Assembly (NCBI GenBank): GCA_016786725.1
Contig: JAEUVU010000017.1
Location: 1-64,000, forward strand
Reading direction: 5' to 3'
Length of the DNA: 64,000 nt
DNA from: Ferruginibacter sp.
GTDB lineage: Bacteria; Bacteroidota; Bacteroidia; Chitinophagales; Chitinophagaceae
Part shown: positions 1-64,000 of the stretch, one piece after another
Layout: the number at the start of each line of letters is the position of its first letter
Numbering within the stretch: position 1 is the first letter of the stretch
Notes under the pieces: generated by a model
Database searches by the model: none
What the model saw: only the letters and a program-made list of their open reading frames with translations
Told to the model about the DNA's origin: nothing
Position numbers and translations under genes: made by a program

Positions 1-372
1 GCTACTGGTTTTCCAACCAACATATTTGAAAACGGAAAATTTGTTACTCGTAACATTAAATTTGATGTCAATAAATCAGTTCTTAAACCCGAAAGTATTA
101 GTACAATTAAACAAGTAAAAGATTATTTAGATAAAAACCCAAATATTAAATTGGAAATCAACGGACATACTGATAGTGACGGAACAGATGAAGCCAACCT
201 CAGTCTTTCGCAAAAAAGAGCCGATGCAGTGAAAAACCAATTAGTGAGTATGGGTATTGAACCTAATAGACTTGTTGCAAAAGGTTTTGGCGAGACACAA
301 CTTTTAGACAAATCCACAACAGCAGAAGCCAAAGCAAATAACAGAAGAGTTGAGTTTATAATAATTAAGTAA
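1..372 (+). CDS. OmpA-family C-terminal domain, 5' end outside the window
   Basis: The reading frame is open from base 1 and shows the last 123 residues of an OmpA-like protein. The visible part is the peptidoglycan-binding OmpA domain: a beta strand with FDVNKSVLKPES, then NGHTDSDG, then the LSxxRAxxV helix and a KGFGE strand, ending in NNRRVEF. Family knowledge says this domain binds diaminopimelate in peptidoglycan and ties an outer-membrane protein or lipoprotein to the cell wall. The N-terminal half (barrel, lipoprotein signal or repeats) is not visible, so the full architecture is unknown. The next gene starts one base after the stop codon, so the two are probably co-transcribed. Both lie upstream of an attC-like repeat and may belong to the same cassette. 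Confidence 0.88.
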   Translation, partial: ATGFPTNIFENGKFVTRNIKFDVNKSVLKPESISTIKQVKDYLDKNPNIKLEINGHTDSDGTDEANLSLSQKRADAVKNQLVSMGIEPNRLVAKGFGETQLLDKSTTAEAKANNRRVEFIIIK

Positions 373-373
373 T

Positions 374-1210
374 ATGAAGTATCTAATAACATTAATCTCC
401 TTATTGAGTTTATCAAATTTTTCGTTTTCGCAATCACAGAAAAGGGTACTTACTCAAAATGAGTTAAATCACTATTTTAAAATGTGTAACTTATTTAAAG
501 AGACACTACCAAAAAGCTTTCAGAACTATGCTGTTCAGTTTAAAGACTGCAATGACCCTAATGCCTTCAATTTGGAAACGAACGGAAAAGGTGGTTATAA
601 CACTGCTGTAATTGGCAACAACCAAGCTGCTGGTTTTTTGCCTACTTATGACATTTCCTTTTCTAATCCCAATACAGACAATTTATATAAAAATCTTGAA
701 GCAAACTTTGATTATACAAAGTACATGAACAATACTGACAGTATTAATTGCCAGGAAGCAAGGCTCATTAAAACTATTTCATGTAAAACTTTAAAAATGG
801 TACTCACTTACAATACAGGATATAGTAACTTATCGGAGGCATATGATGCGTCAACTACACCAGAACAATTAGTAATACCAAATGCTTCTTTTGCTAATTT
901 GTATAAAATGCCATATAGCAAACCTATTATTGAAGAAGATGGAACGGCACAACACCATTCAGACGTTGATGAATGGTATACGGACAGGGCGGTAATAACA
1001 TTTGGGGTTAAGCCAACTATAAGAACAGTTAAGGGCTTAGAAAAGCAATCATACAATATTCAATATGTGACTATTTCTGATGACGGTAAATTAATTTTAT
1101 TAGATAAAATAAGGCAAATTTCAGTATTTATTTATGGCTCAGAACGAGATATAAAAGAAATAATAAAAATTATTGACTGGAACAAAGTTTATACTCTAAT
1201 TGGAAAATAA
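374..1210 (+). CDS. Unknown secreted protein, 278 aa
   Basis: I do not recognise a family. The first 19 residues form a clear signal peptide (MKYLITLISLLSLSNFSFS, followed by Q), so export to the periplasm or beyond is likely. The mature protein is mixed alpha/beta in appearance, with no membrane segment and no obvious repeats. Three cysteines in the N-terminal half (MCN, KDCND, NCQ) and one in SCK could form disulfides. The gene starts one base after the OmpA-type gene, which argues for translational coupling. Its TAA stop lies two bases before the first 10-bp end of the attC-like repeat at 1213, the spacing expected for a cassette gene. Codon use is A+T-richer than in the core genes further right. 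Confidence 0.75.
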   Translation: MKYLITLISLLSLSNFSFSQSQKRVLTQNELNHYFKMCNLFKETLPKSFQNYAVQFKDCNDPNAFNLETNGKGGYNTAVIGNNQAAGFLPTYDISFSNPNTDNLYKNLEANFDYTKYMNNTDSINCQEARLIKTISCKTLKMVLTYNTGYSNLSEAYDASTTPEQLVIPNASFANLYKMPYSKPIIEEDGTAQHHSDVDEWYTDRAVITFGVKPTIRTVKGLEKQSYNIQYVTISDDGKLILLDKIRQISVFIYGSERDIKEIIKIIDWNKVYTLIGK

Positions 1211-1212
1211 CT

Positions 1213-1414
1213 GCTGCTAACAAAAGGTTTGCTGCAAGGCTGGCGGACGGAATAACAATCAGCAGTTTTACTACTATCAGCTAATATCAGGCTTGACCGA
1301 ATACTATTTGGCTTTTAGTTGTTAACTTCAACATCAGTTTTTAAATCGGCTTCAGTTGCCGGGCGGACACAGCAACTATTCCAGCCCTTCGCCAAGCCAC
1401 GACCGTTAGCCGCA
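1213..1414 (+). repeat. attC-like repeat 1
   Basis: This roughly 200-bp imperfect inverted repeat starts with GCTGCTAAC (1213-1221) and ends with GTTAGCCGCA (1405-1414). Inside it the arms GGTTTGCTGCAAGGCTGG (from 1226) and CCAGCCCTTCGCCAAGCC (from 1381) pair at 13 of 18 positions. A central stretch around 1315-1343 (TTTAGTTGTTAACTTCAAC, then ATCAGTTTTT) is shared with repeats 3 and 4. The terminal word GTTAGCCGCA is the exact reverse complement of the start of repeat 2, more than 5 kb away, as expected for integron cassette ends. There is no other gene between 1211 and 1457. Confidence 0.7.
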
Positions 1415-1457
1415 ACTTTATGGAGTGCATCCGTTTAACGACATAGTAACATGACAG

Positions 1458-2021
1458 ATGAAAGACTTTGTAACTGCATTCAACCATCTTGCAAATCTCA
1501 GCCAGGACGCCGCTGAAGACCTGTACAATTACTTATCAGCAAAAGTTTTTGACAAAGGTGAACTGTTGCTTAAAGCCGGGGAAACCTGTAGAAAAATATA
1601 CTTCGTTGATGAGGGCCTGACAAAAACCTTTTTTACCAAAGAGGACAAAGAATTCATTATGCGGTTCTTTCCTGAACATACACTTTTTTCGGTGCTGAAT
1701 AGTTTTGAAACACAGACCCCCTCTCAATACGAAATAATGGCACTGGAAAAAACTTCTGTTACTTATCTTCTTAAGACTGATTTGGAATCATTGTGCAAAA
1801 AACATCACAGTATTGAGACCGCATACAGAAAATTACTATCAATTGCCACTATCAATATGATGAAACGCATAAGTGAAATGCTGGAAGAAAATGCTACTGA
1901 ACGATACAATCATTTTCTAAAAGACAACGGCCAACTTCTTCAACGCATCAGTTTGGGCGACCTTGCAAATTATCTTGGCATCACACAGGTTTCTCTAAGC
2001 AGAATAAGGGCAAACAAATGA
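1458..2021 (+). CDS. Crp/Fnr-family transcriptional regulator
   Basis: The protein has 187 residues, the usual length of the short Crp/Fnr regulators of Bacteroidota. Residues about 10-115 form a cyclic-nucleotide-binding-type beta roll (KGELLLKAGE, IYFVDEGLTKTF). The C-terminal helix-turn-helix is seen in ISLGDLANYLGITQVSLSRIR. There is no cysteine cluster for an iron-sulfur centre, so the ligand cannot be named. An ATG at 1451 is in another frame, so 1458 is the start. The gene heads a group of genes of which three are preceded by one identical operator-promoter module (2023, 2500, 4005). I infer that this regulator may act on those modules; the sequence alone does not prove it. Confidence 0.9.
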   Translation: MKDFVTAFNHLANLSQDAAEDLYNYLSAKVFDKGELLLKAGETCRKIYFVDEGLTKTFFTKEDKEFIMRFFPEHTLFSVLNSFETQTPSQYEIMALEKTSVTYLLKTDLESLCKKHHSIETAYRKLLSIATINMMKRISEMLEENATERYNHFLKDNGQLLQRISLGDLANYLGITQVSLSRIRANK

Positions 2022-2022
2022 G

Positions 2023-2069
2023 TTTTTATCCTTTGTAAAAAATAGGCCCTGGTTTCCGCAATAGTTTTG
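2023..2069 (+). promoter_or_regulatory. Operator-plus-promoter module, copy 1
   Basis: TTTTTATCCTTTGTAAAAAA (2023-2042) is followed at fixed distance by the -7 box TAGTTTTG (2062-2069). The A of ATC and the T of TAG are 34 bases apart, exactly as in the copies at 2500 and 4005. The element starts just after the stop of the Crp/Fnr gene and leads to the DUF1272 gene at 2113. The A/T arms are symmetric and centre about 40 bases before the expected transcription start. Confidence 0.65.
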
Positions 2070-2112
2070 CCCGTAATTTATTGTTATCACTATTCAAAAA
2101 TCATTTTAAATT

Positions 2113-2403
2113 ATGTTAGAAATAAGACCAGTTTGTGAACACTGCGGAAAAAATCTTCTTGCAAACAGTACCGAAGCAATGATTTGTTCATTTGAGTGTA
2201 CTTTTTGTAAAGACTGCACAGATACTGTATTGCATAATGTCTGCCCCAATTGCGGAGGCGGTTTGCAAATGAGGCCGGTGAGGCCGCAGGAGATGCTAAT
2301 AAAACATCCTCCGGTTACATTAAAAATTCACAACCCGGTAAAACCGGAACAGTTTAAACTTCTGTTTACAAAGTATAAAGATATACTACCGGAAAAAAGA
2401 TAA
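2113..2403 (+). CDS. DUF1272 small zinc-ribbon protein
   Basis: This 96-residue protein matches the DUF1272 family: residues 1-56 carry CEHC, then ICSFECTFCKDC and CPNCGGG, a set of cysteine pairs expected to bind zinc. Residues after 60 form a short tail without a clear fold. The molecular function of DUF1272 proteins is not established; they often sit beside regulators and small detoxification genes. It has its own promoter module (2023-2069), so it is probably controlled together with the HXXEE and beta-barrel genes further down. The start ATG follows an A/T-rich leader without a strong Shine-Dalgarno, which is normal in this phylum. Confidence 0.88.
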   Translation: MLEIRPVCEHCGKNLLANSTEAMICSFECTFCKDCTDTVLHNVCPNCGGGLQMRPVRPQEMLIKHPPVTLKIHNPVKPEQFKLLFTKYKDILPEKR

Positions 2404-2499
2404 ATACCATATAGCAAGAGACTTTCCATATTTTATAACCACTTTCAAAACAGTAAGTGGTTATTCTTTTTCTGGGAAAAATATTTCTGCTAAAACTTC

Positions 2500-2547
2500 T
2501 TTTTTATCATTTGTAAAAAATCTGCTCAGGTCAGCAAAATAGTTTTG
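2500..2547 (+). promoter_or_regulatory. Operator-plus-promoter module, copy 2
   Basis: TTTTTATCATTTGTAAAAAA (2501-2520) is followed by TAGTTTTG (2540-2547), with the same 34-base spacing as the other two copies. It stands before the HXXEE gene at 2570, which overlaps the CPBP protease gene, so it probably drives both. The surrounding spacer does not match that of copy 1 or copy 3, so the conserved parts appear to be selected. Confidence 0.68.
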
Positions 2548-2569
2548 TGCAAACAAAAAATAATTACAT

Positions 2570-3250
2570 ATGCAAAACTTAACACTCACACAAAAAGCAA
2601 GCCTGGTAATAGCAATTGCCATTTGCATCGTTGCGCCGACCTTCGGATATTTAAAGATTGGACTGGCGCCGGTTATCATTGTTGGCGGCTCTGCCATTAT
2701 CGGATTTTTCTTCTGGTATTTCACCTATCTCAAAAAACCAACTGCCCCAAAAATTATTCTGCCCATTTTCATCTTAGCGGTTGCAGGATTGCAAATTCAT
2801 ATGGTGGAAGAATACTTTACAAGTTTCGGCCCTGCTATTTCAAGAATATTTAATGTGCCATGGACAGAAGAAAGATTCCTGCTGGTATTCATGATGATTT
2901 TGCCGATTATTTATACACTTACTACGCTGGGCTTGTATTACCGTGTTCCGCTGGCAGGATTTGTTGCATGGTTTATTTTCATCGGGCCGGGAGTCGCAGA
3001 GTTCACCCATTTTATTTTCCCGTTGATTGAACCGCATTTTGAGCCGGGCAACATCAACAGTATATCGCAAACCATCAATGGGGCTTTAGTAGAAGACATG
3101 CCTAACTATTATCACAAAACTACTGGCACTTATTATTTCTCCGGCATGTGGACAGCAATATTACCAATGATACCCGGCATCTATGCAATTTACCGTCTCA
3201 CAAAAGAAGCCCGAAAGTCAAGAAAATTAATGTTAGCAGGCAATGAATAA
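2570..3250 (+). CDS. HXXEE-domain membrane protein
   Basis: The 226-residue protein contains the defining motif HMVEEY near residue 69 and about five to six hydrophobic segments (for example residues 11-30, 36-53, 63-80, 100-120 and 128-150). HXXEE proteins are integral membrane proteins of unknown reaction; the His-Glu-Glu motif suggests metal binding, but no activity is proven. The gene follows promoter module 2 and its 3' end overlaps the CPBP gene by 8 bases, so the two are translationally coupled. An overlapping frame at 2545 is rejected because the ATG at 2570 gives the recognised family start. Membership in the same block as the Crp/Fnr regulator suggests a stress or envelope role. Confidence 0.82.
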   Translation: MQNLTLTQKASLVIAIAICIVAPTFGYLKIGLAPVIIVGGSAIIGFFFWYFTYLKKPTAPKIILPIFILAVAGLQIHMVEEYFTSFGPAISRIFNVPWTEERFLLVFMMILPIIYTLTTLGLYYRVPLAGFVAWFIFIGPGVAEFTHFIFPLIEPHFEPGNINSISQTINGALVEDMPNYYHKTTGTYYFSGMWTAILPMIPGIYAIYRLTKEARKSRKLMLAGNE

Positions 3251-3989
3251 GCAAACTGCAAAACTGTATTTGTCATTCACCGCAGCATTTCTTGTAATGC
3301 ATTATACAGGCAAAGCGCTGATGAATCTGCCTTATATTTTTAATGCAGCAATTGTGTCTGTTGCTGTATTGGTTACAGTCCTTTTACTTAATAAATTGGT
3401 TTATGGTAAAGGCATAAAAACATCATTCAATGATATTGGTTTGAGAAAAACAAATTTGCCAGGGCTTGTCCCTGGCATTTTTATTTCCGCAGCATTGCTT
3501 TGCGCTTACCCCTTGCTTGGCGTTTTCTTAAATATAGACATAACGTTAGCTGATGGGTGGCAATTGAATATCATTGGGTTGATGTTTACAGCCGGTGTGG
3601 CGGAAGAAATTTTATTCAGAGGTTATTTGTTCGGCGGTTTAAGAAGAAACATGAATTTCCGTAAAGCCGCTTTCATATCGACAATATGCTTTGCACTTGC
3701 ACATCTTGTTATGTTTACCTATATGGATTGGCCGGTTGCATTGCTTTCAACACTACTTGCTGTTGCCACTTGTATACCACTGGCATTTCTTTTTGAAAAA
3801 GGAAATAATACAGTCTGGAGCCCGGCTATTGTGCATACAGCAATAAGAACCGTCGGATTGGTCGTAACAACAGATGAAAAGCATTTCATGCAATTCTCTA
3901 TGTTATGGATAACTGCCTGCATGATTCTGCCTTATACCGTTCTCATTTTATACAAAGAGTTCAGGACAATTTGGACAAAGCGGTCTTGA
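3243..3989 (+). CDS. CPBP-family intramembrane metalloprotease
   Basis: The 248-residue polytopic protein has the CPBP (Abi/Rce1-like) signature: AEEILFRGYLFGGLRR, then FALAHL, then an Asn/His-type third motif in PAIVHTAIR. The Glu-Glu pair, the His of ALAHL and the His of AIVHT are the expected metal and catalytic residues, so it looks active. Family members are intramembrane glutamic proteases or processing enzymes for prenylated or membrane proteins; the substrate here is unknown. It overlaps the upstream HXXEE gene by 8 bases and shares its promoter. A new promoter module at 4005 separates it from the next gene. Confidence 0.9.
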   Translation: MNKQTAKLYLSFTAAFLVMHYTGKALMNLPYIFNAAIVSVAVLVTVLLLNKLVYGKGIKTSFNDIGLRKTNLPGLVPGIFISAALLCAYPLLGVFLNIDITLADGWQLNIIGLMFTAGVAEEILFRGYLFGGLRRNMNFRKAAFISTICFALAHLVMFTYMDWPVALLSTLLAVATCIPLAFLFEKGNNTVWSPAIVHTAIRTVGLVVTTDEKHFMQFSMLWITACMILPYTVLILYKEFRTIWTKRS

Positions 3990-4004
3990 ACAATACCTAA
4001 ATTG

Positions 4005-4052
4005 TTTTTTATCATTTGTAAAAAAAATTATCCGATTCAATTTTCAGTTTTG
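4005..4052 (+). promoter_or_regulatory. Operator-plus-promoter module, copy 3
   Basis: TTTTTATCATTTGTAAAAAA (4006-4025) precedes CAGTTTTG (4045-4052), one base off the TAnnTTTG box, with the same 34-base spacing as copies 1 and 2. It leads to the secreted barrel-like gene at 4090 and probably the nitroreductase-like gene coupled to it. The operator is identical to copy 2 over 20 bases. Confidence 0.65.
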
Positions 4053-4089
4053 TACTAACAAAAAAATTATCAATCAAAAAATTTACAAA

Positions 4090-4659
4090 ATGAAAAAGTA
4101 TTTTCTGGCTCTGTTAATGATGACAGCAGCATTTGCCAATGCGCAAACAAAAGAAAACAAACCCAAATTTTCAATCGGCGCAGAAGCGGATGTATTGCCC
4201 TACATAACTGGTGGTTACTATGGCTCTGTGTGGGCATCTAAAAATCATTTCCGTTACAGGGCTGTTATTACAAATGTAACCACACCCGAGTTTATGCTCA
4301 AAGACGGATTCACCAACAATAAAATGATGGTATATGCCGCATTGATTGACTATTTTTTTAAACCCACAACTGAAAAATGGTGGATTGGTTCAGGCTTTGA
4401 ATATTGGGATGCAGAAATACAAACCTCTCAAAAGATTTCCACGATAAAATACAACAACACCATGTTCACTGTTGGCGGCGGATATGTATGGAAATTTTAT
4501 AAAAATTTCTACCTGAACCCCTGGGCAGCAGCGCATGTAAGAATTGCCGGTGATAAAAGCGTAATGGTGGATGGAAAAAAGTTTGAACCTTCGTTATTTA
4601 TTCCAGAGGCTTCTTTAAAAGTCGGATGGTATTTCAACACAAAAAAAATAAAGCCATGA
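4090..4659 (+). CDS. Secreted protein, probable small outer-membrane barrel
   Basis: The protein has 189 residues with a signal peptide (residues 1-19, cleaved after FANA-Q). The mature part alternates aromatic and polar residues with many Tyr, Trp and Phe (GGYYGSVWASKNHF, EKWWIGSGFEYWDAEI, GGGYVWKFYKNFYLNPW), as in short eight-strand outer-membrane barrels. I cannot assign a named family. The gene follows promoter module 3 and its TGA overlaps the start of the next gene (ATGA), so the two are translated together. A role as an envelope component of the same Crp/Fnr-linked response is an inference from position. Confidence 0.72.
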   Translation: MKKYFLALLMMTAAFANAQTKENKPKFSIGAEADVLPYITGGYYGSVWASKNHFRYRAVITNVTTPEFMLKDGFTNNKMMVYAALIDYFFKPTTEKWWIGSGFEYWDAEIQTSQKISTIKYNNTMFTVGGGYVWKFYKNFYLNPWAAAHVRIAGDKSVMVDGKKFEPSLFIPEASLKVGWYFNTKKIKP

Positions 4660-5774
4660 ACAGAAGAAAATTTTTAAGTCTTGCCGGGGCTTCTGTTGTT
4701 GTGGTGGCAGGCACAACTTATCTGTTAAGTGACAGGCAACATTTTGTAAGAGATGATATAAAGGGAAATAATAACAATAAACTCCCTTTAAAACCGGACG
4801 AAAAAGAAATACTGTACCTGGCATCATTAGCTCCAAGCGGACACAATACACAACCTTGGATTGTAAAATATTTAGAACCGTATCATTGGATAATTTCCAA
4901 CGATAAAACAAAGTGGCTTCCTGCAGTTGATCCAACACAAAGGGAAACTATTTTATCCATTGGTGCATTTATTCAGAACCTTGAATATGCAGCGGCCATT
5001 CTTGGGTACAGTTGTGAGTTTTCCCTGCTTGCATTGAACAACCAAGATGAAGATATTATAGAAGCAAAACTTAAAAAAACAACCAACAAGGTTTCATTTG
5101 ATACAAAGGCGATAAAACTAAGAAGAACAGTAAGGTCGGGTTATATGAAAGAACCTTTAAAGAAAGAGCATGTTGCATTTCTTACTGGTCATGACAAAGA
5201 TTACTTTCATTTTTTTTCAAACAATTCAAAAGAGTACTGTTGGCTAAATGAGCAAACCATTGAAGCCAACAGACAGCAAACGTTCCGTGATGCTGCACAG
5301 TCAGAACTGGCAGACTGGATGAGGTTGTCAAGCAAGGAAGCAAAAAAATATTGCGACGGATTGACAACCGCCAGCATGGAAATAAACGGAATGCCGGGCT
5401 GGGTAGTGCGTAATTTTTATTCTAAGAAAGATGTAATGGGTAAAAAATTCAGAGAGCAGGGGTTGGATAAAGTTAAAGAACAGGTTGGTAGTTCAGGAGG
5501 ATGGTTACTAATTACAAGCAAAGACAATTCTGCATCAACACTGATTGAGACAGGCAAACGGTTGCAAAGAATGCTTTTAAAAACAAGGGAGAAAAGTATA
5601 GCCATTCATCCCATGACACAGATACTTGAAGAAGCTGAATACAGGAATGAATTGAATCAATCAATTGGTATTTCAAATACTGTTCAGTTCATCCTGCGGG
5701 CAGGCTATGTAAAAAATTATCCAGACCCCGTTTCTTTGAGAAGGCCGGTGGAAAGGTTTGTAAAGATTCAGTAA
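4656..5774 (+). CDS. Nitroreductase-family protein of the Acg type, Tat-exported
   Basis: I use the ATG at 4656, which overlaps the previous stop as ATGA; the longer frame from 4626 only adds ten residues before the twin-arginine signal. The N-terminus NRRKFLSLAGASVVVVAG is a Tat signal with RR-K-FL, so a folded, cofactor-bearing protein is exported. Residues around 55-110 carry the FMN-contact part of Acg-like nitroreductases (LASLAPSGHNTQPW, then VDPTQRETILSIGAF), and the C-terminal half repeats the fold (SSGGWLLITSKD). The length, 372 residues, fits the double-domain Acg family. The substrate is unknown; some family members are thought to bind flavin without turning over substrate. Confidence 0.83.
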   Translation: MNRRKFLSLAGASVVVVAGTTYLLSDRQHFVRDDIKGNNNNKLPLKPDEKEILYLASLAPSGHNTQPWIVKYLEPYHWIISNDKTKWLPAVDPTQRETILSIGAFIQNLEYAAAILGYSCEFSLLALNNQDEDIIEAKLKKTTNKVSFDTKAIKLRRTVRSGYMKEPLKKEHVAFLTGHDKDYFHFFSNNSKEYCWLNEQTIEANRQQTFRDAAQSELADWMRLSSKEAKKYCDGLTTASMEINGMPGWVVRNFYSKKDVMGKKFREQGLDKVKEQVGSSGGWLLITSKDNSASTLIETGKRLQRMLLKTREKSIAIHPMTQILEEAEYRNELNQSIGISNTVQFILRAGYVKNYPDPVSLRRPVERFVKIQ

Positions 5775-5787
5775 GACATGAGGTTTG

Positions 5788-5811
5788 ATGATAACAAAGT
5801 ATAGTTATCAT
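5788..5811. promoter_or_regulatory. Perfect 8-bp inverted repeat before the epoxide-hydrolase gene
   Basis: ATGATAAC and GTTATCAT are exact reverse complements separated by eight bases. The element lies 13 bases before the start at 5825 and is followed by TTAAAAAAG. It may be an operator or a weak terminator; the spacing resembles a two-turn dimer site. It differs from the ATCATTTGT modules upstream, though it contains ATCATT. Confidence 0.5.
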
Positions 5812-5824
5812 TAAAAAAGTAATT

Positions 5825-6970
5825 ATGGCCAAGAGCAATTCAATTAAATCAATGACAGTTTATATTCCTGACAAGGAAATTGATGCCCTCAAACTCAGGT
5901 TAAAGCTAACAAGGTGGCCCTCTCCAATTGAAAGTTCAAACTGGGCGGATGGAACAGATAGTAATTATTTACGCAGCCTTGTTGATTATTGGGCAGACCA
6001 ATATAACTGGAGAGAACGGGAGAAGAGAATTAATTCATACAATCACTTTGTCGCCGAGGTAGAAGGTACAAATATTCATTTCATTCATGAAAAAGGTAAA
6101 GGCGAAAATCCAATACCTCTGTTGTTGATGCAGGGTTGGCCGAGCAGTTTTATTCAGATGCTTGATATTATTCCGTTACTTACCGAAAGCAGGCAAGATG
6201 GTACGCCTTCATTTGATGTTGTCGCTGCATCATTGCCCGGGTATCCCTTTTCTCAAATTCCAGTCAAACATGGTATGAGTTTTTTCAAAATAGCACAGTT
6301 AATGAAAAAACTGATGGTTGAAGAATTGGGCTACCAAAAATTTGCGATGAGAGGTTCAGACCAGGGTGCATTGGTACAACAACAGGTAGCTCTTAAATTT
6401 CCTGAACATGTAATTGGGATTCACAGAACGGGGATTACTCCGTTTCTTAATCCTTTGTCCGATAATTTAACTGATGCAGAAATTTCATATCAGCAAAAAG
6501 TTGCAGCATGGGCTAAGACAGAAACAGCTTATGCCGACATACACGGCTTACGACCAGAAACAATAACTCCGGCTTTAGCCGATTCACCCGTTGGCCTTGC
6601 AAGCTGGATAATTGAGAAATTTCATAGATGGGGTGATTGTAATAGAGATATTGATTCCCATTTCGGGAGAGATAAATTACTTGATAATCTTTCCTTGCAT
6701 TGGTTTATGGGTTCAGGCGCTGCTTCAATAAGACTTTATCATGAAATGTCGCATGACCCTGGTTTAACAGGACGAATTAATTTGCCGACAGCAATTATAA
6801 TGCCTTTGCATGATGGCATAACTGTACCTGCGCCAAAAGAGTGGACCGAACGGTTTTACAATGTTCAACTCTGGACTGTAATGGAACGGGGCGGCCATTT
6901 TCCTGAATGGGAAATACCCAATGAAACGGCTGATGATATAAGGCGTTTTTTTATGACAATTACTAAATAA
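5825..6970 (+). CDS. Epoxide-hydrolase-family alpha/beta hydrolase
   Basis: The 381-residue protein has the N-terminal EHN domain (residues about 12-118, with WADQYNWRERE) followed by an alpha/beta-hydrolase core, the layout of microsomal-type epoxide hydrolases. The nucleophile elbow reads MRGSDQGA with Asp at 179; most relatives have a Trp where Gln stands. The oxyanion motif is MQGWPSSF (about 102-109) and the catalytic His is in GGHFPEWE (about 358). Family members open epoxides to diols through an aspartyl ester. There is no signal peptide, so it acts in the cytoplasm. It is the last gene of the large cassette and ends 44 bases before the attC-like repeat 2. Confidence 0.88.
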   Translation: MAKSNSIKSMTVYIPDKEIDALKLRLKLTRWPSPIESSNWADGTDSNYLRSLVDYWADQYNWREREKRINSYNHFVAEVEGTNIHFIHEKGKGENPIPLLLMQGWPSSFIQMLDIIPLLTESRQDGTPSFDVVAASLPGYPFSQIPVKHGMSFFKIAQLMKKLMVEELGYQKFAMRGSDQGALVQQQVALKFPEHVIGIHRTGITPFLNPLSDNLTDAEISYQQKVAAWAKTETAYADIHGLRPETITPALADSPVGLASWIIEKFHRWGDCNRDIDSHFGRDKLLDNLSLHWFMGSGAASIRLYHEMSHDPGLTGRINLPTAIIMPLHDGITVPAPKEWTERFYNVQLWTVMERGGHFPEWEIPNETADDIRRFFMTITK

Positions 6971-7014
6971 GACGCATCATATTTTTATGTGTAAAAGCGG
7001 ACTGACCCAAAGTA

Positions 7015-7214
7015 TGCGGCTAACATTGGTATTGCCAAAATGCAGGCTGACGGAAGCCGTGTTTCAACTGTTGTAATTCTGTTGGGCAGCATATCCAGCT
7101 TGACGTTATCTATTTAGCTATGTGCATATTATCATCTTTTTTATCTTTACCCAGCAGCAGTTAGCCGGGGCTGCTATTTCCCTGTTCTGCGCCAAGCCCT
7201 GGCCGTTGGCAGTA
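7015..7214 (+). repeat. attC-like repeat 2
   Basis: The element begins with TGCGGCTAAC (7015-7024) and ends with GTTGGCAGTA (7205-7214). The start is the exact reverse complement of the end of repeat 1, and the end is the exact reverse complement of the start of repeat 3. Its left arm (ATTGGTATTGCC) resembles that of repeat 4, while its right arm (GCCAAGCCCTGGCCGTTGG) resembles that of repeat 1. The interval 6971-7274 holds only this element and a short spacer; I see no gene there. Confidence 0.7.
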
Positions 7215-7274
7215 ATGCTAAGACGCCCGTAGATTGACAATAAAACCCAAACGAATAGAACGAAAAAAAGAAAA

Positions 7275-7619
7275 CTATTTTCCTAAAATTTTTTTACGAT
7301 GATTCATACCCCAATCTCGTAAGGTCTCAATAACATTTTGTAATGTTTTCGTATGTTTTGTAACAGTATATTCTATGCGAACAGGGTAATCATCAATCAC
7401 CTTTCGACTTATCAATTTATTAGCTTCTAAATCTTTTAGCTCTTTTGCCAACACTTTTGTGGAAAGTTTAGGAATACTGCGTTCTATTTCACGGAAATAT
7501 TTATTGCCTTCCCAGACAGAGATTAAAATGAGTAGTTTCCATTTTCCACCAATAACATCAAGCGTATCTCTTACAGGAACTAATACCGACATACAGTCTT
7601 TGTGTTCTTTCTTTTCCAT
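7275..7619 (-). CDS. HxlR-family transcriptional regulator
   Basis: The 114-residue protein is a full-length HxlR/MarR-like winged-helix regulator: the hallmark IGGKWKLLILISV is at residues 23-35, followed by FREIERSIPKLSTKVLAKELKDLEANKLISR as recognition helix and wing. A cysteine at position 9 (KDCMSV) lies where redox- or electrophile-sensing members such as YodB have their reactive Cys; that it senses quinones or aldehydes is inferred. It is transcribed away from the pirin gene at 7716, and the intergenic region carries two palindromes (7638-7671), so it probably represses itself and the pirin-DoxX pair. Confidence 0.93.
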   Translation of the reverse strand: MEKKEHKDCMSVLVPVRDTLDVIGGKWKLLILISVWEGNKYFREIERSIPKLSTKVLAKELKDLEANKLISRKVIDDYPVRIEYTVTKHTKTLQNVIETLRDWGMNHRKKILGK

Positions 7620-7637
7620 TTTTATAGCATTTATTGA

Positions 7638-7687
7638 TTACCTTTTGGTAACTGATTACAAATGTAAATCAATTTTATTTATCTTTG
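7638..7687. promoter_or_regulatory. HxlR/pirin divergent control region
   Basis: Two palindromes lie side by side: TTACC-TTTT-GGTAA (7638-7651) and TGATTACA-AA-TGTAAATCA (7653-7671). A perfect -7 box TATCTTTG (7680-7687) for the pirin gene follows nine bases later. The layout fits an HxlR operator that would block the pirin promoter when bound. Confidence 0.6.
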
Positions 7688-7715
7688 CACTATTATTTTC
7701 AATAAATGTAAAAAA

Positions 7716-8579
7716 ATGAAGAATCAAGTCATTTACAAAACCCGAGGACATCGGGCTGATATTGGACCGATAGAAATTCATCGTTTAGTGTCAAATAATT
7801 ACACTACTCACGTAGGTCATTTTGTATTCTTAGACTACATTTCACCTTTTATGATACCTGCAAGACAGCTCAATTCAGATGCAGCTCATCCACATCGTGG
7901 CATTGCAACACTAACCTACATTCTCAATGGAGAAGCAAAGCACTATGACAGTTGTGGGCATCAAGGTACAGTGCATTCAGGTGGCGTACAGTGGATGAAA
8001 GCAGGAAATGGCATTATTCACAATGAGGCAATTGGTCCTGACACTAAAACAGGTGGTAAATTGATGCACGGCTTTCAGTTTTGGATGAATTTACCTGCGG
8101 TGGAAAAGAATAAAAATCCTGAGTATATGGCAATACAAAATGAAGAATTGCCAATATGCCAATTGGATAATAATATAGGGACTTTAAAGGTGGTTGTAGG
8201 TGATTATGGTGGACATAGTTCAAAAATACCAACCTATGCAAAGCAATATTTGTATCATATCAAATTACAAGCAGGTAAAATTTTTACATTGCCAACAGAA
8301 AATGGATTAGAGTATGCAGCATTCCTTCCACAACAAGACCTAACTATCAATGGAGTAAAATATCACTTAGGCGATTTAATCGGTTTTGATGATAAAGGTG
8401 GAGACATTGAATTTACCAATCACCTTGAAACAGAAGCTGAATTCATCATTTTTGGAGGCGAAAAATATACAGAACCGTTTGTAGCACAAGGTCCTTTTGT
8501 GATGAGTACAAAAGGAGAAATTCAACAAGCTCTTAATGATTATATGAGTGGCAAGTATGGTAAAATTATTTATAATTAA
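7716..8579 (+). CDS. Pirin-family protein
   Basis: The 287-residue protein is a two-domain cupin of the pirin family. The N-terminal cupin has the metal-binding set: AAHPHRGIATLTYIL gives two His, a further His is in HSGGVQWMKAGNGIIHNE, and the last Glu closes the site. Some bacterial pirins are quercetin dioxygenases, others bind and modulate enzymes; the sequence does not decide. The C-terminal cupin is shorter and ends normally. The gene is divergent from an HxlR regulator and is followed after 16 bases by a DoxX gene. HxlR-pirin-DoxX is a common gene grouping for electrophile or redox stress. Confidence 0.92.
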   Translation: MKNQVIYKTRGHRADIGPIEIHRLVSNNYTTHVGHFVFLDYISPFMIPARQLNSDAAHPHRGIATLTYILNGEAKHYDSCGHQGTVHSGGVQWMKAGNGIIHNEAIGPDTKTGGKLMHGFQFWMNLPAVEKNKNPEYMAIQNEELPICQLDNNIGTLKVVVGDYGGHSSKIPTYAKQYLYHIKLQAGKIFTLPTENGLEYAAFLPQQDLTINGVKYHLGDLIGFDDKGGDIEFTNHLETEAEFIIFGGEKYTEPFVAQGPFVMSTKGEIQQALNDYMSGKYGKIIYN

Positions 8580-8595
8580 CAGAAAAATTAAAAAT

Positions 8596-8952
8596 ATGGA
8601 AATAGCTATTTGGATTTTTAAAGGGCTTCTTGCTGCATTATTCATATTTTCAGGTTTAAACAAACTGATTTTCCCAAAACCAAAACTACTTGACAAGGGT
8701 ATGAAGGGATTACTGAATATTGAAGAACATCAAATAAAAATTATTGGCATTCTTGAAGTATTAGGTGCAATGGGTTTGATTTTACCAAGTCTACTACATA
8801 TCTATCCTATTTTAACAGGTATATCAGCTTTATGTTTGGGTTTGACTATGATTGTAGCAATTCGTATTCATTTGCAATTGAAACTTCCAATTTTACCAAA
8901 TATCATTATTTTAACATTGTGCATTTTGGTAACTTATTGGACATTTATGTAA
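8596..8952 (+). CDS. DoxX-family membrane protein (118 aa)
   Basis: I choose the ATG at 8596 (MEIAIWIFKGLLAALF), because the longer frame from 8548 overlaps the pirin gene and adds a non-family leader. The protein has four predicted membrane helices (about residues 4-22, 46-64, 68-86 and 94-113) with the FSGLNKL loop typical of DoxX-like proteins. DoxX relatives are small inner-membrane proteins linked to thiol or quinone redox balance; the exact role is unproven. It is co-transcribed with the pirin gene. Its stop lies 14 bases before attC-like repeat 3, making it the last gene of this cassette. Confidence 0.85.
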   Translation: MEIAIWIFKGLLAALFIFSGLNKLIFPKPKLLDKGMKGLLNIEEHQIKIIGILEVLGAMGLILPSLLHIYPILTGISALCLGLTMIVAIRIHLQLKLPILPNIIILTLCILVTYWTFM

Positions 8953-8965
8953 TGCTGAAAAGCAC

Positions 8966-9168
8966 TACTGCCAACAAAAGGTTTGCCGCAAGGCTGGCGG
9001 ACGGAATAACAATCGTCAGTTGTACTGCTATCAGCTAATATCTGGCTTGACCGAATTCTATTTGGCATTTAGTTGTTAACTTCAACCTCAGTTTTTCAAT
9101 GGGCTTCAGTTGCCGGGCAGACAGTTATAAAATACCAGCCCTGCGGCAAGCCTCGAACGTTGTAGGCA
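8966..9168 (+). repeat. attC-like repeat 3
   Basis: The element starts with TACTGCCAAC (8966-8975) and ends with GTTGTAGGCA (9159-9168). Its inner arms GGTTTGCCGCAAGGCTGG and CCAGCCCTGCGGCAAGCC pair at 16 of 18 positions, the best hairpin of the set. The middle is closely similar to repeat 1, and the right half from about 9087 is nearly identical to the orphan half at 11341. The start pairs 10/10 with the end of repeat 2, and the end pairs 9/10 with the start of repeat 4. Confidence 0.72.
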
Positions 9169-9193
9169 ATAATATAGAAAGATTTCACTACTT

Positions 9194-9219
9194 TTGATAC
9201 TATCAAATGATACTATCAA
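9194..9219. promoter_or_regulatory. Twin palindromes abutting the fic start codon
   Basis: TTGATACTATCAA (9194-9206) is a perfect odd palindrome, and TGATACTATCAA (9208-9219) repeats it directly, ending one base before the GTG start. The pair would be bound by a dimeric repressor and would hide the ribosome entry site or promoter. The most likely binder is the Fic protein itself through its C-terminal winged-helix part. Confidence 0.6.
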
Positions 9220-10173
9220 GTGAAGCCACCTTATAATGTAACAACCCAAATTCTCAGACTCGTCAGTGAAGTCTCTCATAAGATTGGAGAAGTAAACGCC
9301 TCTTTTCTAACTAAACAATCACCAGAATTAAGAAAGAGTAATCGCATTAAGACAATTCAAGCTTCTTTGGCAGTTGAGGGAAACACGCTATCAATAGATC
9401 AGATCACAGCAATTATTGAAAATAAAAGAGTCTTAGGGCCAGCTAAAGATATTAAAGAGGTTTCAAACGCTATTGAAGTCTATGAGCACCTTAACAAGTT
9501 CAACCCGTTCTTAGAAAAATCATTCTTATCTGCACATAAACTTTTGATGCACGGGCTAATTAAAAATCCAGGACAATACAGAACATCCGGAGTTGGAATT
9601 GTCAAAGGCTCGCAAGTTGCCCATATAGCTCCCCCTGCAAGCAATGTGCTTTTCTTGATGAATGATTTATTTAACTACATAAGAAATTCTGATGAGTTAA
9701 TTCTCATTAAAAGTTGTGTTTTTCATTATGAAATGGAATTTATTCATCCCTTTTCAGATGGCAATGGGAGAATGGGAAGACTTTGGCAAACCCTTTTACT
9801 AATGACACAATACCCTTTGTTTGAGTTTTTACCATTTGAAACACTGATAAGTAAAAATCAAAAGAAATATTATCAAGCTCTTTCAATAAGCGATAAAAAG
9901 GGTGAATCAACTTCTTTTGTAGAGTTTATGTTAAAGGTTTTAAGTGATTCACTTGATGAGTTACTCAAAGAAAGATCTGGCCCAATATCAAGTCCAGAAA
10001 GAATTCGGATTTTCCTAGCAACAGGAGTAAAAGAGTTTACAAGGAAAAACTACATGAACTATTTTAAAACCATCTCCCCAGCTACTGCCAGTCGAGATTT
10101 GTTATCGGCAGTAAAAGAAAAACTTGTTGAGAAATTCGGCGATAAAAACAATACAACTTATAAGGCTAAGTAA
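9220..10173 (+). CDS. Fic-family protein with N-terminal inhibitory motif
   Basis: The 317-residue protein starts at GTG (MKPPYNVTTQ); no in-frame ATG lies upstream. The inhibitory motif S/T-xxx-E-G/N of class II Fic enzymes is seen as SLAVEG (49-54). The catalytic motif HPFSDGNGRMGR (176-187) is intact, with His176, Asp180 and Arg187, so AMP transfer to a target hydroxyl should be possible once the inhibitory Glu is displaced. Residues after about 255 look like a winged helix (SPATASRDLLSAVKEKLV). The target is unknown. Twin palindromes overlap the start, which suggests autoregulation. The gene is alone between attC-like repeats 3 and 4, with its stop six bases before repeat 4. Confidence 0.93.
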   Translation: MKPPYNVTTQILRLVSEVSHKIGEVNASFLTKQSPELRKSNRIKTIQASLAVEGNTLSIDQITAIIENKRVLGPAKDIKEVSNAIEVYEHLNKFNPFLEKSFLSAHKLLMHGLIKNPGQYRTSGVGIVKGSQVAHIAPPASNVLFLMNDLFNYIRNSDELILIKSCVFHYEMEFIHPFSDGNGRMGRLWQTLLLMTQYPLFEFLPFETLISKNQKKYYQALSISDKKGESTSFVEFMLKVLSDSLDELLKERSGPISSPERIRIFLATGVKEFTRKNYMNYFKTISPATASRDLLSAVKEKLVEKFGDKNNTTYKAK

Positions 10174-10178
10174 ATTAC

Positions 10179-10413
10179 TGCGTACAACATTGGTATTGCC
10201 AATGGGCATGACCAGCAAACATCAGCAAACCTGCCTACCGGCAGGCAGGTTGCAAATCCAGGCTGCGGTTCGGGCTGGACAAGCAACTTTGAGCTTTAGT
10301 TCTTAATTTCAACATCAGTTTTTCAACCTGCCTGCCGGCAGGCAGGTCAGCAGCGGTTGTGGGCGGACGAATAACAATTCCCAACCTGCATAAAGCCCTG
10401 CCCGTTGGTAGCA
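10179..10413 (+). repeat. attC-like repeat 4
   Basis: The element starts with TGCGTACAAC (10179-10188) and ends with GTTGGTAGCA (10404-10413). At 235 bp it is the longest of the set because two copies of a 20-bp palindrome sit inside it (10231-10250 and 10327-10346). Its own inner arms do not pair well: the right arm (CCTGCATAAAGCCCTG) matches the left arm of repeat 5, and the left arm (GGTATTGCCAATGG) matches the right arm of repeat 5 inverted. The conserved middle TTTAGTTCTTAATTTCAAC is present. Confidence 0.66.
10231..10346. repeat. Two CCTGCC...GGCAGG palindromes nested in repeat 4
   Basis: CCTGCCTACCGGCAGGCAGG (10231-10250) and CCTGCCTGCCGGCAGGCAGG (10327-10346) are, respectively, a near-perfect and a perfect 20-bp palindrome. 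A related half copy, CGGCAGGCAGGC, lies at 27229-27240. They look like REP-type short mobile palindromes that entered the attC-like element secondarily, since the other repeats lack them. Confidence 0.6.
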
Positions 10414-10429
10414 ATTGTAAACAAACTTC

Positions 10430-11017
10430 ATGACTCCGAAACAAATTGACCGAATAAAAAAGAAAATAGCCGACATTAAGCGGACACTTGCTGCGGAGAA
10501 AAGAAAGTTTGGGTGTTACGACGACGGCCGTGGACTTCGCTATTTACCTACAAAATATTTCATTCAACTTGCTGACTATTCGGGCGGCTTGACCTATACC
10601 AAGTGGTTTGACAAAAACTTTCCTGACGACGGCGGCTTTCCAGATTTTTTATTCGAGTGTACAATCATTTTATTTAAAACTGGCAAGACAAAAGAAGCTG
10701 AGATAAAAGCATTTCAAACTTTCTGCAGCAATACTTACTTGTTCGACAAATACTTTGGAAGAGAGATTATTCCAATTGACAAATGGGAAGGTTCAAATCT
10801 GCAAACTCCAGCCTTTACCAAATACCTGGACTATTCAAGCGAACAAAATGAGCTTGCAGACTTTAGTAAATGGTTGGACACATTCCTTACGACACAGGAC
10901 TTTACCAATCGAAGCAACAAATTCATTGACATACAGAAAAGATTGATGACTGAAGATGATGCGGAGACTCGACATTATCTGGTTGAGGCAGCAAGTCAAT
11001 TGGAGCAATCAATCTGA
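10430..11017 (+). CDS. Orphan cassette protein, 195 aa
   Basis: I do not recognise a family. The protein is soluble, rich in Lys, Asp, Phe and Tyr, with no signal peptide and no membrane segment. The first 35 residues are basic and probably helical (MTPKQIDRIKKKIADIKRTL). The middle carries FPDDGGFPDFLFECTIILFKTGKTKEAEIKAF, which reads like one TPR-type helix pair. The start is 17 bases after the end of attC-like repeat 4 and the stop 12 bases before repeat 5, the tight packing typical of single-gene integron cassettes, many of which encode unknown proteins. Confidence 0.75.
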   Translation: MTPKQIDRIKKKIADIKRTLAAEKRKFGCYDDGRGLRYLPTKYFIQLADYSGGLTYTKWFDKNFPDDGGFPDFLFECTIILFKTGKTKEAEIKAFQTFCSNTYLFDKYFGREIIPIDKWEGSNLQTPAFTKYLDYSSEQNELADFSKWLDTFLTTQDFTNRSNKFIDIQKRLMTEDDAETRHYLVEAASQLEQSI

Positions 11018-11028
11018 CGCAAAACAAC

Positions 11029-11233
11029 TGCTACCAACATTGGGTTTTATGCAAGGTGGGGCTTGACATTGGAGCAATCAGCAGCAGTAATTCTGTTGTA
11101 CTGCGGTTCGGGGCTCGACGAATAAAGCCCAGCTTTAGTTCTTAATATTTAACTTTATCAAAAAGCCAGGCAGCAGTTCCGGCGGACGGAATTCTAATTC
11201 CCCACCATCGGCAATACCTGCTCGTTATGCCCA
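11029..11233 (+). repeat. attC-like repeat 5
   Basis: The element starts with TGCTACCAAC (11029-11038), an exact reverse complement of the end of repeat 4, and ends with GTTATGCCCA (11224-11233). No matching TGGGCATAAC occurs downstream in the window, so the cassette that followed has lost its own 3' site. The centre keeps TTTAGTTCTTAATATTTAAC. The interval 11018-11522 has no complete gene. Confidence 0.66.
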
Positions 11234-11340
11234 ATGCTAAAACACCACCACAATGGAAATAACAATCCGTAGACAAAATAATAATGACCTTCTGGTGCAA
11301 AATCAAATCAGGTGTGTGAACAACAACACAACAACAACAA
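11234..11340 (+). pseudogene. Remnant of a cassette gene start
   Basis: An ATG at 11253 opens a frame beginning MEITIRRQNNNDLLVQNQI, placed 19 bases after the end of repeat 5, like the start in the cassette before it. After about 22 codons the frame runs into a CAA-rich microsatellite (about 11320-11344) and then into the orphan half repeat, so the frame to 11435 is not a real protein. I read it as the first bases of a lost cassette gene. The original family cannot be named. Confidence 0.35.
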
Positions 11341-11426
11341 CAACTTCAGTTTTTCAATCGGCTTCAGTTACCGGGCTGACAGTTATAAAATACCAGCCCT
11401 GCGGCAAGCCTCGAACGTTGGCTGCT
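11341..11426 (+). repeat. Right half of an attC-like repeat (copy 6)
   Basis: From 11341 to 11416 the sequence follows the right half of repeat 3 almost base for base (CTTCAGTTTTTCAAT, then CAGTTATAAAATACCAGCC and CTGCGGCAAGCCTCGAAC). It ends in GTTGGCTGCT (11417-11426). The left half is missing and replaced by a CAA microsatellite. This marks the right end of the cassette region. Confidence 0.6.
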
Positions 11427-11465
11427 ATCAGCTAAGTAAAACAACACATTGCAATATTCACAACA

Positions 11466-11497
11466 TTTGCTGACTTTCCTGTTTTAATTTAAATTTG
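11466..11497 (+). promoter_or_regulatory. Bacteroidota-type promoter of the dienelactone-hydrolase gene
   Basis: TTTG (11466-11469) and TAAATTTG (11490-11497) are 20 bases apart, a full match to the -33/-7 promoter of Bacteroidota. The start codon follows 25 bases later. Confidence 0.6.
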
Positions 11498-11522
11498 TTT
11501 ATCATCAACCAAAATATCAAAC

Positions 11523-12353
11523 ATGAAGCTTATTAAAATAACCACAGCTTTACTGTCTTCAGCATTCATCTTTGCAGCCTGCAATAACAGCAGCGAACAA
11601 AAAAAAACAGAAGAACCCAAGACACCCAAATTAAAAGAAGAAAATGTTAACTACACTTTAGACAGCCTGAATATGGGCGGCTATGTTGTGTACGATGAAA
11701 ATATTGAAGACAAACGGCCTGCTGTACTGGTTGTACACGAATGGTGGGGATTGAATGATTATGCAAAAAGGCGTGCAAGGGAACTGGCAGGCCTTGGCTA
11801 TATCGCCATGGCTGTAGATATGTATGGCAATGGCCGCACAGCCAACAATCCCGAACTGGCAGGAAAACTGGCTATGCCATTTTACACAGATCCCGCAATG
11901 GCAAAAAAACATTTTGATACGGCATTGAACAAATTAAAAACCTATCCACAAACAGATCCGGAAAAAATCGGCGCCATTGGTTATTGCTTCGGTGGTGGTA
12001 TGCTGCTTAATTTTGTACGTATGGGCGAACCATTGAAAGGCATTGTAAGTTTTCACGGCAGCCTGCTGGGCACTCCTGCAAATAAAGACCTGCTTACAGC
12101 AAAAATCTTGGTGCTGCATGGCGATGCTGATACATTTGTACCGGTAACCGAAGTGGCTGCTTTTAAAAAACAAATGGATTCAATTGGGGCCACCTATAAA
12201 TTTGTGGGTTATCCCGGTGCAACACATGCTTTCACAAACCCGGATGCAACAGCTATGGGACAAAAATTTAAAATTCCCATTGCTTATAATTCAGCAGCAG
12301 ATACAGCTTCGTGGAATGAAATGAAAGTATTTTTTACGGACCTGTTTAAATAA
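11523..12353 (+). CDS. Dienelactone-hydrolase-family lipoprotein
   Basis: The 276-residue protein has a lipoprotein signal (FIFAAC, Cys20 as lipid site), so it is anchored in the envelope. The hydrolase core shows HEWWGLNDY, the nucleophile elbow GYCFGGG with Cys, the acid loop HGDADTFVPV and the His in PGATHAFT, a complete Cys-Asp-His triad. Dienelactone hydrolases open lactone rings in aromatic degradation, but envelope lipoprotein members probably act on other esters or lactones; the substrate is not known. The gene has its own promoter and a strong terminator (12376), so it is a single unit outside the cassette region. Confidence 0.88.
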   Translation: MKLIKITTALLSSAFIFAACNNSSEQKKTEEPKTPKLKEENVNYTLDSLNMGGYVVYDENIEDKRPAVLVVHEWWGLNDYAKRRARELAGLGYIAMAVDMYGNGRTANNPELAGKLAMPFYTDPAMAKKHFDTALNKLKTYPQTDPEKIGAIGYCFGGGMLLNFVRMGEPLKGIVSFHGSLLGTPANKDLLTAKILVLHGDADTFVPVTEVAAFKKQMDSIGATYKFVGYPGATHAFTNPDATAMGQKFKIPIAYNSAADTASWNEMKVFFTDLFK

Positions 12354-12375
12354 TTCAACCATTGAAATTAGTTTT

Positions 12376-12402
12376 AAGGCAGTTTGAAAAGCTGCCTTTT
12401 TT
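12376..12402 (+). terminator. Rho-independent terminator
   Basis: AAGGCAG (12376-12382) pairs with CTGCCTT (12392-12398) across a nine-base loop and runs into a T tract, just downstream of the dienelactone-hydrolase stop. Confidence 0.75.
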
Positions 12403-12431
12403 AATTACTTTACAGTAATCTTGTAAAGCTT

Positions 12432-13184
12432 ATGCCGCAAATCACCACCATTGATGAAGTACTGGATACATTGGATGGTATCATCAGGCAATCAGAAGAG
12501 AATAATGATACAGCAGGCTACTTTGCTATCCTCTACAGAATCGTAACTGCAAGGGTAAAAACCGGCATCGCCAATAATGAATTTGCAGACGGGGCAAGAA
12601 TGGAAAAGCTGGATGTGATATTTGCAAACCGTTATATTGATGCGTACTTTGCGTGGAAGACCGGTAAACCTGTAACGGCATCCTGGCAAAAAGCATTCAA
12701 TATCACAACCGATTACTGGCCAATTGTGTTGCAGCATTTGCTGATGGGTATGAATGCACATATCAATCTCGACCTGGGTATTGCTGCTGCACAGGTATCT
12801 GCCAACAGCAATATCAACGATCTGCAGGATGATTTTAATAAGATCAATTCTATTTTATCATCGCTGGTAGAAGGTGTACAAAACAGCCTGGCCAAAATCT
12901 GGCCCAGGTTGAAGTGGATATTACAAAGAACAAAGAAGGTGGATGATTTTATGGTTGACTTCAGTATGCAGATGGCCCGTGATGGCGCCTGGCAATTTGC
13001 CTTGTGCATTGCAGGTAAATCAGGTACAGAGCTGGATAAACTGATCGCTGAAAGGGATACTGCAGTTGCAGAAAAATCCAAGATCATAACGCACGATGGT
13101 TTTGCAGTAAGCCTTATCCTGGGTATCATACGCCTGGGAGAGCGTGGTACTGTAAAAGAAAAAATACAAAAATTGCTGCCATGA
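12432..13184 (+). CDS. DUF5995 family protein
   Basis: The 250-residue protein matches DUF5995: an all-helical soluble protein with the signature WPIVLQHLLMGMNAHINLDLGIAAA near residues 95-120 and the His-rich NAHIN motif. The conserved His and Asp residues could bind a metal, but no reaction is known. There is no signal peptide. Its 3' end overlaps the next methyltransferase gene by 4 bases (ATGA), so they are co-translated. Upstream the terminator of the previous gene ends at about 12402, leaving a short promoter region. Confidence 0.82.
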   Translation: MPQITTIDEVLDTLDGIIRQSEENNDTAGYFAILYRIVTARVKTGIANNEFADGARMEKLDVIFANRYIDAYFAWKTGKPVTASWQKAFNITTDYWPIVLQHLLMGMNAHINLDLGIAAAQVSANSNINDLQDDFNKINSILSSLVEGVQNSLAKIWPRLKWILQRTKKVDDFMVDFSMQMARDGAWQFALCIAGKSGTELDKLIAERDTAVAEKSKIITHDGFAVSLILGIIRLGERGTVKEKIQKLLP

Positions 13185-13828
13185 GTGTACAAAAAGCATA
13201 CGACAGCTGGTCGGTTCAATACGATACCAACATCAACAAAACAAGAGACCTGGAAGCATTGGCCTTGCGGGAAATTTTGGCTGGAATTGAATTTGAAAGC
13301 TGTCTTGAAATTGGTTGTGGCACCGGCAAGAATACTGAATGGCTGCTTACCAAAGCAAGCGCCCTAACAGCAGTTGACCTTTCGGCCGAAATGCTGGCAA
13401 AGGCAAAAGAAAAGATCAGCAGTGATAAAGTAAATTTTTTACAGGCTGATATTTTGCAGAACTGGGATTTTGCAAATACAAAATATGATCTGCTCAGCTT
13501 TAGCCTGGTGCTTGAACATATTGAACACCTCGATCCGGTATTTGAAAAAGCAGCGAAGGTAATTGCCGATGGTGGATATATTTATATTGGCGAACTGCAT
13601 CCTTTTAAACAATACGGCGGCTCTAAAGCCAGGTTTGATACAGAAGAAGGGGTACAGGTTGTTTCCTGCTTCAATCATCATGTATCAGATTTTACACAGG
13701 CTGCTGCAAAGCATGGCTTTAATATCATACTCATAAATGAATTTTTTGATGATGAAGACCGCAATACAGTTCCAAGAATACTTGCTATGCTGTTTCAGGC
13801 AAAAAATTCAACAGCGTTAAAAGTTTAG
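13181..13828 (+). CDS. Class I SAM-dependent methyltransferase
   Basis: The 215-residue protein has the Rossmann methyltransferase motifs: motif I LEIGCGTGKNTEWL (about 41-54), the acidic end of strand 2 in LTAVDLSAEM, and motif IV region KYDLLSFSLVLEHIEH. It belongs to the broad Methyltransf_11/25 type; the substrate is not evident. The N-terminus (KAYDSWSVQYDTNINKTRD) resembles small-molecule methyltransferases. It overlaps DUF5995 by 4 bases and the two form one operon. The last bases of the gene carry the -7 box TAGTTTTG (13826-13833) of the following TPR gene. Confidence 0.87.
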   Translation: MSVQKAYDSWSVQYDTNINKTRDLEALALREILAGIEFESCLEIGCGTGKNTEWLLTKASALTAVDLSAEMLAKAKEKISSDKVNFLQADILQNWDFANTKYDLLSFSLVLEHIEHLDPVFEKAAKVIADGGYIYIGELHPFKQYGGSKARFDTEEGVQVVSCFNHHVSDFTQAAAKHGFNIILINEFFDDEDRNTVPRILAMLFQAKNSTALKV

Positions 13829-13833
13829 TTTTG
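13826..13833 (+). promoter_or_regulatory. -7 box of the TPR lipoprotein gene
   Basis: TAGTTTTG fits TAnnTTTG and lies 19 bases before the start at 13853, overlapping the stop of the methyltransferase gene. The leader would be very short. Confidence 0.45.
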
Positions 13834-13852
13834 TAGAAATGAAATTTACCTT

Positions 13853-14611
13853 ATGAAAAAAATTTTACTTTGCTGTTCCTTTACCATACTGGTTCTGATA
13901 ATTTCCTGCGGAGAAAGAATAAAAGAAGAAAACCCGGTTGAAATGAACGAGAAAGGCATTCAACTCATCAACGATGGAAAGCAGGAGGAAGCCCTGCAAT
14001 TATTTTTGAAGGCAATCAAAAGTCCTAAACTTTCCGGGGATTACAAGGGAACCATTTACCGAAATATTGGCGTTACTTATAACCAGTTAGATAAAAAAGA
14101 TTCTGCCATCCACTACTCTACCCTTGCCTACAAATGTTTCAGAAAAAACAGCTATGATTATCTTATAAATGCCGCCGATGTTGACCTTTACAGGGGAAAG
14201 ACCGCAGCTGCTTTACCCAAACTGCTCAAAGCTGTAAAAATGGAACCGGATGATATGGCTGTTAACAATACACTGGGCTTACTGTACCTGGGCGAATACG
14301 GGGATACTTTTATTGATCTTGATAAAGCACTGGCGTATAATTTAAAAGCCTTTGACATTACCAGCAGCAGAACGATGGAAGAAGTGCTTGCTCTTAATTA
14401 CTATAAGTTGGAAAATTATGAGAAAGCTGAACTGCATTATGAACACCTGCACCAGAACTATCCTGATATGATATCTTATACATTGGATATGGGCCTGGCA
14501 AAATATAAACTGAAAAAGAAAACCGAAGCAAATAAGCTTTTTGAAGAAGTATTAGCCAAAGACAGCAGCTACCGGGAAACCATTGATATTTTCAAGGACA
14601 ATAACAGGTGA
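13853..14611 (+). CDS. TPR-repeat lipoprotein
   Basis: The 252-residue protein begins with a lipoprotein signal (LVLIISC, lipid Cys at about 20). The mature part is built of TPR units: NEKGIQLINDGKQEEALQLFLKAI at about 30-53, then YRNIGVTYNQLDKKDSAIHYSTLAY, and further pairs to the end (MGLAKYKLKKKTEANKLFEEVL). TPR lipoproteins serve as docking scaffolds in the envelope; no partner can be named from sequence. It points towards the minus-strand gene at 14615, with only three bases between stops and no clear terminator. Confidence 0.85.
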   Translation: MKKILLCCSFTILVLIISCGERIKEENPVEMNEKGIQLINDGKQEEALQLFLKAIKSPKLSGDYKGTIYRNIGVTYNQLDKKDSAIHYSTLAYKCFRKNSYDYLINAADVDLYRGKTAAALPKLLKAVKMEPDDMAVNNTLGLLYLGEYGDTFIDLDKALAYNLKAFDITSSRTMEEVLALNYYKLENYEKAELHYEHLHQNYPDMISYTLDMGLAKYKLKKKTEANKLFEEVLAKDSSYRETIDIFKDNNR

Positions 14612-14614
14612 ACG

Positions 14615-16165
14615 CTACCTATGCCTGCTCTGTAAATATTTTTCGTGCACTACAGCGCTCATGGGTTTGCTGTACACTTTGCTTTCCACCCAGCTAATGA
14701 TATCTAAGTAAGAGAAAACCCTTGTCTCATACCGGTTCTTTTCAAACTGTTTGATCTTTTCCAGCAGTATCTTCAATCCGGGTTTTAATTTTTCTGCAGA
14801 TTCATACACATTGTTACGCAAAAATTTAAACATCTCTTCTTCCACTACTGTCAGGTTTTCCATTCTCGACATAAAGCGAAACACCGATTTTATCAGCGAT
14901 TCAATAATGGCATCATTACCCAGTTCAAAATGGGCCATCAGGTGCAGCAGGCGGGCATAACATTGCAGGTCTATACGCATATCAAGCGGGCCGTTAATGA
15001 TCTTCTGTAACTGGTCTATGGATTCTTCAAAATTTCCATTGCCGAAATACAGTAAAGCAGTTTTATATTGAATTACCAGCACCCGGTGCCTGTCTATATA
15101 CATCTGAAATTCTTCCAGGCCGTTTTCAATTGCAGGGATCATTTTTATCCCTTCGCCAAATGTACCTTTCATTAAATGCTGGTTGATACGGGCGCTGGTG
15201 AGATATACAAATGCCTGCATACGGAAATTATCGTGCTGATTGGCCGGTTTCGACAAAGTGAACCTTTCAAACCGTGCGATATATTTATCAAATTTTCTGA
15301 AATTCCGCAGGTCGAAACTGGCAGTAAGCAGGTTGTGCATCCCTTTTATGTAATGCCCTGTTTCAACAGTTATCATCAACGGCTCCTTGTTAAAAAGATC
15401 AACCCATTTTTTGCTGTAGCGGTAATACATCAAAAAATCCTGTCGTATAAAAGCATACCAGCAATAGCTCTGGTACAGGTAAAGCAACTGGTAAAAGCCT
15501 GTAAGCTTATCGGTGTTGATCTGCAGGTTTTGCTTAAAGAATTCCCTCACCCCTTTTTCATCCTTCTCATTGCGGGCATGGCCAAACTTTACATACCATT
15601 GGTATAGCTGTAAAGCAAGATTGGATAGTGCCGTTATTTCATTACGCTGCCTGTTTACATCGTTTGCTTCAAGTGTTAACCGGTCGGCTGCACGTTCACC
15701 GCTTCGTGTAATATGGAGTGTTTCTATTTTCTTTTCAAGAGAAATGATCTGTATTAAAAAACTTTCCTGGTGGTAATTCTTGGCCAGGTCTTTTGCACGT
15801 TCCAGTATTTTCAAACTCTGCAGGTACAATCCTTTATTGTAGAGGATACGGGCATGATCCAGTTGTTCATGCAACTGCAGGTCAATACTGTCTGTACTTT
15901 TTAACAGCCGTAAACTGGCTAATATTTCTTTATACAGATGCGCCTTTAAATTTGCATACTGGGGTTTTTCTATACCAGGCAGTTTTTTCAGTATGGCTTT
16001 TTCATCATAATCTTTTCCCTTGTCAATTGCATCAAAAAGCTGGATGATCTTGAGGTCTTCCCTGGAAGAACTGCGTTTTATGTAGAGCTTAAAATGCCTT
16101 TTTTCCGCTTTTTCAAGCGATTTTATCAGTTGGAACAATATGTCGGCAGACCGGTTGGACATCAT
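14615..16165 (-). CDS. Uncharacterised helical protein, 516 aa
   Basis: The protein has no signal peptide and no membrane segments and is almost entirely alpha-helical. The N-terminus (residues 8-30, ILFQLIKSLEKAEKRHFKLY) and the long middle section (ILYNKGLYLQSLKILERAKDLAKNY) resemble degenerate TPR-like helix pairs. I know similar large uncharacterised proteins in Chitinophagaceae but no function. The start could be either of two adjacent Met codons (16165 or 16162). An inverted repeat TTATGC...GCATAA (16212-16230) lies upstream and may belong to its control region. Confidence 0.75.
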   Translation of the reverse strand: MMSNRSADILFQLIKSLEKAEKRHFKLYIKRSSSREDLKIIQLFDAIDKGKDYDEKAILKKLPGIEKPQYANLKAHLYKEILASLRLLKSTDSIDLQLHEQLDHARILYNKGLYLQSLKILERAKDLAKNYHQESFLIQIISLEKKIETLHITRSGERAADRLTLEANDVNRQRNEITALSNLALQLYQWYVKFGHARNEKDEKGVREFFKQNLQINTDKLTGFYQLLYLYQSYCWYAFIRQDFLMYYRYSKKWVDLFNKEPLMITVETGHYIKGMHNLLTASFDLRNFRKFDKYIARFERFTLSKPANQHDNFRMQAFVYLTSARINQHLMKGTFGEGIKMIPAIENGLEEFQMYIDRHRVLVIQYKTALLYFGNGNFEESIDQLQKIINGPLDMRIDLQCYARLLHLMAHFELGNDAIIESLIKSVFRFMSRMENLTVVEEEMFKFLRNNVYESAEKLKPGLKILLEKIKQFEKNRYETRVFSYLDIISWVESKVYSKPMSAVVHEKYLQSRHR

Positions 16166-16287
16166 AAACTCTTTTTCTCAAAACTCTTTACCATAAAGGA
16201 TTTCATCTTATTTATGCCTTTTTAGCATAATAGAATTAACCTTAAGTTGGTTAGGTGTACAATAATAACCACCTTAGTTTTGTGTTA

Positions 16288-16456
16288 CAAAGATGGTTAA
16301 TTCATACAGCAGGCAATCGCTAAAGGAAACAATCAATCGTTAGAGAGCCGTTTCAGGCCAATAAGCTGAACTTTCAGCAAAGATAAAGAGAACATAAATT
16401 TTTCATATAGCAAGCAATCGTTAAAAAGTCACTCCGTTTCTACGGAGTGGCATTCT
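16288..16456 (+). ncRNA. Candidate small RNA with two internal repeats
   Basis: A -7 box TAGTTTTG (16275-16282) starts the interval and a hairpin ends it: CACTCCGT (16430-16437), loop TTCT, ACGGAGTG (16442-16449), then CATTCTTTTG. Between them the 24-bp word starting TTCATACAGCAGG (16301-16324) recurs at 16402-16425 with 21 of 24 bases the same, and CAATCGTTAGAG (about 16334) is a third partial copy. There is no open reading frame. The interval between the genes at 16165 and 16568 has no other content apart from the repeat arm at 16527. Transcription is inferred. Confidence 0.4.
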
Positions 16457-16526
16457 TTTGCAATTATAGGTAATAATTTCTTAACAAAGCATTTCGTTCA
16501 ATATTTTTTATTTCTATTGTTTATTG

Positions 16527-16565
16527 AACCACATAGAAGCATAGGAACATAGGTTATCACATAGG
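16527..16565. repeat. Left inverted repeat of the GxxExxY element
   Basis: AACCACATAG, CATAGGAACATAGG and CACATAGG follow each other here. The reverse complement of the block at 16989-17027 gives the same words in the same order. The block ends three bases before the stop codon of the GxxExxY gene. Confidence 0.65.
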
Positions 16566-16567
16566 TT

Positions 16568-16984
16568 TTATTCATCTGGCAAAAGTGCAAATAGATTATT
16601 AACAAGTGTTTTCTGGCCTTCTTTAAAAATATTAATACAATGAAAATTAATAAGAATTCCTTTGGGCTTTTGAAGCATTTGCATGTAGGAAAGTAAAATC
16701 GCATCATGAACAGGTAAAAGACCTTCTTGCGCTTTTAATTCCACACAGAGGATATCTTCAATAAGAACATCTAATCTCAATTCCGTATCAAGTTCCAGAC
16801 CCTTATATTGTAAAGAAACCCAAATCTGATTTTTAAAAGCTATACCCCTTAATGACAATTCTTTTAAAAAACACTTTTCATAAACACTTTCTAACAAGCC
16901 TGGTCCTAGATATTTGTGTACTTCTATTGCACAACCAATTACTTGATAGGTAAGGTCATTTAAATATTTTTTAGAACTCTCCAC
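16568..16984 (-). CDS. GxxExxY protein (PD-(D/E)xK-like)
   Basis: The 138-residue protein has the family signature GLLESVY (residues 29-35) after VIGCAIEVHKYLGPG, and a nuclease-like core LRLDVLIEDILCVELKAQE with Asp and Glu-x-Lys in the positions of a PD-(D/E)xK fold. The family name is descriptive and no function is proven. The start is GTG at 16984, because the preceding codon is TAA. The gene is tightly framed by inverted repeats made of ACATAG words, and stands between two unrelated minus-strand genes. This arrangement suggests an inserted unit rather than an operon member. Confidence 0.9.
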   Translation of the reverse strand: MESSKKYLNDLTYQVIGCAIEVHKYLGPGLLESVYEKCFLKELSLRGIAFKNQIWVSLQYKGLELDTELRLDVLIEDILCVELKAQEGLLPVHDAILLSYMQMLQKPKGILINFHCINIFKEGQKTLVNNLFALLPDE

Positions 16985-16988
16985 TTAA

Positions 16989-17027
16989 CTATGTGTTTTA
17001 TCTATGTACCTATGTTACTATGTGGTT
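16989..17027. repeat. Right inverted repeat of the GxxExxY element
   Basis: CTATGTG, CTATGTACCTATG and CTATGTGGTT make up this block, the mirror image of 16527-16565. It ends three bases before the stop codon (17031-17033, minus strand) of the tricorn-like protease gene, so the insertion sits right at that gene's 3' end. Confidence 0.65.
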
Positions 17028-17030
17028 CAA

Positions 17031-20000
17031 CTATTTTCTTCCCAACTGCTTCAATATTTCATCCACTGCCCTGTCAACCTGCGGATCTCTGCCATTCAGT
17101 TTATCATCAAAACTATTGATGATCTTAATATCAGGCTGCACACCATTCATCTCAAGGTCTCTTCCTTCCAGCGTATAACATCCCCAGCCCGGCATACGAA
17201 CACTTGAGCCATCAACCAATCCTACACCACTTGTAAAAATTATCCAGCGGTATGTTTCATTACCAATAATAGTTCCAAGCTTTAAGGCTTTAAAACCCTG
17301 CGAGGTCATTTCAGCATCGCTTAGTGATTGTTCATTTATCAACAACACAATCGGTTTATCGCTGGGCGAAAAATTAGATTGTTTGGTAAGAGCTCCTTCA
17401 CGGTATTTCCAGTTCAGGTAAGTTTTCCTGGAGAGAAAATTCAGTACTTCATCATGTACATTTCCGCCGGTATTGTACCTGAGGTCGAAGATGAGTGCGT
17501 CCTTATTATTCAGTTCCTGCGTCATATCAATGATGAACTGGTCCAGTTCCCCCTGCCCCATGTTCTTCATATATCCATACGCAATTCTTCCCTTGCTTTT
17601 TTCATTTACACGTTTCTGATTGTTATCAATCCATTCATCATACAGGTTGTTGAATAAAGTTGCCTGCGGATGAATTTTTGTGGTTACCATTTGCCCGTTG
17701 CGGTTGAAAGTAAGTTTCAGTTCTTTATCTCTTGATGGCACAGTGAAATAATAATTGCGATCTTTGTTCTTGTCAACTTCATCATCATTTACTTTTACCA
17801 GTATATCGCCGGGTTTAATATCAATCGCTTTTTTATCGGCTGCAGAACGTTTTACAACATACTTCACTTTGTAAGCATCGCCTTCCTCAAACATAATTCC
17901 GGTTTCCATGGTTTGATTCTGCAATGCAATGGTTTCGTCATCGCCAAATGTTCCAAATCCCTGGTGAGAAGAATTGAGTTCGCCCAGCATATCATTCAGC
18001 ATCACCCGCATGTCGGCACGGTTGTTCAGGTTTGGCAGGAACTGTTTGTAATAATCCTTTGTTTTGTTCCAGTTGAGTCCATGAAATTTTTCATCATAAT
18101 AATTCTCTTCCATCTGCGCCCATGCTTCGTAAAACATCTGGTCAAATTCTTCTGAAAGGTTGCGGCGGAAGGTATAGCTGATATTGATGGGGTCAACCTT
18201 ATTCCCTTCCAGGTTAAGTTTATTGATGTTGCCGTTGAACAGCACATACATTTTATCACTTACTTCTACAATATCAAAACCAAAGCTGTTATCTGTACCG
18301 GCGATCTTTTCTGTTTTCCTTTCTTCAAAAGGTTCTATGATTGTTTTCCAAAGTGCGTTTTTTGCTTCGCCATGGTTGCTGGTATATAATACATTCGTTT
18401 TATCGCCTTTTTGATAAACAGCCTGAAGAAACTGGGCTCCCAGCGAAGGTGATACCTGATCTAATCTTTCCATGATCAGGTCGGTATCAATAGTTATTGA
18501 TTTTACAGAATCAACCGGAGCAGTTTTTTTAGTGGTATCTTTTTTCTCGTCTTTCTTCTCTTCTTTAAATAGATCGTTAAACTTATCCATGCGGTAAGGT
18601 TCATCAATATTTTCCAGCGGCACTCTGTACACCCTGGCATTCGGCATTCCAAAAGGATAAGATGCTTTTAAGCGCTGCGAAGTGAAGTAAATATATTTAC
18701 TGTCAGATGACCAGATCGGCCCGGCCTCTGTGATACCGGTATTGGTGAGATTGGTTGTTTTATTTTCTTTGATGTTGTGAACAAAAATATCCTGTTCAAA
18801 ATTTCGGATAGCTGTAAACACTACATACTCCCCATCGGGTGAAAAACCGGGATCGCTGTTCTGAAAGCCCCATATTTCATCACGTACAATTGTTTTGGGT
18901 ACAAATGTTTTCAGGTCAATCAGTTTCACTTCATCCCTTCCGCAGAGATAAACTGCCTGTGTTCTTTTTTTGTTTAGAACGATGTTACGGTTGTTTCTTT
19001 TTTCGGTTGTAAGCTGCTTAACAGTTCCGTTTCCATCGGCAGCAATGCTGTATAAATTGGTGTATCCATCAAGGGTTTGATTGAACAAAAGCGTTTTGTT
19101 ATCACTCATCCATTTTACTTCAACAACCCTTTCTGTTGATCTTCGGTTTATCTGCTGAATAAATTTTCCTTCCACATCGCTTACAAATAATTCGCCACGG
19201 GAAACGAAAGCAAGCTTCTTACCATCAGGCGAAATATCATAAGCAGATATCTTTCCTCTTACATCGAAATCTTTTTCTTTGGGTAATGTATTGTTGCGGA
19301 TGATGGAAATATTCAGTTTGCTTTCCTTATCGGTACCCACATCATATATCCACAGCTGGTAATCTTTTTCAAATACTACTTTACCGCCATTGGCATTTAC
19401 CTGCGGTGTTTTTATGGAAGATGAAAACCTGGTCAAAGCTTTTTTCCTCTCGCCGTCCATAGTATATAAATTATATTCTCCATTTGCTTCGTCAGAAATA
19501 AAATAAATATTACCGTTCCTGTCGAGTGTTGCAGCAAAATCTTTTCCTTCCCAGTTGGTGTATTTTTTATGCTGCTTTGATTTTAGGTTATAAGACTGGA
19601 TGTCGGGATTGAAGGGGCCCTTATATCGTTTGCGATGGGCCTGGCTGATGCTTTCCCAGGTATCATTAAAAAATATTTCACCACTTGTTGGGTGCTCAAC
19701 CAGGTTATGATCGTACTGGAAAAAATAATTGCCGAAAACCCTTTGCGGCGTACCGCCATCGGCGCTTACTTTAAAGCCAGCTATCTGCCCGGCACGGCCG
19801 CTGTTGAAATAGATTGATCTTGAATCCCAGCTCCAGCTGGTTACTTCATCATTAGCGCTGTGGTAAGTGATCTGCTTTACCTCTCCCCCATTAACAGGCA
19901 TTACAAAAACATCTGCATTGCCATACTGGCGGCCTGTAAAAGCAATCCACCTGCCATCTGGCGAAACCCTTGGGCTTGTTTCGTAACCCTGCATGGCTGT

Positions 20001-20180
20001 TAACCTGCCGGCCTGGCCATTGTTTACATTAGCTCTCCACAGGTCGCCTTCAAAACTAAAGATCACCGTTTGTCCGTCAGGAGTAAGACATGGGTTAGAA
20101 AGAAAATAAGCAGCATTATCCTGTGCTGCTGCAGAAAAAGAAAGTATAATAAGAGAGAGGGTTACAAGAATCGGTCTCAT
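17031..20180 (-). CDS. Tricorn-like S41 protease
   Basis: The 1049-residue exported protein (signal peptide 1-19, SAAAQ) has the tricorn layout. Residues about 25-540 hold PD40/WD40-type propeller blades (NPCLTPDGQTVIFSF, SPRVSPDGRWIAFTG). A charged linker of Glu, Lys and Asp follows at about 545-560. Then come a helical C1 part, a PDZ domain (KPGDILVKVNDDEV) and the S41 core. The nucleophile is in NEQSLSDAE (Ser about 954), with a further core segment DLRYNTGGN. Such proteases cut peptides in the periplasm into short fragments. The propeller acts as a substrate filter. The length is normal for the family. Confidence 0.92.
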   Translation of the reverse strand: MRPILVTLSLIILSFSAAAQDNAAYFLSNPCLTPDGQTVIFSFEGDLWRANVNNGQAGRLTAMQGYETSPRVSPDGRWIAFTGRQYGNADVFVMPVNGGEVKQITYHSANDEVTSWSWDSRSIYFNSGRAGQIAGFKVSADGGTPQRVFGNYFFQYDHNLVEHPTSGEIFFNDTWESISQAHRKRYKGPFNPDIQSYNLKSKQHKKYTNWEGKDFAATLDRNGNIYFISDEANGEYNLYTMDGERKKALTRFSSSIKTPQVNANGGKVVFEKDYQLWIYDVGTDKESKLNISIIRNNTLPKEKDFDVRGKISAYDISPDGKKLAFVSRGELFVSDVEGKFIQQINRRSTERVVEVKWMSDNKTLLFNQTLDGYTNLYSIAADGNGTVKQLTTEKRNNRNIVLNKKRTQAVYLCGRDEVKLIDLKTFVPKTIVRDEIWGFQNSDPGFSPDGEYVVFTAIRNFEQDIFVHNIKENKTTNLTNTGITEAGPIWSSDSKYIYFTSQRLKASYPFGMPNARVYRVPLENIDEPYRMDKFNDLFKEEKKDEKKDTTKKTAPVDSVKSITIDTDLIMERLDQVSPSLGAQFLQAVYQKGDKTNVLYTSNHGEAKNALWKTIIEPFEERKTEKIAGTDNSFGFDIVEVSDKMYVLFNGNINKLNLEGNKVDPINISYTFRRNLSEEFDQMFYEAWAQMEENYYDEKFHGLNWNKTKDYYKQFLPNLNNRADMRVMLNDMLGELNSSHQGFGTFGDDETIALQNQTMETGIMFEEGDAYKVKYVVKRSAADKKAIDIKPGDILVKVNDDEVDKNKDRNYYFTVPSRDKELKLTFNRNGQMVTTKIHPQATLFNNLYDEWIDNNQKRVNEKSKGRIAYGYMKNMGQGELDQFIIDMTQELNNKDALIFDLRYNTGGNVHDEVLNFLSRKTYLNWKYREGALTKQSNFSPSDKPIVLLINEQSLSDAEMTSQGFKALKLGTIIGNETYRWIIFTSGVGLVDGSSVRMPGWGCYTLEGRDLEMNGVQPDIKIINSFDDKLNGRDPQVDRAVDEILKQLGRK

Positions 20181-20275
20181 TGCAATTAGTTTAGGGCGTG
20201 AATATACACCAGCACCTGAATTATTGCAATACCGTTTATAGAAAAGCAGGAGAAAGGAGAGTGTAAAAAATAAAT

Positions 20276-20370
20276 GCCTGTCAGGTTGAGCTTGTCGAAA
20301 CCGGTACTACTCAGTTTACAACCCGTCTTCAACAAGCTCCCCGAAATAATCGGGACAGGCAGACTGACAG
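20276..20370. repeat. Interspersed palindrome, GAGCTTGTCGAAA type
   Basis: TGCCTGTCAG and GAGCTTGT at the left (20275-20295) have complements ACAAGCTC and ACAGGCA...CTGACAG at the right (to 20370). The insert in the middle includes CCCCGAAATAATCGGGAC. Elements of this type occur as repeats in many Bacteroidota. The interval 20181-20394 contains nothing else that I can support. Confidence 0.55.
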
Positions 20371-20394
20371 CTCTTCAAATTAATACAGTTAAAA

Positions 20395-21114
20395 TTATTT
20401 TCCGCCGAAAACTTTTTTCAGGATACTGGTTACTTGTGCTGCCGGGTCTTTACGTATCTTCTGTTCTTCCAGGCTTATCTTTAAAAACAAACCGGCCAGG
20501 GCTTTTTCAGTAACATAGGCTGTAAGATCAGTGTTTACCTGGTTTGCGGAGAATTTATTATAGGTTGTAAAAACATCTTTCCAGTATCTGGTAGCATCCA
20601 CTTTTACAAGCGATGCCTCAATTACCGGCCTGAATTTTTCGGTAAGCTGTTTGGTGGTAGCCGATTTTAAATAATCGGTTGCAGCGAAATCGCCGCCACG
20701 CAATATTTTTACCCCATCTGTAATGCTCATGCTTTTAATGGCATCCCAGAAAATAGTACCAACACCATTTGCTGCATCTTCAGCCGCACGGTTCATGCTC
20801 AGGATGGCCTTATCAACTACGCTGCCCATACCCAGGTTGCGGAGCGTTCTCTCCACTTTTTTTGCTTCTTCCGGCATCAGCACTTTTATCACTGCATCAC
20901 CAAAAAAACCATTCAGTTTGCTTAAGCGTTTTGCGCTGCTGTCGGTACCAACACGCAGGGCATCTTTTAAACCGCTTATGATTTCTTCATTGCTTAAACC
21001 CGACCCTTGAGAGGTGGTTTTAGTAACCTTATTAAAAATATCCTTTACAGTTTGTGCTGATGATGATTGGGTACAGATGAATGCAAGTGAGAGAACGGCT
21101 ATAATTTTCCTCAT
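20395..21114 (-). CDS. DUF4197 domain protein
   Basis: I use the ATG at 21114 (MRKIIAVLSLAFICTQSSSAQ), which places a standard signal peptide at the N-terminus; the longer frame from 21162 adds a non-signal leader. The mature protein of about 218 residues is the DUF4197 domain: GLSNEEIISGLKDALRVGTDSSAKRL, then FFGDAVIKVLMPEEAKKV, and the ATTKQLTEKFRPVI section. It is a secreted, helical, probably periplasmic protein of unknown function. It stands alone with a REP-like palindrome behind it and a divergent S46 peptidase gene in front. Confidence 0.88.
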   Translation of the reverse strand: MRKIIAVLSLAFICTQSSSAQTVKDIFNKVTKTTSQGSGLSNEEIISGLKDALRVGTDSSAKRLSKLNGFFGDAVIKVLMPEEAKKVERTLRNLGMGSVVDKAILSMNRAAEDAANGVGTIFWDAIKSMSITDGVKILRGGDFAATDYLKSATTKQLTEKFRPVIEASLVKVDATRYWKDVFTTYNKFSANQVNTDLTAYVTEKALAGLFLKISLEEQKIRKDPAAQVTSILKKVFGGK

Positions 21115-21259
21115 GATTTTTTTTCTCTTAGACGGCAAAAATAACGCCACACTTGCTAACAAAGGGTTAAAAAACAGTTACCTGGTTTTCCCGCTTATAA
21201 ATTAAGGTTGATACCAAGAATTATTAATTGCTTAAATTCGCCACCATAACAGCTATTAT

Positions 21260-23425
21260 ATGAAAAAAATATTTCTATTAGTTATCCTTAGTGTTTCATT
21301 TTTTGCAAAAGGCTTTGCCGAAGAAGGTATGTGGCTGCCGCAATTGCTGCAGAGCCTGAATGAAAAGCAAATGAAAAAGATGGGCATGAAAATAAGTGCA
21401 GCTGACATCTACAGCATCAGCAAAGGAAGCCTTAAAGATGCCATTGTAAGCTTTGGCGGTTTCTGCACTGCAGAAGTGATATCAGACCAGGGATTGTTAC
21501 TGACCAATCATCATTGCGGTTTTGATGCCATACAAAATCACTCTTCTTTACAAAATAATTATATACGGGATGGTTTTTGGGCTTATAATAAAGACCAGGA
21601 ACTGAAGAACCCAGGCCTTTTTGCAACGTTCATCATCCGCATTGATGATGTAACGGCTGCTGTATTAAATGGCGTAACAAATAATTTAACCGAAAAAGAA
21701 AGACAGGGCGCCATTGACAAAAACCTGGCCTCTTTAAGAACTTCAACAAAAAAGGAAAGCTACCAGGATATTATTATCCGCCCGTTCTTTGAAGCAAACA
21801 AATATTTTCTGTTTGTTACTGAAACTTATCGTGATGTTCGTTTGGTTGGCGCTCCTCCGTCATCTATCGGTAATTATGGAAAAGATACCGATAACTGGAT
21901 GTGGCCAAGGCATACCGGCGATTTTTCTATGTTCCGCATTTATGCAGGTAGGGATAATAAACCTGCGCCTTATTCACCAGACAATGTTCCTTACAAACCA
22001 AAACGTGCTTTAAACATTTCCTTAGATGGAATTAAAGAGGGCGATTTCACCATGGTGTTTGGTTTCCCGGGCCGCACAAATGAATACCTGCATAGCAGCG
22101 CCATTGAGCAAACAGTAAAAATAAGCGACCCTGCCAAGATTGGCATACGCACCAAAGCGCTTGGTATTATAGATGGCTTTATGCGTAAAGATGAAGGCAT
22201 AAAAATTCAGTATGCAGCAAAGTATGCAAGTATATCCAATGCCTGGAAAAAATGGCAGGGCGAAGTGCTGGGATTAACCAAAACAAATGCCGTTGCCAAA
22301 AGAAAAGAATACGAAAGCAATTTTGAAAAAATAGTATTGAGCAAACCCGAACACAATCTTGCTTATATAGAACTATTGAAAAACCTGAAGCAGTCTTATA
22401 CAGATATTGAGCCTTATGGCTATGCCAGGGATTATTTCAACGAAATCATACCAAGAGTTGAACTGTGGGGCATTGCAGGCGATATGAATTCGCTGGTTAC
22501 TGCTTATGCAAAAGATGAAGCAAGCTATAACAAACGTAAGGATGAAGTGTTAGCCAAACTGGAAGAATCATTTAAAGAATATAGTGCTGTTGTTGATCAG
22601 AAATTATTTGAGGCGCTGATGGAAATGTATGTAAATGATCAGAAAGCTGAGTTTGTTTCTCCAGCCTTTACTTCAACGTTAAATGAAAAAGGGAAATCTT
22701 ATTCAGCCCTGTCTGAAGCTGTTTATAGCCAAACAGCTTTCAGTTCTCTTGATAAGATAAAAAAATTGCTTGCCGGCAATACTGCAGATGCTGTTGCTTC
22801 CATTAAAGCTGATGTTGCGGGCCTATTGTATGCTGATATTTTAAAAACATATACCGGCAATGTTGCACCAAAGTTAAATACCATACAGGCAGATATAAAC
22901 CGTTTGCAACGCAATTATATGCAGGCACAAATGGATGTATTTACGACCAAGGCCTTTTATCCTGATGCCAACAGCACATTGCGTGTTACCTATGGCAATG
23001 TAAAACCTTATGCACCCCGTGATGGTGTTAAGTACGACCTGCAGACTTATATGGAAGGTGTGATGCAGAAATATATACCGGGCGATTATGAATTTGATCT
23101 TCCTAAAAAATTAATTGACCTGTATAATAAAAAAGATTTTGGCAGATGGGGCGTTAATGGCCGCCAGCCGGTTTGTTTTATTGCAGCCAATCATACAACA
23201 GGAGGCAACTCGGGCAGCCCGGCATTGAATGCAGATGGCAATCTGGTAGGACTGAACTTTGACCGGGTTTGGGAAGGAACGATGAGTGATATCAATTACG
23301 ACCCGTCAATCTGCCGCAACATTATGGTTGATATCCGCTACGTGATGTTCATTGTAGATAAATATGCAGAGGCGAAGAACCTGATTGCAGAGATGAAGTT
23401 TGTGAGTAAGACTGGGAAGAAGTAA
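21260..23425 (+). CDS. S46 dipeptidyl-peptidase, DPP11-like
   Basis: The 721-residue protein has a signal peptide (1-20) and the S46 fold. Catalytic residues are visible: His85 in TNHHCG, an Asp near 221 in RHTGDFS, and Ser651 in GGNSGSP. Eighteen residues after the Ser stands Arg (NFDRVWEG), the place where Porphyromonas gingivalis DPP11 has Arg673 and DPP7 has Gly. By that rule it should cut Asp/Glu-containing dipeptides from the N-terminus of peptides. It acts in the periplasm to feed amino-acid catabolism. The gene is divergent from the DUF4197 gene. Confidence 0.93.
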   Translation: MKKIFLLVILSVSFFAKGFAEEGMWLPQLLQSLNEKQMKKMGMKISAADIYSISKGSLKDAIVSFGGFCTAEVISDQGLLLTNHHCGFDAIQNHSSLQNNYIRDGFWAYNKDQELKNPGLFATFIIRIDDVTAAVLNGVTNNLTEKERQGAIDKNLASLRTSTKKESYQDIIIRPFFEANKYFLFVTETYRDVRLVGAPPSSIGNYGKDTDNWMWPRHTGDFSMFRIYAGRDNKPAPYSPDNVPYKPKRALNISLDGIKEGDFTMVFGFPGRTNEYLHSSAIEQTVKISDPAKIGIRTKALGIIDGFMRKDEGIKIQYAAKYASISNAWKKWQGEVLGLTKTNAVAKRKEYESNFEKIVLSKPEHNLAYIELLKNLKQSYTDIEPYGYARDYFNEIIPRVELWGIAGDMNSLVTAYAKDEASYNKRKDEVLAKLEESFKEYSAVVDQKLFEALMEMYVNDQKAEFVSPAFTSTLNEKGKSYSALSEAVYSQTAFSSLDKIKKLLAGNTADAVASIKADVAGLLYADILKTYTGNVAPKLNTIQADINRLQRNYMQAQMDVFTTKAFYPDANSTLRVTYGNVKPYAPRDGVKYDLQTYMEGVMQKYIPGDYEFDLPKKLIDLYNKKDFGRWGVNGRQPVCFIAANHTTGGNSGSPALNADGNLVGLNFDRVWEGTMSDINYDPSICRNIMVDIRYVMFIVDKYAEAKNLIAEMKFVSKTGKK

Positions 23426-23573
23426 ATTGAAAAGTTGATAGGTTGATAAGTTAAAAAGTCAGCATCGTAATGATTATGCTGATGACAGTAAATAAATGTT
23501 CATACAAAATACATATTCACATTTCTACAGGCTCTCGGCCTATGTTTCCATTATGATGAATGGAACGTCGCAT

Positions 23574-23638
23574 CTGTCATGCTGAGGAACGAAGCATCCC
23601 ACTCGTTTGGGATTCTTCGCTATCGCTCAGAATGACAG
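23574..23638. repeat. Interspersed palindrome, CTGTCATGCTGAG type
   Basis: CTGTCATGCTGAG (23574-23586) pairs with CTCAGAATGACAG (23626-23638) at 12 of 13 positions, with an inner GAAGCATCCC...GGGATTCTTC stem. It occupies most of the space between the S46 gene and the saccharopine-dehydrogenase-like gene and may act as a terminator hairpin. A short run of GTTGATA words (23434-23450) precedes it. Confidence 0.6.
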
Positions 23639-23692
23639 CATCTTTTTAATTAAAATCTCCTGCAAAAATAAAAGCAGAACAAATTTTTTTTT

Positions 23693-24814
23693 ATGCAAAT
23701 AGCAATATTAGGCGCCGGCATGGTAGGCCGTGCAATGTCCATTGACCTGGCAAAAAAATTCAGTGTTACTTCTTTTGATGTAAGCGAAAATGCACTGCAA
23801 CTGCTTTCTCAAAAAAACAATTCAATAAAAACGATCAAAGCCGATCTGAGTGATCACAGCCGCTACGGTTCTATGCTGAAGGATTTTGATTTTGTAATTT
23901 CTGCTGTGCCCGGCTTTATGGGATACAAAACGCTTGAAGCGATCATCAATGCCCAAAAAAATGTAGTTGATATTTCTTTCTTTCCTGAAAATGCATTGGA
24001 ACTGGATGCGCTTGCAAAAGAAATGCAGGTTACAGCCATTACTGATTGCGGCGTTGCACCGGGCATGAGCAATTTAATTTTGGGCTACCACAACGAGCGG
24101 ATGAAGATCACCAACTTTGAATGTATGGTTGGCGGATTACCCAGGAAAAGGTCATTGCCTTTTGAATATAAAGCCCCCTTCTCCCCTGTTGATGTGCTGG
24201 AAGAATATACAAGGCCTGCACGCTATGTTCAAAACAGTCATATCGTTACAAAACCTGCATTAAGCGATGCGGAACTAATTGACTTTGAAAATGTGGGTAC
24301 TTTGGAATCTTTTAATACAGATGGTTTGCGTTCTATTTTATTTACAATGGGTCATATTCCAAACATGAAAGAAAAAACCCTGCGCTACCCGGGTCATATT
24401 GATCTCATGAAAGGTTTAATAAAAGCTGGTTTCTTAAACACAGTGCCAGTGAATTTCAAAGGTCAACAAATCTCTCCCATGGAATTTACTTCTTCGCTTT
24501 TATTCGATCAATGGAAGTTGGGAGAAACAGAAGCAGAATTTACATTGATGCAGATAAAAATAACTGATGCAGAAAAAACAATCTGCTATGACCTGTATGA
24601 TGAATATGATGCCGCAACTCAAACTTCATCTATGAGCCGTACAACAGGCTATACCTGTACAGCTGCGTTGAATATGCTGGTTGAAAAACTGTTTACAGAA
24701 AAAGGGGTTTTCCCGCCTGAGTTGGTTGGTAAAGATGAAAACTGCTTCAATTTTATATTGAATTACTTAAAAGAGAGGAATATTCACTACAGGAAAACAG
24801 AAAGGGTTAACTAA
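23693..24814 (+). CDS. Saccharopine-dehydrogenase-like protein
   Basis: The 373-residue protein begins with the NAD(P)-binding motif ILGAGMVGRAMSIDLA (residues 4-19). It continues as a saccharopine dehydrogenase: DFVISAVPGFMGYKTLEAI, the AITDCGVAPGMSNLILGY substrate loop, and GGLPRKRSLPFEYKAPFSP. In family members this enzyme couples lysine and 2-oxoglutarate chemistry, or acts in carboxynorspermidine synthesis. Which of these applies cannot be told from the sequence. It has no signal peptide and is cytoplasmic. Neighbours do not form a lysine pathway here. Confidence 0.88.
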   Translation: MQIAILGAGMVGRAMSIDLAKKFSVTSFDVSENALQLLSQKNNSIKTIKADLSDHSRYGSMLKDFDFVISAVPGFMGYKTLEAIINAQKNVVDISFFPENALELDALAKEMQVTAITDCGVAPGMSNLILGYHNERMKITNFECMVGGLPRKRSLPFEYKAPFSPVDVLEEYTRPARYVQNSHIVTKPALSDAELIDFENVGTLESFNTDGLRSILFTMGHIPNMKEKTLRYPGHIDLMKGLIKAGFLNTVPVNFKGQQISPMEFTSSLLFDQWKLGETEAEFTLMQIKITDAEKTICYDLYDEYDAATQTSSMSRTTGYTCTAALNMLVEKLFTEKGVFPPELVGKDENCFNFILNYLKERNIHYRKTERVN

Positions 24815-24840
24815 ATATTTGCATTCTTTTATAACAAGTA

Positions 24841-24872
24841 AACTGTTACAACAAAACAGTTCCCTATTTTTG
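24841..24872 (+). promoter_or_regulatory. Promoter with inverted repeat before the glutaminyl-cyclase gene
   Basis: AACTGTT (24841-24847) and AACAGTT (24855-24861) are perfect 7-bp inverted arms, followed directly by the -7 box TATTTTTG (24865-24872). The start codon is ten bases later. The inverted repeat overlaps the -33 region and could be an operator. Confidence 0.5.
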
Positions 24873-24882
24873 TTCATATTTT

Positions 24883-25698
24883 ATGACAATGAAAAGATAT
24901 TCAGTAATACTTGTTTTATTAATACTGGCAGCTTGCAATGACAACGGAAAAGGTGGCAATGGAGGCGGCATTGATACATCATTTGTAAAAACAATTCCTT
25001 TAATTCAATACAATATTATAGCAGAATATCCTCATGATACGGGCGCTTATACCCAAGGGCTGGAGTTTTATAAAGGTAAATTGTATGAAGGCACGGGAGA
25101 CTACACAAATTCCTCTTTACGGATTACAGATTACAAGACTGGTAAGGTTGAAAAAAAACACATGATGGGTACCGATTCAATTTTTGGTGAGGGTATCACC
25201 ATACTAAAAAATAAAATTTATCAGCTTACCTGGGAAAGTCATCTTGTATATGTATATGATGCAAATAAGATTGATAAACCTGTTAAAACATTTAACTGGC
25301 CTTACGCAGGCTGGGGCATTACCAATAACGGCACCGATCTCATCATCAGCGATGGCACTGCAAAACTGTATTTTGTAAACCCGGATGATTTTCGCTTAAA
25401 AAGCACGGTAGGTGTTACTGAAAACGGCGACCCGGTTGGTTATTTAAATGAGCTGGAATATGTTGACGGCTTTGTGTTTGCCAACAAGTACCAATCCGAT
25501 GTGATTTATAAAATAGACCCTTCGAGCGGGTTTGTGGTTGCCAAAATGGACCTGACAGGTTTTGCCAACAAATTCTTCGCAGATAAGATTGTACCCGACA
25601 GAACGGATGTATTAAACGGTATTGCTTATGATTCTGCCACAAAAAAATTTCTGGTTACCGGCAAGCGCTGGCCGAAGATGTTTGAGCTGAAGTTTTAA
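24883..25698 (+). CDS. Glutaminyl-peptide cyclotransferase (lipoprotein)
   Basis: The 271-residue protein has a lipoprotein signal (LLILAACND) and then the five-bladed propeller of plant-type glutamine cyclotransferase. Family marks are HDTGAYTQGLEFYKGKLYEGTG, SLRITDYKTG, FGEGITILKNKIYQLTW and the end NGIAYDSATKKFLVTGKRWPKMFEL. The enzyme turns N-terminal Gln into pyroglutamate on exported proteins, which stabilises them; in Bacteroidota it acts on periplasmic and surface proteins after signal peptidase cleavage at Gln. An internal ATG at 24889 is an alternative start. Many signal peptides in this window are followed by Gln, a possible substrate set. Confidence 0.9.
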   Translation: MTMKRYSVILVLLILAACNDNGKGGNGGGIDTSFVKTIPLIQYNIIAEYPHDTGAYTQGLEFYKGKLYEGTGDYTNSSLRITDYKTGKVEKKHMMGTDSIFGEGITILKNKIYQLTWESHLVYVYDANKIDKPVKTFNWPYAGWGITNNGTDLIISDGTAKLYFVNPDDFRLKSTVGVTENGDPVGYLNELEYVDGFVFANKYQSDVIYKIDPSSGFVVAKMDLTGFANKFFADKIVPDRTDVLNGIAYDSATKKFLVTGKRWPKMFELKF

Positions 25699-25708
25699 TT
25701 GATTCAGA

Positions 25709-26596
25709 TTACTTACTGATCACATAAATTACAGAGCTACACTTTCTTGTGTTGCCCCATGCTTTTAAGTTGGATATAAAGCCATTGAATACAGCTTTGA
25801 TAATACTTCCTTTACCTTTTTTGTATTGCTCACTCAGCATGCACACATAAAAACTATCGAACCACATTGGTTTTACACCGGCAAGTTTTAATCCGTGTTG
25901 ATTCAGTAATGTTTCCATGCTTTGCGGAGAGAAATGGTAAAGATGACGTGGCACATCATAAGCAGCCCAATGTTCTTTATAAAGGTCTGCATCTTTTGAC
26001 GTGTAATTAGGCACCGCAATAAAAGCTTTACCATTTAGTGCAAGCAGTTTTTCGATTTGTTTGATGTAGGCATGCAGTTCATGCACATGCTCCAGCACAT
26101 GCCACATACTAATGGCATTAAAAGATGCTGGCGCTAATTCAAATAATTTTGCGGGCTCTTGTGGCTGAATACTATAGAGTTCAGCAGCTTTGGATCTTGC
26201 GATTGCATCCGGTTCCAGGCCCGTAATATTCCAGCCTGCTTCTTTCATGGTATTTAAAAAAGCGCCGGTGCCGCAGCCAATATCCAGTATAATTCCTTTT
26301 ACCATACCGGTTGAATTGATTAGCAGTCTCCTTTTGGCTCCCAGCGTTCTTTTACGTACAAGATGATAAAGGGTGTTGATGATACCTTTTTTTGTATCGC
26401 TGTGAGAAATATAATTTTCAGAAGCGTAATAAGGTCCGATAGCATCCTGCCCCGGAACATCCTGCGTAAACCTTGCTGTGCAATGATTGCAATGCCAGAT
26501 GGAAAATATTTGGTGAGAAACGGTATGATCTTTTGCTGAAAGCTGTTGTTGTATATTATTGCTGTTGCAAACAGGACAATTGTTATAATGGATCAT
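25709..26596 (-). CDS. Class I methyltransferase with N-terminal zinc-ribbon-like part
   Basis: The 295-residue protein begins with a Cys-rich segment (NCPVCNSNN at 6-14 and WHCNHC at about 34-39), as in proteins that pair a small zinc ribbon with Methyltransf_23. Motif I is ILDIGCGTGAFLNTMKEAGW and the post-motif LEPDAIARSKA is clear. Motif IV is AISMWHVLEHVHE. Such enzymes often methylate sugars or lipids in cell-surface biosynthesis. The gene is seven bases downstream of the HU-CCDC81 gene on the same strand and is probably in its operon. Confidence 0.86.
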   Translation of the reverse strand: MIHYNNCPVCNSNNIQQQLSAKDHTVSHQIFSIWHCNHCTARFTQDVPGQDAIGPYYASENYISHSDTKKGIINTLYHLVRKRTLGAKRRLLINSTGMVKGIILDIGCGTGAFLNTMKEAGWNITGLEPDAIARSKAAELYSIQPQEPAKLFELAPASFNAISMWHVLEHVHELHAYIKQIEKLLALNGKAFIAVPNYTSKDADLYKEHWAAYDVPRHLYHFSPQSMETLLNQHGLKLAGVKPMWFDSFYVCMLSEQYKKGKGSIIKAVFNGFISNLKAWGNTRKCSSVIYVISK

Positions 26597-26602
26597 GCAG
26601 GA

Positions 26603-27202
26603 TCAGATTTTTATAGCATTACCAAAGGGAAATGCACCATTAAATTCTGTAAAATAAATAAGCAGCGGTATCAAGCCTGTAATTCCTAAAACAATCGCCC
26701 ATATCCACCAACGGTCTTTTGTTTCTGCTTTAGGTGCAAGCAATTCTGTCATTACTGTGTTGGTTGTTTCTTTATCGCCAACCAATATCTGGTGTTCTGC
26801 GTCAGGATGTATAACTCTTTCGGCAAAAACAGGCTGGGTGAAAGCCGAAGGTAATTGCTGCTGTTTAAAATTTATTTTACCGGAAGCATCTACAAAAAAA
26901 CTCCCAAGATTTTCCAGTTGTACCTCTGGTTGCCGGGTTATTATATTGCGGAGGTCATCGCAAAAATGATCAAGCGCTTCGGTAACTTCATATTTGGTTC
27001 CGCCGGTTGTTGCAGCTAAATAATCAAGTAGTCCTGTTGAATCAGTTTCACTTTCTGTAAACTGAACGGAGGCTTTGGGCGCTGTAATAAGTTTGTTGGT
27101 AAAATCAGACCCAGCTGCAGAAGTCTGTATAGATAAAGTTCCCAATCCAGGTAAGGAACAGGATTTGTTTTGAAAAAGATAAGCAGCTATTTGATTTTGC
27201 AT
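26603..27202 (-). CDS. HU-CCDC81 domain protein with one TM helix
   Basis: I use the ATG at 27202 (MQNQIAAYLFQNKSCSLPGLGTL), since the longer frame to 27271 adds a non-homologous leader. Residues 1-125 contain two HU-CCDC81 bacterial domains (PGLGTLSI, then LENLGSFFVDASG). A membrane helix lies at about 170-188 (WWIWAIVLGITGLIPLLIYF). In Bacteroidota these often carry a C-terminal SPOR domain, which is absent here. They are thought to act in division or envelope assembly; the N-terminal domains should be cytoplasmic. The upstream neighbours are an outer-membrane barrel and a large TPR protein on the same strand. Confidence 0.83.
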   Translation of the reverse strand: MQNQIAAYLFQNKSCSLPGLGTLSIQTSAAGSDFTNKLITAPKASVQFTESETDSTGLLDYLAATTGGTKYEVTEALDHFCDDLRNIITRQPEVQLENLGSFFVDASGKINFKQQQLPSAFTQPVFAERVIHPDAEHQILVGDKETTNTVMTELLAPKAETKDRWWIWAIVLGITGLIPLLIYFTEFNGAFPFGNAIKI

Positions 27203-27312
27203 TGCCGTTAAATGTTGAGCCTGCTTTTTCGGCAGGCAGGCAAAGATATGCAGTACAAGTGAGCCATGCAAATGCGGGGCTCACTCTGAAAATAATTTAA
27301 TTCTTCACAATC

Positions 27313-27350
27313 AAAACCGCTGTCGGGGTTTGCAACCGCCGACAGGGTTT
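27313..27350. repeat. AACCGCTGTCGGGG palindrome, copy 1
   Basis: AACCGCTGTCGGGGTT and AACCGCCGACAGGGTT form an imperfect palindrome. A second copy is at 38994-39030. This one lies seven bases from the stop of the outer-membrane barrel gene (minus strand). Confidence 0.55.
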
Positions 27351-27357
27351 TACTATC

Positions 27358-29058
27358 CTAAAAGTTCACCCTCACACCTCCCATCAGGTTAAGGCCGTAC
27401 ACTTCGTAATTATGCCAGCGCTGGTATTTGGTGTTGAAGATATTGTTCACATCCATCCAGGCGCTGAAGGTTTTGTTGATCTTGAATTCGATACCGGCGC
27501 TCAGGTCGGAACCCGGCTTAAATGCTTTGGCAACATTTCCTTTGTCAAGATAAAAACTGCCGCTGAAGGCATAAAAATCTGCTTTAAGCAATACCTGTTT
27601 AAATGCCCACCAACGTAGTGAACTGGTAAACTCCATAGGCAATGTATTCCATGCTTTTGCATTATCCTTCATACGCACATAGCCATTGTAAGTGATGCCG
27701 GCTGTAACTGATAATTTTTCTTTGCTCACATAACTTACATCCCCATGAATGCGGAAATTGTTTACCCTGCTTTCGTTGCTTATAACAAATGTTTTACCAT
27801 CGGTTGCGGTATCGTTGATGAGGAAAGGCAGGTTGTTGTAAGTAACATACCCAACTTTTGCATTAAAGTTAAAATGCTTTGCCAGCGTTCCTTTAATTCC
27901 TCCATAGTATTCAATCTCTTTTGTGTTAAGTTGTGACGTAAAAGGTGCTAAATAAGGATTGACCGCTGATAAATTACGGTAGGTGTTCTTTGTAACCTTG
28001 CCAACCCATCCTGCCTGGAAGGCAAACACATTTTCGGCAATATAAGCTTCGGCAAAAACATTAGGGAGCCACACAAATTTCCCATTATCCCAGGTTGGCG
28101 ATATGCCGGCATTAATACTTGCACGTGGTGTAGAAAAACTCAATGCAGGTGAAACAGCAAAAACATTATTATTCAGTTTTACATTATTGGGTATCAAATT
28201 TTTTGTTGAGTAAGAAGTAATATCAGCTTTTGCATTCAGCTTAAAAGCAAACACATCTCCAAATTCTTTTTCTACCGGCACATCCAAAACAAAGGAGGTT
28301 TCGCTCAATTTATTTACGTTGGTGAAATTGCTTATCTGCAGGCTGGGGTTATATTTAATTCCAAACTCGCCTATCGTTGTATTGCGGATGCCAATCTTTG
28401 CTGAAATATCCTGGAACTGCTGCCGAACATCTTTTTTGCTATACTTGTACAAACCGGTATCAAAACCATACAGGTAATTATCATGCATTTTTACATCAAC
28501 CCCTGCATACACTTCGTTGGCTGGCAAAAACAAGCTGCCATTTGCCCGTACATTAAGTCTGGAATAATCCTGGTACAATAACTTTCCTCTGGAAGAAATG
28601 TAATCAGCATATACATTAGCCAGGAACCTTCTGCCATCACCAAAACTGAAACCGGCGCTTACATAAGGTGTTGCCAGGTTGCCATACCCTGCCTTTACAA
28701 AGTTTCTAACACCAAGGTACAGATTGCTGTCCTGCTGCAATGCCAATGGATTTAAGGGAATTGACTGGTAAGAATAAAATAAATTCTGTGGCGGAATATT
28801 ATAGGTCAGTTTCGGCGGCGTAGTATCCGCATTTAAATGCGTGGCCGAAAAATTCATCTTTACTGCATTCCGCAACACTGGTTTGTAGGCTGAATTGATA
28901 TCAACAGTAGATGTTTTTTTTACGGTGTCTTTTTGTGCAAATGCATCAATTGCTGAAAAACAACTGATGATTAATGACAGTGAAAATATTTTTATACCTG
29001 CACTTGCTGCTGAATACTGATTACTGATCATTGAGTATTGTTTGTTTGGGTTTTGCAT
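27358..29058 (-). CDS. Outer-membrane beta-barrel protein
   Basis: The 566-residue product has a signal peptide (about residues 10-41; FAQ) and a long series of amphipathic beta strands (FVKAGYGNLATPYVSAGFSFG, ANVYADYISSRG), ending in a typical C-terminal strand GVRVNF. It has no plug or TonB box, so it is a TonB-independent barrel of TonB-receptor-like shape. The start could be at 29058 or at the second Met (29031). It is directly downstream of a 1012-residue TPR protein, a pairing I have seen in other Bacteroidota; they probably work together in the envelope. The cargo is unknown. Confidence 0.8.
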   Translation of the reverse strand: MQNPNKQYSMISNQYSAASAGIKIFSLSLIISCFSAIDAFAQKDTVKKTSTVDINSAYKPVLRNAVKMNFSATHLNADTTPPKLTYNIPPQNLFYSYQSIPLNPLALQQDSNLYLGVRNFVKAGYGNLATPYVSAGFSFGDGRRFLANVYADYISSRGKLLYQDYSRLNVRANGSLFLPANEVYAGVDVKMHDNYLYGFDTGLYKYSKKDVRQQFQDISAKIGIRNTTIGEFGIKYNPSLQISNFTNVNKLSETSFVLDVPVEKEFGDVFAFKLNAKADITSYSTKNLIPNNVKLNNNVFAVSPALSFSTPRASINAGISPTWDNGKFVWLPNVFAEAYIAENVFAFQAGWVGKVTKNTYRNLSAVNPYLAPFTSQLNTKEIEYYGGIKGTLAKHFNFNAKVGYVTYNNLPFLINDTATDGKTFVISNESRVNNFRIHGDVSYVSKEKLSVTAGITYNGYVRMKDNAKAWNTLPMEFTSSLRWWAFKQVLLKADFYAFSGSFYLDKGNVAKAFKPGSDLSAGIEFKINKTFSAWMDVNNIFNTKYQRWHNYEVYGLNLMGGVRVNF

Positions 29059-29096
29059 GGTTGATTGTGTTTTGATGAACCGCCACAGGCCTGTTT

Positions 29097-32000
29097 CTAC
29101 TCTCCAACTTTACTTACTGCTTTTTCTTCGGCAATGGCTTTATCTAATTTTTGCTGTGCCTCCGCCTTCAACTCAGGAATGGCGGCATTCTTTGCCACAC
29201 TTTCATAAGTGGCTTTTGCGTTGAAATAATCTTTCTGCTGCATGAAAATATCGCCCAGCAGGATATAACTTTTGGTTACCCAGTTATCATAGCTCCCGGT
29301 TTCTTTGATCGTAGCCAGTGCCGATTTTTCTGCCGCTGCCAGGTTGTTCATCGTAAACTGGCAATTGGCAATTTCGTAACGTGCCTCTGCCCCCCATGAT
29401 GCTTTGTTAATGGCTGCACAGGATTTGAATGAGGTGATTGCAGAAGCACAATCATTATTTACCTGCTGCGATTTGCCCAATACCAGGAAGGCTATTGACT
29501 TATCATCAGTACTGATATTCTTTTTGGTGAGCAGGTTTTTAGCCGCATCGTTTGCCTGTGCATAATCTTTTAACTGGTAGTAAGTGCGAACCAGGCCACG
29601 TAATGCTTCCAATTGATTATCCTGGTTTACTGCGCTTGCCGCCAACGATTCAAAATATTTTTTTGCTTTAGTATAATCCTTCAATTCAAAATAACTGATA
29701 CGGGCTGCTTCAAGCGTTGCTTTTTCAAAGAAACGGTTAACCCCTTTACTGTTCACATAATCATAACCCACCAGTGCATTCTGAAAATTCTTGGCGACAT
29801 TGTAACATTCGCTGCTGAAATAATTTGCTTCAAGTACATAAGCTCCGTCAGGATACTTTGCCAAATAGTTTTTAAAGCCTGCAATGGCAGTATTACAATC
29901 GTTGGCATTGTATTTTAAGGCTGCTGATGTATAAGTAAGAGAATCAGCTTCACTCACAGAAACCTGCTTGCCATTGCGGCGCATCATTTCTATGTAATCA
30001 TTCGGCCTGCCCACTTCTACATAAATATCTTTCATGATGGCTGTTGCTTCATCTGCTTCGGGCGATTGCGGGTATTTTTGAACAAGCGCCTGGTAATTCA
30101 CCAATGCATCATCATACTTATCAGTGTTATAATAAACCAATCCCATTTTTAAATAAGCCATGGGCTTTAATCCACCGGCTTCCGGATCGTTCAAAATATT
30201 GTTAAGATAGGGCACTGCTGACAGGAATTTTTCATCGGCAATATAGGTTTGTGCTATCTCCATGTTCACATCAGGCACCAGGTTGCTTTTTGGATACTGT
30301 TTGAGCAAATTGCTTAAAGTGCTTATTTTATTGGCCGAACTCTTAACACCTGCAATACTGGCTTTCTGGAACAAGGCATAGTCACTTTGTGTTAAAGCAT
30401 TGTTGATCACATTATCATACATGGCATTTGCTTTTGTAAAATCAGAGTTCATAAAATAACAATCAGCGCTGCGTACGTAAGCATCCTGCTCCATTGGCGG
30501 AGATGTAACTGAAACAGTTTTAGTGATCTGTTCAAAATAACCAAGTGCTTTTGTATAGTTTTCTTTTTGCAACCAGCTATAACCCAGATCGTAATTGGCG
30601 GTGTTCTTATTCGCTTCCCCCTGAGCAGGCACATTTGCCTGCATGTAAAAGCTCATATATTTTATAGTATTGTCGTACTCATTATTGCGATAAGCGATTT
30701 CGCCCTTCCAAAAATTGACATAAGGTGTTACAGCAGATGCAGGCAAAGCCAAAGCCTTGGTGAGCAATTCATCAGCGGTTTTCAATTGCTGATCATTGAT
30801 TAATTCTACTGCCCTGCCATATAATATGCGTGGATAAACCTTTTGCATGGAAGCAGTCGGTTTATCAAACGATTCATACAATTGTAATGCATCGGCAAAG
30901 TTGTTTGTATTGGCCATCAGGCTTACCAATATCTCCTTGGCCTCAGTATCGTATTCACTGTTTGGATAATCGGCCAGGTATTTCTTCATTTCATTCAAAG
31001 CAATATCCTGGTAACCCAGTTCATAAGAAAGCTTTGCATAATTAAACCTTGATATCTGCTGCTGCAGTTTATTAGAGCTGTTGTAAGCACTGTATTGAAA
31101 AGCATTGCGGGCATTTGCTTTTTGATTGGTACGCAGGTAACAATCGCCCAGCAGGTACATGCTGTTTTGCCCCATCGAGTCTTTTTCGGTACTCAGTTGT
31201 TTGAATCCTTCTATTGCTTTATCAAGATTATTGGCATCATAATAACAATAACTCAATTCATACATAATTTCTTTGCTCACTTTCTCACTGCTGTTTACAT
31301 ATGATTCCAAAAGGGGCAATGCCTTTTGATAATTTTTCTTTTCAAAATACAACTGACCAATAAGCAGGTTCATTTCCTTCTGGTAAGATAAAGTGCCTCC
31401 CCTGCTTAACACACTTTCGCCATAACGCAATGCCTCATCTTTTTTTCCCTGGAAATAATATATCTCGGCTATATAATAAGGCACTGCGCCCTTGTATTCT
31501 TCCTGCGTTTCTACCAGTTTAAAAGCTTTTAAAGCATCGTTGTAGTTTTTCTCCTGATAAGCTATAAAGCCGTAATAATAGTTTGCAGGTATAAAATATT
31601 TATGATCCTGCATCTGGTGAATTTCATCAAACAAAGGTTTGGCTACCTGAAATTGTTTGAGATTAAAATAACAATATGCCATTTCAAATTTTGCATCGGC
31701 AATTTCATCATTGGTCAGGTTATCAACCCCTGCCCTTTCGTAATAGGTGATTGCATTACTAAAATCTTCCTGCAGAAAATAATACTTCGCAAGGTGAAAA
31801 CTCAGCATCTGACGGCGTGGCTCATTGCTTACAACAGCGATATAGTGTTTTGCTTCCTGCTCAGCAACAGGCTGCTGCAGTTTCAACTGGCAGGCGATGT
31901 AATAATAATTCACATCGTCATTGATGTATGTATGATCGCTTATTGAGTTTTCAGGGTTTGCTGATCTCAACTCAGCAAACAAAGGATAAGCCAAAGCAAA

Positions 32001-32135
32001 CTGCTCCCTGCCAAAAAGCTCTTTGGCTTCTTTATATTTTTTTTCAGGATCGGTGATGGCATTGGTGGGTTGGGCAAAAGCGGAGAAAGAAAGAACTGTT
32101 GTTAAAAATAACAGGCTGATTTTTTGTTTTATCAT
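29097..32135 (-). CDS. Large TPR-repeat exported protein
   Basis: I use the ATG at 32135 (MIKQKISLLFLTTVLSFSAFAQ), giving 1012 residues with a signal peptide of about 21. The whole mature protein is TPR, with about 20 or more helix pairs (for example NYYYGFIAYQEKNYNDALKAF, FNYAKLSYELGYQDIALNEM). No other domain is visible. It should be a periplasmic scaffold. The outer-membrane barrel gene follows after 38 bases on the same strand. I regard the pair as one functional unit, perhaps for surface-protein handling, without direct proof. Confidence 0.85.
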   Translation of the reverse strand: MIKQKISLLFLTTVLSFSAFAQPTNAITDPEKKYKEAKELFGREQFALAYPLFAELRSANPENSISDHTYINDDVNYYYIACQLKLQQPVAEQEAKHYIAVVSNEPRRQMLSFHLAKYYFLQEDFSNAITYYERAGVDNLTNDEIADAKFEMAYCYFNLKQFQVAKPLFDEIHQMQDHKYFIPANYYYGFIAYQEKNYNDALKAFKLVETQEEYKGAVPYYIAEIYYFQGKKDEALRYGESVLSRGGTLSYQKEMNLLIGQLYFEKKNYQKALPLLESYVNSSEKVSKEIMYELSYCYYDANNLDKAIEGFKQLSTEKDSMGQNSMYLLGDCYLRTNQKANARNAFQYSAYNSSNKLQQQISRFNYAKLSYELGYQDIALNEMKKYLADYPNSEYDTEAKEILVSLMANTNNFADALQLYESFDKPTASMQKVYPRILYGRAVELINDQQLKTADELLTKALALPASAVTPYVNFWKGEIAYRNNEYDNTIKYMSFYMQANVPAQGEANKNTANYDLGYSWLQKENYTKALGYFEQITKTVSVTSPPMEQDAYVRSADCYFMNSDFTKANAMYDNVINNALTQSDYALFQKASIAGVKSSANKISTLSNLLKQYPKSNLVPDVNMEIAQTYIADEKFLSAVPYLNNILNDPEAGGLKPMAYLKMGLVYYNTDKYDDALVNYQALVQKYPQSPEADEATAIMKDIYVEVGRPNDYIEMMRRNGKQVSVSEADSLTYTSAALKYNANDCNTAIAGFKNYLAKYPDGAYVLEANYFSSECYNVAKNFQNALVGYDYVNSKGVNRFFEKATLEAARISYFELKDYTKAKKYFESLAASAVNQDNQLEALRGLVRTYYQLKDYAQANDAAKNLLTKKNISTDDKSIAFLVLGKSQQVNNDCASAITSFKSCAAINKASWGAEARYEIANCQFTMNNLAAAEKSALATIKETGSYDNWVTKSYILLGDIFMQQKDYFNAKATYESVAKNAAIPELKAEAQQKLDKAIAEEKAVSKVGE

Positions 32136-32344
32136 GGTTGTTGATTCGGTCATTTTTTTACTGGTTGCAAAATTAAATGATCACGGTTTTGTTGCAAACA
32201 TCATTCCAAATGATTGTTAATAAGTGTATAATTGATGTAAACAAAACGAATGTATTTTTACATTGCTGTTAATAAAATGATAAATACACTTCGTGGTATG
32301 GTTTTATTAACAGTTAATTAAAATCTAACCTCTAAAAAAGTAAA

Positions 32345-32752
32345 ATGAAAAAATTACTGTCAACAAAGTATTCTGCCGGTGCCTTTAATGCAGCCATGTT
32401 GGTTTTACGTCTGGGCCTGGGAATTTTAATGATGCATGCCGGCTACAATAAGCTGGTAAATTTTGGAGAAATGCAGCATAAGTTCATAAACTTTATGGGC
32501 ATGGGTACCACAGCTTCGCTTGCCCTGGTTGTGTTTGCCGAATTCTTTTGTTCACTTTTCCTGATCCTGGGTTTGTTTACCAGGTTGGCGGCCATACCGC
32601 TTATCATTACCATGTGCGTTGCATTGTTTAAAGCGCACAATGGCGAGGTATTTGGCGACGGGCAAACGGCAACATTATACCTTACCGGCTATATAGTTTT
32701 ATTATTGGTTGGGCCCGGCAGGGTAAGTGTTGACAGTATGATCTCAAAATAA
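32345..32752 (+). CDS. DoxX-family membrane protein (135 aa)
   Basis: The 135-residue protein shows four membrane helices and the DoxX signature: LVLRLGLGILMMHAGYNKLVNF, then FAEFFCSLFLILGLFTRLAAIPLIITM. It is distinct from the DoxX of the cassette region. DoxX proteins occur with thiosulfate or redox functions; this one has no such neighbours and is followed after 15 bases by a thioesterase gene. The upstream intergenic region (32154-32344) is A/T-rich and holds only presumed promoters for the divergent genes. Confidence 0.88.
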   Translation: MKKLLSTKYSAGAFNAAMLVLRLGLGILMMHAGYNKLVNFGEMQHKFINFMGMGTTASLALVVFAEFFCSLFLILGLFTRLAAIPLIITMCVALFKAHNGEVFGDGQTATLYLTGYIVLLLVGPGRVSVDSMISK

Positions 32753-32767
32753 AACAGCCCAAGGTTA

Positions 32768-33175
32768 ATGTACATCACCGAAACACAGATACGGATACAT
32801 TACGCCCTTATCGACCAGATGGGTTTTGTATATCACGGCCACTATGCACAATTCTATGAGATTGGCCGATCCGAATCCATCAGGCAGATCGGTTATACTT
32901 ATAAGGATATTGAAGCGATGGGCATCATCATGCCGGTGGTTGAAATAAACAGCCGTTTTTTACGCCCTGCCAAATATGATGACCTTATTACTGTAAAGAC
33001 AACGCTGAAAGAATTACCCACTAATTTTAAAATTGTTTTTCATTCGGAGATATTTAACGAACAGGATGAACTGTTGAATACCGGCGAGGTAACTTTATTT
33101 TTTGCAGATGCAAAAACGATGAAGCGTTGTAATATGCCGGATGTGTTAAGGGAGAAACTTGCAGGTTATTTCTGA
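32768..33175 (+). CDS. YbgC-like acyl-CoA thioesterase
   Basis: The 135-residue protein is a single hotdog domain of the 4HBT/YbgC type: the active-site segment is YALIDQMGFVYHGHYAQFYEIGR, with the catalytic Asp (DQMG) and the HGHY loop in place of the usual YHAHY/YNNY. It probably hydrolyses short or medium acyl-CoA. Members near Tol-Pal genes act in phospholipid turnover, but no Tol-Pal gene is close here. It shares an operon with DoxX. A low-complexity tract follows at 33181. Confidence 0.87.
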   Translation: MYITETQIRIHYALIDQMGFVYHGHYAQFYEIGRSESIRQIGYTYKDIEAMGIIMPVVEINSRFLRPAKYDDLITVKTTLKELPTNFKIVFHSEIFNEQDELLNTGEVTLFFADAKTMKRCNMPDVLREKLAGYF

Positions 33176-33256
33176 TAAATAAGTCAAAAGTAAAAAATCA
33201 AAATTCAAAATTGTCTTATCCAGCAGATACCTTTTTGAATTTTTATTTTTGAATTT

Positions 33257-34633
33257 TTATTTCAAAACATCCAGCAGCTTCCACATTTTTTCTCTAACTG
33301 CGCCGGGGCTTCCATCATAATTATTGATTATAAAAGCAAAAGTATAGTCAGTTCCTGCTTTTGATCTGATATAACCGGTATAACTTCTTACACCACCTAT
33401 ATAGCCAGATTTCATTTTAATGCCATTCTGTAAAGGCAAGGCATTATAAAAAGATGGGTACCAACTTTGTTTTTTAGCATACTGCATTACAGAAACCAAT
33501 GCATTGGTAGTTATCCTGTTTCCCGGTGATAAACCACTCCCGTCAATATTGTGCAATGCTGATTTTTCAATTCCGTTCTTAACCCAAAAATCCCTGATGA
33601 TATTTATACCAGTATCGGTGGAACCAAAACCGGTTTTTTCATATGCAATCGTTTTTACAAATGCTTCGCCAAACAGGTTTACGCTTTTTTGAAGAAACCA
33701 GTAATTGATGCTATCGAAAGAAGGTGAATGAAAATTAAGTTGCGTTTTGTTTGCCGGGGGTATTATTTCCCTTCTTATCTTTCCATTAAAAGAAATATCG
33801 CTGAGCTGCAAATACTTTTTTAACTGGTCAACAAAAACATCCATAACATTTGGAATTGAACCGGAAACTTTTGAGATTTCTGTACCAACCGTTCCTCTTA
33901 CATAACCTATTGTTCCATCTTCCGGTAAATAAATAACTGAATTGTCGCCGCTGCCGCTTTTGGCTGTTGTTAATTCGTTGACCAATGCAACCGTCATTAG
34001 TGGTTCTGTTCCTATGATTTCTACTGAATCACCAACTTTTTTTCCAGGCTTTATATTAAGATCGTACTGATTTTCGTGCCAGTTAAATGCCCTGGCACCT
34101 GCACCATAATAATTTCCCATATCATCCCAGGTCCAGCCCCTTGGTGTTGCCTGGGTTGACCATTTGGTATCATCAACAATCAGATCACCGGTGATAGCCT
34201 TAATATTTTTTGATTTTAACAGTGCTATTATTTTTTGTAATACGCTATCCATTACAGTTGCCTTCCACCGCCAGCTACCCAAGGCAGGATCGCCTGAGGT
34301 TTTGATAATAAGATTTCCATTTAAGGTATTGCCTTCAATTGTACCATCATAACCAAAAGCTGTCTGATACCGGTAATCTTTACCAAGTAATTCAAAAGAT
34401 GCCGCACTTGTAACAACTTTCAAACAACTGGCAGGTGCCAACCCTGTCTCCGAATTTTTATCAAATACAACCTTGCCTGTTTTTGAATCCACAACATACA
34501 GGCTGATGATGGCATGTTTGAACTGGCTGTCATTTTCAAAGGCTTTAAATGCATTTACCAGTTTTTCTTCAGGCTTTTGTGCAAAAGAAATACTGCTCAC
34601 CAATAAACCAATAATTAAATAAACTGTTTTCAT
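33257..34633 (-). CDS. dacB: D-Ala-D-Ala carboxypeptidase/endopeptidase, PBP4 type
   Basis: The 458-residue protein has a signal peptide (1-18; SFA-Q) and the S13 peptidase motifs: SxxK as SCLK (Ser69, Lys72), the second serine motif in DGSGLSPGN, and KSG in GIKMKSGYIGG near the C-terminus. The insert between the first two motifs, typical of PBP4, is present (residues about 95-290). It trims or cuts peptidoglycan cross-links in the periplasm. It is convergent with the thioesterase gene. The gene symbol is assigned by family only. Confidence 0.92.
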   Translation of the reverse strand: MKTVYLIIGLLVSSISFAQKPEEKLVNAFKAFENDSQFKHAIISLYVVDSKTGKVVFDKNSETGLAPASCLKVVTSAASFELLGKDYRYQTAFGYDGTIEGNTLNGNLIIKTSGDPALGSWRWKATVMDSVLQKIIALLKSKNIKAITGDLIVDDTKWSTQATPRGWTWDDMGNYYGAGARAFNWHENQYDLNIKPGKKVGDSVEIIGTEPLMTVALVNELTTAKSGSGDNSVIYLPEDGTIGYVRGTVGTEISKVSGSIPNVMDVFVDQLKKYLQLSDISFNGKIRREIIPPANKTQLNFHSPSFDSINYWFLQKSVNLFGEAFVKTIAYEKTGFGSTDTGINIIRDFWVKNGIEKSALHNIDGSGLSPGNRITTNALVSVMQYAKKQSWYPSFYNALPLQNGIKMKSGYIGGVRSYTGYIRSKAGTDYTFAFIINNYDGSPGAVREKMWKLLDVLK

Positions 34634-34676
34634 CTTAACTTATCTTGCATTAAAATTAATCTTTTTAAAACGATAC

Positions 34677-35921
34677 ATGACACAGGCTTCCATCATCACC
34701 ATTGGCGACGAACTTTTAATAGGGCAGGTAATTGACACCAACAGCGCCTGGATGGCGCAGGAACTCAACAAATCGGGCATACGGGTGGCACGCCGTGTGG
34801 CTGTGGGCGATGTGTGGGATGAGATATGGACAGCCCTGGATGAAGAACAGAAATATGCCGATATCATTTTAATAACAGGTGGCCTGGGCCCCACAGCCGA
34901 TGATATTACAAAGCCATTGCTCTGCAAATATTTTGGTGGCAAGATGATCGTTGATGAAGCTGCCAAACAAAATGTGCTTGATATTTTTAACAAACTCAAC
35001 CGCCCTATTATTGAGCGTAATTTAAAACAGGCCGAAGTGCCGGATGTTTGCACCGTGCTGCAAAATAAAAGAGGCACAGCACCGGGTATGTGGTTTGTTA
35101 AAAACGAAAAAGTATTTGTAAGCCTGCCTGGAGTGCCCCATGAAATGAAAGACCTGATGACCGATGATGTGATTCCAAGACTGGTAAAGCAATTCAAGTT
35201 CCCCACAATTATTCATAAAACATTACTAACCGCCGGCGTTGGAGAAAGTTTTCTGGCTGAGTTGATAAAAGATTTTGAAGAAAAGCTGCCTGCACATATA
35301 AAACTGGCTTACCTGCCCAATTACGGCATGGTTCGCCTGCGGTTAACAGCAACCGGTTTTGATGCAGCCGAAACTGAAAAAGAAATTGATAATTTATTTG
35401 AAACACTCAAATTACTGGTTTCAGATTATTTAGTTACTGATATTGACGAGCCGGTGGAGAATGTGGTTGGTAAGTTATTAATAGCCAAGGGCAAAACCAT
35501 GTGTACGGCCGAAAGTTGTACCGGTGGCTATATTGCTCACCTGATCACTTCCATAACCGGTTCTTCTAAATTTTATAATGGCAGCGTGGTAAGTTATTCT
35601 TACGAGGCAAAGGAAGATTTGTTGCAGGTTGATAAGAACATTTTGGAAACCCGAGGTGCAGTGAGTGAAGAAATTGTACTGCAGATGGCTAAAGGTGCAT
35701 TAAAACACTTAAAGTCTGATTATGTGATTGCCGTTTCGGGCATTATGGGGCCAGGCGGAGGCACTCCTGATAAACCAGCGGGTACGGTTTGGATAGCCGT
35801 GGGCAATAAAGAAAGCCTGCAGGCCCAAAAATTTTATTTCCGGTTCGACAGAAGTAGGAATATACAGTTAACAGCTATGAACGCTTTGAATTTTCTACGG
35901 AAATTTATACTCTCCGCTTAG
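34677..35921 (+). CDS. cinA: CinA-family protein
   Basis: The 414-residue protein has both halves of full-length CinA: the N-terminal MoCF-like domain (IITIGDELLIGQVIDTNSAWMA, then ILITGGLGPTADD) and the C-terminal NMN deamidase domain (CTAESCTGGYIAHLITSITGSS, then SGIMGPGGGTPDKPAGTVWIA). Established functions are nicotinamide-mononucleotide deamidation, and ADP-ribose pyrophosphatase activity in some members, both part of NAD recycling. It has no signal peptide. The gene is divergent from dacB with a 43-base gap. Its TAG stop is inside an inverted repeat (35920-35983). Confidence 0.93.
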   Translation: MTQASIITIGDELLIGQVIDTNSAWMAQELNKSGIRVARRVAVGDVWDEIWTALDEEQKYADIILITGGLGPTADDITKPLLCKYFGGKMIVDEAAKQNVLDIFNKLNRPIIERNLKQAEVPDVCTVLQNKRGTAPGMWFVKNEKVFVSLPGVPHEMKDLMTDDVIPRLVKQFKFPTIIHKTLLTAGVGESFLAELIKDFEEKLPAHIKLAYLPNYGMVRLRLTATGFDAAETEKEIDNLFETLKLLVSDYLVTDIDEPVENVVGKLLIAKGKTMCTAESCTGGYIAHLITSITGSSKFYNGSVVSYSYEAKEDLLQVDKNILETRGAVSEEIVLQMAKGALKHLKSDYVIAVSGIMGPGGGTPDKPAGTVWIAVGNKESLQAQKFYFRFDRSRNIQLTAMNALNFLRKFILSA

Positions 35922-35983
35922 TTGTCTGACCGCTACAAAGGGTATTATTAATAGCTAAGTCTTTTCTTAGTGGCCTGACAACT
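35920..35983. repeat. TGTC-GGCC inverted-repeat element, copy 1
   Basis: AGTTGTCTGACC (35920-35931) and GGCCTGACAACT (35972-35983) pair at 10 of 12 positions around a 40-base A/T-rich middle. A related element with ends GTGTCAGGCCACT and AGTGGCCAGACAC is at 43885-43977. Both follow a plus-strand gene closely, so they may be bidirectional terminators or a small MITE-like family. Confidence 0.55.
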
Positions 35984-36001
35984 ACTTAAAACGGAAATAA
36001 T

Positions 36002-36009
36002 TACCTTTG
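36002..36009 (+). promoter_or_regulatory. -7 box of the E2 gene
   Basis: TACCTTTG fits TAnnTTTG. It would give a leader of about 140 bases before the start at 36156. No clear -33 TTTG is seen, so support is moderate. Confidence 0.4.
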
Positions 36010-36155
36010 GCACTTTAAATGAGTTGCCTGCTTTTTTGATGCTAATTGAGTTACCGCATCCCGATAGTTAATGGGAAGTGACACAACAATAACAACATGA
36101 AAAACTACAGCCGGTAACAAACTATTAAATATTCAATCTAAAATATTATATACTT

Positions 36156-37523
36156 ATGAGTTTAGTTGATCTGGTAATGCCAAAGCTGGGAGAAAGTATC
36201 ATGGAAGCCACCATTTTAAAATGGCATAAAAAACCGGGCGATACCATTAAGCAGGATGAGACCGTGCTGGATATTGCTACCGATAAAGTGGACAGCGAAG
36301 TGCCCTCAACAGCCGAAGGCGTGATTGAAGAAGTTTTATTTAAAGAGAACGATGTGGTGCCTATTGGTACCGTGATCGCTAAGATAAGAGTTGGTGCAAA
36401 TGCTGCTGTTTCTAATCCAGAGCCAGTGCCAACACCTGCGCAACCGCAATACGAAGATGCAAAAATTGTGGAAGAAATACCGTATCAGCCAACAGACAGT
36501 TCGCAATCTGTAGTGGGCAGTGGGCAGTCATCGGAAAATAAAATAAGATTTTATTCTCCCCTCGTTTTAAATATTGCCCAGCAGGAAGGCATCAGCATGG
36601 CCGAACTTGAAAATATACCGGGAACGGGCCAGGATGGAAGAGTAAGCAAGAAAGATATTTTGGCTTATGTGGCTAACAAGGGAACAGGCGGTCAGCAGCA
36701 GGCTCAAAGCCCGCAACCACAGGTTGCACAAACTGCTGTTGTTGCGGCACCTCCACCACAAATTGCAAACGACAAACCACAAACAGAATATCAGCCACCA
36801 GTAACTTATTCAGGAAATGTTGAGGTAATTGAAATGGACCGCATGCGCAAGTTAATTGCAAAACATATGGTTGACAGCAAGCACACTTCGCCACATGTAA
36901 CCAGCTTTGCGGAATGTGATGTTACCAACCTGGTTTTGTGGAGAGAAAAAGTGAAGAAGGATTTTGAAAAACGTGAGGGCGAGAAGATCACTTTCACCCC
37001 GCTGTTCATTGAAGCGATTGTTAAGTGCATAAAAAAATATCCATGGCTCAGCAGCAGCGTTGATGGCGATAAAATAATTGTAAAGAAAGACCTTAATATT
37101 GGAATGGCCACTGCCCTGCCAAGCGGAAACCTGATTGTACCGGTAATAAAAAATGCCGACCAGCTAAATTTAACGGGTCTTACCAAACAGGTTAACGGAC
37201 TTGCCAACGCAGCACGTACGGGCAAGTTAAAGCCTGATGATACAGTGGGCGGCACTTTCACTTTAACCAATGTGGGTACATTCGGCAGCATTATGGGCAC
37301 ACCCATTATCAACCAGCCGCAGGTGGCCATTATGGCTGTTGGTGCCATTAAAAAACGCCCGATGGTTATTGAAACACCGCAGGGCGACAGCATTGCCATA
37401 CGCCACATGATGTACATTTCTCTCAGTTACGATCATCGTATTATTGACGGGGCTTTGGGTTCTACTTTTTTAAATGCAGTAAGCAAGGATCTGGAGAATT
37501 TTGATACGAACAGGAGCATTTGA
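36156..37523 (+). CDS. Dihydrolipoamide acyltransferase (E2) of a 2-oxoacid dehydrogenase
   Basis: The 455-residue protein has one lipoyl domain (residues 3-78) with the lipoylated Lys in DIATDKVDSEVPS, a Pro/Gln/Val-rich linker, an E3/E1-binding domain (RFYSPLVLNIAQQEGISMAELENIPGTGQDGRVSKKDI), a second linker, and the catalytic acyltransferase domain ending in the active-site SLSYDHRIIDGALG. It carries acyl groups from E1 to CoA. Whether the complex is branched-chain, pyruvate or 2-oxoglutarate dehydrogenase cannot be told; E1 and E3 genes are not adjacent. The last His of YDHRIIDG is the catalytic one. Confidence 0.94.
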   Translation: MSLVDLVMPKLGESIMEATILKWHKKPGDTIKQDETVLDIATDKVDSEVPSTAEGVIEEVLFKENDVVPIGTVIAKIRVGANAAVSNPEPVPTPAQPQYEDAKIVEEIPYQPTDSSQSVVGSGQSSENKIRFYSPLVLNIAQQEGISMAELENIPGTGQDGRVSKKDILAYVANKGTGGQQQAQSPQPQVAQTAVVAAPPPQIANDKPQTEYQPPVTYSGNVEVIEMDRMRKLIAKHMVDSKHTSPHVTSFAECDVTNLVLWREKVKKDFEKREGEKITFTPLFIEAIVKCIKKYPWLSSSVDGDKIIVKKDLNIGMATALPSGNLIVPVIKNADQLNLTGLTKQVNGLANAARTGKLKPDDTVGGTFTLTNVGTFGSIMGTPIINQPQVAIMAVGAIKKRPMVIETPQGDSIAIRHMMYISLSYDHRIIDGALGSTFLNAVSKDLENFDTNRSI

Positions 37524-37658
37524 TAAATTAGGAATTGTCAATTAGGAATTAGGAATTTTGATACCAGCATTTGTATTCCATGTCATCATCGTTGCGTCGC
37601 AATCACTTTAACTGTATCCCATTTTTGAGCTTCTATCGAAATGTAAAATTTCTTTTTC

Positions 37659-38048
37659 ATGAACAAAGACACTCAAGCCTACAACAACGCTCAATCAAAA
37701 GAGGAAAAGGAGATCTGTAACCTGCTTGCCGAAACAATCAATGCTAGTTTACCCAAAGCAGAAAATAAAATCTGGCATGCTCATCCCGTTTGGTTTTTAG
37801 ATGGTAACCCGATTGTTGGATATAGTAAATTGAAGAACTGTATTCGCCTGTTATTCTGGAGCGGCCAGTCATTTGATGAACCGGGGTTACAAAATGAAGG
37901 AAGTTTTAAAGCTGCTGAAGTCCGATATACATCAGCAAACGAGATTAAGGCAAAAGATTTGAAACGCTGGCTTAAAAAAGCCAAAGATATCCAATGGGAT
38001 TATAAAAATATAGTAAAGCGGAGAGGTGTGTTAGAGAGGCTAAAATAA
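37659..38048 (+). CDS. DUF1801 (YdhG-like) protein
   Basis: The 129-residue protein matches DUF1801: an alpha/beta fold with NKIWHAHPVWFLDGNPIVGYSKLKNCIRLLFWSG and a C-terminal helical section KDLKRWLKKAKDI. The family resembles the iron-chaperone-like frataxin fold in some annotations, but no activity is established. No signal peptide is present. It points towards miaA with two bases between stops. The upstream gap (37524-37658) holds a heptameric TTAGGAA tract (37527-37557). Confidence 0.84.
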   Translation: MNKDTQAYNNAQSKEEKEICNLLAETINASLPKAENKIWHAHPVWFLDGNPIVGYSKLKNCIRLLFWSGQSFDEPGLQNEGSFKAAEVRYTSANEIKAKDLKRWLKKAKDIQWDYKNIVKRRGVLERLK

Positions 38049-38050
38049 AT

Positions 38051-38950
38051 TTAATATCCTGGCTCATTAACCAGGCTCATCAGTTTCTCAATATTTGGCT
38101 CACACCATTTCACTTCTTCATCTTTTTTAAACCAGGTCATTTGGCGCTTGGCGTATTGCCGGGTGTTGATTTTTATTATTTCAACTGCATCCTCCAGCGA
38201 AAGATCACCGATGAGATAGCCGAATAACTCCCGGTAGCCAACAGTTTGCAGTGCATTTAGTTCTTTGTAAGGCTCCAGTTTTTTTACTTCTTCAAGTAAC
38301 CCCGATTTCATCATCGCATCTACCCTGCTGTTGATATTTTTATGCAGTTGTTCCCTGGGAAGCTCTAATCCAACCTTAATAATATTGAAAGGGCGTGGCT
38401 TTTTTGCCTGGGTTTGAAATTCAATGATGGACTTACCGGTAGATAATTTCACTTCCAATGCACGCAATAACCGGTGAGGATTTTTTATTTCTCCTTTGGC
38501 ATAATAAAGCGGGTCATTTTTCTCCACTTGTTTTTGCAGCCATTCCAATCCTTCCCATTCAAAATCCTGGTTTATTTTTTTGCGGATCTTTTCATCTACC
38601 ACAGGCACTTCATCAATACCCTGGCAAAATGTTTTTACGTAAAGGCCGGTTCCACCAACAACAACCGCTATATCATGATCTTTAAAAATGGCATCTGCCT
38701 TATCTAAGGCATATTTTTCAAAAACAGCCGTGTTCATTTCATCATGGATAGAATGAGAACTGATGAAATGATGTTTTACCTGCTGGAGTTCTTCTACAGA
38801 TGGTTTGGCTACGCCGATATTGAGTTCTTTAAAGCACTGGCGGCTGTCGGCTGATATGATCTCTGTTTTAAAATGAAGCGCTATTTGTACAGCGAGGGCG
38901 GTTTTGCCAACAGCAGTTGGCCCAACTATTACGATGCAGGTTTTTGCCAT
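38051..38950 (-). CDS. miaA: tRNA dimethylallyltransferase
   Basis: The 299-residue enzyme is full length. Its P-loop is GPTAVGKTAL (residues 10-19), followed by IISADSRQCFKELNIGVAKPS, GGTGLYVKTFCQGI, and the C-terminal QTVGYRELFGYLIGD with RQYAKRQMTWFKKD. It adds a dimethylallyl group to A37 of tRNAs that read UNN codons, including Tyr, Phe, Trp, Ser and Leu tRNAs. The catalytic Asp is in SADSRQ. The start is the ATG at 38950. A CTGTCGGGG palindrome lies just upstream (38994). Confidence 0.97.
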   Translation of the reverse strand: MAKTCIVIVGPTAVGKTALAVQIALHFKTEIISADSRQCFKELNIGVAKPSVEELQQVKHHFISSHSIHDEMNTAVFEKYALDKADAIFKDHDIAVVVGGTGLYVKTFCQGIDEVPVVDEKIRKKINQDFEWEGLEWLQKQVEKNDPLYYAKGEIKNPHRLLRALEVKLSTGKSIIEFQTQAKKPRPFNIIKVGLELPREQLHKNINSRVDAMMKSGLLEEVKKLEPYKELNALQTVGYRELFGYLIGDLSLEDAVEIIKINTRQYAKRQMTWFKKDEEVKWCEPNIEKLMSLVNEPGY

Positions 38951-38993
38951 TTAAACTCTTTGAGCTTGTAAAGAGCTCTTTTATTTATCAGAT

Positions 38994-39030
38994 AAACCGC
39001 TGTCGGGGTTAAAACCGCTTACAGGGTCTT
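38994..39030. repeat. AACCGCTGTCGGGG palindrome, copy 2
   Basis: AACCGCTGTCGGGGTT and AACCGCTTACAGGGT repeat the element at 27313-27350 with a few changes. It overlaps the stop codon of the PRiA4-type gene (39029), as copy 1 adjoins the stop of a minus-strand gene. The same place and orientation suggest a 3'-end role. Confidence 0.55.
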
Positions 39031-39607
39031 AATATCCATCATTCGCTTCCTCTCCCGAAGATTCCTCTTCGCCATCAGCTTCAACACTATCACCATCTTC
39101 ATCCTGTTCGCTAAATCCGTCTGTCAGTGCATCGGGTTTAAGGTCGTATTTTTCTTCCATCTCGGCAAGGCGGCTGTCAACCAAACCTTTGGTACCATAT
39201 TGCGAAGGTGCAATACCCTCGGTACGTATGCAGGAAGGATAATCCAGTTTACTGTTTTCTGCTTTATCCACATTTATAAGCTCTACCATAAAATGCCAGT
39301 ACTTATTAAAATCATATTCGTAAATGAATTTCTGGTTAGGATTGGTGATCTCGCTGCCAATAACCACTTCTGCCATAATCATTGGTTCTACCTTGTACGG
39401 CTTATCATATTTCTCCAGCGAAATTTCCCTGCCACGCTGCCAGTTATCGTTGCTGCGGTAAAAAGTAGCTTTATGCATCGAATCAAATTCGAAACTTTTT
39501 AAAATAGCAAGGTGCAGGTCGAAAAAGGTTTGTGTATGCTTAATCGCAATATCCCTATAGACACTGTCATCATCTTCCCAATAAATTCTGAAACGTAAAA
39601 TAGCCAT
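39029..39607 (-). CDS. PRiA4_ORF3-family protein
   Basis: The 192-residue protein matches the plasmid pRiA4b ORF-3 family (also called IS1096 passenger TnpR family): RFRIYWEDDDSVYRDIAIKHTQTFFDLHLAILKSFEFDSMHKATFYRS and the central EYDFNKYWHFMVELINV. The C-terminal 35 residues are highly acidic (Glu/Asp/Ser rich). Family function is unknown; the annotation does not mean that an insertion sequence is present, and I see no transposase nearby. In Bacteroidota this gene often sits by tRNA-processing genes, as here between miaA and the CCA-type enzyme. Confidence 0.85.
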   Translation of the reverse strand: MAILRFRIYWEDDDSVYRDIAIKHTQTFFDLHLAILKSFEFDSMHKATFYRSNDNWQRGREISLEKYDKPYKVEPMIMAEVVIGSEITNPNQKFIYEYDFNKYWHFMVELINVDKAENSKLDYPSCIRTEGIAPSQYGTKGLVDSRLAEMEEKYDLKPDALTDGFSEQDEDGDSVEADGEEESSGEEANDGY

Positions 39608-39637
39608 ATTGTAAAATTAGGAATTATGAATTAAGAA

Positions 39638-41152
39638 TCAGGGATTAGAAGCCGAAATTCCCAGTTCTTTAGCTTTTTCAAGCATAAAATTGTAAGCTGC
39701 ATCATATTCATTTGGAATTATACCATCTAATATTGCTTCTCTTATTGCATTTTTAATATCTCCAACCGGCCTTGATGGCTGCAGTTTGAATGTTTCCATG
39801 ATCATTTCACCGGTAATAGGTGGCTGCCAGTTGCGCAGATGATCTTTTTCTTCTACCTCAATACAACGCTGGCGTACCAACTCAAAATTTTCCAGGTAGC
39901 GTTTTACTTTTTGTTTGTTTTTAGAAGTGATATCTGCTTCGCATAAGGTCATCAATGCTTCAAAATCTTCACCTGCATCAAAAAGCAGGCGGCGTATTGC
40001 ACTGTCGGTTATTTCTTCTTTGGTAAGGCTGATGGGCCGCAAATGCAGTTCTACCATCTTCCTTACAAATTTCATTTTTTCGTTCTGTGGGAGTTTTAGC
40101 TGTGCAAATATTTTGGGTACCATCCTTCCTCCAACTACTTCATGCCCATGAAAGGTCCAGCCATGACCTTCTTCAAATTTTTTGGTAGCAGGTTTTGCAA
40201 TATCATGTAACACAGCAGCCCAGCGCAACCACAGGTCATCAGTGTTCTTGGCAATATTATCAACTACCTGAATTGTGTGATAAAAATTATCCTTGTGGCC
40301 ATGCCCGTCAATATATTCTGCACCAGCAAGGTCAGCCATTTGCGGAAAAATAATTTTAAGAAGCCCGCTTTTGTACAACAGGCCAAATCCAATAGATGGT
40401 TTACTGCTCATTAATATTTTGTTCAGTTCATCTGCAATTCTTTCTCCGCTTACTATTTTAATGCGTTCGGCCATTTGCCTGATGGCTTCAACTGTTTCGG
40501 GATGAATTGTAAAATTCAATTGCGAAGCAAAACGAATGGCTCTCATCATCCTCAACGGATCATCACTAAAAGTCTGAGCGGGTGCAAGCGGTGTTTGTAT
40601 ATTCTTTTCTTCAAGATGCCTGATGCCATTGAATGGATCAACCAGTTTGCCATAATCTTCTTTGTTTAAACTGATGGCCATGGCGTTGATGGTAAAGTCA
40701 CGGCGGTTCTGATCATCTTCAATAGTACCATTCTCTACTGCCGGTTTACGGCTGTTAAAATCGTAGCTTTCTTTACGGGCACCTACAAATTCAATTTCAA
40801 AGACCTCACCCCAACCCCTCTCCAAAGGAGAGGGAACTTGAGTATTAGCAGAGTCTGATTCATTTTTAGATTCCTTATTAAGGATGCCAGTTAGAAATTT
40901 GATTTTTATTTGCGCTGTTCCAAAGTTTTTAAAGAAATGAACTTCTGGTTCTGGTGAAAATTTCTCTGCAACTTTTGCTGCCAGTTCAATACCATCGCCC
41001 ACGCAAACAATATCCATATCCTTGGTATTTCTGCCAAGTATCTTATCTCTTACAAAACCACCTATCAGGTATGCAGGAACACCAAGTTCTTCAGCCGAAA
41101 GCGCAATTTTCTGTAATATCTCCAGTTCTTTATCGTTACAATTTATGTACAT
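39638..41152 (-). CDS. CCA tRNA nucleotidyltransferase with HD domain
   Basis: I use the ATG at 41152 ([13 protein letters not shown], 504 residues) instead of the TTG at 41161. The nucleotidyltransferase head has GGFVRD and the catalytic Asp pair of KDMDIV (Asp45, Asp47). Then come the [10 protein letters not shown] strand, the neck, and an HD domain ([16 protein letters not shown]). The enzyme adds or repairs CCA at tRNA ends, and tRNA-Lys in this window lacks an encoded CCA. Residues about 88-117 form an insertion between two strands of the head, coded by an interspersed repeat. The core motifs on both sides are intact. Confidence 0.92.
40806..40860. repeat. Interspersed repeat inside the CCA-enzyme gene
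   Basis: CCCTCTCC-AAA-GGAGAGGG (40816-40834) is a perfect 8-bp stem, followed by GAACTTGAG and AGTCTGATT. On the coding strand it reads in frame as [10 protein letters not shown] plus flanks. The same GAACTTG...AGTCTGATT order occurs in an intergenic element at 52719-52783. Confidence 0.65.
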
Positions 41153-41158
41153 GCATGG

Positions 41159-41263
41159 CAAAATTAGGAATTACGAATTAGGAATCAGGAGAAGGAGTTT
41201 CATATTTGGAAAACTCCTTGTGTAAAAGTCAATTCCTAATTCTCCATTCCTAATTCCTAATTG
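41159..41263. repeat. AATTAGGAATTA tract with inverted partner
   Basis: AAATTAGGAATTACGAATTAGG (41162 on) and TCCTAATTCTCCATTCCTAATTCC (41233 on) are mirror images and could fold into a long hairpin between the CCA-type gene and lon. Both are built on a 7-bp word (TTAGGAA). No gene lies in 41162-41356. Confidence 0.5.
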
Positions 41264-41280
41264 TATTTCCGGCATTAATA

Positions 41281-41346
41281 TTGACCATATATACCTCCGC
41301 ACAAAAAACCATTACTTAACTTTGTGTTTTGACATTTTGACCATAT
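41281..41346 (+). promoter_or_regulatory. lon promoter region with direct repeat
   Basis: TTGACCATAT occurs at 41281-41290 and again at 41337-41346. Between them lies the -7 box TAACTTTG (41317-41324). The repeats flank the presumed transcription start and may bind a regulator such as a heat-shock repressor. This is inferred from position only. Confidence 0.45.
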
Positions 41347-41356
41347 TGAGAAAATT

Positions 41357-43756
41357 ATGACGAACAAGTTTTATTTGCAGGGACAGGAAGACGAAATGGA
41401 GTTTATGCCGATTATCCCCCTTAATGAAGAAGAGGATGGAAGCGCTGATGATCAACCCATTCCAGAGATCATTCCTTTATTAGCTTTAAGAAATACAGTT
41501 TTGTTTCCCGGAGTGGTTATTCCCATAACTGTTGGCCGGGATAAGAGTATTAAGGCCGTAACTGATGCTTACAAGGCTGACAAATTGATAGGTGTAGTAG
41601 CGCAAAAAGACAGTACCATTGAAGAGCCGGCTGTGAGCGACCTGGAAGATATTGGAACTGTTGCAAAAATAGCCAAACTGATAAAAATGCCCGATGGCGG
41701 AACCACCATCATCATACAGGGCCGCAAGCGTTGCAAGATAGAAGAGATCACTTCAGACGATCCGTATTTTAAAGCAAGAATTACTGTATTAACCGATGAG
41801 GCCTTAAAGGGTGATGCCGATTTTGATGCCATGATCGGGAGCATCAAAGACCTGGCGGGGCAGATCATCAACCTCTCTCCCAACCTGCCCAGCGAGGCTG
41901 CCATTATTTTAAAAAATATCGAGAACCCATCATTCCTTATACATTTTGTAAGCAGCAATTTAAACAGCGATATTAAAGAGAAACAACGCCTGTTGGAAAT
42001 AAGCAGCATTAAAGCACGTGCCGAACTGCTGATGAATTTAATGCAGACCGAACTGCAATACACCGAGCTCAAAAATAAGGTTACCAATAAAACACGGGCA
42101 GAACTGGATAAACAGCAAAGGGAATATTTTTTACAACAGCAGATGAAAGCCATTAAAGATGAACTGGGTGGCGATAATGTGGCTGAAGTAAAAGACATGC
42201 TGAAGAAAGCCGAAAACAAAAAATGGCCGGCTGCCGCAAAAGAAATGTTTACCAAGGGAGCAGAAAAACTGGAGCGTATGCATCCCTCTACACCTGATTA
42301 TTCTGTTGTGTACAATCACCTGGACCTGATGCTTGACCTGCCCTGGGATGAATACACCGAAGATTCTTACGACCTGAAAAAAGCGAAAAAAATATTAGAC
42401 CAGGATCATTATGGTATGCAAAAAATAAAAGAACGCATTTTAGAATACCTGGCCGTTTTAAAACTAAAGGGTGATATGAAATCACCCATACTTTGTTTCC
42501 TCGGCCCTCCGGGCATTGGTAAAACAAGCTTGGGAAAAAGTATTGCTGCTGCCATACAAAGAAAATATGTAAGGGTTAGTTTAGGGGGATTACATGACGA
42601 AAGTGAGATTCGTGGCCACCGTAAAACCTATATTGGCGCCATGCCGGGCCGCATCCTTCAATCAATAAGAAAAGTAAAATCAAGCAACCCGGTAATGATA
42701 CTGGATGAAATTGATAAGGTTGGTGCCGATCATCGTGGTGATCCTTCTTCAGCTTTGCTGGAAGTATTAGACCCGGAACAGAACAATACTTTTTACGATA
42801 ATTATTTAGAGCTTGAATATGATCTGAGCAAAGTGCTCTTCATTGCCACTGCAAATAATTTAAGTAATATACCAGCTCCGTTGCGTGACAGGCTTGAAAT
42901 TATTGACCTGAGCGGCTATGCAGTTGAAGAAAAGATAGAGATAGCAAAACGGCACTTAATACCCAAGCAAAAAGAAATGCATGGCCTTAAAAGCAATGGT
43001 TTCAAACTAAGCGATGCTGTTCTTGGAAAAATTATCCAGGATTATACAAGAGAAAGCGGCGTGAGGGAATTAGACAGGCAGCTGGCCAGCATCATGCGTT
43101 ACCAGGCAAAAGAACTGGTGTTAAAAGATAAACTAAAAGCAACCATCACCAACAATGATGTAGAAAAGATATTGGGCAAGCCCAGATACAGCAACGACCT
43201 GTACAAGATAGCCAATATGCCCGGTGTGGCTGTGGGACTTGCATGGACCTATGTTGGCGGTGATATCCTCTTTATTGAAACACAATTAAGCGAAGGAAAA
43301 GGCGAATTAAAATTAACGGGTAACCTCGGCAATGTGATGAAGGAAAGCGCAACTACGGCTTATACATACCTGGAAGCCAATTGTAAGAAGGTTGATATCA
43401 ATCCTGAAGTATTTAAAAAGAAAGACATTCACATACATGTACCTGAAGGCGCTACACCAAAGGATGGTCCCAGCGCCGGCATTACCATGCTGAGTGCATT
43501 AGCAAGCGCTTTTACAGGCCGCAAAATAAAACCTTACTTAGCGATGACAGGTGAGATCACGCTGCGTGGACAGGTGTTACCGGTTGGCGGCATTAAAGAA
43601 AAAGTACTGGCAGCAAGGCGTGCCGGTTTAAAAGAGATCATCATGTGCTGGCAAAATGAAAAAGATGTGGATGAGATCAATCCTCAGTACATAAAAGGAA
43701 TAAAATTTCACTATGTTAAAAACATGCAACAGGTACTGGAACTTGCATTAACATAA
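41357..43756 (+). CDS. lon: ATP-dependent Lon protease
   Basis: The 799-residue protein is a complete Lon. The N-terminal substrate domain covers about residues 30-240 ([19 protein letters not shown]). The AAA part has Walker [10 protein letters not shown] and Walker [12 protein letters not shown], and the protease domain has Ser706 in [10 protein letters not shown] and Lys749 in IKEKVLA. It degrades damaged and regulatory proteins in the cytoplasm. Length and motifs are normal. It is preceded by a TTGACCATAT direct repeat around a TAnnTTTG box, and followed by a two-hairpin structure ending in a strong terminator. Confidence 0.98.
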
Positions 43757-43772
43757 AATTATTAAACCCAAC

Positions 43773-43884
43773 ACAACCATAACAACTGTTTGAACGTATA
43801 TAATACCAGTTAAGCTATCAACAGTTCATGTTGGTTGTTTTAAGGGTTAAAGAAGTTCCCTCCTGTTCTCAGGAGGGAATTTTT
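43773..43884 (+). terminator. Two-hairpin 3' region and terminator after lon
   Basis: A first imperfect hairpin pairs ACAACCA (43773-43779) with TGGTTGT (43832-43838), and AACTGTT (43784-43790) with AACAGTT (43820-43826). A second, perfect stem TTCCCTCCTG (43856-43865), loop TTCT, CAGGAGGGAA (43870-43879) is followed by TTTTT. The second is a clear intrinsic terminator. The first may protect the mRNA end or be part of a small RNA. Confidence 0.75.
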
Positions 43885-43977
43885 GTGTCAGGCCACTACG
43901 AATACTTTTTCACTTTGATTATTGCCGTAAGTACAAGAAGAGTTTAAAATATAAAGAAGCTTACAGTGGCCAGACAC
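43885..43977. repeat. TGTC-GGCC inverted-repeat element, copy 2
   Basis: GTGTCAGGCCACT (43885-43897) and AGTGGCCAGACAC (43965-43977) pair at 12 of 13 positions, with a 67-base A/T-rich middle. The ends are related to those of the element at 35920-35983. The middle does not code and differs from copy 1. Confidence 0.6.
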
Positions 43978-43988
43978 GTAAAGAAGCA

Positions 43989-44453
43989 TCATCTTTGCCT
44001 ATCCATCCAGTCCACTTCTTTTTTTGTTGTAAATGCCTGTATTATTGCTATAAGAAAAAGCATGGCCACATTACCAGCCATGTAAGTAAGGCTGAACCCA
44101 TAATATCCTCCAATATCAGGAGTGAACTTTGAAAAGAAAGAGATCATATCTAAAACCAGCACGGCTACGCTGATCAAAAATCCTGCAACAAATAAAATTT
44201 GTGAGATAACCCTTACTGTTGCTTCAGGATGAGTTTTTGTTCTTTTAAAAAAGATATAATAAACCGTCATAAAAACAGCAGGTGCCAATGTAACTACGCC
44301 CAGGCCAAATGTAATATCAGCAATGGTTGATGAAACCAGTTTTGAGAAACCGTAAAAAGCAGCAATAATGAATCCCAATAAAACAGGCACACAGAGAAAG
44401 AGCAGGAATATAAGTATGTACAGCTTTGAATATTTGGTAAACCTGTCTTCCAT
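43989..44453 (-). CDS. Four-helix membrane protein of unknown function
   Basis: The 154-residue protein has four hydrophobic segments (about residues 12-35, 45-67, 83-107 and 121-142) and short polar loops with a KRTKTHPEA cytoplasmic loop. I do not recognise a family. It begins at 44453, the same base at which the upstream small gene ends, so the two overlap and are co-translated. Both follow the M42 peptidase gene on the minus strand and form a likely operon with it. Confidence 0.75.
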   Translation of the reverse strand: MEDRFTKYSKLYILIFLLFLCVPVLLGFIIAAFYGFSKLVSSTIADITFGLGVVTLAPAVFMTVYYIFFKRTKTHPEATVRVISQILFVAGFLISVAVLVLDMISFFSKFTPDIGGYYGFSLTYMAGNVAMLFLIAIIQAFTTKKEVDWMDRQR

Positions 44454-44677
44454 TATTGTTTATCTGCTTTGCGTAATGAATCGAAATAAATTTTATTCAG
44501 AGAATCAAGCCTTTGTTTACCCTGTTGCAGATCCTGATCAACGGTTTTAAACTCCTCCATGATTTTATCAGATTTGTACTTTGCCAAATCTGCGGATTGT
44601 TTCATAAAGTAAACTAAAAATGCAGCTACAGCAGCTATGATAACAATAGCAACCAATGAGATCAGGCCTTTTGACAT
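44453..44677 (-). CDS. Small single-pass membrane protein, 74 aa
   Basis: The protein has one N-terminal membrane helix (residues 5-24, LISLVAIVIIAAVAAFLVYF) and then a charged, probably coiled-coil region (LAKYKSDKIMEEFKTVDQDLQQGKQRLDSL). I do not recognise a family. It lies between the M42 peptidase gene (11 bases upstream) and the four-helix protein gene that overlaps its end. Tight spacing on both sides supports it as a real gene. Confidence 0.7.
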   Translation of the reverse strand: MSKGLISLVAIVIIAAVAAFLVYFMKQSADLAKYKSDKIMEEFKTVDQDLQQGKQRLDSLNKIYFDSLRKADKQ

Positions 44678-44688
44678 TCAGCTACCAT

Positions 44689-45789
44689 TTAAAAATAACT
44701 GAGTTTTGTTTTAGGCGATAAGGTCAGCACCGTTTCATACATCAGCCTGATGGTATTTTCAATATCCGATTTATGCAGCATTTCAACAGTAGTATGCATA
44801 TAACGCAGCGGTATTGATATCAAAGCAGATGGGCAGCCATCATTGGCATAAGCAAAAGAATCTGTATCGGTACCGGTGCTCCTGCTAACTGTGTTAAACT
44901 GCACCTCAATTTTATGTTTTGTTGCTGTTGCTTTTATAATATCCAGCAGCTTATTATGCACCGCAGGCCCGTAAGTAAGCGATGGTCCTTTACCACAACT
45001 GCAATCGCCCTGTATCATTTTATTGATCATGGGTGTAGTTGTATCATGTGTAACATCGGTGATGATGGCAATATCCGGTTTTATTCTTCTGGCTATCATT
45101 TCTGCGCCACGCAAACCAATCTCTTCCTGCACCGCATTTACTACATATAAACCAAAAGGAAGTTTCTTTTTATTTTCTTTCAGCAAACGGGCAACTTCAG
45201 CTATCATAAAACCGCCAATGCGGTTATCAAACGCACGGCCAATCAAAAAATCGTAAGGCATTTCTTCATAGCCATCTTCATAAGTTGCCACAGCGCCAAT
45301 ATGAATACCCAGCGCTTCCACTTCTTTTTTATTTCGGGCACCGCAATCTAAAAACAGGTTCTCTACTTTGGGTTGTGTTTCTTTGTCAGCATTCAAACGG
45401 GTGTGTATGGCGGGCCAGCCAAAAACCGCTTTAACCGGCCCTTTAGTACCACGGATAACAACCCTCATTGATGGCGCTATCTGGTGATCAACACCACCGT
45501 TGCGTTTCAGGTATATCAACCCTTCGGGAGAAATATAATTTACAAACCAGCTTATTTCATCAGCATGGGCTTCTATCACCACTTTAAAAGCAGCATCGGG
45601 GTTTATCACACCAACAGCCGTTCCATAAGGATCGGTAAAAGTTGTATCTACATAAGGCTTCAGGTGTTCGAGCCATAATTTTTGTCCGCCCCACTCAAAG
45701 CCCGTGGGTGAGGCATTATTAATATAGTTCTTTAAAAAGTTGTAGGAATTTTCAGTAAGGATGCTTTTTGATTTTTTTGCCTTTGCCAT
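44689..45789 (-). CDS. M42-family metallo-aminopeptidase
   Basis: I use the ATG at 45789 (MAKAKKSKSILTENSYNFL, 366 residues). The metal-binding and catalytic residues of M42/M18-like peptidases are present: HADE, the Asp of GRAFDNRIGG, the Glu pair of VQEEIGLRGA, the Asp of IITDVTHD, and His in RYMHTTVEML. Family members cut N-terminal residues from peptides in large cytoplasmic particles; some were first described as endoglucanases. No signal peptide is present. It leads the minus-strand operon with two small membrane protein genes. Confidence 0.92.
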   Translation of the reverse strand: MAKAKKSKSILTENSYNFLKNYINNASPTGFEWGGQKLWLEHLKPYVDTTFTDPYGTAVGVINPDAAFKVVIEAHADEISWFVNYISPEGLIYLKRNGGVDHQIAPSMRVVIRGTKGPVKAVFGWPAIHTRLNADKETQPKVENLFLDCGARNKKEVEALGIHIGAVATYEDGYEEMPYDFLIGRAFDNRIGGFMIAEVARLLKENKKKLPFGLYVVNAVQEEIGLRGAEMIARRIKPDIAIITDVTHDTTTPMINKMIQGDCSCGKGPSLTYGPAVHNKLLDIIKATATKHKIEVQFNTVSRSTGTDTDSFAYANDGCPSALISIPLRYMHTTVEMLHKSDIENTIRLMYETVLTLSPKTKLSYF

Positions 45790-45816
45790 AGTAGAATTTG
45801 TTTGCGGCAAAATTAG

Positions 45817-46647
45817 TTAAATACCGGCTATATATGTTGCCAGCGCCGAAAATAACATCATCCCATCTACAAAAAAATAATAAAAAAGATAGCCTCTTTT
45901 TTTATGGGAGTAAAAGTAAACGATCAGCAATGCAATGGTTGAAACCTGCAGTGCAATGGATTGAGAAGCTGTGATACCGTAGTTTGCCGAGAAGAAATTA
46001 GAAATAAACAGCAGCAGGAATATCAGGTAAATAAAAATGCGAAGCATCAGGGGAGAAAGATCTGTTGCCAGGCTGCGCAAACCCCTGATCTTATCCATTT
46101 CTTTATCCCGGTTATCAAAAATTATGCAAAGCATGAGCATAAATAAAAAGCGCCGGCTGAAGATAAAAAGGTCTGCACTGTTTAAAAGCACATAATCTTT
46201 TTGCATCGGTATTATTACTGTAACGTAGGCCCAGGTAAAGGCTAATAAAATTGTTTTTAACACCCCTGCTTTGCGGGTAAATCTTAGCGGGGGTATTGGT
46301 AAAAGAGGCACAGCATATAATATGGTTAATAGAACAGCGGTAAATACTAAATGCAAAAGAATTGATGAATACAAAAAACAATACAACAAACCAATGCCGG
46401 AAATCAAAAGCAGCAGGTAACTGGTAGTTTGCTTTCTTAAAAGTTCCTGAATTTTATTGGTGGAAGTGAATGAAAGTTTACTCAGTATCCAGTAAAAATT
46501 ATAACTGCATAAGGTTGCAAAAAAAATAAAGCCGTAAATAAAGAGGCTTACATCCGCTTTTAATACCAGCGCTGTCTGGAAAGTAAGTGCCACAGCACAA
46601 AAAGCAATAAAGATGGAATGGGATAAGATGAAATGCAGCCACTTCAT
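45817..46647 (-). CDS. UbiA-like prenyltransferase-type membrane protein
   Basis: The 276-residue protein has about eight membrane helices. The first Asp-rich motif of UbiA enzymes is degenerate (SYNFYWILSK), while the second is well kept in FDNRDKEMDKIRGLRSLATDLS, with two to three Asp and the RG-LATD ending. This suggests a UbiA relative that may bind a prenyl diphosphate with altered activity. The acceptor is unknown. Its stop is seven bases before the nearby M42 start region, and its start coincides with the stop of the lipoprotein gene upstream, so they are co-translated. Confidence 0.65.
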   Translation of the reverse strand: MKWLHFILSHSIFIAFCAVALTFQTALVLKADVSLFIYGFIFFATLCSYNFYWILSKLSFTSTNKIQELLRKQTTSYLLLLISGIGLLYCFLYSSILLHLVFTAVLLTILYAVPLLPIPPLRFTRKAGVLKTILLAFTWAYVTVIIPMQKDYVLLNSADLFIFSRRFLFMLMLCIIFDNRDKEMDKIRGLRSLATDLSPLMLRIFIYLIFLLLFISNFFSANYGITASQSIALQVSTIALLIVYFYSHKKRGYLFYYFFVDGMMLFSALATYIAGI

Positions 46648-47111
46648 CAGGGAGTGATATAATAAACCGGATCTTTTGTTGTGATCGTATTACTTACATT
46701 CTTGGCGAAATCCCTAACATACACTTCAAAATACAAAGTATCGGTTTTAGGGCCCGGCCCCGGAATTCCGGAAAGGAAACGGCACAAACTGACCTCTACG
46801 TCACCCGAAAAATTCTTAACCGCAGCAGATCCAATGTCAGTAAATCTTATTGAATCCAGTTTATTAGTTACGAGGTTTTTAACAAACACGTAAGCGGTGT
46901 CTTTATTGCTTATAAAACCTAAATCACCTTCTGCGTCTGTTACATGGATGGTTAAAACCGGCTTATCCGGAATATTACAGTTATTGTTGGTGCTTAAAGA
47001 AGCGTTGGGACTAATGGATTTATACTCAATCTGCGGCGCTGTGGTATATTTGTCTTTATTACAGGCCGTTAAAAATAAAATAGCTATAAAAAATAGTGAA
47101 CTGTATCGCAT
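46647..47111 (-). CDS. Uncharacterised lipoprotein, 154 aa
   Basis: The protein has a lipoprotein signal (LFLTAC, lipid Cys17) and a short beta-rich mature part with VLTIHVTDAEGDLGF, a segment common in Bacteroidota Ig-like lipoproteins. I do not recognise a specific family. It shares one base with the UbiA-like gene that follows on the minus strand. Its promoter region is shared with the divergent LuxE-like gene at 47142, with only 30 bases between the two starts. Confidence 0.75.
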   Translation of the reverse strand: MRYSSLFFIAILFLTACNKDKYTTAPQIEYKSISPNASLSTNNNCNIPDKPVLTIHVTDAEGDLGFISNKDTAYVFVKNLVTNKLDSIRFTDIGSAAVKNFSGDVEVSLCRFLSGIPGPGPKTDTLYFEVYVRDFAKNVSNTITTKDPVYYITP

Positions 47112-47141
47112 CTTTGTGTTTTAATATGTCAAATTTAATGA

Positions 47142-48164
47142 TTGCAGGTGAAACAAGGCGTTAAAAATATTGACCTGGAAGATAGCCTATTTGCTGCCTC
47201 TGCCGGTAATTTTAACGGTTTAGCCCTTGAATTGTTCAATTATCAACATCGTCATAATGCGATATACCGGCAATTTTGCGATGGTTTAAAAGTAAACCCT
47301 GCCAAAATCGATTCTTTAAAAAAGATACCTTTCTTGCCCATTTCTTTCTTTAAAACACATGAAGTAAAAACCGGCCTATTTGAAACTGAAGCGGTATTTG
47401 AAAGCAGTGGCACCACGCAATCTGCCACCAGCAAACACTTTGTAAAGGATATTGCTCTTTACAGAAGAAGTTTTAATACCTGCTTCGAAAAATTTTATGG
47501 CACTCCTCAGCACAAATGCATACTCGGCCTGTTGCCTGCTTACTTAGAAAGAAAAAATTCTTCATTAGTACTGATGGCTGATGAGCTTATTAAAGCCAGT
47601 AACAATCCATTCAGTGGTTTTTATTTATACGATCATGAAAAGCTGCACAGCACCCTATTGCATAATGAACTGCTGAAGATACCTACCCTGCTGATTGGTG
47701 TTACCTTTGCCCTGCTCGATTTTGCCGAAGCATACCCCATGCAGCTGCGGCATACCATTGTGATGGAAACCGGCGGTATGAAAGGACGCCGGGAAGAAAT
47801 GACCCGGTCTGAAGTGCATGCTCAATTACAAAAGCAATTGGGTGTAAGCCTGGTTCATTCTGAATATGGGATGACGGAATTATTATCGCAGGCTTATTCA
47901 AAAGGTGATGGTATTTTTCATTGCCCCGGCTGGATGAAAATTCTCTTGAGGGATGAAGATGACCCTTTTCATCTTTTAGCTGCAAATGATGCAGAAACCA
48001 AACCGCAAACCGGCCTCATCAATGTAATTGATCTTGCCAATATACATAGCTGCAGTTTTATTGCTACTGATGATGTTGGCAAATTACACAGCAATGAAAG
48101 CTTTGAAGTGTTGGGCAGAAGCGATAATAGTGATATGAGAGGATGCAGTTTGATGGTGATATAA
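47142..48164 (+). CDS. LuxE/PaaK-family acyl-protein-synthetase-like protein
   Basis: The 340-residue protein belongs to the LuxE acyl-protein synthetase/PaaK-like adenylation group: IPFLPISFFKTHEV, the AMP-binding FESSGTTQSATSKH (about 87-100), HSEYGMTELLSQAY and the end VLGRSDNSDMRGCSL. In bioluminescent bacteria LuxE activates fatty acids, but relatives in Bacteroidota lie near wall or lipid genes and have no proven substrate. The start is TTG at 47142 or GTG at 47148; the preceding in-frame codon is a stop and no in-frame ATG is near. It is divergent from the lipoprotein gene. Confidence 0.85.
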   Translation: MQVKQGVKNIDLEDSLFAASAGNFNGLALELFNYQHRHNAIYRQFCDGLKVNPAKIDSLKKIPFLPISFFKTHEVKTGLFETEAVFESSGTTQSATSKHFVKDIALYRRSFNTCFEKFYGTPQHKCILGLLPAYLERKNSSLVLMADELIKASNNPFSGFYLYDHEKLHSTLLHNELLKIPTLLIGVTFALLDFAEAYPMQLRHTIVMETGGMKGRREEMTRSEVHAQLQKQLGVSLVHSEYGMTELLSQAYSKGDGIFHCPGWMKILLRDEDDPFHLLAANDAETKPQTGLINVIDLANIHSCSFIATDDVGKLHSNESFEVLGRSDNSDMRGCSLMVI

Positions 48165-48274
48165 GTGCTGAAATTGACAATCGGTATTACTTTATATAAG
48201 TTTATTACCACTGAAATAAAAATCTACTTCGTTATTGGCTTCCTTAAATACTTTCGTTGCATAGCCATTTACTT

Positions 48275-50710
48275 ATGCGTACAGCCATTTTAGCCTTTCT
48301 CCTTATCTGTTTTAGTGTTCCTGCTTCTGCACAGGAAAAAATCAATTCTATAATCAGGATTACCGTTTTTAACGAACAGAAGAATCCACTTGTGGGTGCT
48401 ACAATCGATTTGATGAACCAGGATTCAGTTGTTCTTCGATCAGGAGTAGCAAGCACAGCGGGTATTTTTGAATTTGCAGGTTTTAATACCGGTAAATATT
48501 TAGTTCGGGTGAGCCAGTCAGGATACATCAATGGTTATACCTCAATTGATATCAGTAATAAAAATTCGGTTTCAGAAATCATCACACTAAAACCAAAAAA
48601 TAATACACTACAGGCTGTAACTGTTATTTCAAAAAAGCCAGCCATCCAGTTCCTTCCTGATAAAACAGTAGTTAATCCCGAAGCCTCTATTTCAAATGCA
48701 GGAGCCACGGTTATGGATGTGCTGGAAAAATCGCCCGGTATAACAGTAAATAAAGACGGTTCCATTATTATGAAAGGGAAACCTTCTGTAATGGTTTTGA
48801 TAGATGGAAAGCAAACTCAAATGAGCGGACCAGACCTGCAGGCCTATCTCTCGGGTATCAATGCATCGCAGATTGATGTAATTGAACTGATAGAAAACCC
48901 AGGAGCAAAGTATGATGCAGCAGGCAATGCCGGTATCATAAACATAAAAATGAAAGTTAACAAGGTGAAGGGTTTCAATGGTTCGATGAATTTAAGCCTG
49001 GGGCAAGGCATCTATACCAAAACCGGCAATTCGCTCAACCTCAATTACCGCAATGGAAAACTGAACTGGTTTATGAACTACGGCATGAGGGCCAGCACCG
49101 AGAAGATGGAGATGTGGACACTCCGGAAATATGTGAATACCAAAAACGAAGATTCTGTTTTGCTTGAGCAGCCTAATGCAAATAAGAATACACAGTTTGG
49201 GCAGAATATTAAAACAGGTTTCGATCTTTTTCTCAATAAGAACACAACATTAGGGCTTGTATTTACTGGTGGTGTCTTCAACAGGAAGGCAAAAAGTTAC
49301 AGTGATATCAACTGGATGGATCCGTACCACAATATTGATTCTTCTATTAACACCCGTGGTGAAAATAACCGCAGGTTCAGAAGAGGCGGTGTGAATGTGA
49401 ATGGCAAGTTTAAGCTGAATGCCGGCAGCGAACTGGCAGTTGATCTTGACTATGTAAATTTTACGATCAAAGGCGATCAGCAATATCAAACCCAGTTGGC
49501 GGCGCCGGGCAGCGATATCGAACTCACAAAGGGAAATATTCCGGCTAAGCTTCAGATATTTACGGCTAAAGCCGATTATACCAAACGCTTTAAAAAGTTC
49601 GTGCTGGAAACGGGCCTGAAAACGGCGTTGAATAAAACAGATAATCTTGCCGAATATTATTTAACCACTAATAACAACCCCTGGCAAACCGACCTGAACC
49701 GCAGCAATCATTTTTTATACAATGAGACAATCAGCGCCGCCTATGCAAGTATTGATGCAGAGCAAGGCAAATGGCACTGGCAGGCGGGGCTTCGGTATGA
49801 ACACACTTCTTACAGGGCACACCAGCTGGGCAATGCTGTTATAAAGGATTCTGCTTTCAAAAGAAATTACGGCAGCCTCTTCCCTACTGCATTCGTCTCT
49901 TACAACTTAGACAGTAATAACACCATCACAGCCCGTGCAGGAAGAAGGATAGACAGGCCTGCTTTCCAGCACCTGAACCCGTTCACCACCATTCTGAACA
50001 AATACACATACGAAGCCGGTAACCCGTTCATCAAACCACAATACACCTGGAATTTTTCCTTATCTCACACGTACAGGCAAATGCTTACTACCGAAGTCTC
50101 TTACAGTTTCCTCAAGGATTATTTTTCGCAGATATTCATCATTGACTCCAGCAGCAGTAATGTAAATAATAACATCATCATTTATACAAGGGGCAATGTG
50201 GGTTCTTTTACAAACTTCGGCATTACAGAAACTTTTCAAATGCCCCTTACCAAATGGTGGAACATCACTGCTGTAGCCATGTACAATCATAAAGTGATCA
50301 AAGGTGTGGTGTGGGCTCCTTTTACAGCGAGGGTAAACCAGCTGAACATCAGTATCAATAACCAGTTCCAGCTTAAAAAAGGATGGAGCCTTGAGCTAAG
50401 TGGCTATTATCAAACCAAAAGCCAGATAGACCTGCAGGAATGGCTGGAGCCGCAGGGGGAACTGAACATTGGTGTTGGCAAACAAATATTGAAGAAGAAA
50501 GGAACATTGAGACTAAGTATCCGTGATATAACCTGGTTCCAGAACTATTCTGGTTATTCTACCTTTGAGAACTCTTATGAGCCTTTTACCATAAAATGGG
50601 ATTCGAGGGTTGTGCGGCTTAGTTTTAGCTGGCGTTTTGGCAAGGCTATGAAAGCAGTGAGCCGGTCGGAAGGTGGAGCTAAAGATGAGATAGACCGGGT
50701 GGGTAATTAA
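48275..50710 (+). CDS. Outer-membrane receptor with carboxypeptidase-regulatory domain
   Basis: I use the ATG at 48275 (MRTAILAFLLICFSVPASAQ), giving 811 residues with a signal peptide; a TTG at 48257 would only add six residues. Residues about 25-105 are a CarboxypepD_reg-like domain (PLVGATIDLMNQD). A plug domain follows (VMDVLEKSPGITVNKDGSIIMKGKPSVMVLIDG), then the beta-barrel of the PF14905 type, ending in the strand VVRLSFSWRFGK. These barrels take up or bind ligands with TonB energy; the ligand is unknown. A small tail after the barrel (SRSEGGAKDEIDRVGN) is polar. Confidence 0.9.
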   Translation: MRTAILAFLLICFSVPASAQEKINSIIRITVFNEQKNPLVGATIDLMNQDSVVLRSGVASTAGIFEFAGFNTGKYLVRVSQSGYINGYTSIDISNKNSVSEIITLKPKNNTLQAVTVISKKPAIQFLPDKTVVNPEASISNAGATVMDVLEKSPGITVNKDGSIIMKGKPSVMVLIDGKQTQMSGPDLQAYLSGINASQIDVIELIENPGAKYDAAGNAGIINIKMKVNKVKGFNGSMNLSLGQGIYTKTGNSLNLNYRNGKLNWFMNYGMRASTEKMEMWTLRKYVNTKNEDSVLLEQPNANKNTQFGQNIKTGFDLFLNKNTTLGLVFTGGVFNRKAKSYSDINWMDPYHNIDSSINTRGENNRRFRRGGVNVNGKFKLNAGSELAVDLDYVNFTIKGDQQYQTQLAAPGSDIELTKGNIPAKLQIFTAKADYTKRFKKFVLETGLKTALNKTDNLAEYYLTTNNNPWQTDLNRSNHFLYNETISAAYASIDAEQGKWHWQAGLRYEHTSYRAHQLGNAVIKDSAFKRNYGSLFPTAFVSYNLDSNNTITARAGRRIDRPAFQHLNPFTTILNKYTYEAGNPFIKPQYTWNFSLSHTYRQMLTTEVSYSFLKDYFSQIFIIDSSSSNVNNNIIIYTRGNVGSFTNFGITETFQMPLTKWWNITAVAMYNHKVIKGVVWAPFTARVNQLNISINNQFQLKKGWSLELSGYYQTKSQIDLQEWLEPQGELNIGVGKQILKKKGTLRLSIRDITWFQNYSGYSTFENSYEPFTIKWDSRVVRLSFSWRFGKAMKAVSRSEGGAKDEIDRVGN

Positions 50711-50732
50711 AGTATAGTTTTTTAATAGCATT

Positions 50733-50765
50733 AAAAAACCCTCGGCAATACTGAGGGTTTTTTTT
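50733..50765. terminator. Bidirectional terminator between receptor gene and tRNA-Lys
   Basis: AAAAAACCCTC (50733-50743) pairs with GAGGGTTTTTT (50753-50763), giving an A-tract, a stem of five G:C-rich pairs and a T-tract. It can end the receptor gene on the plus strand and the tRNA on the minus strand. Confidence 0.85.
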
Positions 50766-50767
50766 CG

Positions 50768-50840
50768 TGATCTGGCTGGGACTCGAACCCAGGGCCCATA
50801 CATTAAAAGTGTATTGCTCTACCAACTGAGCTACCAAATC
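50768..50840 (-). tRNA. tRNA-Lys (anticodon TTT)
   Basis: Read on the minus strand, the gene starts GATTTGG, pairs with CCAGATC at the 3' end, and has discriminator A. The D arm is GCTCAGTTGGTAGAGC, the anticodon stem ATACA/TGTAT encloses CTTTTAA with anticodon TTT, and the T arm is CTGGGTTCGAGTCCCAG. The CCA end is not encoded and must be added by the CCA enzyme. The length is 73 bases. Confidence 0.96.
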
Positions 50841-50970
50841 AATCACCCTTTTTTCAAAGGGAGTGCAAAAATAAGGCAAAAACATCTTGCAGCAAATTAT
50901 TTACAAAAAGTTTTTCCCCAATAAGGTTAGTAAATCAATAATTTCTGTGCCAACAGCGGAATAACTCACT

Positions 50971-50978
50971 TATTTTTG
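50971..50978 (+). promoter_or_regulatory. -7 box of the SDR gene
   Basis: TATTTTTG fits TAnnTTTG and lies 15 bases before the start at 50994. No clear -33 TTTG is seen. Confidence 0.4.
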
Positions 50979-50993
50979 TCTATATATTTTTTT

Positions 50994-51803
50994 ATGGAGG
51001 ACTTTTTCAAAAACAAAGTAGTAGTAATAACCGGAGGCAGCGATGGCATCGGCAAAGCTTTGGTAGATACACTGCTGCCCTTGGGAGCCAAAGTGGCTAC
51101 CTGTGCCCGCAACCAGGACAAATTATACGATCTGCAGTTGCTGCATTCAGGCAAATCGTTGCACACCATGGTAGCTGATGTAAGCAGTTATAATGACTGC
51201 AAACATTTTATTGAAAGCACGATAGAATATTTTGGCGGCATTGATATACTTATCAATAATGCCGGTATTTCCATGAGGGCGCTGGTGAAAGACCTGGATG
51301 TGGAAGTGATTGAAAAAGTGATGGACATCAATTTTAAAGGCACTCTATATTGCACCAAACTGGCGCTTGATTCTATCATTGAGCGCAAAGGAACTATTGT
51401 GGGGGTTTCATCTATTGCCGGATACCGGGGTTTACCGGGCCGCAGTGGTTACTCAGCCAGCAAATATGCAGTAACCGGTTTTTTAGAAGCTTTGCGAACC
51501 GAACTGATGGACAGCGGTGTGAATGTGATGTGGGTTTGTCCCGGCTTTACAACATCCAACATACGCAATGCCGCATTAAATAAAAAAGGAAGGGCGCAAG
51601 GCGAAAGCCCTATGAACGAAAAAAAGATGATGAGTTCGGAGAAATGCGCTGAATACATACTGCAGGCTATAGAAAAAAGAAAAAGGACCCTCGTTCTTAC
51701 CTTCAAAGGAAAACAAACGGTTTTTTTAAACAGGTTCTTCCCTTCACTGGCAGACAAGCTGGTAAAAAAATTCTTCTTTAAAAAAGGAGAATTAGTACGT
51801 TAG
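50994..51803 (+). CDS. Short-chain dehydrogenase/reductase
   Basis: I use the ATG at 50994 (MEDFFKNKVVVITGGSDGIGKAL, 269 residues). The cofactor motif is TGGSDGIG, the structural motif INNAGIS follows, and the catalytic set is Ser in GVSSIAG with Tyr and Lys in YSASK. The C-terminal part (KRTLVLTFKGKQTVFLNRFFPSLADKLVKKFFFKK) is basic and hydrophobic, as in SDRs of the DHRS7-like group that associate with membranes. The substrate is unknown. Upstream is the tRNA-Lys gene on the other strand. Confidence 0.92.
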   Translation: MEDFFKNKVVVITGGSDGIGKALVDTLLPLGAKVATCARNQDKLYDLQLLHSGKSLHTMVADVSSYNDCKHFIESTIEYFGGIDILINNAGISMRALVKDLDVEVIEKVMDINFKGTLYCTKLALDSIIERKGTIVGVSSIAGYRGLPGRSGYSASKYAVTGFLEALRTELMDSGVNVMWVCPGFTTSNIRNAALNKKGRAQGESPMNEKKMMSSEKCAEYILQAIEKRKRTLVLTFKGKQTVFLNRFFPSLADKLVKKFFFKKGELVR

Positions 51804-51885
51804 CTGTTGATCCGTTAAACGTTATCCGTTATTCGGATCTGCGTTTTACCAATTAACCTTTAACAAATAACCATTAACAAACAAA

Positions 51886-52713
51886 ATGCCTTTACTCACC
51901 CTTATTTCTGATATTGGCCAGCAGGATTTCCTGGCCGGTGCTGTTAAGGGGCAATTATTGAAGGCAAACCCGTCTTTTTCTTTAATTGATATTACGCATA
52001 ACCTTTCCCCTTTCAATTATCCGCAATCGGCCTACGTTTGCCGAAATGCTATAAAAAATTTTCCGCCCGGCACTTTTCACCTGGTGCTGGTTAATTTATT
52101 TGATGAAAAACCGGAACATTTGCTGATGGCTGAACATAATGGCCATTTTATTGGCTGCGCCGATAATGGTTTACTCACCATGATACTGGAAGAAGTGCCA
52201 CAAAAAACAGTGGCATTGGCATTGGATAAAAATGAACATAAAAATACCTTGTACTGTGTTTCGGTATTTGCCAAAGCATTTACTGATTTAAGTAATGGAA
52301 AAAAGATAGAAGAGATCGGTGATGCCGGTGTTTCCATTCATGTTAAAAATCCTTTAAGGCCCATGCTGGGCAGTGATTATATTGAAGGACAGATTATTTT
52401 TATAGATAATTTTGAGAACGTGATCGTGAATATTCATAAAGATGAATTTGAAGAGCAGCGCAGAGGACGGAGTTTTAAGATTGTTTTTAAAAGAGAGGAA
52501 GTTATTGACCGGATAAGCGATACCTATGCCGATGTGCCCGAAGGTGAAAAACTGGCCCTGTTCAATGCAGCAGGATATCTTGAAGTGGCAATCAACAAAG
52601 GCAATGCGGCAGGCTTGCTGGGCTTGCAGGGTTTTTCTGAAAAGCAGCACCAGCAGAGCCAGTATATGAACAGCCGTTTATTTTATCAAACAGTGAAAGT
52701 GTATTTTGAGTAA
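51886..52713 (+). CDS. SAM hydrolase/hydroxide adenosyltransferase (DUF62)
   Basis: The 275-residue protein is a member of the SAM-dependent chlorinase/fluorinase superfamily in its non-halogenase branch: LISDIGQQDFLAGAVKGQL at the N-terminus, HLVLVNLFDEKPEHLLMAEHNGHFIGCADNGLLTMI, and the C-terminal domain with YIEGQIIFIDNFENVIVNI. Such enzymes hydrolyse SAM to adenosine and methionine. A short halogenase insertion loop is not apparent. It is cytoplasmic. The upstream leader carries heptameric words (CGTTATC, TAACAAA), and the downstream gap holds an interspersed repeat at 52719. Confidence 0.9.
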   Translation: MPLLTLISDIGQQDFLAGAVKGQLLKANPSFSLIDITHNLSPFNYPQSAYVCRNAIKNFPPGTFHLVLVNLFDEKPEHLLMAEHNGHFIGCADNGLLTMILEEVPQKTVALALDKNEHKNTLYCVSVFAKAFTDLSNGKKIEEIGDAGVSIHVKNPLRPMLGSDYIEGQIIFIDNFENVIVNIHKDEFEEQRRGRSFKIVFKREEVIDRISDTYADVPEGEKLALFNAAGYLEVAINKGNAAGLLGLQGFSEKQHQQSQYMNSRLFYQTVKVYFE

Positions 52714-52718
52714 ACAAG

Positions 52719-52783
52719 ACACCCCCTCCGCCCCCTGCCCTTCGGCTACGCTCAGGATGAGGGGGAACTTGGGAGTCTGATTT
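52719..52783. repeat. CCCCCTC...GAGGGGGAACTTG interspersed repeat
   Basis: ACACCCCCTCCG (52720 on) and GATGAGGGGGAACTTG (52757-52772) flank CCTTCGGCTACGCTCAGG. The GAACTTG and AGTCTGATT words and their order match the repeat inside the CCA-enzyme gene at 40816-40860. It fills much of the gap between the DUF62 gene and the sigma factor gene. Confidence 0.6.
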
Positions 52784-52867
52784 TTTAAACTCTTTTTTTA
52801 TATCAAGTGATTGTCATTATTCTTAACATCAAAACACAATTGTTCCCCTTTAGGGGCTAGGGGCATC

Positions 52868-53440
52868 TTGGCATTTTTAAAAAACATACCTCCGGATAAT
52901 TCCACAGACAAAGAGTTGCTTGCGTTGTTTAAAAGCACAGGCGACATCGGTCATTTAAGTACTTTATACCTTCGGTATATGGATCTTGTATATGGTGTTT
53001 GCCTTAAATATTTTAAAGATACCGAGCGCTGTAAAGATGCCGTAATGGATATTTTTGGGGAATTAAACACCAAATTAAAGGTGCATGAGGTAGATAATTT
53101 CAAAGGATGGCTGCATGTTTTGGCAAGAAATTACTGCCTGATGCAACTGAGAAGCCCCAAAAACATGAAAACTACAGAATTTAACCCTGTTTTTATGTAT
53201 TCAGAAGAAAATACGCATCTGAATACCGAAGCTTTGGAAAAAGAGGAAAATTATAAGAAATTAGAGCAATGTTTAGACACGCTGCCCGATGAACAACAAC
53301 AAACAGTAAGACTGTTTTACCTGGAGAGTAAATGTTATAACGAAATTGCAGAAATAACCGGGTTTGAGTGGAATAAAGTGCGGAGTTATATTCAAAACGG
53401 CAAGCGAAACCTTAAAATCTGCATGGAGGGAAAGAGTTAA
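52868..53440 (+). CDS. RNA polymerase sigma factor, sigma-70/ECF family
   Basis: I place the start at the TTG at 52868 (190 residues), because the longer frame from 52811 begins with residues coded by an interspersed repeat. Region 2 is LSTLYLRYMDLVYGVCLKYFKDTERCKDAVMDIF with FKGWLHVLARNYCL. Region 4 is DTLPDEQQQTVRLFYLESKCYNEIAEITGFEWNKVRSYIQNGKRNLK. It is a typical Bacteroidota ECF sigma factor. The downstream gene, 14 bases after the stop, has an anti-sigma-like head, so the two form a sigma/anti-sigma-type pair. Confidence 0.88.
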   Translation: MAFLKNIPPDNSTDKELLALFKSTGDIGHLSTLYLRYMDLVYGVCLKYFKDTERCKDAVMDIFGELNTKLKVHEVDNFKGWLHVLARNYCLMQLRSPKNMKTTEFNPVFMYSEENTHLNTEALEKEENYKKLEQCLDTLPDEQQQTVRLFYLESKCYNEIAEITGFEWNKVRSYIQNGKRNLKICMEGKS

Positions 53441-53454
53441 ATTTATTTTACCCG

Positions 53455-54792
53455 ATGATGAACGATAAAGAAAAGATTATTTATACAGCGAAGGATATTG
53501 AGCAATACCTGGCGGGCAACCTGTCGGCGCAGCAGATGCATGCTATGGAAAAAGCTGCACTGGATGACCCATTTTTGGCCGAAGCGATGGAAGGGTACGA
53601 AGCATTACAAAACAAAGAATGGAACAATCACCTGGTATCATTGCGGGAAGAGATTAAAAGTAAGGGAACTGTGGCAAAAATTATTCCGCTGCATAAATCA
53701 AAAAACAACTGGTGGAAAGCTGCGGCAGCAGTTCTTATCATCGGATCGGGGGCTGTAGTGGCAATACTTTTTAATAACAATAAAGAAGAAGGTAAACCCA
53801 AACCCGAAATTGCACAGTTAGAAAATATACCTGTTGATACGGCAATAACTGTAACTGTACCGGCAACCTCTGTTACACAAACATTAAATCCCTCTGCTTC
53901 TGTAACTCCCGAAGAAAAGAATAAATTGCCCGGTTCAATTGCCCAACTGAATGAACCCGTTAAAATTACAGTTCCTGCAGGACCTCAATTAGCTCCGGTT
54001 TCGCCTGCAACCGCAACCAATAAGCCTGAAAATGATGTTGCGGCAATATCTCCTGCCACTCCATCCGCAAATGCCGGTTCAGAATTATCAAAAGAAATGA
54101 TTGCCGATAAAAGCAAAGCTGAATCAAAACAAAATGATGACCTGGAAGCAGCAGGCCGCAAAACTGCAGCTCCTGCAAAACGGGAAGCCGTGTTGAATAA
54201 TTTTTTTACAGCGCAGGTAGTTGGTGCAGATAATACCCCGCTGCCTTTCACTAACATCTCTATTAAAAAAGAAAATTTTGGAACCTATGCCGATGCAAAA
54301 GGCATGGTGAGGCTGGTATCAACCGACAGTATTTTGCAGATAGAGGTAAAGTCTGTGGGCTACCAGCCCAAAACATTTGCCTTACGCAACAATCAACCGC
54401 AAACTAAGATCATTCTGCAGGAAGATGAAACGGCTTACAGGGATAAGATCGTTATTGGTAATGGTGAAGTTGCAGGCAACAGCCGTTCACGCAGGGCTAC
54501 CCTTTTAAAAGATTCTGTTGTAAATGTAGAACCGTCTGATGGCTGGGATAATTATAACACCTATGTAGCCAATAACCTTGATATACCGGAATCTAAATTA
54601 ACAGGCAATGTGCATGGAGAAGTTGAAATAACTTTTGATGTAAAATCTAACGGAACCGTATCAAACATACGGGTAAACAAATCACTGGGCGCCGAGTATG
54701 ATGAGGCTGCCAAACGCCTGATACTCGAAGGCCCGCAATGGAAAGTAAAAAAAGGCAGAAAGACCTCTGCCAGTATTAAGCTTAAATTCTGA
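53455..54792 (+). CDS. Anti-sigma-like membrane protein with TonB-type C-terminus
   Basis: The 445-residue protein has three parts. Residues 1-75 are a cytoplasmic head with the layout of Bacteroidota anti-sigma proteins (DIEQYLAGNLSAQQMHAMEKAALDDPFLAEAMEGY). A membrane helix lies at about 87-105 (AAAAVLIIGSGAVVAIL). The periplasmic part has a Pro/Ala/Thr-rich linker, a CarboxypepD_reg-like domain at about 255-325 (NTPLPFTNISIKKENFGTYADAKGMV), and a TonB C-terminal domain (GEVEITFDVKSNGTVSNIRVNKSLG). It probably controls the sigma factor encoded just upstream and senses or moves outer-membrane receptors by its TonB-like end. Confidence 0.8.
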   Translation: MMNDKEKIIYTAKDIEQYLAGNLSAQQMHAMEKAALDDPFLAEAMEGYEALQNKEWNNHLVSLREEIKSKGTVAKIIPLHKSKNNWWKAAAAVLIIGSGAVVAILFNNNKEEGKPKPEIAQLENIPVDTAITVTVPATSVTQTLNPSASVTPEEKNKLPGSIAQLNEPVKITVPAGPQLAPVSPATATNKPENDVAAISPATPSANAGSELSKEMIADKSKAESKQNDDLEAAGRKTAAPAKREAVLNNFFTAQVVGADNTPLPFTNISIKKENFGTYADAKGMVRLVSTDSILQIEVKSVGYQPKTFALRNNQPQTKIILQEDETAYRDKIVIGNGEVAGNSRSRRATLLKDSVVNVEPSDGWDNYNTYVANNLDIPESKLTGNVHGEVEITFDVKSNGTVSNIRVNKSLGAEYDEAAKRLILEGPQWKVKKGRKTSASIKLKF

Positions 54793-54850
54793 TCTCATCG
54801 TTTTACATTTTTTCAGTAAGCTTTTATGTACCTTGAGACAAAATATTTAC

Positions 54851-55684
54851 ATGAAAAAAATAATATTGTCTGCAATTACTATTGCTGTTTTTATTACGCA
54901 GGGTGTGGCGCAGGTAAAAATGCCGGCCCCTTCCCCAACGCAAAAAGTAAAACAGGATTTTGGTATCGGCTTTATTGAACTAACTTATTCGAGGCCGGCA
55001 GCCAAGGACCGAAAAATTTTTGGCAACCTGGTACCTTATAATAAATTATGGCGCACCGGTGCAAATGCCGCTACTAAAATCTTCTTCAGCGAACCGGTTG
55101 AAATAGGCACTAAAAAATTAGACAGCGGCACTTATGTTTTATACACCATTCCCGGCATTGATAGCTGGGAGATCATTATAAACAAAGGCCTTGATAACTG
55201 GGGCATTGATGGATACAAAGAAAGTGAGGACGTTATCCGTTTTGCAGCAAATTCTGTTAGAACAAAAAAGAAAACAGAATCTTTCACTATGGAATTTACC
55301 GATGTAAAACCTACAAGTTGCGCTTTAGAGATCAGGTGGGAAAAGACGGCTGTATCAATTCCCATGGTAGTTAACTTTCTGGATAAAGTAAAGGCACAGA
55401 TAGAAGCTGCCATGAAGACCGACAAAAAACCTTACTGGCAGGCAGCTCAATTCTATAATGAGTATGACAAGAATTTACCGCTGGCTTTAGAAAATACAAC
55501 CAAAGCCATTGAAGGAAACAAAGAAGCTTTTTGGATGTGGATATACAAAGCCAAAATTCAAAAAGAAATGGGCGATAAAGCCGGTGCCATGGAAAGTTCT
55601 AAAAGATCATTGGAACTTGCGCAGGCAGCTAAAAATGACGACTATATAAAAATGAATAAAGACCTGCAGAAGACCTTAAAATAA
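54851..55684 (+). CDS. DUF2911 exported protein with TPR tail
   Basis: I use the ATG at 54851 (MKKIILSAITIAVFITQGVAQ), giving 277 residues. The DUF2911 domain follows the signal peptide: VKQDFGIGFIELTYSRPAAKDRKIFGNLVPYNKLWRTGANAATKI. Residues after about 190 form a helical, TPR-like tail (QAAQFYNEYDKNLPLALENTTKAI, DKAGAMESSKRSLELAQ). DUF2911 proteins are secreted and of unknown function. An upstream TTG at 54833 is possible, but the ATG gives a normal signal peptide. Confidence 0.88.
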   Translation: MKKIILSAITIAVFITQGVAQVKMPAPSPTQKVKQDFGIGFIELTYSRPAAKDRKIFGNLVPYNKLWRTGANAATKIFFSEPVEIGTKKLDSGTYVLYTIPGIDSWEIIINKGLDNWGIDGYKESEDVIRFAANSVRTKKKTESFTMEFTDVKPTSCALEIRWEKTAVSIPMVVNFLDKVKAQIEAAMKTDKKPYWQAAQFYNEYDKNLPLALENTTKAIEGNKEAFWMWIYKAKIQKEMGDKAGAMESSKRSLELAQAAKNDDYIKMNKDLQKTLK

Positions 55685-55748
55685 TTTTAAGCTATTTTTT
55701 TGCCTGGAAGGCGGTAAGGCGGGAGAATAAGAACTCTCAATTTCCGTC

Positions 55749-57383
55749 TTACCGGCTTTCCGGCAATTTTTGTTTTATGAAAAGCTGAAGAGTGAAAGCC
55801 AACACAACAACCAGTATTGCCCCAATAGCATTCAGCCATAAAAATGAAACAACATCTCTGTTATAAATAAATATCACCAGCAATTCCGAAATAATGGCCG
55901 CATAAAAAACTGCATGCCCCCTGATGAATTTGATCCCAAAAGCAACTAAGAAAATACCCAGTATAACACCATAAAAAAGGGATCCCAGGATGTTCACTGC
56001 TTCAATCAGACTGTTGCCAATATTATAGGCAAACATGGAAATGATGATGCAAAATATACCCCAGCCTAACGTGTACCAATGGGCTACTTTATACTCTTCC
56101 AGTTCTGTTTCTTTCTTTACAAAGAACTTTTTGTGAAAATCAACTACCGAACAGGCTGCCAGCGAATTAAGCGCTGCTGCAATACTTCCCCAGGCCGCCA
56201 AAAAGATAATGGCGAAGATCAACCCAATCAGTCCTGCCGGTAAATTTTCTTTTACAAACCAGAGAAAAACAAAATTGGTGTCGTTGGGTTTTTGGTCTGG
56301 CAATGCCCGTTGCATTAAACCTTTAAAAGTTTTACGGATGGCATTTGCCTCTGCCATGTTCTTATTCGAAAAAGCTGCATCATATTGTGCTTCAAGCATC
56401 ACTAAAGAATCTTTCTTTACTGTTTGTTTTGCTTCTGCCACCGCTACCTTATCAAAATAAACCGGGCCTTTGTTATATTGATAAAACGAAAAGATGAGTA
56501 TGCCCAGTAATAAAATAAAAAATTGCATGGGCACTTTTACCAGCCCGTTCATCAATAATCCTTTGCGGCTTTCTTTTATATTTTTTGCTGTAAGGTAGCG
56601 CCCCACCTGGCTATGATCGGTTCCAAAATAACTAAGCGCCAGAAAAAATCCGCCAATCAATCCGCTCCAGATATTGTACCTGTCTTTCCAGTCGAAACCC
56701 TTATCAGTAAAGCCGGTTGTGATGATATTCATTTTGCCCATCTCACCACTTTTATGCAGGGCGTCTGTAAACCCAATTGCATCAGGCAATAATTTAACCG
56801 CTAAATAGCCAACAATAAAAAGCGCCACAAACACAATGATCATCTGCAGTTTTTGTGTATGTGCAACCGCTTTTGCGCCGCCGCTCATCGTGTATATGAT
56901 GAGTATGCCACCCATTACCAGGTTGGTGTAATAAATGTTCCAGCCCATTAAAGAGCTCAACACAATAGATGGTGCAAAAATGCTGATGCCTGTACTCAGA
57001 CCTCTTGATAACAAAAATAAAAATGAAGTAAGTGTACGTGTTTTCAGATCAAAACGGTTCTCTAAAAATTCATAAGCAGTATAAACTTTCAGCCTGCTGA
57101 AAACCGGCACAAAAAATATACAGATAACGATCATCGCCAGCGGCAAACCAAAATAGTACTGCACAAAACGCATTCCATCGCTGAAAGCCTGTCCCGGGCC
57201 GGTTAAAAAAGTGATGGCACTTGCCTGTGTACCCATGATGCTGAACAACACCAGGTACCAGGGTAAGGAACGGTTACTTAAAAAATACCCCTCAAGGTTT
57301 TTAGACGTACGGCTTTTGTAAACACCGTACAAAACGATAGCAGCAAGCGTTACACATAATATGATCCAGTCTAAACCGCTCAT
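55749..57383 (-). CDS. Sodium:solute symporter
   Basis: The 544-residue protein has about 13 to 14 membrane helices of the SSS family: the N-terminal LDWIILCVTLAAIVLYGVYKS, then YFLSNRSLPWYLVLFSIMGTQASAITFLTGPGQ, GGAKAVAHTQKLQMIIVFV and IAAALNSLAACSVVDF. A polar loop at about 318-370 is an insertion compared with shorter members. The family uses sodium to import sugars, amino acids or nucleosides; the substrate is not evident. A 34-residue microprotein gene overlaps its start (ATGA). Peptidase genes further right suggest an amino acid or sugar product. Confidence 0.93.
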   Translation of the reverse strand: MSGLDWIILCVTLAAIVLYGVYKSRTSKNLEGYFLSNRSLPWYLVLFSIMGTQASAITFLTGPGQAFSDGMRFVQYYFGLPLAMIVICIFFVPVFSRLKVYTAYEFLENRFDLKTRTLTSFLFLLSRGLSTGISIFAPSIVLSSLMGWNIYYTNLVMGGILIIYTMSGGAKAVAHTQKLQMIIVFVALFIVGYLAVKLLPDAIGFTDALHKSGEMGKMNIITTGFTDKGFDWKDRYNIWSGLIGGFFLALSYFGTDHSQVGRYLTAKNIKESRKGLLMNGLVKVPMQFFILLLGILIFSFYQYNKGPVYFDKVAVAEAKQTVKKDSLVMLEAQYDAAFSNKNMAEANAIRKTFKGLMQRALPDQKPNDTNFVFLWFVKENLPAGLIGLIFAIIFLAAWGSIAAALNSLAACSVVDFHKKFFVKKETELEEYKVAHWYTLGWGIFCIIISMFAYNIGNSLIEAVNILGSLFYGVILGIFLVAFGIKFIRGHAVFYAAIISELLVIFIYNRDVVSFLWLNAIGAILVVVLAFTLQLFIKQKLPESR

Positions 57384-57484
57384 GAAAATGACTTAGTTAT
57401 CCAATAAAAAATGACTATCTGAATGATCAGAAATAACAGCACGATCATGTACCACCGGTTCCAATATGATTTTTCGTTTTGCAT
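57380..57484 (-). CDS. 34-aa single-pass membrane microprotein
   Basis: The ATG at 57484 starts MQNEKSYWNRWYMIVLLFLI and the frame ends in YWITKSFS, with one membrane helix over residues about 12-29. Its TGA overlaps the ATG of the sodium:solute symporter gene (ATGA), so the two are translated in sequence. A small partner subunit is common for SSS transporters in other groups. The longer frame up to 57562 has no support because its first 26 residues are unlike the neighbours and run into repeat sequence. Confidence 0.62.
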   Translation of the reverse strand: MQNEKSYWNRWYMIVLLFLIIQIVIFYWITKSFS

Positions 57485-57584
57485 TTTTTTGTACCAGGCT
57501 TTTGTAATTCTCCTTAGCTTCACTGGCGTCGCACCCTTGTACGATATCCCATTATTGAACATTAATTATGTTTTGCACGGAACT

Positions 57585-57655
57585 TTCATCCCTACGGGAT
57601 TTTAAGCAGGCATTTTTATCTTTTTCTACCAACCTATCGCTCCTATGGAGCTACT
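57585..57655. repeat. CATCCCTACGGGATT and TCGCTCCTATGGAGCT palindromes
   Basis: TCATCCCTACGGGATTTTAA (57586 on) and ATCGCTCCTATGGAGCTACT (57636 on) are short palindromes in a non-coding gap. Their cores, CCCTACGGG and GCTCCTATGGAGC, each form a small stem. I regard them as interspersed-repeat debris. Confidence 0.5.
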
Positions 57656-57658
57656 CAA

Positions 57659-60133
57659 TTATTTTATGTATTTGCTTCTGTTATTAGCGATCAAATTTGC
57701 AAACAACCGGTAAGTTCCCGGCACACCTGCAGGCAATTCCCTAAAGAAAACCAAACCGGTGTATACAAATCTTCCCTTACCGTAGTTTGCAATTATCAGG
57801 CTGCCATCCTGTTCTTTTTCGCCGGGATCTTTCATACTAAGGATAGCTTTATAAGCTGTATCCATCTTTTCTGCATGATAAATACTACGTTCCTGTATCC
57901 AGCCATCAAAATCCTTATCAGTGATTTTATTGGGATGATTCAATGCCGGATGATCAGGGATCAGGAAGTTTACTTTTGCTTCTTCATCTGTTATCCTGTT
58001 GCGGCTGATGTTAAATGTATAAGGAGATATTTTGGCTTTAACAGGCCCGATCTGGTTACTGGTATTGTATTGCACCAGTAACACGCCACCTTCGTGTACA
58101 TAATCCATCAGCTCCTCATAAACATTATTCATCCATTCGTTGGTATTGTATGCACGCACACCGGTAACAATTGCATCAAATTGTTTCAAATTAGCTGCCC
58201 TGATATCTGGCTCCTTTAATATTACCACCTTATAACCCATGGCCAGCAAGGCTTCCGGAACCTTATCACCGGCACCGGGAATATAACCAACGTAATGCCC
58301 TTCAGTCTTCAGATCAAAGCTGATTGAAGCAAATGTAGAAGGTTGGGTATAACTGATCGAAGGGATATGGTCGTAATTTATTTGATGAAGTTCGGTGTAA
58401 AGTGTTCTGTCACTTTTATATAATTGATCATGTACGATCTGGTAACCCGGGTTACCCTTGTTATCAACTGAAAGGCTATTCGTTCCATGAATTTTCATTA
58501 CCTGGCCTTTTGTCATAACCGCATCGTCATGCAACTTAGGCAAAAAATTTTCCCCGCTTTTTATATAAGCATTAAATGGGTTTTTCTCTTTAAAAGATTT
58601 TATTTCCCACTCATTTCTTCCTCCATTAATGGTGAGCTTTGGTGTAGAGGTTACCGAAAAAGCTGGTATGATATTAACCGGTTGATACAACTCCCCTTTT
58701 ACCGGATCTGTAAATTTATAACGCACCGGTTTTGTGAATTTGAATTCTTTGCCTTCGATCAGCATACTGAATTCAACACTAAATGGATCGTTCTCTGCCT
58801 TACCAATCAACTGCTGATCTGTAACATTAAAACTTCCTTTCTCCATGTTGTTTTGCAGCCAGTAGGGTTGTGTTAATTTGGCGCCTGGCCTTAAATACAT
58901 GGTATATGTTTTAGCCGAGTTCGTATTTTTCTGCAGTTGATCAAAAATGATATAATCATTATTGACGTAGGCATCGGCGCTTAAAATATTGGCGCCGGAG
59001 CGGTTATTAACCACCAGGTTTATTTTCAAACTGTCTGCCAGTACAGCAAACTGCGTATTCGTTGTTGCTTCCATGAATAAGCCGCTGCAGTTCTGTATAA
59101 TGTCTTTAACAGCAAATAATTTTTGATCTTTCCAGTAATCATCCTGCAGGGTTTCTATCTTTTTGTACAGATCAACCAATGCCGGTAAAGATTTTTCCGG
59201 ATGAGAAACATCAAATTTATCAATGATCTTATTTATTGAGTTTGCTACAGAACTTTCATTGACCCTTTTCCAGCTTACATCAATGTCATCAAACAGGTCA
59301 TTAACCGGTGCCGTGCCTTTTATTGTTTTTAAATACTCAATCACACTGCCTCTTTGTGCAGGTACACCAAAGCCCTGGCTTTTGTGCTGGCTGCGGCTGG
59401 CGGCTGCTATTTCACCATAACTTTTTCCAAGTACGGGATTGTAATCGCCACATTCCATTTTAAACTGGTCTTCCCGTTGGGTATTGTTGCCGCCAAAATT
59501 AAAGCTGTTCCATAAAATCCGTTTGGCCTGCCAAACGGTAACACCCTGTGATAATTGTTCAGTAAATTTTGCCGGATCGGCTGCCGCATCAAATGCCTCG
59601 CCTGCAAGAATGGCCGAAGCTGTATGGTGGCCATGCCCACCTTCGCCTGTTGTAGGAAATCTTGTTATGATAACATCCGGCCGAAACTTTCTAATCACCC
59701 AAACTACATCGCTCAATATTTTATCATGCCCCCAGAATTTCATTGTTTCATCAGGACTTTTACTGTACCCAAAATCAAAAGCACGGGTGAAGAATTGTTC
59801 AGCGCCATCAATGCGGCGGGCAGCCAGTAACTCCTGGGTACGGATCAATCCCAGGTCAACGCCCTGCTCATCACCTATCAGGTTTTGTCCCCCATCGCCA
59901 CGGGTTAAACTTAAATAACCGGTGCGGTATAATTTTTCATTGGCCAGGTAAGCAAGCAGCCTGGTGTTCTCATCATCAGGATGTGCAGCAATGTATAAGA
60001 CCGAACCAAGTACATTCAGTTTTTTTAACTGCAGCAATATTTCAGAAGAAGTGTATGACCTGGGAGTTTGTGCCTGAACAAGTAAAAAGTAAAAAGTAAA
60101 AAGTAAAAAAATGAAAGAGAATTTCCTGGTCAT
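57659..60133 (-). CDS. PIG-L-family deacetylase, exported
   Basis: The 824-residue protein has a signal peptide (1-21) and the LmbE/PIG-L metal site in AAHPDDEN (about 49-56) and GHGHHTAS (about 164-171). The N-terminal 280 residues are the deacetylase; the middle is beta-rich, and the C-terminal part (about 600-820) is ThuA- or glutamine-amidotransferase-like with FDAIVTGVRAYNTNE and GGVLLVQYNTSNQ. PIG-L enzymes remove N-acetyl groups from GlcNAc or similar sugars. A 7-bp tandem repeat (60081-60108) codes part of the signal peptide. The M14 peptidase gene is upstream on the same strand. Confidence 0.9.
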   Translation of the reverse strand: MTRKFSFIFLLFTFYFLLVQAQTPRSYTSSEILLQLKKLNVLGSVLYIAAHPDDENTRLLAYLANEKLYRTGYLSLTRGDGGQNLIGDEQGVDLGLIRTQELLAARRIDGAEQFFTRAFDFGYSKSPDETMKFWGHDKILSDVVWVIRKFRPDVIITRFPTTGEGGHGHHTASAILAGEAFDAAADPAKFTEQLSQGVTVWQAKRILWNSFNFGGNNTQREDQFKMECGDYNPVLGKSYGEIAAASRSQHKSQGFGVPAQRGSVIEYLKTIKGTAPVNDLFDDIDVSWKRVNESSVANSINKIIDKFDVSHPEKSLPALVDLYKKIETLQDDYWKDQKLFAVKDIIQNCSGLFMEATTNTQFAVLADSLKINLVVNNRSGANILSADAYVNNDYIIFDQLQKNTNSAKTYTMYLRPGAKLTQPYWLQNNMEKGSFNVTDQQLIGKAENDPFSVEFSMLIEGKEFKFTKPVRYKFTDPVKGELYQPVNIIPAFSVTSTPKLTINGGRNEWEIKSFKEKNPFNAYIKSGENFLPKLHDDAVMTKGQVMKIHGTNSLSVDNKGNPGYQIVHDQLYKSDRTLYTELHQINYDHIPSISYTQPSTFASISFDLKTEGHYVGYIPGAGDKVPEALLAMGYKVVILKEPDIRAANLKQFDAIVTGVRAYNTNEWMNNVYEELMDYVHEGGVLLVQYNTSNQIGPVKAKISPYTFNISRNRITDEEAKVNFLIPDHPALNHPNKITDKDFDGWIQERSIYHAEKMDTAYKAILSMKDPGEKEQDGSLIIANYGKGRFVYTGLVFFRELPAGVPGTYRLFANLIANNRSKYIK
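60081..60108. repeat. Four tandem AGTAAAA units in a signal-peptide coding region
   Basis: AGTAAAA is repeated four times without change. It lies at codons 9-17 of the PIG-L gene on the minus strand and codes the hydrophobic core. The unit is 7 bases, so gain or loss of one unit would shift the frame. Confidence 0.7.
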
Positions 60134-60183
60134 AGTAATATAGTTAACTCTTGTTTTGAATTTTGATTTTTGACTTTTGAATT

Positions 60184-62685
60184 TTATTGTCCTACCAAAA
60201 ACACTGCATTACTCAAAAGCATCTTGCCGTTCTCCCAGAAATTCCTGAAGATGGGATTATCTGCAAAGAAAACTACCGAGCCGCTGCCCATGGGCAACAC
60301 ACCAATCACAGTACCATCTTTTATTTTTTCACGGGTTGCACTGCCTACAAAACCTGCAGCCTGGTTTTCTTTTTTGATAACGCCTACATTCCAGCCGTCT
60401 TTCATAAACTCATACAGGTCGCTATCAAGTTTCAGTGAAAAATAATTATTATCATACCCAAAAGCCAGCGGGTGTGAGTTATCCATCTCAACTTTATAAA
60501 TAGCCCCCGGAATATTATTCACAATATCATCCCTTTCCCGGTTCTCATATCGCTTCAGATCAGCATACTGGGTTTTATCATCTTTCTTATCCTCTTTTTT
60601 ATCATCATCTTTCTTAAGCTTAAGCCCCCATTCTGCTTTTGAAAGCGAGGATACGGCACTACCAAACGCAATTATCTTTCCGCCTTGCTGAACCCACATT
60701 TTAATTTCAGCTGAGGCATCTTTATTATTTAAGAATTTATAATTGCCGTTAGGCAAGATCAACACATCAATATCTTTCAATGAACTACCATCAAGTTCTT
60801 CAGCATTGATTAAAGTGATGGGATAATTTAACTGCTGCTCAAACAAATGCCACACTTCGCCTGCGGCATTTGGGTTAACACCCCTGCCGGTAAGCAAGGC
60901 AACTGCTGGTTTTTTGATAAGGTGAACTTTTTCGCTGCCAAAATCAAACCCGGCATCCATAAAGCCGCCGCTTACGGTTGTTACAGCCGCATTATAGGTT
61001 TGTGCCAGGCCGGCAAATTCCTGCATTTTATCTTCATTCCCCTTTTTTAAAACAATGAGGGTTCCTTTTTTATAAGCTTTGCCATTACAAGTAAAATCCT
61101 TTTCAGCCATGCGCACTTTGATCTTTTCATTCAGCAGGGCCGCTAAAAATTTAACATCAGCAAATGCGTTGTAATTAATGAGGTAGCCATAACCACCGGC
61201 AACTACTGAAGCATTTTTAGTTGGAACGGCATAGTTAGAAATTGGCAGTTTTTCTCTTACCGCATAGGTTTGTGCGCCATATACAAATGGCAAACTCCAG
61301 GCTGTTATATCATAAGTAACCGAATCGCTTAATTTTGATTTTGGCTCAAACAAAACCTTTACCAATGCAGATTTGGGCTGAACTGCCGAAACAGCCATAC
61401 TATTACCTGCATTGAAAACTTCTTCCCTTCCGGTAAAATAATTATACCCTTTCATTGAAGTACCGCTTATGCTTCCATAACTAATGCCATTGATCTCGAA
61501 AAATTTGCGCAACGCTTCACGCCTGCCTGTGTTGGTTTCAGTTATCACATAAGTTTTATACTCACCTGTTCCAACTGTATTCCCGTCATCAAAATATTTT
61601 TTGAATTCGCCGATAAGCTTATCAGAATTTTGAGAAGCAATCTCAATCGTACTCATGCTGGTGGTAAAATGATGTGCGATCCTGTCTTTTAAAGTAAGGG
61701 TGTCTCCATCGTTGGTTGCTACAGCCAATCCTCCCTGGCTATGGCCTGCCTGTTCATAAGTCATGCCAATGGAGCCATTGTAAGTTGGGTAGGTATCTCC
61801 GTAAGACGGGTAAAACAGGTCAAAAAATTCTTTGGTAAAATACAGCCAGCCATTGGCATCAAAATAACGGGCATGATTTTTACCGATAGTGGTTTGAAAC
61901 TGGCGTTGCCAGGGCGTTATCACTTCGTGCAAAGGTTCTGCAGCTGGCGCAAAATAATAGGGGCTGTTAATCCCTTGCTCATGAAAATCGCAATGTATCT
62001 GCGGCATCCAGGCATTGTACTTTTTTATCCGGGCCTGTGTTTCCACCTGCGTTTGCCAGGCCCAGTCACGGTTCAGATCAAAATTATAATGATTAACCCT
62101 GCCGCCCGGCCAGGGCTCGCTGTGCTCCCGGCTGTTTACATTTGCATCAGCATTTTTTCCTGCCATTTGATTGAACCAGTTTACGTATCTATCTCTTCCA
62201 TCGGGATTTAAACAAGGATCAATAATGATGACCGTATTCTTTAACCAGTTCTTTGTTTGGGTATTGGAAGCACTCAATAATTCATACAAAGTCTTCATCG
62301 AAACTTCAGAAGAGCTTGCTTCGTTTCCATGCACATTGTAACTAAGCCAGATGATCACAGGCTGGCCTGCATCTGCAGGTTTATCTTTCAACATACCTGT
62401 AAGGCGTAAATTATTTTTCCTGATCTCTTCAATCCTGTTCATATTCTCCGGTGTAGAAACAATAGCCAGCAAAAGATCACGACCCTCATAAGTCTCGCCA
62501 TACTTTTCCAGCTTCATCATCTGCGGCATGGCAGCGGCAGCCTGGTTAAAGTAGTTTACAATTTTGTAGTGCGGGGTAAATTTGCTGCCAAGCGGATATC
62601 CCAAAAATTCATCCGGCGATTTTAACTGTGCAAATAAAGCGTGGCTTATAAAAAGCAGTATAAGTGAGGGTAATCTTTTGTCCAT
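60184..62685 (-). CDS. M14-family zinc carboxypeptidase, exported
   Basis: The 833-residue protein has a signal peptide (1-19) and an M14 core at residues about 35-330. Zinc ligands are His and Glu in VHGNEASS, with His in HCDFHEQG, and the catalytic Glu is likely in GMTYEQAGHSQGG. Substrate-contact residues lie in NPDGRDRYVNW and NFDLNRDW. The C-terminal 450 residues have an alpha/beta amidotransferase-like fold with a low-complexity Lys/Asp stretch (KKDDDKKEDKKDDK). It should trim C-terminal residues from peptides outside the cytoplasm. PIG-L and M14 genes lie in the same direction and are probably co-transcribed. Confidence 0.92.
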   Translation of the reverse strand: MDKRLPSLILLFISHALFAQLKSPDEFLGYPLGSKFTPHYKIVNYFNQAAAAMPQMMKLEKYGETYEGRDLLLAIVSTPENMNRIEEIRKNNLRLTGMLKDKPADAGQPVIIWLSYNVHGNEASSSEVSMKTLYELLSASNTQTKNWLKNTVIIIDPCLNPDGRDRYVNWFNQMAGKNADANVNSREHSEPWPGGRVNHYNFDLNRDWAWQTQVETQARIKKYNAWMPQIHCDFHEQGINSPYYFAPAAEPLHEVITPWQRQFQTTIGKNHARYFDANGWLYFTKEFFDLFYPSYGDTYPTYNGSIGMTYEQAGHSQGGLAVATNDGDTLTLKDRIAHHFTTSMSTIEIASQNSDKLIGEFKKYFDDGNTVGTGEYKTYVITETNTGRREALRKFFEINGISYGSISGTSMKGYNYFTGREEVFNAGNSMAVSAVQPKSALVKVLFEPKSKLSDSVTYDITAWSLPFVYGAQTYAVREKLPISNYAVPTKNASVVAGGYGYLINYNAFADVKFLAALLNEKIKVRMAEKDFTCNGKAYKKGTLIVLKKGNEDKMQEFAGLAQTYNAAVTTVSGGFMDAGFDFGSEKVHLIKKPAVALLTGRGVNPNAAGEVWHLFEQQLNYPITLINAEELDGSSLKDIDVLILPNGNYKFLNNKDASAEIKMWVQQGGKIIAFGSAVSSLSKAEWGLKLKKDDDKKEDKKDDKTQYADLKRYENRERDDIVNNIPGAIYKVEMDNSHPLAFGYDNNYFSLKLDSDLYEFMKDGWNVGVIKKENQAAGFVGSATREKIKDGTVIGVLPMGSGSVVFFADNPIFRNFWENGKMLLSNAVFLVGQ

Positions 62686-62845
62686 TATCTGGGTTTGGTT
62701 CTGTTAAAAATCAAATTTCAGTAAATATGGTAATAAATAAGCTGAAATATTTGTGAAAATAAAGAAAGCGCCTGATTTGTATCTTCCACTTATCATTATA
62801 TCAATATCTGCCTGCAATCAGGTATATTCGATAAAAATATTGCTC

Positions 62846-64000
62846 ATGTCTTTGTCCAGGTTTCTTTTTACTTCATTTGTATTCATCCTATGCATTCCTG
62901 TTGGTGCACAAAACATGAACAGCAGGGCATACAGCATTCAAAAAAAAATTGAGTGCAGCAAAGGTGCAGTTGTTTCTGCCCATCCGTTAGCCAGCATGGT
63001 CGGTTTATCCATCCTTAAGAAAGGAGGCAATGCAATTGATGCAGCCATTGCCACGCAACTGGCATTGGCAGTTGTTTACCCCGGCGCAGGCAATATAGGC
63101 GGCGGCGGTTTTATGGTGGCCCATTTAAGGAATGGAAAAAATGTAACGCTTGATTATCGTGAAAAAGCGCCCGGCAAAGCTACCCGTGATATGTATCTTG
63201 ATGCAGCCGGAAACCCGCTTTTGAATTTATCGCAGGATGGTCATTTGGCGGCAGGCGTACCCGGCACGGTGGCAGGTTTATTTGCCAGCATGAAATATGC
63301 AAAACTGCCTTTTAAAACTTTGATACAACCTGCTATTGACCTTGCGGAAAAAGGATTTGCCATAACAGCTTCGCAGGCCAGTTCTTTCAACAGTTCAAAA
63401 AAAGAATTTATTGCTTTAAATACATCACCGGTTGCATTTGTAAAAGAAACCGGTTGGAAAGCCGGTGATATTTTAATACAGGCCGAGTTGGCCAATACTT
63501 TAAAACGCATCCGTGATAACGGGCAGAGAGGATTTTATGAAGGTGAAACTGCCAGGCTGATTGTTGCAGAAATGCAGAAGGGAAAAGGGATTATTTCTTT
63601 AGATGACCTGAAAGCCTACCAGGCAAAAGAAAGGACCGCACTTGATTTTTATTACAAAGGCTATCAAATTATAACCATGCCTTTGCCGAGCAGTGGCGGT
63701 ATTATTCTGCAACAGATGTTGAAGATGATCGAAAACAGGAATATTGCCGGGATGCAGTTTCAAACAGCTGCCTCGGTTCAGTTGATGACGGAAGCAGAAC
63801 GCAGGGCCTTTGCCGACCGTGCTGAATTTTTAGGCGACCCCGACTTTGTGAAAGTACCGGTAAAAACAATGGTAAGCGATGCCTATTTAACAGCCCGCAT
63901 GAAAGATTATGAACCTGGCAAAGCCGGCAGCAGCAAAACTACCGGCGCAGGCATGATAAAAGAAAGCGAAGAAACAACTCACCTGAGTGTAATAGATGCT
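62846..64000 (+). CDS. ggt: Gamma-glutamyltransferase, 3' end outside the window
   Basis: The frame starts at the ATG at 62846 and is open to the window end (385 codons). It has a signal peptide (residues 1-22) and the GGT large subunit: GAVVSAHPLASMVGLSILKKGGNAIDAAIATQLALAVVYPGAGNIGGGGFMV, DYREKAPGKA, and PLPSSGGIILQQML. The last residues are TTHLSVIDA (377-385), which contains the nucleophile Thr and the self-cleavage site between large and small subunit. The enzyme hydrolyses or transfers gamma-glutamyl groups of glutathione in the periplasm. The small subunit lies beyond base 64000. Confidence 0.95.
   Translation, partial: MSLSRFLFTSFVFILCIPVGAQNMNSRAYSIQKKIECSKGAVVSAHPLASMVGLSILKKGGNAIDAAIATQLALAVVYPGAGNIGGGGFMVAHLRNGKNVTLDYREKAPGKATRDMYLDAAGNPLLNLSQDGHLAAGVPGTVAGLFASMKYAKLPFKTLIQPAIDLAEKGFAITASQASSFNSSKKEFIALNTSPVAFVKETGWKAGDILIQAELANTLKRIRDNGQRGFYEGETARLIVAEMQKGKGIISLDDLKAYQAKERTALDFYYKGYQIITMPLPSSGGIILQQMLKMIENRNIAGMQFQTAASVQLMTEAERRAFADRAEFLGDPDFVKVPVKTMVSDAYLTARMKDYEPGKAGSSKTTGAGMIKESEETTHLSVIDA

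Follow-up and report, generated by a model that had tools for sequence, protein, structure and literature searches.

FNR, the fumarate/nitrate regulator, recognizes TTGAT-N4-ATCAA sites centered at -41.5, the classical class II activator position, and contacts their bases through Glu209, Ser212, and Arg213. Many Crp/Fnr paralogues of the Bacteroidota have no known targets. In this phylum, the Crp-like regulator BT4338/Cur of Bacteroides thetaiotaomicron reads the site wwwTATGTTnTAnAACATAwww (PMC6989115), and a TAnnTTTG promoter box has been placed at -12 to -5 in Flavobacterium psychrophilum (PMC9723704). Co-evolution studies on the IclR, GntR, and MerR families describe correlations between helix residues and operator bases that were used to infer contacts (PMC8222616, PMC4494728, PMC5045206).

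Here we analyze a window of 64,000 nucleotides from Ferruginibacter sp. (contig JAEUVU010000017.1, positions 1 to 64,000), in which a small Crp/Fnr-type gene (crp) heads a block with three copies of one operator-promoter module. All three operators, TTTTTATC-N4-GTAAAAAA, are imperfect 20-bp dyads on the forward strand and start at 2023, 2501, and 4006. Operator 1 (TTTTTATC-CTTT-GTAAAAAA, 2023–2042) lies directly behind the crp stop codon, the same place as in relatives; operators 2 (2501–2520) and 3 (4006–4025) both read TTTTTATC-ATTT-GTAAAAAA. Exactly 39 bp after each operator start follows (T/C)AGTTTTG, a -7 box that reads TAGTTTTG in promoters 1 (2062–2069; the offset is that of relatives) and 2 (2540–2547) and CAGTTTTG, with one mismatch, in promoter 3 (4045–4052). 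The original prediction had placed ATC(C/A)TTTGTAAAAAA at 2028, 2506, and 4011, with (T/C)AGTTTTG at 2062, 2540, and 4045, and all three places were confirmed, the box starting 34 bases after the A of ATC in each. The symmetry it had described, TTTTTA...TAAAAA, stood as a dyad but not in its exact center: relatives favor an even center, TTTTTATC-N4-G(A/T)TAAAAA, which shifts the TTTTTA-N7-TAAAAA reading rightward by half a base. The pattern TTTTTA-N7-TAAAAA-N16..24-TAGTTTTG has two matches in the window where 0.00 are expected, the third module carrying CAGTTTTG in place of TAGTTTTG.

Within this genome the modules are rare. The 19-base core TTTTTATCMTTTGTAAAAA occurs without mismatch at only these three places in the 3.87-Mb genome, and the next-best places have two mismatches. 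When a model of the entire module sequence, trained on 50 modules that include the window's three, was run over the whole genome, it returned those three with E = 7e-9, 4e-7, and 5e-7, and the best place elsewhere scored E = 0.14. The genome scan proposed with the original prediction thus gave only three strong matches, all in the crp block, rather than many copies before unrelated genes lacking the regulator. The spacers between the modules' shared parts are dissimilar (66–79% identity over 47 nt, the common portion being operator plus box), which suggests three sites maintained by selection; on the same grounds, we rejected the view that the module was duplicated recently.

The first gene of the block (1458–2021, + strand, 187 aa) indeed encodes a member of the Crp/Fnr superfamily, as its domain and fold attest. 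Its N-terminal beta domain is of the cNMP-binding type (Pfam cNMP_binding, PF00027, E 1.2e-11; 44.8 bits, cut-off 27.5), and its predicted structure (pLDDT 95.8, modeled with 35 relatives) aligns over residues 1–187 with FNR, GlxR, and CRP chains (Z up to 19.7), including the C-terminal winged helix and recognition helix of the CRP/FNR fold. In a profile alignment to Aliivibrio fischeri FNR, GITQVSLSRI of the recognition helix (GITQVSLSRIR) lies over GLTVETISRL, so that Val178 occupies the place of Glu209, and Ser181 and Arg182 align with Ser212 and Arg213. The protein is not itself an FNR: residues 1–43 contain no cysteine and hence no FNR-type N-terminal cysteine cluster for [4Fe-4S], and it scores 22.5 bits against the FNR subfamily model (cut-off 228). 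Its score against the CRP equivalog model, 21.7 bits, is far below the cut-off of 266. Cys44, Cys113, and His117 are kept in 63, 68, and 71 of 72 orthologues and are candidate sensing residues. Cys113 is mostly lost in paralogues with Glu at the Glu209 place (Glu-type paralogues), and may thus mark the signal of this protein's subgroup.

We wondered how widely the pairing of gene and site extends. From named genomes of Chitinophagaceae, Pedobacter, Mucilaginibacter, Flavobacterium, Tenacibaculum, Hymenobacter, Chryseobacterium, and others, 77 crp relatives were fetched with the 1458–2021 protein. The operator consensus lies within 260 bp behind crp in 66 of them, in many starting about 4 bp past the stop codon, and TAnnTTTG follows at one exact offset in 56 of the 66 operator-bearing loci, against 0.04 expected by chance. 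A reverse search with the module model, using DNA alone over 296 genomes of the family, led back to the same gene: outside this genome, a Crp ORF lies within 1.5 kb of 27 of the 29 top-scoring loci and typically stops 5–11 bp short of the operator, and many of the encoded proteins are only 30–37% identical to the window's. In a half-site-agnostic control, which asked for nothing beyond T/A runs, partial symmetry, and a TTTG at the fixed distance, this frame lay behind 85 of 181 crp genes (47%) versus 7 of 1102 other genes (0.6%), and the window's third module accounts for one of those seven; in the control, the frame is lacking behind about half of the wider set of crp paralogues. A typical Bacteroidota crp-module-YceI unit was also seen in a record titled Candidatus Saccharibacteria (L081), probably a mis-binned Bacteroidota contig. 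The original prediction took a portable regulon that brings its own operator to be unusual, but the crp-operator-target arrangement is common among Bacteroidota, where its targets are exchangeable; what is uncommon is only the form with three promoters. Within open-licence papers and under a restricted search syntax, which makes for weak evidence, we found no description of this operator class or of a layout abutting the stop codon; the same literature yielded nothing on Crp/Fnr proteins with YceI or CMD targets, on Bacteroidetes Crp/Fnr regulons, or on TAnnTTTG together with Crp.

The strongest evidence that the neighboring protein is the binder comes from comparing recognition helices with operators among paralogues that were retrieved solely on protein similarity. 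Their half-sites go with the residue at the Glu209 place: Val with TTATC, Gln with TTACC, Ser with TTGCC, and Glu with TTGAC or TTGAT. Val-type operators read TTTTTATC or in some cases TTTTTAAC, with a less symmetric right arm; Gln-type operators read TTTTTACC-N4-GGTAAAAA, Ser-type TTTTTGCC-N4-GGCAAA, and Glu-type TTTTTGA(C/T)-N4-(G/A)TCAAAAA, which is the FNR type, and the single Thr-type gene has TATTTACC. Within a strict set of 100 genes, the 67 Val genes mostly show ATC or AAC (positions 6–7 are AT in 58 and AA in 6), ACC...GGT occurs in 14 of 17 Gln genes, GAC or GAT in 11 of 13 Glu genes, and GCC...GGC in both Ser genes. Newly fetched genes behaved similarly: both Gln genes were as predicted, and all nine Ser genes had G at position 6 and GGC in the right arm, the left arm being GCC in six and GTC in three. 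On a tree built without the DNA-binding part of the proteins, we counted 8 changes of residue, 15 of operator, and 17 joint changes, compared with 36–42 joint changes for shuffled operators; where the residue changed, then, the operator mostly changed too. The clades are few, and a stricter independent-pairs test of covariation found 1–5 pairs, with only 1–2 supported, too few to reach significance. Since the operator letters track the helix residue, the adjacent protein, and not another, would be the one that reads the site; covariation points to this despite the small number of independent changes and, together with the phylogenetic footprinting, supports the assignment of the motif as the operator of the 1458–2021 protein. 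Two other helix types were seen among L088 and L136 (in their second crp genes), L234, L281, and L282: a Lys-type helix (GMSLKTLTRIR), whose stop codon is followed by (A/T)TATGGTC-N4-GACCACAT, possibly one more operator class, and Arg-type genes with TTTAGAC-N4-GTCC-like sites.

The position of the operator bears on what the bound protein would do. If the box lies at -12 to -5, as TAnnTTTG does in F. psychrophilum (PMC9723704), an operator starting 39 bp before it would span -51 to -32, and the conserved spacing would put the dyad center at -41.5, in agreement with the original prediction of a class II place about 40 bases before the start point. Predicted start points, from the same spacing, are at about 2074, 2552, and 4057 for promoters 1, 2, and 3, giving leaders of 39, 18, and 33 nt. 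None of the three modules has TTTG at the usual -33 distance (19–21 bp from the box), an absence that fits a promoter dependent on an activator; the operator's internal TTTG sits 26 bp from the -7 box.

We consider it quite probable, on the combined sequence evidence, that the locus encodes a local class II Crp/Fnr activator of three promoters. The 1458–2021 product would bind as a dimer to the operators at 2023–2042, 2501–2520, and 4006–4025, each centered 41.5 bp before its predicted start point, where it would stand in for the missing -33 element, could touch RNA polymerase, and would switch on the three -7 TAnnTTTG-type promoters. The outputs would be the DUF1272 protein from the first, a 226-aa membrane protein and a CPBP protease from the second, and a 189-aa protein and an Acg nitroreductase from the third. 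Binding specificity would depend largely on which residue occupies the Glu209 place, here Val. No such operator lies in front of the window's crp, so the wiring would be feed-forward and not autoregulated. Elsewhere the module also precedes crp (L186 and L187–L189), and some of these relatives may be autoregulated; at 4363–6798, L186 carries crp paralogues in tandem, both of which have a module and then a short-chain dehydrogenase gene behind them, with an extra module before one crp. Counting against the explanation, the box of promoter 3 is imperfect, and this promoter is not conserved in the closest relatives, L060 and L061; the small number of clades, the crp paralogues that lack the frame, and the less symmetric right arm of Val-type operators weigh on the same side.

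The same protein and sites could instead serve repression, with a dimer on -51 to -32 blocking polymerase until a signal releases it. The operator does overlap the place of a -33 element, and Crp/Fnr proteins are able to repress, BT4338 of Bacteroides acting both ways (PMC6989115). Repressors, however, tolerate varied positions, whereas here the center is exactly -41.5 and the helical phase is fixed in 56 of 66 loci; moreover, the usual 19–21-bp TTTG is missing, just as it would be from an activator-dependent promoter. We therefore regard repression as unlikely.

Readings in which the local protein does not bind fare worse. That TTTG and A/T runs precede TAnnTTTG could mean that the motif is a generic part of housekeeping-sigma promoters, a -33 TTTG with an A/T-rich UP-like element, and crp a mere neighbor. 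At 26 bp from the -7 box this TTTG is too far away, just three such modules exist in the genome, the frame lies behind 47% of crp genes but 0.6% of others, and the operator letters track the crp helix residue; given this spacing and rarity, we reject a generic sigma promoter as very improbable. We give equally little credence to the operators being read by another Crp/Fnr paralogue while the local protein has a different role. Several further crp homologues are encoded in the genome, but one of them, at position 52485 of contig C22, is of the Glu type and is followed by a TTTTTGAC-N4-ATCAAAAA site of its own, and the window's three sites fit the local Val-type helix.

With local activation as the preferred reading, the genes behind the promoters, all on the + strand, become candidate targets. 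Promoter 1 precedes a 96-aa DUF1272 protein (2113–2403; PF06906, E 5e-28). Promoter 2 precedes the core target, a 226-aa membrane protein (2570–3250) whose homologues follow crp and a module in more than 12 relatives, with the module before this gene kept in L060, L061, and others; it has conserved HxxEE and FTHFIFP motifs, no Pfam match, and a predicted structure (mean pLDDT 70.6) without a useful fold match. Overlapping it is the gene for a CPBP (Rce1-like) intramembrane protease (3243–3989; PF02517, E 8e-15), which is probably co-transcribed with it. Behind promoter 3 come a predicted exported protein of 189 aa (4090–4659) with only a weak DUF4421 match and an Acg (Rv3131-type) FMN-binding nitroreductase-like protein (4656–5774; NF047509, 235.9 bits, cut-off 199). 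An epoxide-hydrolase-like gene (5825–6970; Pfam EHN, E 1e-34) was not found in the L060 and L061 blocks and is an uncertain member.

The order crp, DUF1272, 226-aa protein, CPBP, 189-aa protein, Acg is kept in Chitinophagaceae bacterium LGM1 (L061; CP075895), and in L060 without DUF1272. L061 has modules before DUF1272 and before the membrane protein, and L060 has one, before the membrane protein, where the offset is longer by one base; the module at 4006, the third, is absent at this place from both and belongs to the window only. What is unusual here is the three-promoter version of the crp-operator-target unit. Multi-module clusters occur elsewhere with other crp paralogues. Behind the unit in other genomes lie genes for the 226-aa (~220-aa) protein, YceI, AhpD-core/CMD (AhpD-like peroxidase), DoxX, DUF1801/OmdA, a deiodinase/AhpC-like protein, and unnamed families. 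The AhpD, Acg, and AhpC-like targets suggest a role in redox or electrophile stress, and the signal would be of this stress type. Overall, the sequence evidence supports the locus as a putative self-contained local Crp/Fnr regulon.

The block lies between two attC-like repeats with GCTAAC...GTTAGC-type ends, so that it could plausibly be called portable. The upstream repeat (1203–1424, +) is 84% identical to 8957–9178, and the downstream one (6995–7222, +) has a copy on contig C16 (L258, 1278–1437) with which it shares 92.5% identity over 160 bases. The series at the start of the window's contig (C3) continues through 8957–9178, 10172–10425, 11010–11245, and 11330–11440, separating the crp block, an HxlR-pirin-DoxX block, a possible Fic-domain gene, and a hypothetical gene, and is possibly an integron-like cassette array. 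The bottom-strand folding energy of two repeats was no better than that of shuffles, giving no sign of an attC hairpin. Contigs end near these repeats. Near the repeat copy on C16, a 398-aa XerA/integron-like tyrosine recombinase is encoded at 4216–5409 on the minus strand (173.6 bits against integrase_gron, whose cut-off of 265 it does not reach), and recombinase and repeat stand beside DNA methyltransferase- and Vsr-type-looking genes.

More generally, we think it somewhat more probable than its opposite that, across the Bacteroidota, small Crp/Fnr genes carry an operator-promoter against their stop codon, that regulator and site form one unit with swappable targets, and that a single helix-residue change (Val, Gln, Ser, Glu) goes with a re-keyed operator, which would provide matched pairs for reading the Crp/Fnr recognition code. 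That the layout is common in the phylum makes the locus less surprising and the pattern more valuable, and since every crp gene comes with a site of its own, matched pairs can be gathered in large numbers. Should the rule hold, the bases behind the stop codon would reveal both target and operator for many Crp/Fnr paralogues, the helix-operator link could be tested by exchanging a single residue and, in each half-site, two base pairs, and orthogonal activator-promoter pairs would be ready for a phylum with few genetic tools.

Compared with known systems, the closest solved sequence relative is 3dn7 (E 7.5e-25), a cyclic-nucleotide-binding regulatory protein of Cytophaga hutchinsonii from structural genomics, whose recognition helix differs and whose entry title names no operator or function. 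CrpR1 of Riemerella anatipestifer is a small Bacteroidota Crp-type regulator and was studied through mutants, with no operator given in the passages retrieved (PMC13277301). The IclR, GntR, and MerR studies concern other families and not Crp/Fnr genes with an operator abutting the stop codon. BT4338/Cur shares with the window's protein its phylum, its Crp-like character, and a site upstream of the -7 box (PMC6989115), but its regulon is global, its gene does not lie beside each target, and the window's operators are TTTTTATC-N4-GTAAAAAA rather than the Cur site. FNR is alike in fold (Z 19.7), in 5-bp core half-sites separated by N4, in the class II place, and in the serine and arginine matched by Ser181 and Arg182; the window's protein differs from it in having Val for Glu209, a TTATC rather than a TTGAT half-site, no N-terminal cysteine cluster, and a local instead of a global regulon.
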